Assembly: GCA_020746875.1 (NCBI GenBank)
Contig: JAGTJL010000004.1
Coordinates: 2,914,001 to 2,978,000 of the forward strand
DNA: 64,000 bases
Reading direction: 5' to 3'
Origin: Rhexocercosporidium sp. MPI-PUGE-AT-0058
Lineage: Eukaryota > Ascomycota > Leotiomycetes > Helotiales
The notes under the pieces were generated by a model that saw nothing but the letters and a program-made list of their open reading frames with translations, did not search any database and was not told where the DNA came from. Positions 1 to 64,000 of this stretch are shown in pieces. Each line of letters opens with the position of its first letter. Within the stretch, counting starts at the first letter, position 1. The translations under genes and the position numbers were made by a program.

Positions 1-2158
<2,158 letters not shown>

Positions 2159-2515
2159 GTAGATGTCTTTTTCTTTTTCTTTCGGGGTAAAAAGAGGATG
2201 GGGAATGAAAGGGAGTGAAGGGGAAGTGAGGAGGGAGGGAGGAAGGGAGAGGGAGAGGGGTGAGAAGGGTTGATGTTGATGTTGATGATGATCTTGATGT
2301 GCATATACCAATTCGTTCTGTACTTAGTGGCGAGTCTTCTTCTTCTCCTTCTTCTTCGGCCGGAGTTCTTTCAGCAACAGCAACGCAATTGAAGAGCAAG
2401 CTTTGAACCGACCTGACCAGCGACTTCTTACGTCCACTCTCACTCGCTTCTCTCGTCCAAAGATTGCGCACTCCTTCCCATCTACTCACCAACTACGACT
2501 CACTCACTCACTCAC
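2159..2515. other. Intergenic stretch between two convergent genes
   Basis: Three-prime flank of glycerol kinase and of the unknown minus-strand gene. It is G/A-rich on the plus strand (GAGGGAGGGAGG-like runs around 2210-2260) and holds no supportable gene. Confidence 0.4.
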
Positions 2516-3667
2516 TCATTCCCACTCCACACTCTCCGCCCACGCATTCCCCGTCTTACTCCTAACCCACTCCTTGAACCCCTCGGAATCCGCATCCTCC
2601 TCAAACCCCACCTCCCCATCTCCACCACCCCCTCTAAACCAAAGATACCTCCTCCCCACCCGCACCACGGCCTTCCCCCCAACCCTAACCCCCCAACTCC
2701 TCGCCGCCCCCTTAAAGTTAACCACCACATCGAACGGCAGCCCATCCGTCCTCATCAGCACCGCGACCCTCAACCGCGCCGGGATGCCACTCCTCAACAC
2801 CTCGTTCTCCTTCAGGTTTAACTTCACGCCTTGCGAGCCGGCCGAGGAGGACGTGTATGTCGCCCAGTGCGGCTCCGTGTGGGACGTTGAGCGGGTGAGG
2901 CCGATGGTGCCGATGGAGATGGAGTTCACGGAGGGGGTGAGCTCCGCGGCGAGGGTGCTGGATTTGTGGAGCTCGGTGAGGGAGCCGGTTAGGCTGTGGG
3001 GGTAGATGGCTTTTATTGCTAGGTCTGGGGAGGGGACTTGGTGGGTGGGTTGGATGTTCAAGGCGGTGGTGGGTTGAGATGGCGAGGTCTGGTTGTTGGT
3101 TAGTAATTGTATTTTATCGTGTCTCGTCTCGTCTCGTCTCGTCTTATCTCATCTCTTATTTTCCACTTCAAGGGTGGATTTCAATGTGAGATGAGATGCA
3201 ATGAAATGAGATGAGATGAAATAGGATCAACGCAAAGGCAGAAGAATATCTTCCACTCACCTCTGCTTCATCCGCCTCCCCACCCTCATCAACCTCCTCC
3301 ACCAAAACCCAAACCCCCATCTCCGTAATCCTCTGCCCGCTCCCCTAATCTGATCACCAAACTCCAGCTCAAAAACAACCACACACGCCTCCCTCCTCCC
3401 CTCTCCCTCCCCCTCACCACCACCCACCCTCCCATCCCTAAACCAACACCGTCTCAGATCCGTGATCTTCGTGCTGATACTGCATTTCCGGAACGGCAGC
3501 GTGGCGATATGTTCTGTGTCGCCGTGGCCGAGTTGGTGCGGTTCGTCTAAGACCGACAGCTCGACATCTTGGGTTGCGAAGAATGAGGGTGAGGGGGAGT
3601 CTGGGGCTTGGGTTGATGGAGACAGGTCGTTGCTTTTAGATTCTGGGTCTGTTTTCAGATCGGCCAT
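2516..3667 (-). CDS. Unknown protein, three exons (model)
   Basis: I do not recognise a family. An ATG at 3667 opens a Ser/Pro-rich N-terminus followed by a strand-rich stretch (VELSVLDEPHQLGHGD). The last exon, 3088-2516, is supported by a strong branch point (TTACTAACC) and acceptor, and encodes about 190 residues that end in an acidic, Gly-rich tail. A middle exon ending at 3261 before GTGAGT reads GVWVLVEEVDEGGEADEAE in frame with the last exon. The first exon joins it only if an intron of about 98 bp (donor GTGGGT near 3433) is removed; without it one frameshift is needed, and the retained reading also looks coding. Intron 2 (3260-3089) contains a GTCTC microsatellite. Function unknown. 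Confidence 0.5.
3119..3225. repeat. GTCTC microsatellite with a loosely complementary GAGAT tract
   Basis: About five GTCTC units (3119-3145) run into TCATCTC. Some 40 bp later a GAGATGAGATG/GAAATGAGATGAGATG tract follows, so the two arms could pair imperfectly. It lies inside the last intron of the unknown minus-strand gene. Confidence 0.6.
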
Positions 3668-4780
3668 ATTGTGGGTTCCGAACGATAGTATTGTGGTTCT
3701 CGGAATTGTGGTTCTGGGAATTGTGGACTGGAGGTGGATCTTGGCGGGGTGCAGTAGTTTTTGAACGATGGATGATCGGATCGTCTAGAGGAAAGGCGAT
3801 GTGGGTTCTGAGATATGATGTGATGTGGTGTGATGAAGAAGGAGATGATCGTCGAATAGAGTAACGCTTGGCGGTGGTTGATTTAAACCTCAGCGCCGAT
3901 CGTGTGGAGTGGAGTGGAGGAAAGGTGGGCGGGAGGAAGATAGTATATCTTCACTGACTCGTGTCACGATGTCAGAAGTGTGAGTGAGGAGTGCCCAGGA
4001 GAAAAGGAGTGGGCGCCAAAAATCGGCGCGGCCCGCACATGATTGGTCTCGGCTGGACTTGCTGTTTGGTGAGCGCTTGGGTTCAGCCGCAGCTGAATGT
4101 TGAGTTTCCTGATACTTTGATTTGAAATAACCACGAGCTGAAGCTATTCTTGCGAAACGCTTTTTTGTCGTGAACTCCCAATTCTTCATCTTTCTTGACT
4201 GAGGAGTTATCTTACTTTGAGATCAGCTTCGCCGCCAATCACAGCAGCGCTAGTTTGAGGGTCACGTTTTTGTCACTTTAGGTCTTCACGCCGTTTGTCA
4301 GGACTCAGGAGTCTGTCTGTGAGTAGCATTGGAGGATGCAAGCCGACGGAGCTGAAAGTGAGTATATCTTCACAGCAGGAAATACCAAGACGAATATCAT
4401 CTTTCTCCTCTTTCTCCTTGCGTTTCAGCACAGGCTCCTGGATGAAGTTGTCTGCTTGGTTCGTCGCTCTGCCTAGGATTCTCAGTCTCAGCTTCTACTC
4501 AAGTGAGCGAGTATCTACGAGCTCTCGGCAATTGTAAGGCATGCGGAGTCACAGTCTAATTTTTATTTTCTCCAGTTTCAGCCAAACAGCCACTTCAAAT
4601 TCAAATCGTTTCAGCCCCCATATGCAGCCTTCCTCCACTATCACATCGCAGCCGCTGAGACTTCCGTGGGGTATTTCAAGCCTTAGTTTATTGTAGCCCA
4701 TTCAAATATTGGCGGACGTAGTTTCAATCAAACCACTCCGAGAGCAATCGTCAACCAGTGTTCCCCCACATACGTCAAAA
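3668..4780. promoter_or_regulatory. Divergent intergenic region before the ZZ-CHAT gene
   Basis: About 1.1 kb between the unknown minus-strand gene and the large plus-strand gene. Only short chance frames are present. It presumably holds both promoters; no distinct operator was recognised. Confidence 0.4.
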
Positions 4781-7700
4781 ATGCAGCGCATCGAGCTTGA
4801 CGGCCCTCTGGGCCAAGGACCACAACTAAAGCCCCTTCAACAGAACAAATACTGGGCAACAGGAGGATGGAGTCGAACCGATCTCCGGGAGAACTTAGAC
4901 GCAGACACAATCGATCTCGTCGAAGTCATTGAATCATGCAAACCATGGGAACAGCTCAAGATGCCAATCGTCTGTAAGATATGTGAGAGAAAGAAGGCAG
5001 GCCAACCATACCTCGACCAAGTCCATTGGTGCTTCCAACACTGTGTCCAGTGCGAAGACTTCTATATCTGTGTCGACTGTTTGCAGACATCGGAATTCGA
5101 GAAGTTGAAGAAAGATCACAAAAATCACAAATTCGTTCAAATCACCACTCGGCCACTGTCTGCACCAAATTACGATGGCAGTGATCTCGATCACCTGGAA
5201 CTGTTCCGCAATTCCAAAACCTCACAACAATTCTTCTCGTATTTCCCATGGTTCTTCCACTGTTTTGCTGGGTTCGAGGAAGTTCGCGAGTTCAACCGTG
5301 CCCAGACCATCGCTGCATTGCAGAGTAGCTCCAACATAGGCTCACCAGAATGGTTAATGTTGATGGAGATGCAGGGCTACCCTGTTGATTGGTACACCCG
5401 AACTTTTGGCAGAGGGGAATGGGAACTCCTCCTCGTCAGTATGAAACCTCTTCTTGATGCACGGGTACAGAGTGCAAAGGCTTCGATTCAGTTGCATGGT
5501 TTGTTGTTGCAACTCGAGAAGTTCAACGATCAGAAATTGGCCTTTTATGGTCCGGGAGATATCCTTCCCCTGAGAGAAGCAGAGAATTGGAGATCTATTG
5601 CTGCTGGTCTGGCACCAAATATGGTTGACTACATCACGTACACCATACCATTGCAGTTCATGACCGTTCTGGATCCCTACATCGACCAGGCGAAATTGAG
5701 CAGGTTACTGTATAATGCTGCAGAGGAACAACCCCACCCATCGAGCTACGAGCCGCCATCGCAGGTGGGAACAACTAAGAGTATTGCAGATAGGCTTCGG
5801 GGTTTCCGCATTGGCAGGAAGAAATCAGACGCCACGGGTAGCCAGGATCATACAGGTCGCGACACAATTCCACCAAATGTCCCTAAACTGAAGCCAGATA
5901 CAACACTTGATAGGTACCGAGAAATAGAAAGGTTGTGGCCGATGTTCTCCGTCATTTTTAGGAATCATTCAGCATATGACGACCTGGCTTCTCCAGTCAT
6001 GATGAGCGACCTCTCAAGTCATTTTGACAAAATGGTAAAGCTACGGTTAACTTCCCCGAGCATGTGCTAACGCAGCCAGAAACCTTCCTGGCACTCATTC
6101 CTGTCCAAGGATCATTTGATTAGAGAGAGATTGTGGCAAGTTGGTTACAAGAATGTAAGTTCGCTCGTGGCAGATGTCCTTTCTAAATTTAACTCTACCG
6201 CAGCTACCCGGAATAACTACCGAAAATCTAGCAACTTTAAGCTCGAGTACTGCCATTTCGTGGCCCCCAACTCACCGGCGCGCGGAATCTCTACTTCAGG
6301 CACAGAATCTTAGAGTCAGAGGAAACTACGAAGAAGCAATCGCGATACTCCGACCACTACATGAGAAAATCGAAGATGATGTGCACGTTGCACTCGAACT
6401 GCAGCGAGCTTATTTGGAGCAAGGCTACCTTCCAAAGGCAATGGCATGCTCCTCTGGCGTGGCTAAGATGGAGTTGGTAAACTTCAACCTTCAAATCAAC
6501 GAACCTTCTTCGGCAATTGAAGCTGGGAATGTATCATCTGCCATTCATGTAATGAAAGATGTTCGACAATCGGCTCCGATAGCCCGAGCTTTGCTTTGTA
6601 TGGTATCGAACTACCTCAGATGCTTCGTTCGTGGAAGATGGGATGTTGCGTTGGCAGAGGCTGCCGATCTTTTTGAAAAGCATTTGATGACTTGGAATTT
6701 AGCAGGAGAGGATCCCTCATTACTGGTAAGCATTTCCAGTCTTTTCCCGAAATAAACATTGATAAATCAGGTCTATCTGGAACTCTACTACCACAAAATT
6801 GTTCTCGCAACCTGTAGAGATCTCGAGCACACGATGTCCAGAGAAGCAGGTCTTACACGATTGAAGGCCATTCGGCAGCAGTTATCTAGCCTACCTGGCA
6901 GCAGTGGTCTCGCCCCACTTACATGGGAAGTCCTCCTGACAGAGCTTGAGATGCTAAAGAGAACGATCCGTGACCAGTATTTCGATATGGAAGATGCCTT
7001 CAGTATAGCGAAATACGTCCATACCGCATCAATCGCATTGCCCATGATCGCGGAATTCACGTCGTCAATGGCCATGATTGATGCAAAGACTCATGCTCCA
7101 GATACTTTGGCTGCGGCAACCTTGCTTGAAGCAGAAATTCGCAGTGAGAACAGCGGAGTTCAAATGGCTTCGTTAATGGCCATATTGGCAGCTGCGACAT
7201 ATCAAAAACTTAGCGATCTCACAGATCTGCCACCCCATGCTGGTATGTATGATGTCAAACTTCTGGAGATTAAAATGAGAGGAAGATCTATCCCGTTCTT
7301 TGAAGTTGAAACTCTGTACAACACCCTGAGACAACGGAACGACCTCACACGACTTCGTCAGCTTCGTCGATGCAATGTCAACTATGACATCAAAGACTCT
7401 CCAGCATATAACTGGGAACTTCACCAACGTTCCTCGCTTCGTGAACTTTCCAAAGAAGCTGGAGACAATATCATGTACCAGAGGTGGAATCTCCGCAAAT
7501 ATGCTGGGGACAGTCTTTCCGTAGCGTCAATCAACGATGCCGAACGAGTCATTGCGAATGATGAATCAGTCGCTGTTCACAGTAGCCTTCTGGTTCTCCT
7601 TGCGTCTTTCAATCTCAGTCGTGCATATCTCTCCGTCGGAAACTTCTTTGAAGCAGCTCTCAACTCCCTCCTTCATATGTCGCTCACGGCCCAGCGAGGA

Positions 7701-10512
7701 GATGTCGAAAGCCATCAACGTGCGATGTTGAATGCGCTGCATGTTTACTCGGAAGCAGTGGCAAATCATGCCTCTAATCCGGAAGAGATACTCAAAGGAC
7801 TCGCAGTTCTCTGGCCTGGATGGCTAACTCCAAAGTCGTATGACAGATGGGAGGCAGCGCAAGCTAGATGTGACGAAATCGATCGGTTCATTGATGCTGC
7901 ACTTTTCATACCCAACCTTGCTGGACGGGTTGGTAGAACAAATACTGGAGCTAGTGAGATGATCCCCAAGCCATATCCATCCAGTCTGGTCGATCATATG
8001 ATCACGCATCTACGGCTGGCATTTGCGCTCTACGAAGCTCTCCCTATATACTTGGCTCACACAGTTCTTCCCAAACTTGCCTTCGCACTTGCAGCAGTCG
8101 CAACGTACGTCTGTAATAAAGAACTCGCTATCCGAATCTACTCAATGGGCCAATCAACCGCGCATTCTCAAGACTTCCAGAGCCTCGCGATGTTTCACCT
8201 GAAAGCAGGAAAACTCATGACACTTCTGGGCGAAGAAGATCCAGAGCACTGGATGCATGTAGTCCCAGCTGGTCGAGCACTCTTGAAAAGTGCAGCAACC
8301 AAGTTTCTCGCCATTCGCCAATTGGCTGGAGCACAGATGAGGGTTTGTGAAGCAAATGTCGATCTACTGCGAAGTATTGTTGCCGAAGGCAGAGCGAGGA
8401 AGCTGTTGCTCAATGAACGGTGGGAGAGTCTTGGTGGAGGTGTTGCAGATCTCGATGATTATGTCTACCGGGAGATTGTTACTGTCATCAATTTGCAGGA
8501 GGATGCTTTGCTGCCTATGACCATGACTGATATTTTGATGCAAGTCTTCCCACATTTGCCCCTCCATGTGGAACACACCTTTTTCTTGACCGTCGATGGG
8601 AATTAGGGATTCTATCCACGGGTATTTGAATGGGCCTGGCGAATTGCTAACGATTTGCAGCATGAAGACAGCACAGCGCCTTGTGATGGCCTCTCCCTAC
8701 GAATCCAGCCAAAATCTAGCATATCTCGCCTCTAGTCCCATCCCCCGCAAGAGCCGCGAATTGGCCATCGAATTCTGCTATATTCTCAGTGATTTAGAAC
8801 CATTTCAGAAAAAACCAGTTGGATCAGCACTATGTACCTTCATTCAGAGATACAAAGCCAATATCCTGTACCGTCAATCCTTCTCGACACTGGTGCCGGC
8901 TCGATATCTTGAGGCAATCGAAGCGGATTCTAGTGCGCTGAGACACTACCAGGAGGAACAGAAACTCATCAAGGAAGGACCTCAGGCTATGGGAGATAAT
9001 CGTCTTCAAGACCTGGAGGGAGAAATGGCAGACAATCCCATTTTGCAGCCTCTCCTAGATCATCGACACAGAACCCTCAAAGTTGTCCCAGAGGACTTCC
9101 ATTCGCTTGCCTCGATATGCAAACTCTCACAAGGGCCGACATCAAATTTGATTCTGATCGACTGGATGAAGTACCACGACTACTTCCTCATAACAGGATA
9201 CAATGTCACCAAGCAGAAAATATGCATCTTGGAGTTGATCCCCGACTGCACAGTCGCTATGGTTGAAGAATGGGTCACCAAACATCTCAAAGTTGATGGC
9301 AAGTTTCTTCCACAGAACTTGGCATCCTCGGAGATCTTCAAGTCACTCTACCCTCTAGTTCGAGCCATTGCCAAGTCCTGTATGAAGGAAGATCTCCTGG
9401 TCTTTTCGCCCTCCCAAGAACTGCATTCCGTACCATTACATGCTCTACCATACGCAGACAGGGGTGACAGACCAATAATCGATCTTCACCCCATCGTGTA
9501 CACTCCCAGCAATCTCATCTTAAAGGAATGCATTCTGCGGGTCATAGATTCAAATACCTCTCCACCATCCACAGCAACATTATTCGGGCGATGGGGTGCT
9601 GAGAGTGCCAACGCCGAGAAAGAAGAACAGAACATCAAAGACTCTCTCACGAACATCTCAACGCAACTCTCAACCATTAGCATGACATCAAATGTCATTT
9701 CCGGGGCATCCTTAACCCACTCCGCCTTCTCCTCTAACATGTCCCAACCCGACATTCTCCACTTCCACACCCACGTCAACGAAACAGGAATCAAACAACA
9801 CCTGCAACTTGAGCCTGAGACCTCAGCAGGCCCCACCTCATCCATCCAACGAAGTCTAAACCCCTTCGTGCATCTAAGACAAGACAGACCTACTAACACT
9901 TACAACCTCCAAGATGCCTTCGCGACCCAAATCCGCGCTAAACTTGTGGTGATGATGGGCTGCCGTTCAGGCCAGCAGCACATCTCCGCCTCTGACGACG
10001 CACTTGGTCTCCTCTCGGCCTTCTTTGCAGCAGGCGCTTCCTCCATCGTCGCTACGCTCTGGAAGTTCGAAACCTCAGACGCATCGCGCTTCTCATCTCA
10101 TTTCTACCGCGAGACATTCGTCGAGCAGAAAAGTAAAGCGTTGATTGATGTCGCTGGTGCGTTTAGGAGGTCGATCATAGAAATGAGAGCTTGTCAGCGG
10201 AATGTATGCAAGAGGAAGAAGACCTTGGAGGAGAGATTGAAGTGCCATATTGAGGAGGAGCAGGGGAGCCCGTATCATTGGGCGAGCTTTGTGTTGTGGG
10301 GTAGTTGGGTTATGAGGGGTATTGGTGAGGAGGGGGGGTTGAGCGAGGATGTTAGGGAGCAGATTCTTTCTGGAAAGGGGGTCGCTGTTGTGGATGTGGA
10401 TGTGGAGAGCGAGCGTGAGAATGATGATAAGGGGAAAGGTAGGGTTGTTGAGGAGGAGGAAGATGGAGACGGAGATGATGATGACTTGGGCGACGCATGT
10501 AAGCCACAATAG
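4781..10512 (+). CDS. Large ZZ-zinc-finger / TPR-like / CHAT-domain protein
   Basis: A multidomain protein of roughly 1,800 residues. The first in-frame ATG is at 4781 (an in-frame TAG lies upstream). Exons modelled at 4781-6034, 6080-6154, 6204-6725 and 6771 to about 8543, then a final long frame to 10512. Near residues 60-130 a ZZ-type finger shows CKIC, HWCFQHCVQC, ICVDC and a late HKNHKF. The middle is alpha-helical with TPR-like stretches (for example NYEEAIAILRPLHEKI). The C-terminal third is a CHAT domain (caspase fold): FSPSQELHSVPLHALPY, a candidate catalytic His in DILHFHTHV and a candidate Cys in LVVMMGCRSGQ, then DDALGLLSAFFAAGASSIV. An acidic tail closes the protein. CHAT proteases cut partner proteins in cell-death and defence pathways; the substrate here is unknown. 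The join between 8540 and 8760 is unresolved (see findings), so the gene could be interrupted. Confidence 0.72.
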
Positions 10513-12434
10513 CGAAAGGCGATAGCTTTGAATTTCTGACAGATGAGCATCTATCTATGACATCCTGCATTCCATTGAGGAGATAGATTACAAAACCCTC
10601 GTTTTTCCAACTGAGAAGATTAAGAGTTTACTAGTTCCAGGAACAAACACAATGCGGCATTAAGCGAAAGGAAGCCCTGAAGTGATTTCAATTCAGAGCA
10701 AGCCTCACAGCATTCTTAATTATTTAGAATGAAAAAAAAACTTTGGCCTCGAAATTCTGCAAATATGAAGAAACCACAATTGAAAACCCAAATGACTGGT
10801 AGTTTCTAAAAGCTTCTGGATCGCTACTGAATGGCATAATGTATGGAGGGTTGCGGCGCCCTTTCCCCTCCTCAATCGTCTTGCAGCTCACACCATGAGC
10901 ATTTCCGTTGCAAAGGTCCAACTTAACAGACGCAAACAAGCCTCCGATTTCCGAAATATATAGAAGCTCCTTACCGTGAGAAGAATTATGACCTGCGCTG
11001 TGACTTGCTTTACGCCATTTGTGTCTACTCTTCTCGTCCGCGATTAAGAACTTGTAAGAAGGGTAGAGCAACGACTGCCAAATGTTGTGAGACTGGGCGC
11101 TAAGCTGACCGTCAAGGCCAGTATTTTACCACATGCAAACAGGGGACTGATAAACATACGCTTCGTATCTACCACAGAGATAGGTTTATCACAACGGATC
11201 TGGTGGTGTAAGGTTGATTTTAGTTCGGTCTACGTAGAGGGCCTTTGAGTTGCATTATTCAAGGGTCGTATCGCTAACGAAGTAAACTTTCAGGCCAAGT
11301 ACCAACAACAGGGACGCATCAAAGGAAAAGACGATCTCATGCATGCAATACGAACATGGGGGCCTAAGGTTAATTATGTCATCGCAAGCACAGATGAAAA
11401 GTCTGCTGAGTAATACAGAAGAAGGATTTCTTACGCGGCTGCGACGAATGAGCTTCTTTTCCGTTTCCTGCAGTGTGATGATTCAAGCTCCTGCAGGACG
11501 GGTACGACCTCAGGGTACCTGGATGATTTTACCGAGTTTATGTGGCGACGAACGAAAATATCCTCTGGTCAGCCTCATTGTTGCTCTCGCTTCGGCCTTA
11601 ACATGACATTTATTTCTACTCCATGGCATTTATTCGGGTTTTACAGTTTTCTGCCGAGGAGATGTTATTCTGACATTACCATCTGTCCGAGCTGTTCACT
11701 TGCTCCAAGATGAGTGGCAATTGCAGTTCAGTCACCAACTCCCCGCAGGATATTGTCACTCCTCGGTTCAACAATCGTTGAGATGATTCGCAGGCGATCA
11801 GAGTAGCTCTCCCCAATTTCACGATGTTCAAAGGATCGAGTGTATCCACCGTATAAACCTTGCGCGAGTCATCTTAGATTAGCTTGGACGATGGCCAAGA
11901 CACTAGAAGTCTGAAGAACAAACGTCTCCAAGATCGAATCCCGAAGCTTTCTCTCCCTGTCAGCGCCGAATTGATCTTGGACAATTTCTTGGTGACAATC
12001 TACCGGATCTCAATTGGTTCTGCACCTTACTCGTACCGAAGTTCAGACCAGGACAAGACTTACTAGTCTGTATCTGGAGTCAACCGAGGGAGTCCTTGCG
12101 CCCAGCGAGAGAATAAATTCCTCTATGTCTTCAACCCCCACAATGCACAACACCAGATCGATACCACTTCTCACCTCCACAACTGTGACCAATACCGTCC
12201 AAAGCGAAGACGCTGACGCTGTAGTAAGCGGGAGACGTACCCGTAATCAGCTCGCAGCATTCGAAGTTTGCTGTTCGACGATGGAGGCTTAGACTCTTCA
12301 GTTTAGGGGTACAGAAGCATCCGAAGCAGTCTATATGAAGTAAGGTTTGAACGAGACCTTTCGAGTTTCAAAACCATATTCTTCAAGAGTTCTTTCAGCT
12401 TCTTTCCATTCTTCTTCATCCATCATATCTCAAC
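10513..12434. other. 1.9 kb intergenic region
   Basis: Holds the 3' flank of the CHAT gene and the promoter of the sugar transporter. Frames here are short and show no domain-like composition. No RNA gene or repeat was recognised. Confidence 0.35.
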
Positions 12435-14196
12435 ATGGGCATGTTCCAGCGACAGACGCAACGAAGCCAGTGTTCAACTGTTGGGCCCGAACTGCTTGCA
12501 GTGAGTGATTGTCAACACCATCAGAGACGCGATAATTGAGTTCTCTAGGTCTTGCCAACCGATCCGAAGCCATGGTACAAAACAAGTCATCTCATTCAGT
12601 TGAATCTGATACTGTTGGTGCCCCTCTTCTCAGCAGCCACAGTTGGCTTCGACAGTAAGTCTCTATCCTCACTTCGTCTCCCATCATGTCCTCTGACAGC
12701 TATTAGGTGCAATGATGAACGGTCTCCAATCCCTCCCACAATGGAAATCATTCTTCGGATTCCCCAGACCAGCCTTACTTGGAACGATCAACGCCATCTA
12801 TCCGATCGGGAAACTGATTGGTCTTTATCCCGCAACTTGGATATCCGATCGCTACGGGCGGAGGAAACCAATGTGTATTGGATTCTTTTCACTTATTCTC
12901 GGAGCTGCGTTGCAGGGAGGGGCTCAGAACCTGTCTATGTTCATCGTGGCCCGCGTACTACTGGGCCTGGCAACTGCCTTCATCTCGTTGCCTTCTCCAC
13001 TCCTCATTTGTGAGCTTGCATATCCGACGCAGCGGGGAAAGTTGACTGCTCTGTACAACACCTTCTTCGTAAGTTTTCTGACTTTAAAAGTCTCGTTAAG
13101 CTAACGTGGGGAAGTATCTCGGAAGTGTCTTTGCTGCTTGGTCGACGTATGGAAGTTTCAGAGCCCAGTCTACTTGGGCCTGGAGAATCCCTTCCACTCT
13201 ACAAGGAGTGTTCCCGCTGATGCAGCTATGCTGCTTCTACTGGGTACCTGAGTCACCTAGGTATGGGACATCTGTCCAGTCTGCAAGTAAACGCTGACCA
13301 ATTTTAGATGGCTCATCGCTCATGGGAAACACGATGAAGCTCGTGAAATTCTCAATAAATACCACTCCGCCGGCGACAAAGACTCTCCCCTTGTTGAGTT
13401 CGAATTAGCCGAAATCGAAACAGCAATTCATGCCGAGAGTACTACATTGTCCCAGAGCTCATACATTGACTGTATTCGTACTGCCCCAAATCGCCGACGA
13501 ACGTTCATTGCTATTACGGTGGGCGTATTTGCACAATGGTGCGGGAATGGTGTTGTGTCATATTACCTCACACTAGTTCTCGACACAATTGGCATCACAG
13601 CAACATCGTCCCAAACGTTCATCAACGGTATGTTGCAACTCTTCAATTGGATCGTTTCTGTTCTTGCCGGAGCCCTCATGGTCGATCGCTTAGGCAGACG
13701 CACTCTTTTCCTGGTATCTACGGCTGGCATGTTCGTTTCGTATATCTGCTGGACTGCACTCAACAGCGTATTCGCTCGCGACAACAACCAAACAGCCGGC
13801 TATGCAGTTCTTGCATTCATCTTTATCTACTACTTTTTCTACGACATCGCCTGGACCCCATTGCTGTGGGCATATCCTGCAGAAATATTCCCGTACACCC
13901 TGCGTGCCAGAGGCCTGACCATCACCCTCTCTTCAGCATATCTTGGATTGATTCTTGGCCAATTTGTTAATCCAATTGCCATGACTGATATTGGCTGGAA
14001 ATACTATATTGTCTTCTGCTGCTTACTTGCTATTCTACTGGCGATTGTGTATTTCTGTTATCCAGAAACCAAAGGGCGTTCGCTGGAGGAAGTTGCTGAG
14101 ATCTTTGACGGCAAGAAGGTTGGTCAAAGCGGGGAGCAGGTTGAAAATATGGTGTCAAACGAGATTGCGACGAGACGTCTCATTGTTCAAGGCTAG
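12435..14196 (+). CDS. MFS sugar (lactose/hexose-type) transporter
   Basis: Plasma-membrane sugar:proton symporter of the MFS sugar-porter family. Five exons (12435-12500, 12549-12654, 12707-13068, 13115-13260, 13308-14196) join cleanly in frame to 522 residues with about 12 membrane segments, the normal size. Family signatures are plain: ISDRYGRRKP after TM2, VDRLGRRTLF in the second half, and PETKGRSLEEVAEIF near the C-terminus. The cytosolic loop after TM6 starts PESPRWLIAHGKHDEA. It most resembles fungal lactose-permease-like proteins; the exact sugar cannot be read from sequence. The Zn2Cys6 regulator lies 0.9 kb downstream on the same strand and is a candidate controller. Confidence 0.9.
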
Positions 14197-15098
14197 GGAG
14201 GTATCAGTAATGAAAATAGAAATGTTGATTTTCTCAGCCCGCAATATTAAGAGCTGAAATCACACGATCAAAGGTGTCATCTCGAAATTTGAGTTTAGAG
14301 TTATGTCTTATCGTCACAAACACACAGACTCCTCCTAGACTAGCAGTCACTCATGGCCTCTCACGGCCTGTCAGGACTCGCAGGATCAGACGCTATCCCA
14401 TAGCGTTGAATGCAGCGTCGATCAAAAGCCGCTAAAGTGAACCCCCGACTGTCAACGTTATACGGAGGGAATTTGTCTGCGGCTAATGCACAGTAGCAAG
14501 GTGTTCCTCCTTGTTGTTGTGTTGCCTGGTTCACCTACTCAAAAAGTGATTTGCGTGCGCCCCTTTTCCGATTCAAGTGGTCCATACCATTGTGCCTTGA
14601 GTAGTAGCTAAAGGCCTCCACTATATAAAGTTCTCGCCAGAGATTGCTTATATAGTACAGTGCCTTAGTTCAATAACTGGTCTCACTTTTCGATACGCCA
14701 AAAAAAAAAAGAAAAAAAACCACGGCCTAGGTAACCAGCCCCTAACCGGAGATGTCATCAGGGATTATGCCAGATACCCCGCATTGCACATCCCCCTATG
14801 TGCAGTAGTGCTCCCAGATTGTTTAGTAGACACCATCTGTCTATTCTTTAAACTCGACGCAGAATAAGTTAGGGGCTATCAAGAGATTTACGTCAGTGGA
14901 CTCGATATGCTAACTGGGCAATTGTGATAAGGTCCAGTGGCAAACCAGCATTGGAGCCAGGGGGCTGACTGCAAGGCTGTTAACCTTATTGGCTCGAGCT
15001 TCTGTCCCTGCTCCACACCTGTCGACCATAAATCCGTGCTAGGTATTGAGTTGAGAGTTGCACTCGAGAGTGTCCTGGTAACATCAACACTTTTGGTC
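14197..15098. promoter_or_regulatory. Intergenic region before the Zn2Cys6 regulator
   Basis: Contains a TATATAAAG stretch near 14622 and an A-rich run near 14700-14720. Neither can be assigned a start site. No gene is supported before the ATG at 15099. Confidence 0.35.
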
Positions 15099-17019
15099 AT
15101 GGAGAAGAAAGAGCGGACCAACGTCACGCAAGCTTGCGATGCTTGCCGGAGACGGAAGATGAGATGTGAGAGGATGACGCAGCCCGGTTCAGTGGTCCAG
15201 TGCAAAGCTTGCCGCAGTAATGGCTGCTACTGCACCTTCGACCTACCCACCAATCGACGGGGTCCTCGTGCAAAGAAGTTCGTCCTTCACCAGTTTCAAC
15301 ACGATCGTATCTATCTAACCTTGTCACAGACACAGCCATATGAACGGCCAGAGTACCCCAGGCCAAGAGCTATCAGTGCCAGCCGAGAGAGCCAAGTCAA
15401 TCAGCACAGAAGTCTCGATCCCCAACGGCTTACCACCAATAGACACCATCTCCCCTCCCGATGTTTTCCATCAGATAATGCAAGATTATATGGAATTCAT
15501 GTATCCAATTTTCCCCTTCGTCCACATCCCAACCTTCAAGAAGAACCTTGCCAACGGCCTCCATTTGACAGACGCTACGTTCTTCTGCTTCATCATATCG
15601 CTCTGCGCAGCTGTGTCTGGCATGATGCCCGAACGATTTGACCATTACCAAACGTTATCCGCAGCTTTCAAAGTGTCGTATCCTGCGCTTCGAGATTTCA
15701 TCAAGCGGGTCCATCTTGTGGCCCAAAGGACCCGCGATCCGGATATGCATGAGAATGCCACGATGACTAGCTGGGCTCTTGCTTACACCATGTACTTATC
15801 TCACGTCTGTATTGGTCAAAATAGCAGCTGTAGAATATATAAGGCAGAGGCCACCGCTATTCTGATAGACTTGGGCTGCCACCGATGGGGGAGCTATGCG
15901 AGCCTGAACCCGATCGAGACACAGGTTCGGAAGAAGGCATTCTGGATCACCGTAGCTTTGCATATGTGAGTTTAGTCTATCAAATGTCGCTTTTTAACGC
16001 TAGACGCTGAAATATTACTGCGTATAGCTGTGTAAGGATAACGGGAGAATCATGGGAAACACTCAACGATCACTCAATCTTCGAACAAGCCGACGCCGAA
16101 GACCTTATCGTGTTGCCTATTGACGATGAGTACATCACAGAAGAGCACGTCAGCGTACCACCAGCGGGCGAACTCCAAATTACAGCTGTCGGCTACGAGA
16201 GCCTAATGCTGGTCAAAACGATGGCCGCCATCACGAAAGATCCCTCGCAGCCGAAAGTGACAACTTCTACTGAACATTCGCACCAATTCACCGACACAGT
16301 CGGATCATGTACCTGTGGGAAGCTCATACGAACCGTCTCGCCGCTAGTGGTCTTTCAAGACAGGCTCTGCAAAATAAGATCATGTCTTCAGAATCTTCCC
16401 GAGCAAACGAGCGCAAAGTATAGACCAAGTCCAAATCCTAAAGGGAAAGAGATACAAATCGAGATCCTGCGGGTAAATATGCACATCGAGCATTTATGGA
16501 TGCAGCATGTTTTGATCGACAGGCTCAAGTTGGCATCTATGACTATGACCGAAGCTGAAGGCGGTCTGGGGCGGAGACAGTTGTGGGAGATGATGGAGGA
16601 CGTCTATCTGCGGCTACTGGCGTTCCTGGAGGGGGTGACGCATATGTCGTTAGCCCCCAATGGACATCTACTGGTAAGCCTTTATGTCTTCCTCGTTGGT
16701 TCTTTCTCATGAAGAAAAGATCATCTATTAGCTGTAACTGCAATGGTATCTTGCTGACAATGATCAGGTTCTCAAAATCCGCCAAGTTGCCGCCTCGCTC
16801 CTCGACTTTCCTCCAGAGGGGGACGATGCACAAATGGAGATTGCCCGGCAAGCTGAGGCATATTTTAAGCGCTTCACAGCCAGTCTATCGAGATTAGATT
16901 GCAATTATACACACGGGCAGGTAATTGACCTGAATATATCGAAACAAGAGCACATGGCTCCAATGCCGACTGAGAGCGGGAACAAGCCGGCGGTGGAGAA
17001 GAATGAAGGAATACTGTAG
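15099..17019 (+). CDS. Zn2Cys6 fungal transcription factor
   Basis: Nuclear DNA-binding regulator. Exons modelled at 15099-15277, 15330-15965, 16028-16673 and 16768-17019 give 570 residues. The zinc cluster is at residues 14-42 with the standard spacing: CDACRRRKMRC, then 11 residues, then CKACRSNGCYC; all six cysteines are present. A fungal-specific TF domain follows (FMYPIFPFVHIPTF, then KKAFWITVALH). The first intron has an unusual GTTCGT donor, but it is the only one that restores the frame. Because the gene follows the sugar transporter on the same strand, control of sugar uptake is a reasonable guess and no more. Confidence 0.87.
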
Positions 17020-17186
17020 ATAGGAATGGAGAATCATGGTGCTATTTGTATGTATAAACAAACCTCACTTGCAATTTACTAAAAAGAACTCCATCTGTGC
17101 TGTGGCCTTTGGTGATCTTCAATTGTAGGGCAAGAAAGTGAACCGGCGGTTCGAGGCGCTGGAAATGTGTCGATCGAAGCCTGTAT

Positions 17187-17214
17187 TATCCGTGGCGCTG
17201 CGATCAGGATTGGG
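17187..17214 (+). repeat. Left terminal inverted repeat of the PiggyBac-type element
   Basis: Twenty-eight bases, perfectly complementary to 19204-19231. Outside it the two flanks diverge at once, which fits element ends. Confidence 0.75.
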
Positions 17215-17292
17215 ATGGCCAGTGCACCCGCCAAGTCGCTTAATATGGGCCAATCAGAGAGCCAGGATTTCAGGATTTAGAGCCAATTCTAG

Positions 17293-19088
17293 TTATAACT
17301 CATGAAATACTTTAAAATAAGGACTGTTTCTACATAAATGAACCCCACACTGTTTGCACCTATATATGCTTTGATGATTTGAAGAAGGACGGCCCTTATT
17401 TGCAGCAATTTCGCCTAATGCAACTCTCTTTTTTGGCCGGTCCCCGATCCTCCCCCCTTTACAGGCCACACACCACGACGGCTTAGCTAGCTTAACTTGC
17501 TCGTGGCTCTTGATATTAATCAAATCAGCGCTGGGGTTGACTAGCGCAACTCTCTTTTTAGGAGAGCGATATTGAGTCTCTCCTATAGCCAAAAGAGAGC
17601 TGACTAACTGATCACGGAAGTCTTTTTGATTACGGAAGTTGATTTGACGAGGTAAAGGCACATCGCTAGCTGAGGCAAGTAGGTAGCAGTTTGCTAGTAC
17701 CATTCTTAATAACCAATGCTCGATTGCCTGATGTCCCCCCCTCTCAATATGCCGTAATCCAGCGTTCTAAGCCGTCAAGTGATCAAAGTCGTCGACAGCT
17801 CCCATGCCGTAATTGTAGCCATCTGCGACGGCAGGAATAAAGAGCTCTTTTTCAGCCTTATCTCCAAAGACAAGGCGAGAAGTCTTTGCCTTAGAAGAGG
17901 TCTCCTTCGGCCGTTTCCTCTTCCGTAAAACCTTTGGCTCTTTCCCGGAAAAGACGGACGACATCATCAACACGTAGGCTTGATCTTTCCACCTTATATG
18001 AGCCATCTTTCCATCGATCGTAGGGTAAGAATGTACTGTTCCCCATGGAATAGTGTCGTTGTCGTCGGATTTCTTATAATCTAATAGGTCTTGGATAATG
18101 CCCGAGTTGGTACGACAGGTGCCGGTAATGCCAAATCCACACTGTCGAGCGTAACCTACGAATTTAGTAGAGACAAAAAGGTTATCAAGATAGGCGTGGT
18201 AACCGTGGTCTTTTAGAGGAGTAGGGAGCCTTTGGAGTAATCGCAGGGCTACAGCTTGTGTTTTGTTTCCCCCTTTTCCGGTCTTTGTCCCACTTAATTC
18301 ACGTGGAGTGAGCACCCCGACAGGGCCATTTTTATCTCCCGGAATATGCTAATTCTAACACAAAAGGAACCCCTTTTGAGCCACTGCCTATACCTTAAAA
18401 CCAGTAGGTGTTGGCTTGTTTGGTACCGTAGTTGTCTCTTTGGCTCGACCCTCATACCGGATGATGATTTCATCGACAGCAATATCTCGTCCGGGGATCC
18501 ATACACTTAAATTAACAGCCTGGAAGTGGTCTGATAATGTATTTACTTAAATCCGGATTAGTTCTAGTCTATTTTAATGTATATGCGGAATGTAAGACTT
18601 ATTCTTTGGTATGGTCCCGTAGCTTCATTCCCAGCTAATCTAAATCGCATATGCAACTCTTGAAACCTGTCTCGATACATGTAATGTGTAATTAGGTGCT
18701 TTGGATTTATATCCTTTATAGACCAATAATCAGAGATCTCATTCTCTATATGTATTATCATATAGATGCGGATGGCGAAGTAGGTGTAAATCTCTCTAGG
18801 GCACGTGGGGTACCACTTATTGCACCGGGCATGTTGAGAATTAGGGTTAAAAGGTATCCGGAGATGTTCATTTGTCTTTAGAACTATCTAGGCAATCATT
18901 TCCGCAGTGTAATACATAGTAAAAAGGGTAATAGGATTATTAGGAGAGGCATAATCTGGGAGTTGGATTTTCCAGCCAAAATCCGGTAATTTCATAGGTA
19001 TAAACTCAGCCCCGGCTTTCTTTAATGGAGGGGCATTAGGGCGAAGGGTCCCCTTATCCGTAGGATTAAAGACAGTTTTTTCCGGCAT
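17293..19088 (-). pseudogene. PiggyBac-like transposase, inactivated
   Basis: Read from an ATG at 19088. Segments in order: an N-terminal piece (19088-18888); a middle piece with DYWSIKDINPKHLITHY and YRDRFQELHMRFRLAGN (18761-18564); a core with RDIAVDEIIIRYEGRAKE (about 18480-18430); then HAYLDNLFVSTKF, the DDE/D-type catalytic region (18315-17767); and a Cys-rich tail with CVAC and CKQCGVHLC (17703-17293), as in the C-terminal zinc finger of this family. It is broken by several stops. Three TAG codons (18388, 18355 and 18349, lower coordinate of each) stand where the family tends to have Trp, and another is at 17767. Frames also change between the N-terminal pieces. No active protein is expected. 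Confidence 0.85.
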
Positions 19089-19203
19089 TGATTTAGTAGT
19101 GATTTAGGTGCAAAATGAGGGGTGTTTAATGCTTTGTTTACATGTCAACAAAGCCCGGGTTTTGGTGTTCCTTCGGAACAACTAGTTATTCCGCGCCGAA
19201 AAA

Positions 19204-19231
19204 CCCAATCCTGATCGCAGCGCCACGGATA
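19204..19231 (-). repeat. Right terminal inverted repeat of the PiggyBac-type element
   Basis: Perfect reverse complement of 17187-17214. It is followed by TAGGCTCG, giving the second flanking TA. Confidence 0.75.
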
Positions 19232-19992
19232 GGCTCGCTTACGTTCTTTTCAACTCCAATGAGAACTCCAATTATGGCCGGCTCCAAACAGTTCAGCTTT
19301 ATGAGATGACCGTCTACTGTAAATCACAATTCCATATAAGGATGGTTAAATTGTATGGTCAAGTGTGTAATTACATGGTTATCTTCAAACTGGAAGATGC
19401 TCCTCAACATTGGAGCCGCACGATCAAGCGCTTCAAGGAAGCCAGATATCCTCGTGAGCGAATAATACTGTGCAACGCCAGGCGTCAGGCTGTGGTTGAT
19501 ACATACACTGGATCTGAAACCTATCAGGAGGCGAATCATTCAATTGACGGCTTCCAGATATGAGAGGGAAGGTAGAAATAAAAATGTTCAAAATTAGAAA
19601 GCCAAACAGTTGTAGGAGTGAAGAGGGGGAGCCATGCCATCTACTGGGACTGAGCTAGATCTGGTCCAGACGCCGGCATTGTGATAGGAATCGAGGACAT
19701 GATCGAGACTGAAAAGGCTCTGGTTTCTTGTGCGATACGTTCGCCACTTGAGTGCCAGGCATCTGGATAACGATGCTGTGGATGAAGCGCCAGAGGCGAG
19801 CTTTTGACGACGTGACAAAATTCTTCCTAGATCTAAAAGTCTCCTCAAACACTTGTTTCAGGGCCAGCCCATTCCCATTCTCGTCTCTCTCATCAGACTT
19901 TGATGCCCTCATATACTTCATCAGCGCACCACCTCCCTCTTCCGCGAACTTTGGTTCGATGACACAAATCTGCTTCTAGACAGGTATGTCTG
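19232..19992. other. Degraded DNA between transposon and regulator pseudogene
   Basis: Short frames on both strands only. A minus-strand frame at 19921-19655 (KYMRASKSDERDENGNG...) could be a relic of the neighbouring pseudogene or of another gene, but nothing recognisable remains. Confidence 0.3.
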
Positions 19993-21505
19993 CTACACAC
20001 TTAACAACTCCCAAGTGTCTCCCTCCTCGAGCATTATAATGATATTACTAGTTCTGGCATAAAGACTACTGTCCCGGAAACCATCCTTCCTGGCTGTGCG
20101 CATAAGAATGACAATGGCCTTGCGCCAGATGCGTGGATTACGGCACCAAGTAAAGACGCAGAAGAGAGGATTGATGAAACCTGCCTCTGACGTAAAATTT
20201 GGGGCAACCCGACGGGGGTTAGGAGAAAGAAATGCGTGTCTCATTAAAGATGAACTCTGCGATTGAGATGACCGATGCGAAGTCATCCTCGTATCGATCC
20301 TATACCATCTCTCCATATTCTCTCGCTTCGGCTGGCTCCGCATCTAAGATGATCCTCACTACGATCCGAATAATGTTCAGCAAGGGAAGAAGTTTAAGTG
20401 TTCATGGATCTAGTTTTGTTTGCCTTTTCGTCGGACCTGGAAATTCTGGAAGTCTCGAGACCAGTTTTCCAAAGCAACTTGCAAGTCATGTAAATCTTGC
20501 AAATATTTTTGACGGAGTTCGTCGTGCAGAGCCCCAACAGGGCACATCAAGAAACCCGAACAATTTTCAATCCAGCGTTAAGGATCTCGCTCAGCATGGT
20601 GTTGATTTCGTCAAAAGAGGGAGACGTTGATTCGAAAGAGGTTGTGATTCGACAGCCATCGAGAAGCAGTAGACCATTTACGCGAAGCAGGGATGTAGGA
20701 ACATACTCATCTTGAGTTGTAGTGTACGATGAGTTCTCTGTTGACAGTAGCAGCGAGAGAATGCGAATTCCACCGTCAATGTGGCGAAGAGCAGCGCCAG
20801 TGCACCTTCGAAGATCCTATACCTTCTGAGCTCGATGTATGAAATGTGAGGGTGGTGTAATCGTACCTCAGCGACAAAAGGTATGCAGACAATAAAGGCT
20901 AATTACCTTCGAAACATGTTCCCTTGGGTAATTTTGTAATATAACGGAAATGGCTTTGAGGTAATGCTCCAGCGCCGGGTTTCTCTCGTGAGTGTGTATT
21001 TCATGGTATAAGCATCTCGGAACCGAAATTGCTTGTAAAGACATCAATAGCTGTCACCGCATGTCTAATTGCTGGTTCGTGATGGCATCCCTGGAGAACA
21101 TATCGATTCCAATGCGTCGAATCGAAAACAACTGACAAATTTTGCAGGGCGTAGGAACCGAAGAAGTCCAATTCCTTGACATCCTGATTCAGCACCGGTA
21201 GTATTTAAGTGAAAGCGAAAGGAGGCGAAAGTCGGCTTCGTTTGGATTTCTGCTTTGAGGAGCGTACCCGTCACATTTTCAACCCGTACCGGCGCATCGC
21301 CGACAACTTGCCAATTATCGCACTTGACATGCCGTGTTCTAAAAGTGCCGTCAATCTGTAATTCAATGGTACCCTGTGAACCTTGCTTCAACACTGTCCA
21401 AGAGCTGTGAACTTACTTGCACGATGTGCATCGCGTCGAAGGTCTCCCGAGGGATCTTCTTGCTATACGGGTATCGAAAGAGCGGTACTCATGCCCTTTC
21501 CCCAT
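19993..21505 (-). pseudogene. Broken Zn2Cys6 transcription factor gene
   Basis: The first ATG is at 21505. Exon 1 (21505-21417) ends at GTAAGT and joins 21338 to give CTSCKTRHVKCDN. The second half of the zinc cluster, SCRRCAGTG-stop-KCDGYAPQ, follows only after a frameshift and with a TGA where Arg (CGA) is usual. A further frame change leads to ELDFFGSYALQNLSVVFDS and GCHHEPAIRHAVTAID, the start of the typical fungal TF body. More fragments follow (SLLLSTENSSYTTT near 20720-20670). The recognisable C-terminus is FINPLFCVFTWCRNPRIWRK (20343-19993). The order of parts fits one ancestral gene. At least two frameshifts and two premature stops make function very unlikely. Confidence 0.75.
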
Positions 21506-22105
21506 GTCTCGAATTGAACGGGTCGCAACGACATGGCGTGCCGGGCAAAGGCTCCAACAGTGAGGCACATGCGGCTCAAGAGTGTATCAGCCCGCTTGCC
21601 GATAGATGTGAGCTGTTGGAGATCGAAGGAGCTCTTGGAGATGTGGGTAGATCATCAGACACTAGGAAGACTTAAACTAAAAGAAGGAAAGCAAATGGCC
21701 GACGAACGATCAAGGCATGAAATCTAACACTAACACAGTGGAAATAGACAGAAAAACAAGGATCATTCATAGCATCGAAAGAACGTACTGGGGTTTGATT
21801 TCGATCTGCAAGATCTCGCAGCAAAGCGTATCCTACCGCGCAAGAAGATCGGAGCAAGATATTGGCATTGTAATAAAAGAAGGCAAGGACAATCAAGAGC
21901 AGAAGAATATTCCATCCGAAGCTGTTGAGCTAGAGGATAGGAACTAGGTTGAGTGTTGGAAGGCTTACCGTATCTCCCAAAATTACTACCTGGATGGACA
22001 TACATGTGGTCGAAGGCCGTTTCATCGTTGCGATCTGTAACACCAAAAATAGCTCTATTTGAAGTCACTACATGCTTCTAAAAAAAACCTTAAAAAAAAG
22101 GAACG
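21506..22105. other. Gene-free stretch left of the AT-rich element
   Basis: No supportable coding frame. It presumably held the promoter of the regulator that is now a pseudogene. Short A-runs occur near 22080-22100. Confidence 0.3.
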
Positions 22106-22144
22106 TAATAGCCGGTTCACCTCCTGTATGCTCGGGGACTCGCT
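22106..22144 (+). repeat. Outer left arm of nested inverted repeat
   Basis: Thirty-nine bases, perfectly complementary to 22869-22907. Confidence 0.8.
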
Positions 22145-22148
22145 TACA

Positions 22149-22184
22149 GTCGGGGAAAGCAAGTATCCCGCGAAAGCGAGTGTC
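22149..22184 (+). repeat. Inner left arm of nested inverted repeat
   Basis: Thirty-six bases, perfectly complementary to 22569-22604. Confidence 0.8.
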
Positions 22185-22568
22185 CCGAGTCAAATTAATT
22201 TTAATTTTATAAATTATATTATAATTTATTAATAGATTTTTTTTTTAAAAAAATATATTAGTGCTAGAGTTAGTATTTAAGTTACACTCTAATATTATTA
22301 AGTTTTTAAGTGAGAATAATAATAAGAAATATATCTATTAAGAATATAAGAAAATATTTTTAATTAAAGATTAACTAATGAAAATAAGCCAAAATAAAGA
22401 ACTTTTCTTTGTAAAACATAATTTACTTTATAACTTTTGCGCTTTATTAAATTTTTTAAATATATATCCTATATTAAAGATATTTATTACTAAAGCTATT
22501 AATCTATTAAACTTTTATTTTGAAATCTCTTATTTTCGTTGACTTATTATGATTTTTAATCGGCACGT

Positions 22569-22604
22569 GACACTCGCTTTCGCGGGATACTTGCTTTCCC
22601 CGAC
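22569..22604 (-). repeat. Inner right arm of nested inverted repeat
   Basis: Reverse complement of 22149-22184, adjoining the AT-rich core. Confidence 0.8.
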
Positions 22605-22868
22605 AGTGAGCGAGTGTCAGATGGAGTTCACGGTAAGCAAAGCTTTGTAGAAGTTCAAGGAAATATATTTAAAGAACTAATCTCTGGCCTTCGAAGAAGT
22701 CCAGAGGAGAAGCGTATATATAAAAGGGGTTACCCGTAAGAGGAAGCAAAACGCCGACGTGACTAGAAATACAAGTAGGACTGATTCTACTGATACCGTA
22801 GAAGCCTCGGCCCCTTTATACTACGGGTCCGATTCCATACAGATAGAATGGATAAGCGTGCACATGAC

Positions 22869-22907
22869 AGCGAGTCCCCGAGCATACAGGAGGTGAACCG
22901 GCTATTA
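22869..22907 (-). repeat. Outer right arm of nested inverted repeat
   Basis: Reverse complement of 22106-22144. Confidence 0.8.
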
Positions 22908-23050
22908 AGTCATTCCATGAAGCTAATTGTTGATGTTGGGAAGTGGAATTATGTTCTAGAGAACAAGGAGGTTCCGCTTAATCAGCAAAGGAATTAAGTG
23001 CTTGAAGTCCTGTATCGTCCAGCCGAACACCACCACCACCATCAAGTCAA

Positions 23051-23167
23051 CACACAGCTTCTACTATCACACAGCTTCTACTATCACACAGCTTCTACTA
23101 TCACACAGCTTCTACTATCACACAGCTTCTACTATCACACAGCTTCTACTATCACACAGCTTCTACT
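23051..23167 (+). repeat. 17-bp tandem minisatellite, about seven copies
   Basis: Unit CTTCTACTATCACACAG repeated head to tail with almost no variation; the last copy is partial. It lies about 370 bp upstream of the secreted-protein ATG. Because 17 is not a multiple of three, copy-number change would shift any frame through it; I treat it as non-coding. Confidence 0.9.
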
Positions 23168-23540
23168 GTCTCCTTGCACAGAAAAATGCTGCTTCCACTC
23201 CGAGGGAATGCCCACTACCCGCATATAAACCAGCTCCCGCCAATCCTGACCGTCTGCGAAGAGCCTCGGGCATAACCTCTCAATGCGGTGACACGGTCTT
23301 GTCCTAGGCTCCCAACCATCTGAGATGTCTCTTGCTCGCTGGTCGAACACGCAAGTTCCTGATGGTTAATAACGGTTGGTAGCTTTTATCAAAACGAAGG
23401 TAGGTCGGAAATACTGGCTGGAGAGATCAACGGCGTCTGCCTTGCTGTGCCGCAGAAAGGTCTTTAGGCTCCCTGGACATCCTCACAACATCGAAACCCC
23501 GAAAGAATGTTCCCAAATTCACGTCTCTCTTAAGGCCATC

Positions 23541-25412
23541 ATGATGTCAACCAAGTTCACCCTGCTACTACTCTTTTCCCTTTGTACGAGTGTAATATCT
23601 ACATCTTATGAATCCCCAGACTATTTTGCTGCCTTGGACAATCGACAGGATGATTTACCCCATTTGGGCAACACAAATGACCCCCGCACCAACGGAATAT
23701 CCTACGAAATGCGCAAAGCATCGATAGCACAATACTTGAAGACTGCATCGCCTGGAAGAACATTGGAGGATCTTGCGAAACCAGGTCCACAGCAGATCAA
23801 GTTGAATTGTTGGGATTTATGGTCGTGCAGTGAGACAGATGCCTTCCTCCGAGCTCTCAACCACATCGAACTATCCGGAGAGAGCATATGGGAAATCGAC
23901 GTGGGAGGGACCCCGAGCTGCCAGAGCAATATCACACTGCTCGCAGATTTCGTCGGTGACCTTCCGATCATCGCTAAGTTGCGTTGGGATACTGGACGGC
24001 CAATTCCTCCTGTCCTTGTTGAGTCCCTAGAGACGAGGCACCCTGCATGTCGACTTTATTACAATCTACCTTTCTCTCATTATGGCGAGTACGGAATTAG
24101 GAATGACGGCAAACGCAATGCCACTGAAGTCAATCAGTACCTCATGGAGTTCCAGAAGAACAAAACTCTTGCTCGACAATCTGTTCTGAGTTCAACGAAC
24201 CTCTACTCACTCACAGTACATATAGAGAACATATGCACAGATGAGCCAGAGAACATGGATCTCATCCACCGAATTCTGTTGACCTGTCCGAATATACGAG
24301 AACTTGATTTACAAGACTTGAGATCTGGGTGCCATCAGAGAGCGACATCCGCATTCAACTTCGAGAAGCACACCACAACACTACCGCCGCTGGAGATTCT
24401 GAAGATTGGTGGCTATAGGTTCGACTATCCTGCTATTGGTTCGTGGGGGTGGCCTCGACGCGATCACAAGGAGATTCTTCTATGGCCCTGGAACAAACTT
24501 CCGACATTCATGATCAATGACGCAAGTCTTTCATTTATTCGCAATGCAGGCGGGATCAGATATGAAGATATCCCGTCGCCGATGTTGGCAAACCTGGAGA
24601 GAAGCAATCTTGATGCCTGGCTGGATTATATGGATTGGTCAAATCTTCACACTCTGGAGATCGGCAATCTTGATGAACAGACTCTACAAAAGCTGAGAGA
24701 CAAACTGCCAAAACTGAAGACTTTTGGCATTCGCGGGGGCTGCCAGGCTTGTTCTGCGTCTGCCGACTCAGTTCTCGACTTCCTAGCCCACATTTCACCT
24801 CTTGATTCCCTTTCGCTTCAGGACAGTAGGGCAATCTCTTTGGACTCGGTTCTTGGTGTTACTGCGGAGCGTCACGCGACCCTGAAAGTCTTCAACTTCA
24901 GTTACTACCGCGTTCCCTCTAGCAACAAAGCTTATTACACAGGCTATTCCGACTGTGATGACAAGGGGGATGAGAATAATACCTTTCTCAATGGTGCTCA
25001 ACTTACCCGCCTGTTCTCAACATGCCTGAATCTACAAAAACTAGATATCGAGATTCAAACTAGTGCAGAGTGGAACTACGAAGTCTTTGACAAATTGTCG
25101 TCGTTCCCCATGCTCAACAGCTTGACAATGAGGTTCGCGTCCCGAGAGAGCCGGAACTTATACGCAGAAATGGGGTACAATTCACAGAAGCAGCATTGTG
25201 ACGAAAAGTTGGGACTTATCATGACTGGCTTGAAGGCATATTTGAGGAAGAGGAAGTTTGGGGCGCCATATGAACAGCTGAGGACTTTTGTCGGAGGTGA
25301 TGAGTTTGGAGAGATTGGTGGGGAGGACAATTCGAGCGAGAGCAGTCGTGCGGTAAGAGAGGTACAGCATGACGACGAGCTCGCAAGACTGCTGTATAAA
25401 ATGTCCATGTAG
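23541..25412 (+). CDS. Predicted secreted leucine-rich/F-box-like protein
   Basis: A single-exon gene of 623 residues from the ATG at 23541 (a second ATG follows at once). The N-terminus MMSTKFTLLLLFSLCTSVIS is a clear signal peptide, so the product should enter the secretory pathway. The rest has irregular leucine-rich repeats (for example LYSLTVHIENI, IRELDLQDLRSG, LHTLEIGNLDEQTLQKL), the spacing seen in fungal F-box/LRR proteins, with no F-box. Several N-glycosylation sequons (NITL, NATE, NKTL, NFSY, NNTF, NSSE) fit an extracellular protein. The ORF is open upstream to 23376, but the residues before 23541 look like leader, not protein. Its place beside a repeat island is common for fast-evolving secreted proteins. 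The role is unknown. Confidence 0.75.
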   Translation: MMSTKFTLLLLFSLCTSVISTSYESPDYFAALDNRQDDLPHLGNTNDPRTNGISYEMRKASIAQYLKTASPGRTLEDLAKPGPQQIKLNCWDLWSCSETDAFLRALNHIELSGESIWEIDVGGTPSCQSNITLLADFVGDLPIIAKLRWDTGRPIPPVLVESLETRHPACRLYYNLPFSHYGEYGIRNDGKRNATEVNQYLMEFQKNKTLARQSVLSSTNLYSLTVHIENICTDEPENMDLIHRILLTCPNIRELDLQDLRSGCHQRATSAFNFEKHTTTLPPLEILKIGGYRFDYPAIGSWGWPRRDHKEILLWPWNKLPTFMINDASLSFIRNAGGIRYEDIPSPMLANLERSNLDAWLDYMDWSNLHTLEIGNLDEQTLQKLRDKLPKLKTFGIRGGCQACSASADSVLDFLAHISPLDSLSLQDSRAISLDSVLGVTAERHATLKVFNFSYYRVPSSNKAYYTGYSDCDDKGDENNTFLNGAQLTRLFSTCLNLQKLDIEIQTSAEWNYEVFDKLSSFPMLNSLTMRFASRESRNLYAEMGYNSQKQHCDEKLGLIMTGLKAYLRKRKFGAPYEQLRTFVGGDEFGEIGGEDNSSESSRAVREVQHDDELARLLYKMSM

Positions 25413-27177
25413 CTGTTCATTAGTGTTGCGTTGGCAAATTCCTTCCTCCAGAAGAGGATTCAAAGTCCTAAGATCGATGCCCTGGAGGCCGGTAAGAGAT
25501 CCATTGGCCTCAGTGTATTGTTGGAAGCGAGTTCAGAGGATCGACCATACAAACCACGACGACTGCGGTTTGAGGTGTTTCAGAAAAGTCGACAGATTTG
25601 TGGGATCTCGAGACGGTGAAGAGATAGCGCTGGATTCATTGGACTTGTGTCTTCATAAGAAGCGAGACTATTGACGAGTCTAATGCAACTCATTCCGAGA
25701 GGAATCTCCTCAAGATGATATAACCAATGAGTAGATTCAAGAAGCGACACCCCACCTTTGGATAGCGGGGTTGTTCGGGGTGGAGGAGGGGTCCACTGAA
25801 GCTTTTACTGACACTTCCGTTACAAATGACGGCGCAAAGTTTATTGGCACTGTTAGTGGCAGATAGAGACATTAGTCTGATGATTTGGCAATATTTTGCT
25901 AAGAATCCGAGATAGCTTCAAGTTTCATTTGTCCAATAGAGGCAGAATACAAGCGATGGTGCATGCCTATTGCGGGGTTAGTTTGCTTCCAGTAAGCCAG
26001 AACTTGTTCACCGTCACTCATTCTGAACTATGAGAGTCTAAAGTGAATTGATTGGGGAAACAGACTAGTTTTGTAGCGAAGGGAAGAGCTTCATTCGCTT
26101 CTCCGACCCAATCATGTCGGAAAGACGCAACTTGGGACGCACAACGGCGGGGTTTGTCAATGCATTGGAAGGATCTCAGATTCGCAGGAGAACTTTGGAC
26201 TTTTAAGGAGGATTCTCAGCAGCGCTTGATTGGACTCTTGAGATAGCACATTAGCGAAAGGCACACTCGCGTACCAAACACCCAATGAGGACGAAAGAGA
26301 AGCGATTCCGAGATTCTACATCCTCGAAAATAACCCCGCGCATGGGGCTCCATAACCTGCATAATATAAAGCTACATATGCATGCATAGAGGCCTCGCTC
26401 ACCAGTAAGCACAAAGCAGACTCGTCTATATGGCGGTCTGCACCAGTACGGTACCATCGCGATCTGTTGTCTGCACCACATCGGAAATATATTCTCAATC
26501 CGTGGGTCCCTTTACCCGGCTCAGACAGCCACACAGCCCTCAAACCCCTGAGCTTTCGTCTAAACCAACGAATCATGAGCCACGCCTCAACTACGGGACT
26601 GGCAGGGCCCTCACGCCCGGGTCAGAGTGCGATCGTGGGCATGGATTCTAGCAGCCTTCTTGAAACGTTCTCGAAGCTGAGTGGGTGCCGTGGAACTGGG
26701 ATGTCTCTCACATCCCGGTCTAGTTTGAGTCCGTTCTCACTCTCGCTACAGATCTCCCGTTTTCGATGGACAGCCCGCAAATAGCATCCTGTTTCTGGAT
26801 AACTGATTTGACACGATGACCACTGACGGCTCGGATGGATACCAATTACGACCGTGGCCCCGTCTCGGGTCCACCCGCCCATGCAGCCCAGGTTATGGGG
26901 AGCTTGCGAATAGCCTGCCCCTCGTTGTGCTTTGGGATGGTGGGCCGAGGAGAGTGAGATTACAAGTAGCAGCCTGGCCCGTGTGATCTGAGTGTCCGAT
27001 TTTTTGACGGCGTCGACGACGAGCTTATTATTATGAAGTGTTGAGGATTCTAATACGAACATGATGGACGACTGATTGCTGAAGTACGAGTATATTGCGA
27101 AGCTAGTTGCGAAGGCTTTGGTCTGGCTTTGGCAACCACACGTCCCATCTCAGCAGAAAGCAGAGCAGGTTCTCACC
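25413..27177. other. 1.8 kb intergenic region
   Basis: Only short frames on either strand and none with recognisable domains. It contains the promoter of the MFS transporter that starts at 27178. Nothing else is supported. Confidence 0.35.
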
Positions 27178-29113
27178 ATGAAGCTCGAAAAAGAGCACAA
27201 TTCTCCTGCCAGCGACGAAGTGGCTTCGGAGAAGTTCCCTGTAACCAACGATGAGGCGCTCCAGAATGCAGAAGCAGGCGTTCGCCCAACAAGTCCTCCC
27301 GTCAACCCACATGAAGCGAATCTTCCAAAATGGCAGTTGGTAACTCTACTGATATGGTAACTTCCTCACCTCCCATCAATCAAGCACAAGCGTGGTACTA
27401 ACTCCACAACAAAGTCTCTGCTTCGGCCTCTTCCTCTCTCTCCTTGACACTACCATAGTAGCAACGGCTATCTACACGATCGGCGTCGACCTGTCATCAC
27501 TTACAACAGTCAATTGGGTCGCTCTAGCCTACACACTCAGTTATCTCGGCTGTGCAGTAATCTTCGCCCGCATAGCTGATATCGTAGGTAGAAGAAATGC
27601 CTACGTCGCCGCCTTCGTCATTTTCTTCGCCTTCTCCATTGGATGTGGTTTTGCGAAGACACTCAATCAATTGATCGCTTTGAGAGCGCTGCAGGGTATT
27701 GGAGGTTCGGGGTTGTACTCTTTGACATTTGTCATTATGCCAGAGATCAGTCCTATTAGGATGCAGCCTTTGACTGGAGCTTTGGCTGGAGCTGTGGTTG
27801 CGATGGCTGGTGTGCTAGGCCCAGTATTGGGTGGAATTATAACAAACTACACAACATGGAGATGGGTATTTTGGATCAAGTGAGTTTCCTTCCAAAATTT
27901 CGATACCGATAGGCTGACCCTCCAGTGCACCTATTGGCATCATCCCCCTTCTAGTTTTCATCATCGCCTGGCCAAAACCAGACAAGATCCCACCAGTCCG
28001 TCTCCGTCCCCTTAAAGATCTCGACTTCTTTGGCGCCATCCTTGTAATCGCCGCCTCTGTCCTCCTGGTCTTTTCCTTCCAACAAGCAGGTCTCAACTCC
28101 AATTCCTGGTCCCACGCCCTCTTCATTGCTCCTCTCGTCATAGGCATCCTCCTTTGGGTCGTCCTTTTCGGATGGGAGGTCCTCGTGGCCAAGAAATGGG
28201 AGGCCAGCATCGCGACTATGTTCCCATTGAGACTTCTCAAAAGAAGGGTCTTCATGGGCCATTTCTTGACGACTCTACTTGTGGGCTTTCCGTATTTTAT
28301 GGTCATCTTCGCCCTTCCGCTAAGACTTCAAGTTGTGAACGGAAAGAGTCAATTAGTATCAGGTGTAGCACTCCTACCTATGCTTGCAGCAGTCGCAATC
28401 ACGAGTTCGATTGGGGGGATGGTAAACAGTAAACGCGATCTCATTTGGTCAACGCTCCTTACCGGCTCTCTATTCATGGTCATTGGTTGCGCCTGTCTCT
28501 CGACCCTAGGCGACGTCCCGGAGATCGAGGCGAAGATGTACGGCTTCCAGATCTTCGTTGGTCTGGGATTCGGGCTCATGGTGTCTACTGTCTCGCTTGG
28601 AGCTAGTCTGGAGTGCGAGCTCAGGGATCGAAGTGAGTTCCAACACCTCTTACACCATTCCTAGATACCGTGTGAACCAAAACTGACACCAGTCCAGCTG
28701 TTGCTCAAGGCATCATAGCCCAAGCACGCGTTCTAGGCGGATCTATAGGCATCGCAGCCTCAACCGCCATCCTCAGTAAAATGCAGCATCGCTACCTATC
28801 CAACGTCCTAACCTCCTCCCAACTCTCGATCCTCGAATCCACCTCCCACACCCTCACTGAGACCCAACTCCTCGCCGTTCGCAAAGCCTACTCCACAGCT
28901 TTCAGCGAGAGCATGAAAGTCTGCGCTGCTGTCTCAGCAGCATGTGTCCTTGCGACTCTCATCACCTTCAGGAAGAAGCCGATGGTTATTATGGAGCGGA
29001 GGGGCGAGCAGGTTAGAGAGTATACGGAGCTCATGATGAGGGAGGGTAGTGAGAGTGCGATGAATGATACTCAGAAACAGGCTGGGTCTTCGGGATCGTC
29101 GAGGGAGTTATAG
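27178..29113 (+). CDS. MFS multidrug-type exporter, 14-TM (DHA2-like)
   Basis: Proton-driven efflux pump of the plasma membrane by family. Exons 27178-27356, 27415-27879, 27926-28632 and 28698-29113 join in frame to 588 residues. The N-terminal tail of about 60 residues is hydrophilic. Then come motif A in FARIADIVGRRNAY and the antiporter motif C in GVLGPVLGGIIT, both hallmarks of drug:H+ antiporters, and about 14 membrane segments. The C-terminal tail is polar (MNDTQKQAGSSGSS). The substrate is unknown. There is no biosynthetic gene next to it, so a general detoxification role is the cautious reading. Confidence 0.9.
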
Positions 29114-30776
29114 TTGGAATTTTGGCTTTGGGTTGCAGGACGGTTTCAACATCAGCGCGGCGTCTGGGGCGTTTTGGGAACATGGGAATGAATGCTTCTT
29201 GGGATCATTGTTCATAGCGCTGGATATATCCCTTTGGTTTGGAAGAAATGACTGGTTTGAGTAGGGAAGCCTTCTTGGTTGGCAAACATTCTAAAAGCAG
29301 AATACAGAACATCAAAACATCAATCGAGTAGACTCGCGATATGTTGACATTGTTGTGTAACATTCGGTAAACCAGCCATAGAATTCCTAGGTACATTGCT
29401 GTGGACATGCACATCTCGCCACACGCCATCCAGTGGATGATGCGGAATGCGGAACAGTCACTTATTTTGCGAACCTGAGTTACAGCTCTGGAAGAACTTC
29501 CCATCGATCTTTCTGCAACATCTACTCATGTCTGCTGACGACGAGGGGCTGATCAAATACCAACAGCAGGCCATCCCAAACGCCATATGGGGATCAGGAA
29601 TATTGCGGCCCACCTGCTCTGGGTTTGGGTGTATTTCATGTTCCCTCTCTTCTCCTACTTAAAAGGTCCTGACTGCCCATATTACAGATTCTTTCCCTAC
29701 CACTTGTGTTATTTGAACGCATATATGCCTCGCGGCCTGGCCTGGCCTGGCCTGTCTCCTTGTATGTTGGCGTCTGTGTAGAGGCACGGACGAGTTGAAG
29801 TAATCGTACGATGGCTCTGTTATGGTTGTTGAAGCTAGGCAACCCTAATCACCGCCCCGACGACAACATCCCCACGATTGTCTCTTTGCGCCCGTTTCTT
29901 CCTCGTCTGGTTCAAGTACCCATGGGAGTCGTTATGGTTACTGCATTGTGGTTGAAGGTATGGAGATCGAGGGGTGGCTGTTTCGTGAGCATTGACTTTC
30001 AGTTCTGCGCATGAGGAAGCTTCCATCCTTTGCAGGCGAAACCTACAGTGGCAGCAGACTTGCAGAAGGACGAGCTACGCAGGGTTTCTCGAGCAATTGC
30101 TACGCAAAAGTGCTGTGCACTGGCAAGGGAAGTTGAAATTGTAGATGGAGAGAGTGCTCAAGTTTTGAAGGAGGGCAGGACGGGGACAGGTTGCTCGGTG
30201 GAACTTCGCGAGCACGGGCAGGCAGGTTCCCTGAGGGGCTCGGCTAGCACGTTTTGTGTTTGTGGGCTTCACTGTTTGACCGACAACAACAATCCCCCCT
30301 TTCCAACACCCTTCTCAAGCGAGCAGTTCTCGTCTAGACACCTCAACATTTACAGAGTCTCCTCAAGCAAGTGCTTGTGTGGTTGATCACACATTGCATT
30401 CCAGACTTTTCTCCTTATCTGCCGATACCAAATCTCCTCTCTTTGCCCTACACCCACAGCTGGGCCCGATCGGGCAGGCCGCCTCAAATGTTACACTGCT
30501 TTTGGGATCGTCACGATACTAGCCAATGATGGGCCCCAAATGCCAAAGATACCATCCGCACTCCAATGACGCTATCTGCGATCATCGACGCAATCCAGTT
30601 CCAGTTCAGCATGTCTATCACACAATTAATCCTTGTTGAATTCTTCCTCTTTGCACCTCGTCTTCCTCACATCCCCTGCTTCCAGCTCTCTTAAGCTCTT
30701 CGCTTCCCCAGAGTCCTCCTCCTCCCCGGATTCAAGATCACCAATTCCACATGACTGGCTTCATCGTACACTCAAA
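29114..30776. other. 1.7 kb intergenic region
   Basis: No gene is supported. A short GGCCT iteration is present near 29731-29755. The right end is the promoter and CT-rich leader of the next MFS gene. Confidence 0.35.
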
Positions 30777-32608
30777 ATGGCATTGTCGGCGATAGATTCC
30801 AGTCCCCCGACTACGGTCGAAGACTCTACTTCTAAATCCAGAGAACCTGATAGTATCAGCAAGACAGCAGCTTCAGGCAGTGGAGAGTACAAAGAGGACG
30901 GCTCACCTCCCAGCGATATCGACGATACCGCCGTCCTCGAGAAAGGGTCGCTCGATCCAGTCTATGAAGCCAAAGCTCGAGTTTTGAATCATGCCGTTTG
31001 TGTCTCGTTCTACCGGTGATTTTGATACTGACACCTGTTCGTAGATTCAAGAGATTGGAATGGGATGGTATCAGTGGCAGCTCTTCATTGTTGTGGGATT
31101 CGGGTGGGCGAATGACAATCTTTGGCCCATCGTCACATCTCTGATTCGTACGCTGCCTGCCCCATCATCCTACCTTGTGAATGCTAATTCTGATAGTCCC
31201 GGCCATCGTCAATGAATTCCATCCAACCCAAAAAGCGTATCTCCCTCTCGCCCAAAACATCGGTCTTCTTATTGGAGCCATGTTTTGGGGTTTCGGATGT
31301 GATGTATTTGGTCGAAGATGGGCATTCAACGCTACCCTGGGCATCACAGCCATCTTCGGCATGATCGCAGCCGGATCTCCCAACTTCGCAGCAATTGGCA
31401 CTTTTGTCGCCCTCTGGAGTTTCGGGGTTGGAGGCAATCTACCGGTTGACTCGGCGGTATTCCTGGAGTTCCTCCCTGGTACTCACCAATATCTCCTGAC
31501 TATTTTGTCCGTAGACTGGGCTCTTGCTCAAGTCGTAGCTACACTTATCGCATGGCCACTTCTGGGGAGTCTCACTTGTCAAGAGGATGAAATCTGTAAG
31601 AGATCTAATAATATCGGTTGGCGATATTTTGTCATCACCATGGGTGGGATCTCTCTTATTGAATTCCTCATTCGCTTCTTGTGCTTCACCATATTTGAGT
31701 CTCCAAAATATCTCATGGGTAAAGGACTCGATGAAGAAGCTGTAAGGGTCGTGCACGAGGTCGCTCGTCGAAATGGAAAGACTTCGGACTGTATGTCGTT
31801 CTGTCCTGTTTTTCCCCTCGAGATCATCCTATTAATACAAGACAGTGACTGTTGATGATCTCAGAGCATGCGAAGAATCCACTCCAGCAGTCCAGCAAAC
31901 CGACGCTGCTGCAGCCCTCAAACGCAAACTCGAAAAGCTCAACTTCACCCACGTTCGCGCCCTCTTCGCAACCAAGAAACTTGGTTTCTCAACCACCATC
32001 ATCATGACCGTTTGGGGATTTATCGGTCTCGCTTATCCCCTCTACAATGCTTTCCTCCCCTACCTCCAAAGCATCAAAGGTGCCGAATTCGGCGACGGGT
32101 CGACGTACATCACGTACCGAAACTCTCTAATTATCGCAGCGATCGGTGTCCCTGGTGTTCTCCTTGGTGGTGTACTCGTCCAGATTCCCAGATTTGGCAG
32201 GAAAGGCGCTCTGGCACTCTCCACCATCCTCACGGGCGTGTTTTTATACGGCACGACAACTGCATTATCAAGCAACGCACTTCTTGGATGGAACTGCGGC
32301 TTCAATTTCTGCAGTAACATCATGTATGCAGTGCTCTACGGCTACACTCCTGAGATCTTCCCGACGAAAGATAGAGGGACCGGCAATGCGTTGACTGCCA
32401 CGGCGAATCGTGTCTTTGGAATTATGGCTGTAAGTTCCCCTAGCTGGACTTCTGGGATATGAACTGATGTTTTCTTTAGCCCATCATTGCTATGTTTGCA
32501 AACTTGCAGACCTCCGCTCCCGTGTACACCAGTGGTGCTCTTTTCCTGTTCGCTGGCGTTCTCGTCATTTTCCTTCCTTTCGAGTCACAGGGAAAGGCAA
32601 GCCTGTGA
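30777..32608 (+). CDS. MFS transporter (SP/SV2-like organic solute family)
   Basis: Five exons (30777-30995, 31045-31147, 31197-31790, 31846-32429, 32480-32608) give 542 residues with about 12 membrane segments. After a 75-residue Ser/Asp-rich cytosolic N-terminus the first helices follow. Motif A is GFGCDVFGRRWAFN and the C-terminal half contains TPEIFPTKDRGTGNAL, both typical of the group between sugar porters and SV2-like carriers. Donors GTTTGT (intron 1) and GTACGC (intron 2) are weak, but every junction keeps the conserved reading. The substrate cannot be inferred. It is in the same direction as the preceding exporter but separated by 1.7 kb, so co-regulation is not implied. Confidence 0.87.
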
Positions 32609-32764
32609 TTGGCCGCCTGCAAGTAGGGTATTTTTTTGGACGGTATAAAGCCATCGTTTTTTACTTTGCTCGGATGGGGTTTGACATCCGTTTCTGGTCG
32701 ACCAATTCATATATAACCCGCTATCCCTTGACACAAGAACCATGCAATAACTGCCTGACTCACA

Positions 32765-33227
32765 TCAATCGCTGCCCCCTCCTCCATACCCATGAGAAGA
32801 GGCATGGGAAGTACCATAATCCGCATAAGCACTCGCTCGATACCCGTACCCATATGAATCAGTTTCCCACCATTGAGATTTCTTCCCCTGGGGTACACTG
32901 TTTCCAGCAGATGATGATGACGGATTAGAAGCTGTTCCTGTGGATTGGAGAGCAGTCACAGATGCTTGGTTACCCTTCCCAGACGGCTCAGTTACTGGCA
33001 ATTGAACTGGAGGCACCCACACTTGACTTGAATCCAACGGATGGGTATTCCTATTCTTCGCTCCCCTATACTCGTGCTTTGGCCTGTGATTCGGTTTTCG
33101 GCACATCACGTCACATACCCTGCTCCCCAATCTGTTCTGCTGCTGCTTTAGCCCTTTACCAAGCACTGGCTGGTATGGGCCGCCGATCTGGATGAGGAAC
33201 AATATCGTGAAGTCGAGTAGGCTTCAT
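32765..33227 (-). CDS. Small Gly/Ser/Tyr-rich unknown protein
   Basis: Two exons, 33227-33160 and 33083-32765, spliced with a GTAAAG donor, give 128 residues. The start is the ATG of MKPTRLHDIVPHPDRRP. The middle reads NTHPLDSSQVWVPPVQ and the tail is low complexity, rich in Tyr, Gly, Ser and His (DSYGYGYRASAYADYG). No signal peptide, membrane segment or known domain is visible. It lies tail to tail with the MFS gene, 156 bp away. The clean splice and compositional shift make it likely real, but the function is unknown. Confidence 0.5.
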
Positions 33228-33274
33228 GATCGGTCGATCTAGATCCTCTACCCCTGATGCCTTGAGCTTATCTA

Positions 33275-33554
33275 CTATCCCCCCCGGCTTGAATGTTAAA
33301 TGTGAAATTTTGTGGGCTACGGACCTAGTTCTTAAGTTCTGAATGGCCAGAGGCCCTAGATAAAGCCTGAAGCACGAGCCAGAAATAGGTCTGATGTAAA
33401 TGTAAGGGTGGCTTTAGAAGGTTCGAGAGACACCGGAGCCTTGCTCGAGGCTGAAAATCCACTGAATTATTGGATAAACACCCCTAGCAGCTACCCACAC
33501 GAGGTCCAGTTTTCTTCACATTTAACATTCAAGCCGGGGCGGGGCGGGGGATAG
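33275..33554. mobile_element. 280-bp MITE with inverted ends and TA flanks
   Basis: The ends share a perfect 25-bp inverted repeat (33282-33306 and 33515-33539, containing CGGCTTGAATGTTAAATG) extended outward by C-rich/G-rich tracts to CTATCC and GGATAG. TA directly flanks both ends (33273-33274 and 33555-33556), as after Tc1/mariner-type insertion. No open frame lies inside. Confidence 0.75.
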
Positions 33555-33556
33555 TA

Positions 33557-34310
33557 CATTGTTATGTGGAGTCTCTGCGAACTTGTCCCCGCCCGAGATA
33601 TCTAATTTCGCTCGGCCGTCTTCTGCTACTGTACAGGCTTTCTGGATATGATATTCGATACTGTCAAACTAGCACTCCTGGATGTGGCGTTGAGAAATTC
33701 CGGGATGTCGGTAATCACATTCAATGCAGGCTTTAGGTTGAGTTTCTGTAGTAGATTCGTCTTCAGTCTGGCGACTTGTCTCTTTGGGCAGGAGGCTTTC
33801 GGAGTCAGCCTTTGTCCTGTCTGAATGATTTTGATGTCTGCTACTCCTGGGTATGCAGCTTAATGGTCTCCTGCCGTGCTTTGAGGACTTACTTATACGA
33901 GTTGATCTTCGCTATGACCAAAACTGGTGATTGTTTACCATCCTGTCACGCTCCTCGCGACCTCGTCTGACTTTCGCGAATAGACTCTATACTTCAGTAC
34001 TTTCAGAGTTACGAAACTACGCATGCAGACGCGATCCAGATTTCTCATTTATCTATAGAAATTCAACGCAACGAGAAACGCCACCGGGGCCGATGAGGCA
34101 TGGATCACTTCCCCTGTCTCATTCGCAGACTTACGAAGTCAGACCCCTAAGAGTATATCCGCATAACGCCATGTATAGAGTCATAGAACCGAGAACTTGT
34201 CCTCCCAAATGCACCAGAGCACTTCCGATGGGACGAAGAAGAGTTGGGGTGTATTGCTGGAAGGACGCCTTTCTCCAGACTCCTCGCAGGACCACCCAAG
34301 CTCAAACCAT
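33557..34310. other. Intergenic stretch right of the MITE
   Basis: Short overlapping frames without domain character. This is the 3' side of the acidic unknown gene. Confidence 0.3.
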
Positions 34311-34820
34311 TCAACGAAAGAAGCCAGCGACTGGATGACTGTTCAAAGCCGTGTGAGCTGTAACACTGCCCATAATGCCACCATTGCCACCCACCTTTCC
34401 TGCGTCTCTATCGTTGGCAACAGAAGCATGAGTACGAGCATGATCAACGGTATCAGAACCAGAACCAGAACCAGCCGCGTGGGTAGGCTCAGCAGGCTCG
34501 AATCTAGCTGGACCATCCTCCACAGGCTTAGCAACCTCCTCGCTGACCTTGTCTGGGATCTCGACGACTCCAACGCACGTCTCGTTGTCTTTGCCATTGA
34601 CCTCCTTTCCTTTGCTACCGTCACCATCACCGCCAGCGCCGAATGCGTTGAATCCAACCTCTCTACTGGTAGCCTCGTTACTAGAGTGTACTCCTGCTGA
34701 GTCCTCCGCGATCTTGTCCTTCTTGCCTTCGAGATGGATCTTGTGCAGCTTGTTGCCAATCTTGTTGAGCTGTCTGTTGATCCATGGGACCTTGGAGGTG
34801 GGTGTGTTTGGTGGGGACAT
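34311..34820 (-). CDS. Acidic low-complexity unknown protein
   Basis: Single exon, 169 residues. The first ATG (34820) follows ACA; the frame is open further upstream but has no earlier ATG. The N-terminus is basic (VPWINRQLNKIGNKLHKIHL) and may form an amphipathic helix. The rest is rich in Gly, Asp, Glu and Ser (GAGGDGDGSKGKEVNGKDN) and is probably disordered. I recognise no family. Length and base use fit a real gene, but it has no other support. Confidence 0.5.
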   Translation of the reverse strand: MSPPNTPTSKVPWINRQLNKIGNKLHKIHLEGKKDKIAEDSAGVHSSNEATSREVGFNAFGAGGDGDGSKGKEVNGKDNETCVGVVEIPDKVSEEVAKPVEDGPARFEPAEPTHAAGSGSGSDTVDHARTHASVANDRDAGKVGGNGGIMGSVTAHTALNSHPVAGFFR

Positions 34821-35666
34821 TGTGGATTGTTGGGGTCGAAGGTGAGGTATCAAATTGAGTTCGTAGATTGGGAGGTTTTGTGATTGGATGCTGCGTGAGC
34901 TTATTGACTTTGGGATTGTGGATGCGGAGAAGAGATTGTCCAATTGTCTTGCCCTTGCTTGCTGCGAATTTGTTTGGTGGTAGCTCGATCCTCGTTGTTT
35001 GTTTCTTTGTGCATTCGGAATCGACGTTGGGGAAAGAAAGGCGTTTGTAGGAAGAAGATTTCGTAGGCCAATATTGTCAATCGAGAAAGCAAGAGCGAAG
35101 CAATCAATCAAATAAGAGGCAAGAACAAAGGTGAATTCAAGAGCTATGACCCGAGCAACATTCGGGCTGCGACAACAGCGACAGGGCTCTTCTTTGGCAT
35201 TCAAATCTGGGTCATGAGAAGCACAACCACTCAAAATCACGGGAGAGCATCACTCGTGATAGTCAACACACCAGTACACCCCAAGCACTAGCTTCTTATA
35301 GGGTAATTTAGATACAGGGCCATCAAATCACGCAAAAGATAATTGAAATGTAACAGTTGACCTTGGAGCTCTGATCGATTTGGAAAGGAAAAATTGAGGT
35401 TTCGATGGGGGAATATAAGTAGTGTAACTCCCAAGCCTAATACGACAGTTCTAAGCTGCTTGCCCCGGCTTGTCAAAACGACCAACTCCTGCATTCTCAT
35501 TGGATGTCTTACCCAGCTACCAGCAATTGCCATCTATAGTCTAGCCATTCTATAACATGCAACTCGTTCTGGGATGTGCTGTTAGAGAATGATGAACACC
35601 GCTGTCTTATCGTTCAATGGTTCTGTCGATACCAAAGCCATATCCTATATTCGTAATCAACACCAC
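34821..35666. promoter_or_regulatory. Leader/promoter of the acidic protein and 3' flank of the DUF2470 gene
   Basis: The open minus-strand frame from 35240 down to 34821 lacks an ATG and looks like 5' leader. No further gene is seen. Confidence 0.35.
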
Positions 35667-36344
35667 TCAATGACTTGCCTTCTCTGCCTCTTTTGTCTTC
35701 CTCGCGATTGTGGCATCGATTCGTTGGAAACACGCGAATCCCTCAATTAGACAGCTTCCAATCCACTTCCACCAGAGCGATGTTCCCCGTGTCACTCCAT
35801 GCTTCCTCAGCTTCGTTCGGTCCAGGAAGAAAGATTCCAGAAGATGTATACCAACAAATGGCCATGTCATCTTTCGTACCATCCACACAAACATCTCGGG
35901 ACCACCAGGATAAAACGACAAAGCTACATCGTACAGCCAAGTCCCAGGTATAATCAGCCGCTGGAATATGCATGCGAGCCAGGTAGCTAAGAGGATCAAG
36001 AAGAGGATAACTTGGACGGGCTTTCTTGGAGGATCGTATTCGGTGAGTCGAATGGAGGAGATGTCGAGAGCAGCTCGTGCTTCGCGGTCCATTTCAACAC
36101 TTCTTGTTCGCGCCTCGGACCAGGACTTCATAGGTGGATCGAAGCGAATCGTGTGAGTTTTGCCGTCGGTTGTCTTGAGTGTCATGGAAGAGAGGGTAAT
36201 CGAGGAGATGATGGCCCCATGAGCGGCTCGTGAGGACAGTTTGGAGTAGTGTTGCAGGTAGTAGGAGAGAGATTCGGCGTGGTCTGCATTCATGTGTTTG
36301 ATGATGCGCGCTTTGGCAGCTTCGTCTTGAGGGGTGTCTGCCAT
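35667..36344 (-). CDS. DUF2470-domain integral membrane protein
   Basis: Single exon, 225 residues from ATG 36344. Residues 10-100 form the DUF2470 fold, related to the C-terminal part of haem-utilisation/pyridoxamine-oxidase-like proteins: an early HMNADHAESLSYYLQHY motif and the later IRFDPPMKSWSEAR. Membrane segments follow (VQVILFLILLATWLACIF and a second hydrophobic stretch around MVRKMTWPFVGIHLLESF). Fungal members with this architecture are widespread but their role is unknown. The His in HMNADH is the conserved feature. The gene is divergent from the aminotransferase, with 389 bp between the starts. Confidence 0.85.
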   Translation of the reverse strand: MADTPQDEAAKARIIKHMNADHAESLSYYLQHYSKLSSRAAHGAIISSITLSSMTLKTTDGKTHTIRFDPPMKSWSEARTRSVEMDREARAALDISSIRLTEYDPPRKPVQVILFLILLATWLACIFQRLIIPGTWLYDVALSFYPGGPEMFVWMVRKMTWPFVGIHLLESFFLDRTKLRKHGVTRGTSLWWKWIGSCLIEGFACFQRIDATIARKTKEAEKASH

Positions 36345-36733
36345 TGCGTAGCCGATGGGGGTCGAATGTTGATAGATTGTGGTCGGGCTGTCGTGGAACG
36401 TATATCTTCAAGTCTGCGAGGGGAGCAGAGGAGGGAAGAGGAGAGGTTGGGATCGCTGCAAGCTTGAGTCTGTAATTGTGTGTTGATGTTGATCCTTGAC
36501 TTCCAACCTCGGCACGAAACACCAACGACCGCACCCGGCGTGTGACCCTGCCCGCCGAGCCCTGCTACTGGACATTGCATGGCTCACCAAAGGTGGGATT
36601 TGGATAGATCTAAAAGCAATTGAACGTCCTGGGAGTATATCTTCAAAATCGGGTTCCGTTTATTTGCTGTGTTGTTACCTTTATTTCAAAGCAACGCGGA
36701 ACAGCTGTTTGCTGTCCTCATTCTAGAATCATC
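36345..36733. promoter_or_regulatory. Divergent promoter region, DUF2470 gene / aminotransferase
   Basis: 389 bp between two divergent ATGs. The 15-bp motif shared by other cluster promoters was not found here by eye. Confidence 0.4.
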
Positions 36734-38437
36734 ATGTCCTCCCCCGACACTATGCATGTTGACTCCGAGAGCTCTCAAAGTAGAGTAGGTTCATCAAACG
36801 GCGCAAGCCCTGTCGAGGCTCTCCTAGCTGCCCTTGGAACCGCGCAACAGGAGTACTCTCTGTCTAACCCGGAAAGTCTCAAGGCGCACAATGAGGCGTG
36901 TTCAGACTTCCCGGGAGGGAATACCAGAACGGTTCTACATGCGAGCCCTTTCCCAATCACTTTTAGTTCGTCATGCTCCCTGTGAGATGGTCTGCAGTAC
37001 TCGTTGTTGACTTCGCCTAGGGAGTGGGAAGGGGGCAGAGCTGACCAGTATCGACGGCAAGTTGTACGTTGATTTCTTGGGCGAGTACACGGCTGGTATC
37101 TACGGACATTCGAACGAGAAGATTGCATCTGCTGTTGCCGAGGCAATGAGTAAGGGTTGGAACTACGGAGGGCCAAACATGTACGAGAGGGAGCTTGCAA
37201 GGAAGGTAAGCTGACAACTTTGAGGTTTCTCTTGCATTCATGATCACATGACTTGTCACCTTGAAATGGGGGTGAAGAGATCTTGTTGGAATGCACCCTT
37301 GTATGGGAAGCCGTAGGCTGTTCGTCTTTCTTCGTCCGAGCTCTATCTCTTTACAGTCAGATCTCTTGCTAAAGTCAATAGGTAACTCAAAGGTTCTCTT
37401 CATCCGGGATCGAGCTCGTTCGCTTCACAAACTCTGGCACGGAGTCGAATACAATGGCATTGGCAGCCGCCACTGCATTTACGAAACGCAAGAAGATCTT
37501 AGTCTTTAAGAACGGCTACCACGGCGGAACTCTTTCCTTTCCAGACTCTCTCCATCCGATCAACACAAATCTTCCGCACGACTTCGTTCTCGCTCCTTTC
37601 AACGACATCGAAGGCACGAAGAATGCCTTGTCTTTCCTCCCCCAGAACTCACTTGCTGCGATTATCGTTGAAGGTATGCAAGGGAGTGGGGGATGTATTG
37701 TGGGAGACCCCAAGTTTTTGAAGTTCCTCAACACCACAGCACACCAACTCGGAGCTCTATTCATCATGGACGAAGTGATGACTTCTCGACTGGCATACAA
37801 CGGTCTCTCGGCTTCCCTTGGACTAAAACCTGATCTCGTCACCTTAGGGAAATGGGTCGGAGGTGGGATGACCTTCGGTGCTTTTGGAGGCAGGAAAGAC
37901 ATCATGAGTATGTTTGATCCTCGGAATGGGACCCTAGGTCATTCCGGCACATTCAACAATAATGTCATCACGATGGCGGCTGGATGTTGCGGAATGGAAA
38001 TCTATAACGAACACGAACTAAAGAGATTGAACACGCTCGGTGATGATCTTCGCCAACGTATCGAAAATCTTCTCGTCGAATATGGGATCAGGAGCTTCAA
38101 GCCGAGATCAAATGCGGCAAGTTCAGCAACACAAGCAAACGAGCTCGAATGCCCCTTCAATGGGATAGTCCCGAATGGCAAACGAGTACCTTCATCTCCG
38201 CTCCAGAAGAACTCGATGGGTGTCATGGGCCTAGGAAGTATGCTTAATATCCACTTCTATGGCCCGAGTGAGAAGACCCTCAAGGCCTTGTTCTGGCATC
38301 ACATGCTCGACTGTGGCATCTATATGGCGCCGAGAGGATTCGTGGTTCTCAATTTGGAATTGACAGATGAGCATGTCGGTCGTTTTGAGGAAGTGACACG
38401 AAAATTCATCATCAGATACGAAGATGCATTGAGATGA
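36734..38437 (+). CDS. Class-III PLP aminotransferase (glutamate-1-semialdehyde-aminomutase-like)
   Basis: A PLP enzyme moving an amino group to or from an aldehyde or keto substrate. Exons 36734-36965, 37021-37205 and 37382-38437 give 490 residues. Intron 1 is assigned to a weak GTTCGT donor because it restores the expected PFPITF-RSGKG-AELTSIDG join. Family marks: DFLGEYTAGIYGHSN, FTNSGTESNTMALAAA, FIMDEVMTSRL, and the PLP-binding lysine in LVTLGKWVGGGMTFGAFGG; the late segment is GHSGTFNNNVITMAAG. Fungal relatives are often found in catabolic or secondary-metabolite loci. Here it borders a P450, a phenol-type hydroxylase and a ring-cleavage dioxygenase, so it may act on an amino-substituted substrate or product of that route (inference). 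Confidence 0.88.
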
Positions 38438-38508
38438 GATACAAGCATCTACTCGCTACGCTCAACTACATCTTTAGCTGTTTCATTTTCTTCATACAGG
38501 TATCACTC

Positions 38509-40293
38509 TCATTCATACTTCTCAAAAACCTCTTTCTCCGCCTTTCCAAACTCTCTCAAAATTGACTCCTTCCTCGTTCCCCCTCTAACCTGGACATCGC
38601 ATCCAAATAGGTGAGCGCAAGTCAAGAAGCCCTCACTGTAAGCCGTTACTGGGTCAACATCCACATCCTCGTTCTTTACCCTCACTCCATTCTCATCCTT
38701 GCCAGGGAGGATTTCAAATGCCCACAGCAGCTTTGCAATCCCCAAGAACAAATTCTGCTCTGCGAGATGGATGCCAGGACATAATCGTCGTCCTGAACCG
38801 TACCCATAGTGGTCTCGAGCGTCGTAGTCAGCCGATGCTGCAAGCTCTGGAGCGAGTTTCGTCACGCCAAGGTAATGGTCTGGGTCGAAGACTTCGGGGT
38901 TGGGGAATCTTTTTGGGTCATGATGAAGACCCCAAGCATTGATGAGAATGGTAGTTCCTTTAGGTATAAGTTTCCCATCAACCCAGTCATCTGTTCTTGT
39001 CAATACAATTCTTCATTTCAGAAAGAAGATCATACCTTCAGACACGCAATGTGGAAATGCCAGCGGTACAACCGGTCTCCATCTCATCGCTTCCTTTACT
39101 GTCGCCGCTATATATGGCAACTTCTCATAGTCATCCCAGACTGGGCTCCTGTCTTCACTAACCACGTTGTCAATTTCCTTGTGTGCTTTCCTCATCACTT
39201 CAGGCCATCTGGTCATCGCATGCATGAAAGCAAGGATGATTGACGAGCTTGTATCACTTCCACCTTCCATCATCGTCCCACCTAGGAAATACAATTGGTG
39301 TCGAGTGAACCCCAACTTCTCATTCTGTTCCAACACTTTATCCATGAAAGACCCTCTGAACACATTCTTGGATCGGCGAGTGTCCACAATGTCCGTGTAT
39401 TGTTTGTACAGCTCGTTCATCTCCTTACTCACATCCTTGGCTCGTGATTTCCAGTTCCCGAGGAAACTTTCAGGGATGTAGTGAAGAGCTGGGATGATGT
39501 CGACTGGGGGAGTGTTGCCCGTCTCCATTACCTTGGACCAGTTTTCCATCAACGCATACAATTTCGTCATATGTGGTGTATCTGTTCGTGGAGTACGAAT
39601 GCCGAAGACTTTCGCAGATCAGTATATTAATTTCTCATAAACTGAAAAATTAGGTACTCACGCAAACTCATAGCAACCGAATTACTGAACCTCTTCGGAT
39701 GATCCATGTGTTTCCCCGGCGTAGCCAAGAAGTCTCTACACATCTGCACAGCCTCCGCATCAACCAATTTCGTATGCTCATTCACTACCATACTCTCCAT
39801 GAAGTGTTGGTGGATGACCCGTCTGTACGCTCGCCAAACATTGCCGTAATCCATCACGAGAACATGGTCACCGCCAGTGATGAGATTGTTGCCAACGTAA
39901 GAAGGCGGTCTGTTGCTGTAGATATTGGATTTCTTGTCGATTAGGTTCTTGATCAGACGCCGATCAGTCAGAACGACCATTGTTCCGGGTCCGAGTTTGA
40001 GGGAATATATTCCGCCGTATTTATGTGCCCATTCAGTGAATCTGAAAGGTCAAAAAAGAACTTCGGTACTGGAAGATATGAAACTTACTTTAGATGCGCA
40101 TTTTTCAAGGGCATCTGATGAAGATTCCCCAGCAGCGGAATAGTTGGTGGGCCTGGTCTTTGTGAGCTTCTGCTTGTCTGTTAGGATCTTCAACCTTACC
40201 TGGTGGAAAGTCACGGCCTCTCCATCCTACTGTCAAGATCAAGTATATGAGACCAACGAGGGCACCAAGGCCAAGAAGAACGAGGACTGCCAT
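38509..40293 (-). CDS. Cytochrome P450 monooxygenase
   Basis: ER-anchored haem monooxygenase. Five exons (40293-40200, 40152-40089, 40041-39662, 39608-39036, 38990-38509) give 530 residues. The order is an N-terminal anchor (MAVLVLLGLGALVGLIYLIL), the Pro-rich hinge DFPPGPPTIP, the I-helix oxygen-binding segment MMEGGSDTSSS, the K-helix ExxR in KEAMRWRP, and the haem loop HYGYGSGRRLCPGIHLAE with its Cys ligand. All catalytic features are intact. It resembles fungal P450s that hydroxylate small aromatic or polyketide substrates, but the substrate is not readable. It is convergent with the aminotransferase (72 bp apart) and lies next to the FAD hydroxylase, so it is probably part of the same pathway. 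Confidence 0.92.
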
Positions 40294-40579
40294 TGTTACT
40301 TTACAAAAGTTGCACAAGTCTATGCTGCTTCGACGAGGATCATTGGAGGCCAGGAAGCTTTTATCCTCATCTTCTTGTACTACACCCAGGACTCCGTACC
40401 CCGGATGTCCAGCACTAGCTCCAATCACAAAAAAGCGGTCGAATGCTGATTGGAAGGAGGAATGGACCTGCGGGATGGACATGGCGGGGGTGCGGGTAGT
40501 TCGAAGCTACACAAGGCACACTAGGGAATCCCGAACTCAATTCATACGCAAATTCCTCAATTGGATTACTAGCTACACC
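40294..40579. promoter_or_regulatory. Promoter side of the P450 gene
   Basis: 286 bp between the P450 ATG and the end of the FAD monooxygenase gene. No copy of the shared 15-bp motif was found by eye. Confidence 0.35.
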
Positions 40580-42587
40580 CTAAATACTCAAGACTGATTT
40601 CAGAATATCGCGGAGCTTCACTTCAGGATTCGTTATGATCCCTTGGGACCGCCAAGCAATAAATCTGTCCGGCCGAACAAGAACACATCCATCTTCGGCT
40701 ATCTCCCTCCTCCTAGCCCAGTCAAAGTACACATCCTCATAATCCTGTCCCCAGCCGATAGAGTGTGCATTGATCTCTATGCCTAACTCCTTTGCTACCT
40801 TGCCGGCACTTTCTTTCCATGCTGCTCCACCAATTCCAGTCAAGAGACAGAATTGCCCATGGCCAGCGAGATCAATCGTGGAGAATTTCTTGCCGGGCAA
40901 TTTGGTATTTAACCAGGCGTGCGGTAATCTGCTTCCAGGATAGGTGGTGATTTGGTGTTCAAGGACAGGATCCTCCGGGAGAGGTGGTCGTGGTCCTTCG
41001 TCTGCCAGATAGATTGCCGACGAAGTGTAGCGTTGGTTCATCTCGACGCCCACACCATGAAACTCATGTGCAGTATTGTTGACGGCTTTTCGGAGTCGTT
41101 CTCGTCGAGCTACACCTTCTGGCGTGGCTTCAGAGAGTTCTGCGAAGTGCTTCTGCCGAGCTTTCAATGAGGGGTCAAGCATTCCGAGTGCCTCCCAGAC
41201 ATGTACATGATCCCTGAGGCCATCGTTGGCGCGAGTGACAACAGTTGTTCCGACAGGCTGACGCTCGAGACTGAAAGAGCCAAGAAGTGCAGAGCCAGAT
41301 TTTCCCTTCATGACATATGCTATTTTCCAAGCTAGGTTGTATGCATCTTGGATGCAGGTATTTGATCCTAGGCCGTTGATAGGAGGGTGGCGATGAACGG
41401 CATCACCGAGGCAGAAACTACAGAATTAGCCAAATGTCAAAGACTAGCTGAAGAGCATAGCTTACATGTTGCCCTCTGAATAGTATTCGGCCACGGTTTC
41501 GTTGATGAACCACTTTGAAATTCCCAGTATCTCAACCGGGATCGAGTCATCTCCTACGATCGTCTTGACACACTTGAGATATTCCTCGTGGGAAGGATTG
41601 AAGTCGACACCAGCCTCTGGATGGGGCAAGAAGATGAACATCCACCTAACAAATCAGCGTTGTTCGATACATACAAGTCACAACTTACTCTTTCCAGGGC
41701 TTGACCATGCGAGCAATGCAGCTCCAATTGAACGAGGAATTCTCTTCATCCGGTCTCATTACCCAATGCAAGTTCCCAACTCGATGCTCGACAATATGTG
41801 AGAGGTCAACTTTCACCAACACGTTGATCGCCAAACCCTGACCGGGCTTCTTGATGAGTGGAATCTTCAACTGTCTCAGAACTTGGCTCCTGGCTCCATC
41901 ACACCCGAACAGGTATTTTGACCGTATTTGGTAGATTGCTTTCGTGAGATTGTCTTGCAGGTTGCTTAGTATCATACCATTTGGCTCATGCTCGAAGGAG
42001 AGAAAGCTGGTATCGAAGCGGCACGAGAAACCATTGTGGGTTGCATGTCCAACAAGGATAGGTTCGAGCAGAGTTTGAGGAACATCGTAATGATTGCAAG
42101 GGCTGGCAGCATCATAAGCTCCCTGTTAAAATTAGAAGATATCTTTGATACATTGCTCCAAAACTCACTGCTCGTGCGGGGTCATTTCCCCAAGAATATA
42201 TCCTTGCAAACTCCTCACCAGCCATACTTCGACACCATCTTGTATGTTGCATGGAGTTGCGTGTTACTGCAACCTTCAAAAGTTCTTCTTGCAGCCCAAT
42301 ATCTCGCAGGCATTCGAGAGCTGCCATATTGGTGATATGTGCTCTTGGTGTGTCCGCTGTGCTGGGCGTAGCCGCCACCATGATCCCCTTCAGCCCTGCG
42401 AGATTTCAGGATCATTCTCGAAAATCTGTTGTGTTTACTTACCATGCTGGGCCAAGAAACATGCCAGTCCTGCTCCAGCTGGACCAGCTCCTATGATTAG
42501 AAGATCGGTCTCAACGATTGCAGTTGTATTTTTTCCCGTCGGCATTGATGCACCATTAATGTATCCATTGCTCACTGTTTCGGCCAT
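40580..42587 (-). CDS. FAD-dependent aromatic hydroxylase (phenol 2-monooxygenase / dichlorophenol-hydroxylase type)
   Basis: A class-A flavoprotein that adds one oxygen to a phenolic ring using NAD(P)H. Five exons (42587-42443, 42395-42169, 42122-41689, 41645-41466, 41417-40580) join to 607 residues. The dinucleotide-binding GxGxxG is in LLIIGAGPAGAGLACFLA (residues 33-38), the DG fingerprint in LFGCDGARSQVL, and the FAD-ribityl GD motif in FCLGDAVHRHPP. A C-terminal thioredoxin-like dimerisation part follows (GKKFSTIDLAGHGQFCLLTG), as in TfdB/PHHY-type enzymes. It is transcribed divergently from the extradiol dioxygenase (582 bp between starts), the arrangement expected if its catechol-type product feeds that enzyme. 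Confidence 0.92.
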
Positions 42588-42835
42588 AATTGCTATAAAG
42601 TATCCGTCTCACGATAACATTCTCGGAGACCCCGACAACAGAAATATATCGACATATAAATCTTTTTCTCCCCCTCTCCGTGTCGGGGTCACATCAGCCT
42701 TGGCCATGCTAGTCTTCCCTCGCTAAGGTAGTTACGAGTTGTCAATGGTCGTCAGGAGCTCCGGGCAAACTTCATTTATTCGCCCCTCCCCCGCATTTCA
42801 ATGCAGCCACTTCATCAATCTGCCCGTCGCGGGTG

Positions 42836-42857
42836 CGGATCATCTTCATATGATCCG
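42836..42857. promoter_or_regulatory. Perfect inverted repeat, candidate operator
   Basis: Arms CGGATCAT and ATGATCCG with a 6-bp spacer, in the divergent hydroxylase/dioxygenase promoter. CGG ends pointing inward are typical of dimeric Zn2Cys6 sites, although the spacing is unusual. Confidence 0.4.
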
Positions 42858-42903
42858 TTCAGCTCGATCACATCCGGACACTAGAAACCACAGCCCCTGG
42901 TTT

Positions 42904-42918
42904 GTCCGCAATATCCGC
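42904..42918 (-). promoter_or_regulatory. Shared promoter motif, copy 1
   Basis: GTCCGCAATATCCGC; its exact reverse complement occurs at 47109-47123 before the FAH gene. It contains two CGG half-sites as a direct repeat (CGG-N6-CGG). Confidence 0.55.
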
Positions 42919-43169
42919 TCTTACACCCCACATGGGAGTCCCACATGCACCTCCAAGCTCGAGGGCTGAAGTCTTACAAGAGCGCGATGCTTTAGGCAAA
43001 CGGTCGGAAAGGTGGAGGCTGATGGCGGCATTGAGAAGTTGGGTATATATCGCCGGTAGATGCATCCTTCTCCTTCAAACGGCAAAGGACTAATCAACCG
43101 TTACTGGCATCCCCATATCAGTTACACGAACACCATCATCCGCAAGCAAATATCTCGATATCTGCCACC

Positions 43170-44173
43170 ATGTCTCCGTCGGCTTCGAAACAGAAGATCA
43201 ACCTCGTCCGAATCGCCCATGTTTATTACACACACAAGAACCTAGATGCTGCCAATCAATTCCTCCTCGACTTTGGCTTCAGTCCCTGCCAAACCTCCGA
43301 CGACCGAATATACTATCGTGGGTATGGAACAGAACCCTTTGCAGTCTGTGCGTCAAAAGGAACGGAGGACAAGTTTGGAGGAGCAGCCTTTGTAGTCGAA
43401 TCAATGGAAGACCTAGAACTAGCAACGTCTCTCCCAGGTGCCACCCCGATACACGACTCAGATGCTCCAGGAGGTGGGAAGAGGGTCACATTCTACGAGC
43501 CAATCGACAACTGCCCATGGCATCTTGTCTACGGTCAAACACCCGTCGAGATTGCAGAGACTTTCCCAGAGTTGGCATACAATTTCCCTACGCACAAGAA
43601 CCGACCGGTGAATAAGACACAGCGATTCAAGAAGGGACCTGCACCAATTCACAAGATTGGACATTTTGGGCTTTGCGTAACGGACTATAAGAAGGCTTTC
43701 GAGTTCTACACCACCAACTTCAACTTCAAACCTACGGAGTTGGTCTACGCCCCAGATACGAAGGAGGACATCACCACATTCTTGCATCTGGATCGTGGTT
43801 CGGAATGGGTAGATCACCACTGTTTCTTTTTCTTCGAGGGTCCCAAATTCCACGTCCACCACTCTAGCTTCGAGATTTTCGACTTTGATATCCAGATGTT
43901 GGGGCATAATTGGTTGGTGGAGAAGAAGTATGAGAACTGCTGGGGAGTTGGCAGACATGTCATGGGTAGTCAAATTTTTGATTATTGGTTCGATCCCAGT
44001 CGCTTCATCATGGAGCACTATGTCGATGGGGACTTGGTGAATGATGAGACTCCTATCAACAGAACTCAGGCTGCTCCTGATAATTTACATGTTTGGGGTA
44101 AGTCAATCGTCTATGACTGTAGAGCCATGCTGACAATTCAGGCCCTGAGGTCCCAGCAACCTTCTTGCAATGA
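43170..44173 (+). CDS. Extradiol ring-cleavage dioxygenase (type I, catechol 2,3-dioxygenase-like)
   Basis: A VOC-superfamily Fe(II) dioxygenase cleaving a catechol next to its hydroxyls. Exon 1 (43170-44097) and a 32-bp exon 2 (44142-44173) give 319 residues. There are two beta-alpha-beta modules, an N-terminal one (VRIAHVYYTHKNLDAANQFL) and the catalytic one. Likely metal ligands are His165 (HKIGHFGLCVTD), His230 or 231 (KFHVHHSSFEIFD) and Glu282 (SRFIMEHYVDGD), the 2-His-1-Glu triad of this family. The small last exon supplies the family ending GPEVPATFLQ, which confirms the splice. It is more like metapyrocatechase/dihydroxybiphenyl dioxygenases than 4-hydroxyphenylpyruvate dioxygenase, which has a different C-terminus. 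A fungal gene of this type beside a phenol hydroxylase is notable. Confidence 0.88.
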
Positions 44174-44606
44174 TTATGAGGCTCCGAGGATCAACAGAAG
44201 TAGAGTTGCATTGTCTTTCTATGCCGTTATTTTGGAGTAGGAGTTGGTATTTTGTATTTAGTTTGTGTTGCTCATGCTTTTCCATGGCTTTGGTTTGGGA
44301 TTGAAGAGCGGAACAATGTTCGATTACGAATATCAAAGCAACGAAATTTTTGTCTGTGATCCAGGCACTTTTTTTGAGAGAATTGAATCACAGAATGATT
44401 ACGAACTTGTTTAGAAGCTCCACTCACATCTTGATCTGCGGCGAAGACAGGTGGTGGGGTCAGCACATCGCGGGGTAATTTTCATTAGTTACCAGGGTTT
44501 ACTCTTTTTGTACCGGGGCAAAAATTACCCCTCATCTTAGCTCTTATACGGAGGAGTTCCCCAGTAATTCGACCGCAACCTCCTATGCAATAGTCTGTGC
44601 GAAAAT
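44174..44606. promoter_or_regulatory. Region before the cluster regulator
   Basis: 433 bp with no gene. No copy of the shared 15-bp motif was found by eye. Confidence 0.35.
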
Positions 44607-46867
44607 ATGGATGCTGTGAACGTTTCTCCCGCCCCGTCAAGGCCCACACTTGCATGCGAGAGATGCAAAAGGTTGACTCCAAAAGTGTTTGTTTGTTATA
44701 TGAAGCTAATGACTCGACAGGAGAAAGATCAAATGGCAAGGCAGACAACTCTATAGCCAAGGAACTTTCGCTAAACTCTTCAAGTGATCGATCGCTACCC
44801 AAGTGTCAGACATGCCTCAAGACATCCCGAGACTGCTCGTACCCGCTCATATCTAATAAGCCTGGGCCAAAACCAGGTCAGATTCTAGACAGACCAGATA
44901 CATCAATTTGCTAATCGTAACAGGTGCCCATCAACACAAAAAAGCAAGGCATGACTCTGCCTCCAATGAGAATGTATATCAACGGGATGGCCGTCACGCT
45001 CCTGTTCGTGTTGTCTCCGAAGAACCTACTACAGCGACATCGCCTCCATATGTAGAGCAAAGAACGGAAAGGTCTCCTTCCAGAGGTGTTCCTTTGTCTC
45101 AGCTGTTGCAACTCTCCCATGAACCATTTCCCCAGCACACAACTGGAATACCTCCACAAGGATCTCGAAGTCGAAATCATGACTTGGTCATTCAGAGCAT
45201 CTGCAATGCCTTTGAGATCTCGCCCGAAATGTACCAACAGCTGTGAGAACCTTTCTTTAGACATTGGAAAGGTAATAGCTGATTGCTGCAGGATGAATGC
45301 GTACTTCGAGAACATGACTTCCTTCTCCCTCTTTCACCGACCCTCTTTCGATGACAAGCTTTCCAAGATATCCTCTCCTGTCCAGTTACAAGCTCTTGTA
45401 GCCTCGATGTTTAGTTTCTCAGCTCGCTTCGCCGCTAATACACACCCTCCAAACCCCAGGAATATTTCTCCACGCAAATTCTACGATCTCGCGGAAAGAC
45501 TCACGAATAATGCCGTTAAAGACTGCGATGACGAGGTATTTCCCTTGTGTCTCCTGCAATCCCTGATTCTTGTAAACTTCCAGCAACTTATTGAAGGAGT
45601 GCGAGGTCGGGCATGGAGATCTATTGGGACTTCTGTACGCATCGCCTATGAACTTCAACTGCACTTGGTAGATAAGCCTACACCGACCCACCGAAACAGC
45701 CCAGACACCTCGTTCGATGAAGAAAAAAGACGAGCTTGGTGGGCTATCTGGGAGTTCGATGTCTTTGCCAGCACGATCCGCCGTCTTCCAACTGCAATCG
45801 ATTGGAAAGAGAACGAAACCTGGCTTCCTATCGATGACGAACTGTGGTTCGCGAACCGCTGTGTGCGAAGCTGCAAACTTGATCCTGATCCTGCCGTGGC
45901 ATGGAAATTGCTCCAGAATAGCGGCAATAAAAGCCCAAAAGCTTGGTTTATTGTTGTCAATTCTCTGATGCGATGTGCTCATCTTCTCTCCTACCCACAA
46001 GCGTACTCTGCAGCTTCGTCAGTCGAGGCTGGCGAAGTACCACAGGGTCTTGATATCCTCGCGAACTCTCTCTACTGTTTATCAGCTGCTCTTCCGACTG
46101 AGATTGTCTACCGAGGCGAGTTCCTTAAGTTCTCACCGGGATCTCTCCACACAGACGCCGCAAAGCACGGCATTCATGTCATGATCCAGTTATCTCGCTT
46201 TATGATCAATCACTTTCAAGTCTTCGATAGCACAGCCAGGAAGCTTGGAGAAAAAATTTCTCCGTCCAATTCAGCGGCTCTGACATCCCTCGACCAGGTT
46301 GCTTGGAACCACTACTTGAACGCAGCTTCCGAGATTGTCAGTTTGATCAGGAATTGTCCACCAAGCCACGTGCAACATGCGAATCCTTTCCTTGCAAGTA
46401 CGATCTGGCTAGCCGCTGCTGCTCAAGTAGCCTCGAAGAGCTTCGGTTCTGCACTCGTGGACAGCCGTGTTGCCGAGTCAAATCTAGACGTCCTACAAAC
46501 CAATCTCAATGCCTCAGTATCTTTCTGGGGCGTTTCAGATACCCTCAAGATCAAATTAGAAACTTTAGAGCGCAAGTTGAAAACCTTTGCAGAGACGAGC
46601 AGATCGCATTCTGTTTCTACTTATCAACCGCTACCTCCCAGTCGAGTCTCCCATGGGGCTGAGGAGATCTCGGCCCACCCCTCTCATCCCCAAGCGCCGA
46701 ATCTGCGGCCACCAAATTTGTGGACAGACGCAAACGAAGGATATGCACAAAACATCTGGGCGGACTCTCGATTGGATCTTGTCAATTCCTCCCTGGCCCC
46801 TGATATAGATCTAAACCTATGGGGGTGGGGAATGGACGAGCTGATGAATTATAGTGGGATTGAATAA
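44607..46867 (+). CDS. Zn2Cys6-type transcription factor of the aromatic cluster, zinc cluster damaged
   Basis: Likely regulator of the surrounding catabolic genes. Exon 1 (44607-44671) ends in CERCK. Two acceptors are possible. Using GACAG/GAGAAAG gives CERCKRRKIK followed by Trp and a frameshift. Using the next AG (exon from about 44689) keeps the frame but drops the RKIKC segment. Then come KCQTCLKTSRDCSYP, the second half of the cluster, and exons 44924-45242 and 45292-46867 with a normal fungal TF body (MNAYFENMTSFSLFHRPSF, then RRAWWAIWEFDVFASTIRRL). Length is about 700 residues. With either splice the third cysteine is absent, so DNA binding may be impaired. The body of the gene shows no other break. 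Confidence 0.75.
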
Positions 46868-47249
46868 TTCGTCCGCTGAGCTGACGGCTACCAATTCGGC
46901 TTCAGATTATGCTCGTGGACTTGGTGATGTGACATCAGAATAGCAATACGTACACTCGCCACGACTTTTCATTCGTCCAATGAAGATAAGCGGACAAATT
47001 CTGCTCTTGGTCAACATGGGCGGGCGAATACAATGTGGGGTATCCTCTATTGTCCCGCCCCCTCCTATCCTCGGGTCATACTTACCAATATGTCCACATC
47101 AACTAGCTGCGGATATTGCGGACATTCTGGACGAGCTAGTTCTTACTCATAGACCCTGCAGATATCAACATCGATTGATCTTCTTGTTTTGAAGAGCCTG
47201 TACATACATCTTTACTTCACTTCATCAAGTATCTCGAAGCCAGACATAA
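46868..47249. promoter_or_regulatory. Promoter of the FAH-family gene
   Basis: 382 bp with repeated GTCCGC/GCGGAC half-motifs (46874-46879, 46990-46995, 47118-47123) and the complete shared 15-mer at 47109-47123. No gene is present. Confidence 0.5.
47109..47123 (+). promoter_or_regulatory. Shared promoter motif, copy 2
   Basis: GCGGATATTGCGGAC, the exact reverse complement of 42904-42918, 127 bp before the FAH-family start codon. Confidence 0.55.
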
Positions 47250-48197
47250 ATGATCATGAGTGTCAAAAGGTTCATTCGCTTTGTAGATGAGAGCCAGGGT
47301 ACTCGCTATGGAGAGCCCTCAGCATCGGACGTCAAGGGAAGTTTAGAAGGTAAATTGGTCGATGTCCTATCTGGAGATCCATATGGTGGTTTCACAAAGA
47401 CAGGAAAACAAGCAACCGTCAAACAAGTGAGTCACTTCTTTCCTATGCGCTAACCGTGCGAAAAACATTACTAACAGGTACAGCTTCTGTCTCCTCTACA
47501 ATCAACACCAATATTTGAGTGTATTGGTCTCAATTATGCTCATCACGCGAAAGAAGCAAACGTAAGTCTGAGCACGTTTCAATGAGACCTGTCTAACCAT
47601 GCCCAGCTCACACCCCCGTCCTACCCAGTCGTCTTCACCAAACCTGCGGATGCTCTGGCAGGACCATACGAAGACATCCCTATTCATCCAGAAGCGCAGT
47701 CTCAACTCGACTACGAAGGCGAACTCACGGTCATCATTTCTCGTGACGGCAAAAATATCCCCGAGTCCGAAGCTCTCTCCTACGTTCTAGGATACACGGC
47801 TGGAAACGACGTCTCAGCTCGAAATTTCCAGATCCCAGCTTCCATCAGTGGGAATCAGTTCGGCTACGCCAAGTCATTTGACAAGTTCGCACCCATTGGC
47901 CCCTGTGTACTTCTTGCTGATGGGGTGGATCCTCAGAAGTTGACGTATACGGCCAAGGTCAATGGACAGATTAGACAGAAAACTGGCACGGATGACATGA
48001 TCTGGACCATCAAGCAAATCATTGCTCATTTAAGTCGTGGGACGACGTTGAGGAAGGGAACGGCAATCATGACGGGTACACCGAGTGGAGTCGGTTTGTT
48101 CATGGAGCCGAAGGGGTTCTTGAAGGATGGTGACGTTGTTGAGGTTGATATTGAGGGGATTGGAGCTTTGAGGAATAAGGTTGTTTTTGAGAAGTGA
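47250..48197 (+). CDS. Fumarylacetoacetate-hydrolase-family protein (2-hydroxy-dienoate hydratase/isomerase-like)
   Basis: A metal-dependent enzyme acting on 2-oxo/2-hydroxy-dienoate acids made by ring cleavage. Three exons (47250-47426, 47478-47561, 47607-48197) give 283 residues, the size of the bacterial HpcE/FAHD1-like group and shorter than true fumarylacetoacetase. Metal ligands are visible in QLDYEGELTVII (E-x-E) and NDVSARNFQ (Asp). The lid/substrate loop TGTPSGVGLFMEP near the C-terminus is a family hallmark. A second in-frame ATG follows two codons later. With the extradiol dioxygenase upstream, a role after ring opening is the natural inference; hydrolase, hydratase or isomerase activity cannot be told apart by eye. 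Confidence 0.9.
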
Positions 48198-48442
48198 AAT
48201 AATCATTCGGGGATTGGGAATGGGATGGGGAAATCGGCAAAAAATCGGCTCGAATCAGCAGACCACAATGCATTTCATGATACCGACACCTTTCGATTGT
48301 CTCTCTTGGTATTCCTTCTCGATTATCATTACTTGTTTAGATTTTTGTATACTTTTGATGCCGCCCAACCTTGACTCCGCATAGCCTTCTCAAAATATGT
48401 CGCAGACCGCTTTTCCTGGGTTCCTTACACCTTCCACCACAC

Positions 48443-49955
48443 TCACAGCCTCTCGACCCAAACCCTCTTATCCTCCCACTGTTCCCTCCACCCAACAGCA
48501 GCACACAGCCTAGGCAAAACCTGAAAATCCTCCCACGGAATATTTGCCAACTCAACAACCTCCAAGGGAGCAGTCTGCCGCCCAAGCAATACGGATTGTT
48601 TGATTTGACCTTGCTCTTGCGCCGGAATCGAACTCAGGTTCAGATACCGCAGAGTAGATGCTCGTGTGTGCCTCCTTTTATCTGACTCTGCGACAGAATT
48701 TAAACGATGGCGCAGCCTACATAGTGCAATAGCATGCTTCATGGGCTCCAATATCGCTTCATGCTTGGCTTCTTCTTTGGTCGGTTCCTGCTTGGGGCAT
48801 GACCGGTACTCGTCTTGGAACTCGTGTGCGGGGTGAAGAAGCATGCTCTCGATATCGTACATGTCGAGGTTTCGTCCAACGCTCAACTCTTCCAGCTGGC
48901 CACACAATTTCTGGAGATGTGGGATGTTGCTTGGCCCCATGTTCGACATGCTGAGGTCGAGAGAACGGAGGGTCCGAGGTGCCTGGGAAAGGAAAGTGTT
49001 GATCTGTCTTTCACTGAGTGGTGCTTCGTCGGCGATATAGCCTGCTTTGAGAACCCCCAAAGAATCTTTCACTGCTGGGTGAGAAATCAAGAAAGTGACG
49101 AGCTCGTCCAGCTCCAGGTTTCGACATCCCCAGATATTTAGGTGCGTCAGTTTCGCCGATGATGGAATTGATGAAAGAGCTTCCACTGTCACACAAGTCC
49201 TGCTCACATCCAAGATCCTCAATTTCCTCATACTTGGGAGCAAAGACTCCAGAACTCCAGGGATGTGCAACCCACCCGCCCCGGAAGTATCGGTGAACCT
49301 CAAACTTCTGATCGAGCTCGGCAAATCATCTGGTAAGACATCGAATGCACCTCTCAACATCTGCGTCTTGTCATTCAATTGACTGACATCCAGTGTGAGT
49401 GATTCTAGATCTGGTAGTCCAAATATAAGTTTGTGCAACATTCCGACGTCCTTGACATGACCAAGTGATAATCGAAGATCCTGTAGTCGAGGGAGACGAG
49501 ATATCTTGTCATGAGTGAGGTTATACCCGCAAAGAGCAGATCGAGTGATGTCGAATGTCCGGACTAAAGGGCTCAATTCAGGATTTTTTTCTAAGGCGTC
49601 GAAAAACCGGGTTATTGACGAGACCTTCGGAGTTCGAATGTTGGGCTCCCGGTAAACCATGAACAAGGCGATGTCGTGAAATCGATGAGAGGTTTGAAGA
49701 CATGATAGCAAACTATTTGGTCGACTGGAAATATCGCCTGCAGATTGTTAGAGGTAATCTAGTATAGGAGTGACTTTACGTACCTGGCAAGGCATGAGGA
49801 ATATCCCAGCCTTTTCTCCTTGCAGGTGCGGCGACGTAGAGTAGGATTCTGGTTAGAAGTTCTGTGGGAAGACGCTCAAGGGGGGATGAGCTGGCAGCAT
49901 GAGATGGTGCCCCTTTCACAGTGGACACCCAGTCCATGAATGATATGACAGCCAT
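48443..49955 (-). CDS. F-box / leucine-rich-repeat protein
   Basis: A probable substrate adaptor of an SCF ubiquitin ligase. Exon 1 (49955-49784) begins MAVISFMDWVSTVKGAPSHA and holds an F-box-like helix (SPLERLPTELLTRILLYVA). Exon 2 (49737-48443) continues with SSRPNSLLSCLQTSHRFHDI, the second half of the F-box, then degenerate LRRs (LPRLQDLRLSLG, LRILDVSRTCVTVEALSSI, LTHLNIWGCRNLELDEL, LRSLDLSMSNMG). Total 488 residues. The chosen ATG is the first true one; the frame is open further upstream without ATG. The target is unknown. Confidence 0.82.
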
Positions 49956-50974
49956 TTCGACGGTTGACTTGACTGAGTGACGAGGATGAAGAAAAGCAGT
50001 CAAACAATACAAAGATATTGCGTCAAGATGAAAAATCGATTGAAATCCTCAACTCACAGTTCTTTGAAGGACATTTGTTGACTTTCGAAACCCCAATTTT
50101 ACTTCAGGAAGCCTCATAATATATGGGGAAAAGTTGTCCTCACGATGCATCTAGAACTAGACCTCACGTTTTGATGACTGACTGACTTACTTGCCTTGCC
50201 ATCCTCGTCATCACGACAGAATTGAAACAAATTTGCCTGGATCCGTGCCTGCATCCGCGAGACAATTCCTGTTCCAAGCCCAAGCTACATCCAATCGTCT
50301 CACCCATTTCCCCAGCTATTATAAATCGTGCACCAAAACCACTCACTTCTCAAAATACCCTCATCTCATCCATCTCATCACGACATGCCCACCAACCGCG
50401 CCAAGATCACCGCCATCCAATCACCCCCCGCACTTTTATAAATCGTGCGTACTTTGACTAAACTTCACACCTCGTGCCGAGTTGCACTGGCACTGTATTA
50501 CCCCATAGTCCAAGGAGCTTGGTCGGCATTACCCCATAATATTGAGCCTTTTCAAGGTGTGTTACCGGTTACGTAACGAGAGACTGTTGTTGGATGTGCC
50601 GGCCCAGCCGCCAAGATAGTCTTCAAGGCACGTGGAGCCAGCCAGCCCGCAGGGTAAAAGGGAGCAGGGGCAATGGAGGCGAGCCAAGTATCGCCATCGC
50701 CATCGCCATCGTGGATTATTTGCAAAAAAAAAACCTTTGCAGTGCGGAATTGACGCGTTCCCAATAACATGACGTAGTGGAATAAAATAAATCTTCGGTG
50801 GCGTTGGTGCTGATGAGCCGAGATCCTGGATAAGAACAAACCTTCGACTTCCAGCAGCACACAAACTCGCCATTGGGTCTTAACATAGGAAGTAAAAAGT
50901 GCGAAGAATTGGGATCATCGCTACTTATTGATTACAGTTCTATAATACTACATTTTATGGACTCCTATTACTCT
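49956..50974. promoter_or_regulatory. Intergenic region between F-box and BRD8-like genes
   Basis: One kilobase; F-box gene promoter on one side and BRD8-like 3' flank on the other. It holds a TTATAAATCGTGC duplication (about 50320 and 50438) and a CGCCAT iteration near 50690-50710. No gene is supported. Confidence 0.35.
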
Positions 50975-53695
50975 TCATCCCTTTCTTCGTCGCTTCACAG
51001 TTCCTGTGTTTCCGACATGTGAATCTCCATCGCCAGCCAGCTCATCGACATCGTCATCTTCTGCCGGTTGTCTGACTGCAGAACTCTCCCTCATCTCTTC
51101 ACTTCTTCGTTCGGCACTCCTAAGACTCCCAACAACCTTCTCAACATCCGCAAACATAGCTTTCGTGTCCTTGACAATTCCATCCACATCAAATTCGTAG
51201 CCAATGACATCTCCCTTGTCCTTCCCATTCTCGTGAAATCTTCTGCCAAGTCCTCGGTCCGGGTCAGCGTTGAACATGATGGCATTCGCAAACATCCGCA
51301 TCAATTCCTTCTCGAGCTGAGCGTAGTTGATGATGCCTTTGGGTGGGATGAGATCTTCAGAAATGGGAAGCCAAAGACTTGAAGCAGCAGGGTTCGCATT
51401 CAGATTTGGATCCTCGGCGACAGCTGCCGTTGCAGCACGAGAGCCAGCCACGATTGCAGATCGAATAGACTTCAAATCTTGAGGTCGAAGAATAAGATTT
51501 TTGTAGCCAGGGGCATCACGCTCCTTGACGGGAAATGAAAACGTGCTTGCATTTTTGTGTCCTGCAATCGATTCCAAGGCAGACGAGGATATCTTAGGGA
51601 ACGCCTTCGTCCAGAGAACAAGGGTCGGTGGATTCGAGGGCCTGGCTTCAATGGGTGTAAATGGAATGCTAGGTGCCCGTTTTCTCTTCATCGACTTCGT
51701 AGAGGAAGGGCCTGCCCGAGGATGTTGAGGTAACTCATCGGCAGTAGTATCACCAGCATCGTCGATTCCGATGGGTGTCGCAACTTCTTGCTTCACGTTA
51801 CGGTTGATATTGTCGTTGTCCAAAGACAGCTCATCGGCGTGAGACATGACAGACTGGCTTCTGTGGGAATTTGCAACAACGGACGATGCTGTACTGCCAG
51901 CTCGACCACGGTAACTTACGCGTGGAATTTTGGGTCTGTGCTGCTTCTTTGGCTGCTCCACTGATTGCAAAGCTTTTGCAGGCTCAGGGTTCTTCGGCGT
52001 CTTCTTTTTGGGGGTTTTCTTCTCGGGCGGCTTGACTGGGTGTAAGACTGGACTCAGCGGCTCCATCTTTGGGGGATCGAAGGGCGCGAGTGTTTTGGGA
52101 GTAGAAGCTGATGGATTTGGTGTCCACACTGTTCCACTTCCAGTGCTATGTCGAGGCAAGCCCCGTGAGAATGGAGTCTGGGGGAGAACAGAAGCTTTGC
52201 GCTCAAGACCAGCATTGTAAGGGGAGTTGTATGTTTTGGGTTGCTGTTGAACAATATTTGGTTGTTGAAAGGACGCACGATGATTCTGCTGTGGTGGCAA
52301 TTGTTGACTTCCCGAGAAGGGTATGTATTGCTGATTAAATGGAATTGGTCCATTAGCGGAGGGAGATCTTTGATGAGGTGTGTATTGGGCAGCAGATGGA
52401 GGAGCCTGCATAATAGGTGTTCCCGGAAACATTTGCGGGTTATGTTGCATCATAGGGGAACCGTGAGGAGGAGGATATGGCATCATGGGAGCTCCATGAG
52501 GGGGCACTTGGTGCATCATGGGTGATCCCTGAGGACCTTGCTGCAACAGAGGAGATCCAGAATGAGCACGGTGTTGACCAGCAGCATCCGCCAGTGCGTC
52601 AAGAGGCATGGCAGGAGAGCTGGGTGGTCTGTGGGTGCTATTTGAAGGAGGGATACCTATTTGGTTTGGATGTTGATTGATTGGAGATGATGGTACATGT
52701 GGTTGAGGAGGAGGGACCCCACGAGGACTGGAGAATGGTCTCGATTGATGTGCTTGTGGTTGGGGTTGAGATTGCGGGGGATATTGGTTGAACTGTCCGT
52801 TATGAGGCGATTGAAAGCTGGACTGTGAAAGAGTCTCCCATTGCTTGTAGCTAGCTGGGTGTTGGCTAGAGTGCATGAGAGGGTGACCTTGGTGAGAAGG
52901 AGGTTGGCCTTGGCCAAATCCTGGTGGGTTCTGTCTTTGTTCCAATTGATAGCCTTGAAGAGGTGAAGGTCCATGTGGTCCAATGCTTCCACTTCTTGGA
53001 ACAGGGGGAGGGAAGCCTTGAATTCGAGTTGGCTCTGGCATCCTCGAAGAGACTGACGTAGCATCTTTGTTGAGGACATTGCTGCTTGACGGAGCCTCGG
53101 GCTTTGGAGATGGTAGAGGAGAGTTTGGTTTGGATGGCAGCTTCACAGACTCTGGTATAATTTCCTGAGTCAAGGTCACCTGTATACCATTCGCCTTTGG
53201 TGTTTCCGTAACAGTCCCATTCAAGACCCTGTCTTCCTCCAATATCTTGTCGTCCCATTCTCCTCTCTCGATCTCCCGAATCTCTTCCTGAATCGCAGCA
53301 TATCTCCTCTCGTCCTCTTGAATCGCCTTCACCATAAACTCTCGATATCGCGCGTAGAGACAATCCACTAACGAAGGTAACTTCTCCTTGTATTCCTGAG
53401 CATCCTTGATCGATGGAGAAGGAGGTGTTGGAAGCTTTCGTTTCTTCGACGTGTGGTCATCCTGAACCTCCTCTTCCGCCCTTATCTCATCACGCAACAG
53501 CTGCAGATAGAGTTGTCGTAGGGCTTCGGCGCTCAGTCTCTGCGCGTCGTACGTCTCCGCGTCCTTGACTATGCTATTGTTCGTGAGAAGGCTCGAGATC
53601 CTGTCGAAATCTTGCTCTTCCGTGCCGTATGCGACCAACGTTTGGAATAGAAGTAGACATTCTAGTGGCGTATAGGCTGCTGCCGTGGAATTCAT
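50975..53695 (-). CDS. BRD8-like bromodomain protein (NuA4 histone acetyltransferase subunit)
   Basis: A nuclear chromatin protein of 906 residues. The N-terminus (AYTPLECLLLFQTLVAYGTE, then DAQRLSAEALRQLYLQLLRD) is the conserved region of fungal BRD8 proteins. A coiled coil follows (YREFMVKAIQEDERRYAAIQ), then a long Pro/Gln/His-rich disordered middle with repeated GSPMM/GAPMM-like motifs, a basic KKTPKKKTPKNPEPAK stretch and a C-terminal bromodomain-like region (INYAQLEKELMRMFANAIMF, with NADP for the acetyl-lysine Asn). The ATG at 53695 is the first in frame. The frame stays open upstream to an acceptor-like CTAACAG near 53790 but begins with GTG, so the region beyond 53695 is taken as leader. 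Confidence 0.85.
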   Translation of the reverse strand: MNSTAAAYTPLECLLLFQTLVAYGTEEQDFDRISSLLTNNSIVKDAETYDAQRLSAEALRQLYLQLLRDEIRAEEEVQDDHTSKKRKLPTPPSPSIKDAQEYKEKLPSLVDCLYARYREFMVKAIQEDERRYAAIQEEIREIERGEWDDKILEEDRVLNGTVTETPKANGIQVTLTQEIIPESVKLPSKPNSPLPSPKPEAPSSSNVLNKDATSVSSRMPEPTRIQGFPPPVPRSGSIGPHGPSPLQGYQLEQRQNPPGFGQGQPPSHQGHPLMHSSQHPASYKQWETLSQSSFQSPHNGQFNQYPPQSQPQPQAHQSRPFSSPRGVPPPQPHVPSSPINQHPNQIGIPPSNSTHRPPSSPAMPLDALADAAGQHRAHSGSPLLQQGPQGSPMMHQVPPHGAPMMPYPPPHGSPMMQHNPQMFPGTPIMQAPPSAAQYTPHQRSPSANGPIPFNQQYIPFSGSQQLPPQQNHRASFQQPNIVQQQPKTYNSPYNAGLERKASVLPQTPFSRGLPRHSTGSGTVWTPNPSASTPKTLAPFDPPKMEPLSPVLHPVKPPEKKTPKKKTPKNPEPAKALQSVEQPKKQHRPKIPRVSYRGRAGSTASSVVANSHRSQSVMSHADELSLDNDNINRNVKQEVATPIGIDDAGDTTADELPQHPRAGPSSTKSMKRKRAPSIPFTPIEARPSNPPTLVLWTKAFPKISSSALESIAGHKNASTFSFPVKERDAPGYKNLILRPQDLKSIRSAIVAGSRAATAAVAEDPNLNANPAASSLWLPISEDLIPPKGIINYAQLEKELMRMFANAIMFNADPDRGLGRRFHENGKDKGDVIGYEFDVDGIVKDTKAMFADVEKVVGSLRSAERRSEEMRESSAVRQPAEDDDVDELAGDGDSHVGNTGTVKRRRKG

Positions 53696-55767
53696 GCCCC
53701 AGTGATCTCGCCAGCGCCCGAGGGGGTTTTCGCCGCTGGAAGACAAAAGATGGATGGGAGCCACGACGACGAGAATCTGTTCCTGTTAGGATTTGGAGGT
53801 TATTGGGAGCGCGGAGAGCTTACGCAGTGGCAGAGATAGGGCCCACAAGCAATTAAAATCGCGACTTAATAGCTGTCATGGGGGTGGGTGATGGTGTTGG
53901 GTCGTTGTCGCAATCGATGATGCTATTCAGAACAGTTTTCGAAGAATCGAAGGTGTCACGTGTCAATCAGTTCTGGTCCACTGAGGCGAAGAAAGAATGT
54001 TGGCGGGATGCTGTGACTTCCTTCCACCTTCATCTCTAGTCTTAATTACCTTTGAAATTCGCAGTAATTCCATTATTCATTGTTGATGTTCAATTGCGAC
54101 TCTTGCTGGTACTCTGGACGCGGTGCCTTCCAATCGAAAGACTCTCCGTCCTTTCTTTCGCAAAGATGCTGTATCAAGCCGTTTTGCTTGATGAATAGGC
54201 AGTGAAAATATACAGAGCTCAGGCGCTCGGTAGATTTGATCCATAAGCTTGCCTTTACAGAAGTATTTTTTATCTGGTGGAAATTTCAACTCGTGTTTAT
54301 ATTCACGGCATATTCCTCTAGCCATACCTTTGCATTTTGGTTTTTTAAATTCTCAATCTTCTCTCTTTTAGTTCTTCCCTGGCTTAATGTATGCATTGGC
54401 AAGAGTGATGCTTGTTTCTTGTTTTCTTGTCCCTTCTGAGTTATCTTTGGGCTTGAAGGGAGTGATTCTCTGCCTTCACCAAGATTTGAAATCACAGCTC
54501 GGAAACTCAAGCATTGGTCGCTAGAAAAGACTAGGGTTGTTTTCTCTATTCCGATTATCGTTTCCAGTGCTCTAGACAAGATTCGGCCCACATAACGATT
54601 GACAATCTTCCCAGAGATGAACCTCGTCTAGTTGAAGTCAATCTTCTTTTAGTCAAAAGAGAAGTAGAAATCAACGATGGCTACTCCTACATTCTATAGC
54701 ACCGTAGTATACAGATATTGTAATCACTTTCCAATCCTTTCCTTATTATGATACAATCCTATTATACTATATATAGGAGCATAACTACGACTATTTCAAT
54801 CATTTAAAGCAGGAGGTACTTCTCGTCTAAGGCAGCAACAACAATGGTGCTACAACAAAATGGACCAAACAACGCAACGCACTGGATTCAAATGTAATAA
54901 GATTCTATTCTCTACCGGCTAGGTCCTTGCGAGGGTCTTGTTATCTAGCCTCTTTAGGTAAAAAAAATGTCCGGGCGGATCGTTCACGCCAAAACAACTA
55001 AATGGGTACAGTACAAGTATTTGATTTGAACGCAAGATGATCCAGGACTACGTTTCACGACTTCCAAGTACCCTCACTCGCTAATTACTGCTCTACAAGC
55101 ACAAGACCTCCAGCTTCTAGAACGATGTTCCTGAACCATCACGGGTATCAAGCCGAGGTTAACTGCATATGTTCCAGATAACCAAACGCAGAACTTCACA
55201 CTACCCAACTAGGCTCAACATCAAGATAAATATATCCCCTATGATTCCCTTCCCTAATCCCCCCCCCTCAAAACACTGCCTCATCATGAACCATTCATGC
55301 CACCACTCATGCCTCAATCATCAGGCCGCAGGCGGATCATCATGCCCCCGCCCAGCCCAACGCAAACCCAAGCCATTTCGCGTATCAGATTACAGGCATG
55401 AGATGGTCAAATTGCGGCCATGCCCCTTTGTGCTGGAAGTCTCCGCATGACATCCCTAATATCTTCTGACGGCCAGCCGCAAAACAACAAGCAGCTCCCT
55501 TCATGATTCTTCCTTCCAGATCTGCAACTTCAGCCTATTATTCCGCTCCACGCAGAAGGGGAAAGAACTGAGGAGGGCCAGGCACGAAGCGGACACTAGC
55601 CGGATACCCCTTATTTTGTCATCGGTCGCCAGCCAATTTAGCTCTGAAGATCCGCATACTTTATTTACATTACCTCGTACCTACTGCACCTCCTCACGAA
55701 ATCCGATCTTCCTACAATCCTCATATTTACCCATCTCTTCTCTGACCTTCCCGTTTCTATATTTATC
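53696..55767. other. 2 kb intergenic region
   Basis: Includes the leader of the BRD8-like gene with a probable 5'UTR intron (donor GTAAGC near 53824, acceptor near 53790). The rest has short frames only, some hydrophobic by chance (54236-54439). No RNA gene was recognised. Confidence 0.35.
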
Positions 55768-56357
55768 ATGTCGGACGAAGAAATGGATCGGGAGTGGAAG
55801 CCCAGCAACCGACCCCAATCGTAAGTATCGTAGCTTGCTTGGACCATGGACTTGCGCAGTGCTGATTGCTACAGAACTATGGCCAAATCATTCTCCCTCG
55901 CCCTCAACGACCTCTTCAAGATAGACAATAGCATCACCGACTTGGATGCAGCTGTATCAGAGAAGTGCGAATCCTCCTAGTCATTTGCGACACTGTTCTG
56001 ACCCCTCACAGGAAGAAAGCTGTCTCTACCCAAACCTCCGAACTCGAAGCCCTTGAAGCCAGATTGAAAGCAACCGAAGAGAGACTGAAGCTCGCAGCAG
56101 CGACGGGGGGGAGTCAGGGTAAACCATCAGGGAGATCTAGTCCGCGGCAACGTGTGCCGCTGGGGGATACATTCAAAGAAAACCCTACAAGCCCTCTGTC
56201 CGCAGAGTTCAGACCGAAGAATGGCAGCTATGCACCAGGAGATCTTCCACCCACTCCAGGACCCAGCGAAGGTGAATCCGATTCCGATTATGTCCTTGTT
56301 GAAAGAAGGACCAGTGCTGACAGGAGGCAAGATGGAGATATCCCACAACAGAAGTGA
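55768..56357 (+). CDS. Small coiled-coil protein of unknown function
   Basis: Three exons (55768-55820, 55875-55964, 56012-56357) give 162 residues. The N-terminus MSDEEMDREWKPSNRP is acidic. A helical part follows (SFSLALNDLFKIDNSITDL), then a heptad-like coiled coil (TSELEALEARLKATEERLKL), a Ser/Pro-rich linker and a C-terminal acidic EGESDSDYVLVERR. All three junctions have standard GT-AG signals and keep the frame. I do not recognise the family. It could be a small scaffold or regulatory protein. Confidence 0.72.
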
Positions 56358-57799
56358 TCGATTGCTGCATTATTTTTGGAGTACGGTGAATTTGGGCGGC
56401 TTTGCACACACTCGTTGGATAATGGGTTGCATTGTATATACCACTGATTGCAAGAGATGCTTTTATTTTTGTCGAAGGGGTCTGCGATTACCCCACCTCG
56501 CGTTGTGCAACATACCACGAGCCGATTTCAATTCCACGAACATTCTCTTCTACAAGCGGGGATCGTTCGAGGTGACGACTCAAAGTGTTTGTTTGAGTGT
56601 TGGAAGATTCTTCAACCTTCGGTTTGATTGCGCGAGAGTTGTAGATTGATGTGGGGGTGGTGGCCCCTTTGTTTGGGCTATGGATGATCGTTGTTGGGTG
56701 GATCAGGCTTATACTCAGGGTTAATATCTTGAATGTGTTGGATGCTATACTTTCTGTGTCATGCTCGACTGCATTTTCTGCAGATGGTTTGCAGAAGTCT
56801 GCAGATTAAAATGTGTCGCCCTAGTTACGATAGCATCGTCGATGAGACTGTCGCTGTTGTCGTTCTTCACACTGCCAGCTGTTTTCAATTCATAACAATA
56901 TCATGCAATTTCCCCTATGACATGATTAGCGTCTTCCCTCTGGTTAATTTCTCATTTCAGTCTAGGAATCGACTTCTCCCCATCCCAGAACACATATCAA
57001 CAACATCTTCCGAGTAGATTCAATAACCGACCAAGGACTGATGTGGTCTTCTCTATCTTCTTCCCCCGTCACGCACGCTTTTTATTTACCTATATCTCAC
57101 CTGCGTAATTCACAGATGCAACCCATTTGCGCCGAGAGAAAAGAAAGAAGCATATCCCCGAATGTTGCCGGAGGAGCTTCGAGCTCACTTTGTTAACAAA
57201 GCATGGAATGTTCTATCCTTGGTAAGAAGATTATGTACGGGCGTGCCGGAATTATGACTATTGCGCCCATCAGCAGAAAGTACGGTATCCCGCTTCTCTC
57301 GGCCTGTCTCGTTACTGCCACAAGCTTGAGCATCACACATGTGATGGTTTCCGGGGCACAACATGTCTGCCAAGCGTTAAGCGCCACTAGACGGAGAATC
57401 ATCGCATACGTCTAATCACAATCGCAGTCTATACAGTAAACGAGACGCACTATGCATAGATCTGTACGCTTTTCTTTTTGGACTTCAGCCTCGTCTTGCA
57501 CCAGTGTTAGAAGTGAGGGGTCATGAGACCAGTGACCGACTGCCTGTTGGCATTTGCCTTGCCGGGCTCTGTACTACCTTGCGCATCCCTTCTAGCCAAC
57601 TTCCCTTCTTCTCTTCTGACAAACAAGATCGTACCGTAAGAACATACTTCCAACATACTCCCCTGTGTCTGACTGATTCACGCCATTGTGGCAGGCTGGT
57701 GGAATTGTTAGTCCGCCCCTTCCTACACGGCTTGTTGGCGCTGAATCTCTCGAACGACCTCGGGCTTTGTCATGGAAGTGGTCGAACGCTTCCACGACA
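56358..57799. other. 1.4 kb intergenic region
   Basis: The 3' flank of the coiled-coil gene and the promoter of the next gene. Short frames only. Confidence 0.35.
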
Positions 57800-59356
57800 A
57801 TGCAATCTCTCCACCCGATGCAACCTGGAGAAAGCATTCCCCATGAGCGAACATGTTCTATGCATAAAGATGAGAGGATCAAAGTGTGCTGGGGTAGATT
57901 GAAGAAAGGTCAACCATGTACTAACAAGGCTGTGCCGTCAGGCAATCTCGACGTAAGTTGAGGGTTGAGACTACTCCTCTCAAATGACTCACTTCAGGTT
58001 AGATTCCGTACTCAATAATCCTATACTGACTTGACCTAGGAAGTGCCAACATGTGGTGTGCATCGTCGACTTACAAGGAAATCAGCTTCATGCGTTGCAA
58101 CACTTTCATGTGGTTTCCAATGCAAAAAGACTTGCCTTTTCCGAGTCCATGGATTCCAACTTTGCTCCCTACATGAAGATAACTCGACTGCATGCTATTT
58201 CATGAAGATTCCGATCGAGTTGCGTCAACGCATCTATGGGTATCTTCTCCCAGCCAAGCCCATACAAGCTCGCAAGTCAGAACGCGGGTCAGTCCATCTA
58301 GTGTGGCTTGAAATTCTCCGTGCCAATCGTCAAATTCATGAAGAAGGTATCCAGCTTCTCTACGGCACAGGATCCTTTGTGATTGAAATTTGCAAAGACG
58401 GTCTGAGTATGTGTCACTCACCTGCTGTACGCCAGACCTACAAACCACCTCCCAGGTTTCTGGGTCCTCCATCGGGGATCGGGAACCATGCGTTACAGGA
58501 TTATCAGCTGCAGTTGATGCTCCTCGAGCAGCAGAACAAAAAGCGTCTCATGTTGGGAAGACAGCAGCTCGAGGCGAACGGCGAATCTTCGCAACAGGTC
58601 AGAAAACAACCATCATCCGTGAATGGTATGATGTCTAGCCCTCCGCCTCTTAGCCCGAATCACTTCAGCATGATTCGGTCATTTGTTATAGACATACGCC
58701 TTGACGATACGCAGATATGGGCGCAGCAATTTTCCAGATACTACAATCCTGATGAGCCAATAGTGCCTGAGGTGTTGGAGAAGGCACTTTTCGAGTATTG
58801 CGATCATCTACACAAACTAGTCAGCAGACTTCAATTGCAGCAGCTCTCCCGTCTTCATATCAAAATTAGATTCGGTGGAACGTATTATACGCGGGAAAAA
58901 GCACTGGGAGCAGCTCAGTTGCTTCTCGAACCCTTTCGACGTCTCCGGAATATCGCCCAGGCAGATGTTCTTTCCGCGACCGTGCAAGCTCCGGGAGAGG
59001 ATGAGTTGGAATTTCTTCCGATTCTCTCCAAATACATCCACTACTGGTCTCTCGACTTGAAGAGTTCCAGACCGCCCGATTATTCTCCAGTCTTCGAAGC
59101 TTATTGGCAGCTTGAGGACATGGTGAAGACTCTAAGGAATTACTACAGGCCGGATCTCAGACTTGATCAACTACCAGATTACTTGCATGGCGCAAGAGTT
59201 GCGAGAGAAGCTAATGACATGGAAACTTTTGGGGTTATCTGGGGTCAGGTTGTGAATATTCACATGGATTATCTAAACAGTCAGAAAGAATTCCAGACGA
59301 ATATGGCTATGACGATTGACAGGATTAACAGCCTACTGGCGGGAGAATATGATTAG
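57800..59356 (+). CDS. Cys-rich F-box-like protein
   Basis: Two exons (57800-57952 and 58040-59356) give 489 residues. The N-terminal 110 residues carry paired Cys/His motifs: CSMHKDERIKVCWGRLKKGQ, then PCTNKA; VPTCGVHRRL; CVATLSCGFQCKKTC; LCSLHED. This suggests a small zinc-binding module. A short F-box-like helix follows (MKIPIELRQRIYGYLLPAKP), then LEILRANRQIHEEGIQLLYG, a pattern common in fungal F-box/2EXR-like proteins. The rest is helical with a Gln-rich stretch (LQLMLLEQQNKKRL). A role in ubiquitin ligation or protein interaction is possible. The start is the first ATG in frame with the Cys motifs. Confidence 0.78.
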
Positions 59357-59720
59357 TGGTGTTTTAGTCTTTTTTTTTCCTTCTTCTTTTTTTGGAGTTA
59401 GCACTGTGGACTCAAATAATTCTGTTTGGACGAAGTCGGTAATTATGTTTGTGGTATTCAAGCGTTTGGCATAATTGGTCTTGGAGGGGCTAACAGATTA
59501 TTCTAGGATCGAGATGGAGGGAAGGAACCTTGGAGTGAATGTGACTAGGATTTGATTCTTTTTTATATGCTTGCCTTGGGACTTGGTGCCTTTAGGAATT
59601 GTTAATCATGCAAAATATCTTCAATCGTTGTCCTTCAAAATATATAGACGTGACTGGGGTTTGTTCCAGCCGACCTCAATTAAGCAGAGTACTCGCGGTT
59701 CGCTTTCTACCCGCTATCAC
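59357..59720. other. Convergent intergenic stretch
   Basis: 364 bp between two convergent genes. A T-rich tract near 59368-59394 is the only feature. Confidence 0.35.
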
Positions 59721-61195
59721 CTATGCCATCACACTCTCCATCCAAGGATAGACTGCCGAGTTTGCCATTGGATACCCCATATGCAGAGCCTTATCAAAGA
59801 ATCTGATGAAGTTAGGCTCGTCCTCATTTTCGCATTCGGGATTCCTCACCTCGCTTCTTTCGGAGCACCGTGCTCGAACAACAACATCGAATCTTCAATC
59901 GGCATCAATCCATCATGCGTTCCCTGTAATTGTTAGTTAAGTTCCCAAGAAGAAAGGAAGGCCTACGTTGATCAGGAGTAACCTTGCCGATGGTTTGTCA
60001 AGAAGACCAGATTCCAGAAGAGAGAATTTTTTCTGGACACCAGCCTTGTAATCCTCGACATTCATGTATCCGTGCTTCCTAGCCATAGCAGGACTGAGTC
60101 TAGGAAGAGTCAGATATGTCCTCAAACCATTGCATGTCTTACTTGAAAGGGTACTCGTGTCCGTCGGCCTTCTCAATCCAGTCCTTATCGAAGAATTCGT
60201 GAACTCCGGCACCTTGGGCTATCACTCCACGCAATTGATCTTTATGCGTATGAGCGATACGAACTGCATGATATCCACCTGAGCTCAGTCCCCAAACGAG
60301 GATCTTAGACATTTCGAATCTCCCGTCTTTCGTCATCCAGTCCAACACACTACTCCAAAGTCTCTCACTTCCGGCCGGATCTTTCGGGTCGGCTGGACAA
60401 TCTGCTGTTCCTGGAATCTCAACAATTACGGAAGCCCATCCTCGTGCAAGGAACTCGTCACTTCTTGTGGTGTTGTCTGGTCTGTAGCCGTCCAGTCCAG
60501 TCATCAAAAGGACAGCTGGGGATTTGCCAGTCGGTGTCCGCACATAAGCCGGGATTTCTGCTCGGTCTTCTCCGGACCTGTGGACATGTGGAATTAGGAC
60601 TTCGGTGATTGGAGTCTCCCATTTGGATGCAGCTTTGAGGTAGACATTCTTCTGCAAGGTCCAGGCCTCCCATTTGGTTGAATCGTTTACAAATGGAAAG
60701 GCGGAGATGTAGGGGAAGCGGGCGATACGGTATAGGCATGCAGCTCGAAGGTAGAAGTCACTCGCGATCTTGGGGTCTGTTGCTTGATCGCCCCTGGCTT
60801 CAAGAGTAGCTGCTATTGGAAAGAAGGCTCTTGTGTACTCCGGACTGGTTCCGTCGTTTATGTTTTTCTGTATGGTTAGCGAAAAGCAAGAAAATGATAT
60901 TCACTTATTACCTTGATCAATTCTAGGAATACTGGCTCAAAGTCTTCCATCTTCCCATCGTGAAACGGGTAAACACTGATGGAACACTATACTAGTCAGT
61001 GATGACCATTTCATCAGAAATTCAACGTACAGGAAACTTCCATTTCGACTCCCATAGCTGTTTAATTCCTTCGTGGTGTGGCATCCTCCTTTCGTAAGCA
61101 TCTCCCATTCGCCATACTCTTGGCTTCTCAGGTGGCTCGCTCTTTCCGAGGAAGCTGCTCTTCCCCAGACCCAAACCATTCCATAGACCCATCAT
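59721..61195 (-). CDS. Alpha/beta-hydrolase of the Ayg1/FrsA-like group
   Basis: Six exons (61195-61031, 60986-60912, 60867-60143, 60099-59967, 59923-59850, 59802-59721) join in frame to 417 residues. An N-terminal helical lid ([19 protein letters not shown], then [18 protein letters not shown]) precedes the hydrolase core. The nucleophile elbow is [12 protein letters not shown] (G-x-S-x-G). [13 protein letters not shown] segment probably holds the acid, and the final exon ([16 protein letters not shown]) may give the His. Fungal relatives include Ayg1, which shortens a polyketide in melanin synthesis, and amide or C-C hydrolases such as dihydropseudooxynicotine hydrolase. There is no polyketide synthase in the window, so the substrate is open. 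Confidence 0.87.
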
Positions 61196-63147
61196 TTTGT
61201 AGAAGATTTTTCGTGAGATTTATTTTGAAAGCACATCGCGAGTCAGGATATTCAGATATACTGTGGTATTTATCTCAAGGACGCGGTGGAAGTTCGGTGT
61301 CGGAGTCCGGTTGTTTCAAAACGAGGTTGCGAAGTCTCGTGCAACTTTCGGACTTCCCCAATCAACACAGTCATTCTGCCCGTGCAATGTCTGTCGGCAT
61401 AGAATTCGTATACCTCAAGTTGATGCTAAAGGTTGAGCGATACGACTATAAAGAATGCTGGGATTGCTAAAAATTACATAAGAAAGGGCCTCTCTGTACT
61501 ATGGGGTGATGCGGTAAACATGCGGGGTTATATTGGTTGTCAACACTTGGGAGGAACAGATCGTTCAACATAGCCTCAAGGCAACCAGGTGGAAGGATTG
61601 GCTGATGTGAAATACTATGTAGCTGAATAGATATAGCGCCCTAGATGGTGATGGCCATGTGAATGAGTTGATCTTGGACTCCAGGAGCGGGCCATCCTTG
61701 GCCGGCACAACTAGGTCGAGGAGACTATAAAGAAGCTACATGGGAGCAAAAATCATACTTTACTTAGGAGCTTCTGCCACCGTGTTAGGCATAGGAGTAC
61801 GCAAAGTAGGATACGAGTTTCCTTGATTACCGTTGAAGTATCCTTTCTGAAGACAATTTACCAAGCAACGCCGGCGATCCCGAGCGCTTGAAATATGCAA
61901 CTCGGACCTTCCAAATATCCACTTCGCATGCTTCAATTGAGGACTTGAGACTCCACGCAGCGTTCACAATCTCGAATATCGAAACTCTCTACCTATTTAC
62001 GGTCGTGTGACCTTGAAGAAGTTGCTACTATCTTGAATGATTAGTGTTTCAAAGTCATCAAGCAAGTTATCTATGATTTGATAAATCGGCTGAGCCGTGG
62101 CTCTTACGGAAAGTAGATAGCGGTTGGTCTGATCTAAGACTTCACGATCAGTGTGCAGAGAACGAGCATAAGCTAAGAGCCAGTTGGAAAGACTTGGAAG
62201 ACACGTATTCCCCAAGAAAATGAAACTCTGCGCGTTTCCTAAAAGTACGGCCAGTGTTGCGAACACGAATGGTATCTGTATTTGCTTGCCTGGAAACAGA
62301 ACAACGCGACTTCTACACCCTCCTAGACACTTGCCCGAACCCCTCCGTATGTATGTGCAGGTGCAAACCATCACGAGCGAGCGCACCTGCGCAGCTCAAT
62401 ACAGCCATATGTCCAGTATGTCTCATTCGGCAACTTCGCCTTCACAAGTACCCCTCAGCACCCCTCATTAAGTCCATGATGAATAACGATGTATCCAGGA
62501 AACAGAAGAACTTGTCGACTTCGCGGATGATACGTGGAGCGGGCGGGGAGCCCAAAGCAACGATAGGAGGTATAATTGAAGGTTCGAATGGAGAAAAGAT
62601 AGTTCGAGGTGAAACTCCTATCCCCGGGTTAGTCTTGACTCGAGATGCTCGATAAAAATGACGAAGGCTGGCGGGTAAGTGCCCAAGCCTGGCATTGCAT
62701 GAAGCCAGCAGAGAGACATACTGAATGCTAGAGAGAAGAAGGTTCAAATATCTATATGCCCGCTCTTTGCAGAGTCGAGTTGTGATTGTCACATATTGTC
62801 TTCTGTGAATGTGATGGTTGTGCTGAGCAGGGTGATCAGTCCTAGAATTCCCTCTGGATGAGAGAAGAAGGCCTAGCGCCTTGGCGGCGCACTTCCACCT
62901 CCATCTTCAGCTCGTATGTTGACTTCCCTTACACATCCTTATCTCCCTTGGACTGGGCGAAGAAGGATTTGGGTGTTTCCATAAGTTACCTGCGCGACTT
63001 CCAGCTCCGCATCAGTGAGTAGCGTGGTAGTAGGGTCATCGAGGCCATCTCCACGCGTCTGAAACATCGAGTGACAACGCATCAGCTTCATCCAACTTGC
63101 GCCTGGTCTATCAAATCAACTCATCGAACTACTAAACACCTTCGACG
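61196..63147. other. 2 kb region before the metacaspase
   Basis: Contains two weak minus-strand frames (62792-62442 and 62386-61997; see separate entry) and the metacaspase promoter. Otherwise nothing is recognised. Confidence 0.3.
61997..62792 (-). CDS. Possible unknown membrane-associated protein (weak)
   Basis: Two successive minus-strand frames read FEPSIIPPIVALGSPPAPR and, further on, IPFVFATLAVLLGNAQSF followed by RATAQPIYQIIDNLLDDFET. They could be exons of one gene, but I found no convincing start codon or join. It may equally be a relic. Reported so that it is not lost. Confidence 0.2.
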
Positions 63148-64000
63148 ATGTCAGGATATCCGGGTCAAGGATATGGGGGTGGATATGAGCAGCAAGTAGT
63201 CCTCGTTGCTTTGGTCAAGCACACACTCATGTCCGCAGACAAGGCTACGGATACCAGCAGCAAGGTGGATATGATCAGCGAGGCCAGTACAATGATGGCT
63301 ACTCTCAGGCATGCCTTTCCATCCCTGGAAGAAATCTTTCTAACAAATCTAGCCTCAGTACGATCGAGGTCAGCAGCATGGCGGACACGGTATGCGAAGT
63401 CTCTCTCCGCAAGCTACCCCGCTAACGATCAGCCCCCCCACCACCCCAAGGAATGGTCAGCTTTGGACATGGAGCTCCAGACTCGTACGCCTTCAAGTAT
63501 TCCAACTGCACAGGTCGTCGAAAAGCGCTTTTGATCGGTATCAACTACTTTGGTCAGAGCGGTGAACTTCGAGGCTGCATCAATGATGTTGGAAATGTCT
63601 CGAGATACTTGAGCGAGAGCTTCGGATATGCCCGAGAAGACATGGTGATCCTCACCGATGACCAACAGGATCGGATGGGTCAACCTACCAAGGAGAACAT
63701 CCTTCGTGCTATGAACTGGCTCGTTCGAGGTGTTCAACCAAATGATTCCCTGTTCTTTCACTATTCGGGTCATGGTGGCCAGACTGATGATAGGAACGGA
63801 GACGAAGAGGATGGAAATGATGAGGTGATCTATCCGGTCGACTACAAGCAGGCTGGTCACATTGTGGATGATGAAATGCATGCGATCATGGTCTCACCAC
63901 TTCAGGCGGGTGTTAGATTGACTGCGATTTTCGATTCGTGCCACTCGGGATCAGCTCTTGACTTGCCCTACATCTACTCAACTCAGGGCGTCTTGAAAGA
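63148..64000 (+). CDS. Type-I metacaspase, 3' end beyond the window
   Basis: A caspase-fold cysteine peptidase (Arg/Lys-specific) of the cytosol, involved in stress, ageing and regulated death in fungi. Exons modelled at 63148-63195, 63258-63308, 63353-63389 and 63433 onward. The N-terminus is the Gly/Tyr/Gln-rich prodomain ([16 protein letters not shown]), typical of fungal type-I enzymes. The peptidase domain starts [20 protein letters not shown] and holds the catalytic His in [18 protein letters not shown] and the catalytic Cys in [17 protein letters not shown]. Both are intact. The second intron appears to use a GC donor. The sequence stops after STQGVLK at the window edge, so roughly the last third of the protein is missing. 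Confidence 0.9.

Follow-up and report, generated by a model that had tools for sequence, protein, structure and literature searches.

A candidate gene cluster for extradiol (meta) cleavage of a phenolic compound in the fungus Rhexocercosporidium

Six adjacent genes of Rhexocercosporidium sp. MPI-PUGE-AT-0058 probably form a fungal catabolic cluster that degrades a substituted phenolic compound via extradiol (meta) ring cleavage. The genes lie at positions 36734..48197 of the window, which is the whole 64,000-nucleotide stretch of contig JAGTJL010000004.1 that was analysed. Judged from their sequences, an FAD-dependent hydroxylase, an extradiol dioxygenase and a fumarylacetoacetate-hydrolase (FAH)-family enzyme constitute a coherent meta-cleavage core module. 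The gene set, the intact active-site residues of the dioxygenase, the recurrence of the module and a common promoter site are features of the DNA itself.

In the route that we propose, a cytochrome P450 would prepare the substrate, the FAD enzyme would add a hydroxyl group ortho to an existing phenol, and the type I Fe(II) dioxygenase would open the ring beside the diol. The ring-fission product would most likely be a 2,4-dioxo (acylpyruvate-type) acid derived from a trihydroxybenzene, which the FAH-family enzyme would hydrolyse to a pyruvate-type acid and a carboxylic acid. An aminotransferase would be at most accessory, taking a beta-amino group off the substrate side chain.

Enzymes and regulator of the cluster

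All six genes proposed by the sequence-only reading are present, as uninterrupted spliced models that each have Pfam support. The dioxygenase gene (43170..44173, + strand; exons 43170-44097 and 44142-44173) encodes a type I (VOC-fold) extradiol enzyme of 319 aa. Its 2-His-1-Glu Fe(II) site (H165, H231 and E282) and the catalytic His/His/Tyr of the second sphere (H217, H263 and Y272), which together characterize this enzyme type, are invariant in 20 aligned sequences, five of them bacterial, and in 38 close relatives that include two metagenome entries; the residue roles are presumed by analogy with BphC. Thus, the expectation of intact catalytic residues holds for the dioxygenase.

An AlphaFold model of this protein (pLDDT 86, pTM 0.85) has the two-module fold. 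The 50 Foldseek matches listed (E 1e-20 to 2e-16; TM 0.70-0.78 by query length) include catechol 2,3-dioxygenases and homoprotocatechuate 2,3-dioxygenase, and identity to the solved structures that it resembles is only 15-19%. A query that reads through the last intron stays below the NCBIfam cut-offs for HpaD (54 against 321 bits), C23O (39 against 320) and BphC (34 against 366). Gene naming by NCBIfam equivalogs was dropped, as every listed score falls under its curated cut-off. The predicted reaction is extradiol cleavage of a catechol or a trihydroxybenzene. Because gentisate 1,2-dioxygenase has a cupin fold, whereas both the site residues and the predicted structure of the window enzyme are of the VOC fold, a cluster of the fungal gentisate type was ruled out.

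The hydroxylase gene (40580..42587, - strand; five exons) encodes 607 aa with Pfam domains FAD_binding_3 and Rng_hyd_C. The protein had been described as a phenol-type hydroxylase, but PDB entries for phenol hydroxylase or phenol 2-monooxygenase (1foh/1pn0 type) score 52-59 bits, compared with 453 bits for 2-hydroxybiphenyl 3-monooxygenase (HbpA) and 387 bits for 2,4-dichlorophenol 6-monooxygenase, the best matches. Residues 25-604 align with HbpA, and the full-length match with both domains places the enzyme in the HbpA/TfdB class instead. HbpA turns a 2-substituted phenol into a 3-substituted catechol. A solitary hydroxylase paralogue (C2:1469302-1471113, 43% identity) was considered as a further cluster and set aside, having neither a dioxygenase nor an FAH match nearby.

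The FAH-family gene (47250..48197, + strand; exons 47250-47426, 47478-47561 and 47607-48197; 283 aa) is 3.1 kb from the dioxygenase gene, with the regulator gene in between. Family membership is given by PF01557 (FAA_hydrolase, E 1e-61) on the last exon; the seven NCBIfam scores listed for that exon alone are all under cut-off. The best PDB matches are HpcE-type decarboxylase/isomerases, and L-2,4-diketo-3-deoxyrhamnonate hydrolase and the acylpyruvase FAHD1 also match. The FAH family includes isomerases, decarboxylases and hydratases as well, and we therefore only infer hydrolysis by the cluster enzyme.

The Zn2Cys6 transcription factor gene (44607..46867, + strand; five exons; 688 aa; Pfam Zn_clus and Fungal_trans) has a legible zinc-cluster motif only if a GC-AG intron at 44736-44784 is removed. 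When up to two GT/GC-AG introns were allowed, exactly one intact solution was found. This solution restores the zinc-cluster frame, and the idea that the regulator is a pseudogene was therefore rejected.

The P450 gene (38509..40293, - strand; five exons; 530 aa; Pfam p450, E 7e-87) and the aminotransferase gene (36734..38437, + strand; exons 36734-36965, 37021-37205 and 37382-38437; 490 aa) are separated by 71 bp between their 3' ends, a gap that is uninformative on co-regulation. The assignment of the latter to class III stands (Pfam Aminotran_3) and can be refined. The best PDB match is the beta-phenylalanine aminotransferase VpAT (4ao9, 364 bits), and glutamate-1-semialdehyde (GSA) aminomutase scores ~177 bits with a query that carries a small splice error. 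The PLP lysine and both substrate arginines, which would be R41 and R398 on the assumption of a 20-residue tag, align with VpAT, as expected of a beta-phenylalanine aminotransferase. The protein is 100% identical to P0241.

Candidate operator and recurrence of the module

The 16-mer GCGGATATTGCGGACA (GCGGA-N4-GCGGA) has exactly two occurrences in the whole genome (62.7 Mb), and each of them is in a promoter of this cluster; the reversed pattern, used as a control, does not occur. One copy (42903..42918, - strand) is in the divergent hydroxylase/dioxygenase promoter, and the other (47109..47124, + strand) is 125 bp upstream of the FAH start codon. The genes for the aminotransferase, the P450 and the regulator itself have no copy in front of them. 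It is therefore probable that the Zn2Cys6 factor acts via this candidate site to activate the genes that do, those for the hydroxylase, the dioxygenase and the FAH protein.

A 12-bp core of the site has seven genomic copies (control, one), three of which are in dioxygenase-cluster promoters. The third is at a paralogous locus, C45, where ~1e-4 copies are expected in the 911-bp intergenic region; this constitutes an independent test. Three of the other exact 12-mers (C1:1373669, C1:3455971 and C5:899015) are within open frames, and the remaining one (C23:1355074) is outside every listed open frame. Neither inspection by eye nor the genome search listings revealed a dioxygenase or FAH gene around these four, which were therefore treated as chance occurrences. 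Four sites elsewhere differ from the 16-mer by one mismatch: one on C1 that is also an exact 12-mer site, C59:387088 (inside an open frame), C5:247020 and C8:1046860.

Only two dioxygenase loci were found elsewhere in the genome, C45:1965234-1977248 and C58:2419643-2429418. Like the window, each carries genes for an FAH protein, a P450, an FAD_binding_3 hydroxylase and a fungal regulator within ~12 kb of the dioxygenase gene, and FAH and dioxygenase genes are ~0.9 kb (C45) and ~0.8 kb (C58) apart. Along the main aligned piece, the C45 hydroxylase shares 46% identity with that of the window, and the individual pieces range from 34 to 46%. At C58 the FAD enzyme is more distant (31%), its Pfam match is interrupted by two stops that reflect introns or decay, and no Pfam family was found in the open frame next to that match. 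These loci differ from the window in lacking an aminotransferase and in their P450s and regulators; none of the three P450s is a close paralogue of another. The C58 locus also has an MFS gene further out, and it has no copy of the operator.

Homologues in other fungi were taken as linked when the "longest contig" sizes given for them in protein listings were equal, a measure distinct from gene order. By this measure, dioxygenase and hydroxylase are linked in 8 of the 12 fungal strains common to both homologue lists (sizes are unequal in the other four), and two fungal strains have consecutive locus tags for the pair.

Eighty bacterial relatives of the dioxygenase (L017-L096) are 32-41% identical to it. 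An FAH gene is at most 7 kb away at 59 of these loci (a raw count), an FAD hydroxylase gene is nearby at 39, and both are present at 35. At two Pseudomonas loci, the dioxygenase (40%), hydroxylase (42%) and FAH protein (39-41%) all resemble the cluster proteins. The bacterial loci differ in lacking the fungal regulator and in their variable gene order. In a tree of 114 rows made by a quick method, fungal dioxygenases group together and the same-genome paralogues form long branches adjoining bacterial L017; hence this tree supports neither a single nor a multiple origin. This recurrence in the genome, the linkage in other fungi, the bacterial counterparts and the near-unique promoter site support the earlier proposal that the extradiol genes are clustered and accompanied by a dedicated regulator.

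Extent of the cluster and alternative routes

A more restricted version of the preferred reading, toward which we lean slightly, confines the unit to the hydroxylase, dioxygenase, regulator and FAH genes and regards the aminotransferase, and possibly the P450, as chance neighbors. Both of these genes lack an upstream operator copy. The P450 is nevertheless present at all three same-genome dioxygenase loci, although P450 genes are common in general. The aminotransferase, which had been read as an integral member and a hint to the substrate, is the weakest link, and its membership in the module is doubtful. It has no paralogue near the other two dioxygenase loci (the closest in the genome are at C8:577394 and C58:675018), and a match occurs at only 1 of the 80 bacterial loci. 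Equal-sized contigs link it to the dioxygenase in none of four strains, but to the hydroxylase in four of eight (Mollisia, Halenospora, Tricladium and Phlyctema), which restricts this linkage to some Helotiales; Elasticomyces elasticus was excluded from the eight because its two tags come from different assemblies. In this fungal lineage the pathway may have acquired an aminotransferase of the beta-phenylalanine type, which would extend it to a beta-amino aromatic acid.

The ring that is opened could also be a plain catechol, as originally suggested: a 2-substituted phenol would become a 3-substituted catechol and then a yellow 2-hydroxymuconate-type ketone, with the FAH protein replacing an alpha/beta hydrolase or acting as a hydratase or decarboxylase. 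The best characterised match of the hydroxylase, the catecholic substrates of the dioxygenase's structural neighbors and the HpcE-type matches of the FAH protein are consistent with this route. A chemical precedent, the hcdABC operon for 7-hydroxycoumarin degradation in Pseudomonas mandelii 7HK4, bears on both sides (PMC6222606). HcdB is active on catechol and methylcatechols and inactive on 1,2,4-benzenetriol, but HcdC extracts did not decolorize the meta-cleavage products of plain catechols, and its authors conclude that HcdC hydrolyses the trihydroxyphenylpropionate product. The cluster moreover has no alpha/beta hydrolase or dehydrogenase gene. The FAH protein seems better matched to a trihydroxybenzene than to plain catechol, and we regard the plain catechol route as unlikely, though deserving some weight.

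The pairing of a P450 with a Zn2Cys6 regulator, a frequent pattern in biosynthetic clusters, could indicate that ring opening instead builds a product, such as a furanone, or a pyridine/picolinate ring if an amine takes part. Picolinates arise from meta-cleavage products and ammonium (PMC6222606), and a biosynthetic cluster in the fungus Allantophomopsis lycopodina is described as using a ring-cleavage enzyme of 278 aa, AlfB, which is comparable here through its authors' assignment to the extradiol class (PMC12105029). No PKS, NRPS or terpene synthase gene is among the six, and the FAH partner together with recurrence in bacteria and fungi favors catabolism, so that a biosynthetic role seems improbable.

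Relation to known systems

In textbooks, meta-cleavage is a route of bacteria; published accounts of fungi describe intradiol cleavage or, only rarely, extradiol cleavage. A 2025 review also calls extradiol enzymes rarer in fungi (PMC12388069). For fungi, low catechol 2,3-dioxygenase activity has been reported from measurements (PMC7247547) and is cited elsewhere (PMC12366324), without a gene being named alongside, and intermediates in flavus suggest an extradiol gallate dioxygenase (PMC10512348). In A. niger, the 17 ring-cleavage genes targeted for deletion were picked by Pfam families PF00775, PF02900 and PF04444 (PMC10512348), a selection whose blind spot is the VOC-fold family of the present dioxygenase, PF00903. 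The cluster described here contributes a family of genes together with their partner enzymes and a putative operator, and with these in hand the question of fungal meta-cleavage becomes testable.

No comparable fungal cluster was found among the matches listed from the open-licence literature, and the maps of fungal aromatic catabolism consulted there likewise gave no type I extradiol meta-cleavage regulon. The suggestion that the module is unusual and may be undescribed thus stands for the cluster, although extradiol activities are reported in fungi and bacterial counterparts exist. A broader proposal, which we hold tentatively and as just short of probable, is that many Pezizomycotina have a type I extradiol regulon (hydroxylase, dioxygenase and FAH genes under a Zn2Cys6 factor at GCGGA-N4-GCGGA), with a paralogous cluster bearing the operator core in this genome. 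Such a regulon would be the source of the orphan fungal activities, and a lineage-recruited aminotransferase may extend it to a beta-amino aromatic acid.

Pathways for riboflavin/lumichrome, 4-hydroxypyridine and 2-isopropylphenol, as described, place FAH genes beside ring-cleavage genes; they were rejected as clues to the substrate, the gene set being unmatched, and the FAH protein of the lumichrome pathway is reported to have had no role in assays. Fungal gentisate clusters, for example in Scedosporium, resemble the window in combining a P450, a monooxygenase, a ring-cleavage dioxygenase, a fumarylacetoacetate hydrolase and a Zn2Cys6 regulator, but cleave the ring with gentisate 1,2-dioxygenase and include an MFS gene; the same review ranks this fungal reaction as an extradiol one (PMC8283699). 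The six cluster genes include none for an aldehyde dehydrogenase, a hydratase, an aldolase or a transporter, a point against the proposed catabolic route. The hcdABC system is a bacterial three-gene operon without a P450, Zn2Cys6 factor or aminotransferase (PMC6222606). However, compared by description, it adjoins the same three components, namely an FAD-binding hydroxylase, a type I extradiol dioxygenase and an FAA-hydrolase-family protein. The fungal genes share this clustering; on co-induction, the second mark of an hcdABC-type operon, the observation is a candidate promoter site that they have in common.

Layout and gene models of the cluster

The cluster at 36734..48197 comprises genes for an aminotransferase, a P450, an FAD hydroxylase, a dioxygenase, a Zn2Cys6 regulator and an FAH-family enzyme, separated by intergenic gaps of 71, 286, 582, 433 and 382 bp. 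Spliced models are uninterrupted for all six genes and each carries the expected Pfam domains, which bears out the cluster as it had been observed from sequence alone. It is flanked on the left by a DUF2470 gene (35667-36407, minus strand) and on the right by an open frame (48443-49747, minus strand) that is F-box/LRR-like by eye. A glycerol kinase-like open frame, also recognized by eye, lies at window positions 556-1602 (plus strand).

The model of the regulator requires a GC-AG intron at 44736-44784, in its zinc-cluster region, and the six-cysteine motif had one solution among the tested combinations of at most two GT/GC-AG introns. Gene finders restricted to GT-AG introns would overlook the DNA-binding domain of this protein. 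As a whole, the gene set is probably best explained, on sequence comparisons, as a fungal extradiol (meta) catabolic cluster for a substituted phenolic compound.

Recurrence of the gene set

The dioxygenase has two paralogous loci in its own genome (a 62.7-Mb assembly of 60 contigs), on contigs C45 and C58. At C45:1965234-1977248 (L100 and L007), genes for an FAD hydroxylase, P450, regulator, FAH protein and dioxygenase lie in that order, all within 12 kb. This hydroxylase and that of the window share 46% identity in the main piece, and the pieces taken singly range from 34 to 46%. The C45 regulator has C2H2- and Zn2Cys6-like parts by eye. At C58:2417005-2429418 (L009 and L010), the order is regulator (a Fungal_trans gene), P450, dioxygenase, FAH protein and FAD_binding_3 enzyme, with an MFS/TRI12-type transporter gene further out. 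The evidence at C58 is weaker, because the FAD enzyme is distant (31% identity) and its Pfam match runs across two stops, the adjacent open frame matched no Pfam family, and the P450 was detected as two short pieces. The own-genome search matched no aminotransferase paralogue near either dioxygenase.

The 19 exon matches correspond to 13 FAH loci in the genome; by chance, one would lie within 5 kb of any particular gene in ~0.2% of cases and within 12 kb in ~0.5%. By first-look candidate counts, a P450 would turn up at these two distances with a chance of 5% (11%), and an FAD_binding_3 gene with one of 2% (5%). Because the FAH figure is far below that for P450, the pairing with FAH at all three loci is the strong part of this pattern, and the P450 is the weak part.

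A scan of the intergenic regions for CGG pairs yielded a perfect 16-bp inverted pair, GCGGATATTGCGGACA, which lies between the hydroxylase and dioxygenase genes (42903-42918, minus strand) and again ahead of the FAH gene (47109-47124, plus strand). The genome contains no further exact copies, four copies with one mismatch, and no matches to the reversed pattern. Seven copies of the 12-bp core are present in the 62.7-Mb genome, against one of its reversed pattern. Two of these copies are the window sites, and another (C45:1975954-1975965) falls in the paralogous cluster, in the stretch from which its FAH and dioxygenase genes diverge. Since the motif was discovered by looking inside the cluster, the window pair is a post hoc finding; the independent test comes from the C45 copy, with about 1e-4 core copies expected in the 911 bp concerned. 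The core is absent ahead of the aminotransferase, P450 and regulator genes and from the C58 stretch. This candidate operator may be bound by the cluster's own regulator.

Linkage in other fungi was approximated by equal longest-contig sizes for the clusters of both proteins in protein listings, which on multi-megabase contigs is weak evidence for any single strain. Among the 12 strains shared by the top-120 dioxygenase and top-120 hydroxylase matches listed, sizes are equal in eight (Phialocephala subalpina, Venustampulla, Patellaria, Rhizodiscina, Podospora didyma, Madurella fahalii, Cercophora LCS_1 and Rasamsonia) and unequal in Coniochaeta 2T2.1, Thozetella, Apodospora and Cephalotrichum. 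Locus tags are consecutive in Cercophora (OQA88_5771/5772) and Rasamsonia (VTN96DRAFT_3652/3653). For hydroxylase and aminotransferase, sizes among the matches listed are equal in 4/8 strains (Mollisia, Halenospora, Tricladium and Phlyctema) and unequal in Cadophora DSE1049, Hymenoscyphus albidus, Phialocephala and Leptodontidium, the last mismatch being uncertain because the Leptodontidium hydroxylase cluster extends over two contigs. Dioxygenase and aminotransferase show equal sizes in none of four strains among the matches listed (Phialocephala, Verruconis, Mycoblastus and Sporothrix).

Bacterial loci were searched up to 7 kb either side of the dioxygenase relative, several loci being incomplete, by using HMMs built from the cluster's own protein and four or two bacterial ones. 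Within the best 80 of 573 confirmed relatives, raw counts give an FAH gene in 59, an FAD hydroxylase gene in 39 and both in 35. In two Pseudomonas loci (L024 and L025), identities are 40% for the dioxygenase, 42% for an HbpA/TfdB-class hydroxylase and 39-41% for the better FAH copy. These loci form a divergent cluster in which such a hydroxylase occurs together with a pair of FAH genes and a pair of VOC dioxygenases. Among the 20 plasmid loci listed of 117 records matched, six were opened; an FAH gene is annotated within 6 kb in four of these, and in neither of the two Streptomyces loci. A Gemmobacter fulvus plasmid locus (L011) places a dioxygenase relative amid molybdopterin hydroxylases, RidA and malonic semialdehyde reductase, a neighborhood that suggests an N-heterocycle pathway.

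Enzyme assignments and a proposed route

The Fe(II) ligands and second-sphere residues of the dioxygenase are invariant in 20 relatives (five bacterial) and in 38 relatives aligned further. A homologue search confirmed 1075 relatives out of 1332 candidates; those named are fungal among the 120 matches listed. An AlphaFold model built from exon 1 (pLDDT 86) best matches a Novosphingobium glyoxalase-fold protein, followed by catechol 2,3-dioxygenases, LapB and homoprotocatechuate 2,3-dioxygenase. No cut-off of the curated equivalog models was reached, and the protein is therefore assigned as a type I extradiol enzyme, placed in no specificity class.

The FAD enzyme can be aligned from one end to the other with 2-hydroxybiphenyl 3-monooxygenase and 2,4-dichlorophenol 6-monooxygenase, and its phenol hydroxylase match is weak. 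Matches of the FAH protein include HpcE-type decarboxylases, L-2,4-diketo-3-deoxyrhamnonate hydrolase and FAHD1 acylpyruvase. The aminotransferase scores 364 bits against beta-phenylalanine aminotransferase, about twice its GSA aminomutase match; in this alignment the PLP lysine lines up, as do the two substrate arginines. The sequence-only reading had placed all six genes in one pathway. Its core is largely right, whereas membership of the aminotransferase and catechol as the substrate are both weakly supported.

In the most likely order of steps, the P450 would funnel the substrate into the pathway, the FAD enzyme would hydroxylate ortho, the dioxygenase would perform extradiol cleavage, and the FAH protein would carry out C-C hydrolysis. 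The FAH partner favors a trihydroxylated ring, because extradiol cleavage of such a ring yields a 2,4-dioxo acid.

Comparison with known systems

The hydrolysis route proposed for the fungal enzymes has possible chemical parallels in bacteria. HcdC, from the 7-hydroxycoumarin operon hcdABC, is concluded in the available text of PMC6222606 to hydrolyze the ring-cleavage product of 3-(2,3,5-trihydroxyphenyl)propionate; the same text states that plain catechol products were not decolorized, and that the dioxygenase HcdB accepts several catechols and not 1,2,4-benzenetriol. For Arthrobacter KpiD, of the FAH family, the proposed role in the accessible part of PMC7356986 is splitting formylpyruvate.

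As far as excerpts of the fungal literature go, extradiol enzymes are rated less common in fungi (PMC12388069), and intermediates in flavus suggest an extradiol gallate dioxygenase in a study whose 17 deleted ring-cleavage genes were selected by PF00775, PF02900 and PF04444 (PMC10512348). Low catechol 2,3-dioxygenase activity was measured in two fungal strains (PMC7247547, in excerpt). The available portion of PMC12366324 cites Fusarium and Graphium as having such activity and describes amplification of a catechol 2,3-dioxygenase gene from Scedosporium HDO1 as unsuccessful. Judging by titles and abstract starts in the open-licence literature, no described fungal type I extradiol cluster was found among the matches listed. 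A survey covers fungal clusters that, according to its available text, are anchored on phenol 2-monooxygenase and on "aromatic ring-opening dioxygenase" (PMC10735191). The closest architectural analogue of the window cluster, on the accessible portion of its description, is the fungal gentisate cluster (PMC8283699).
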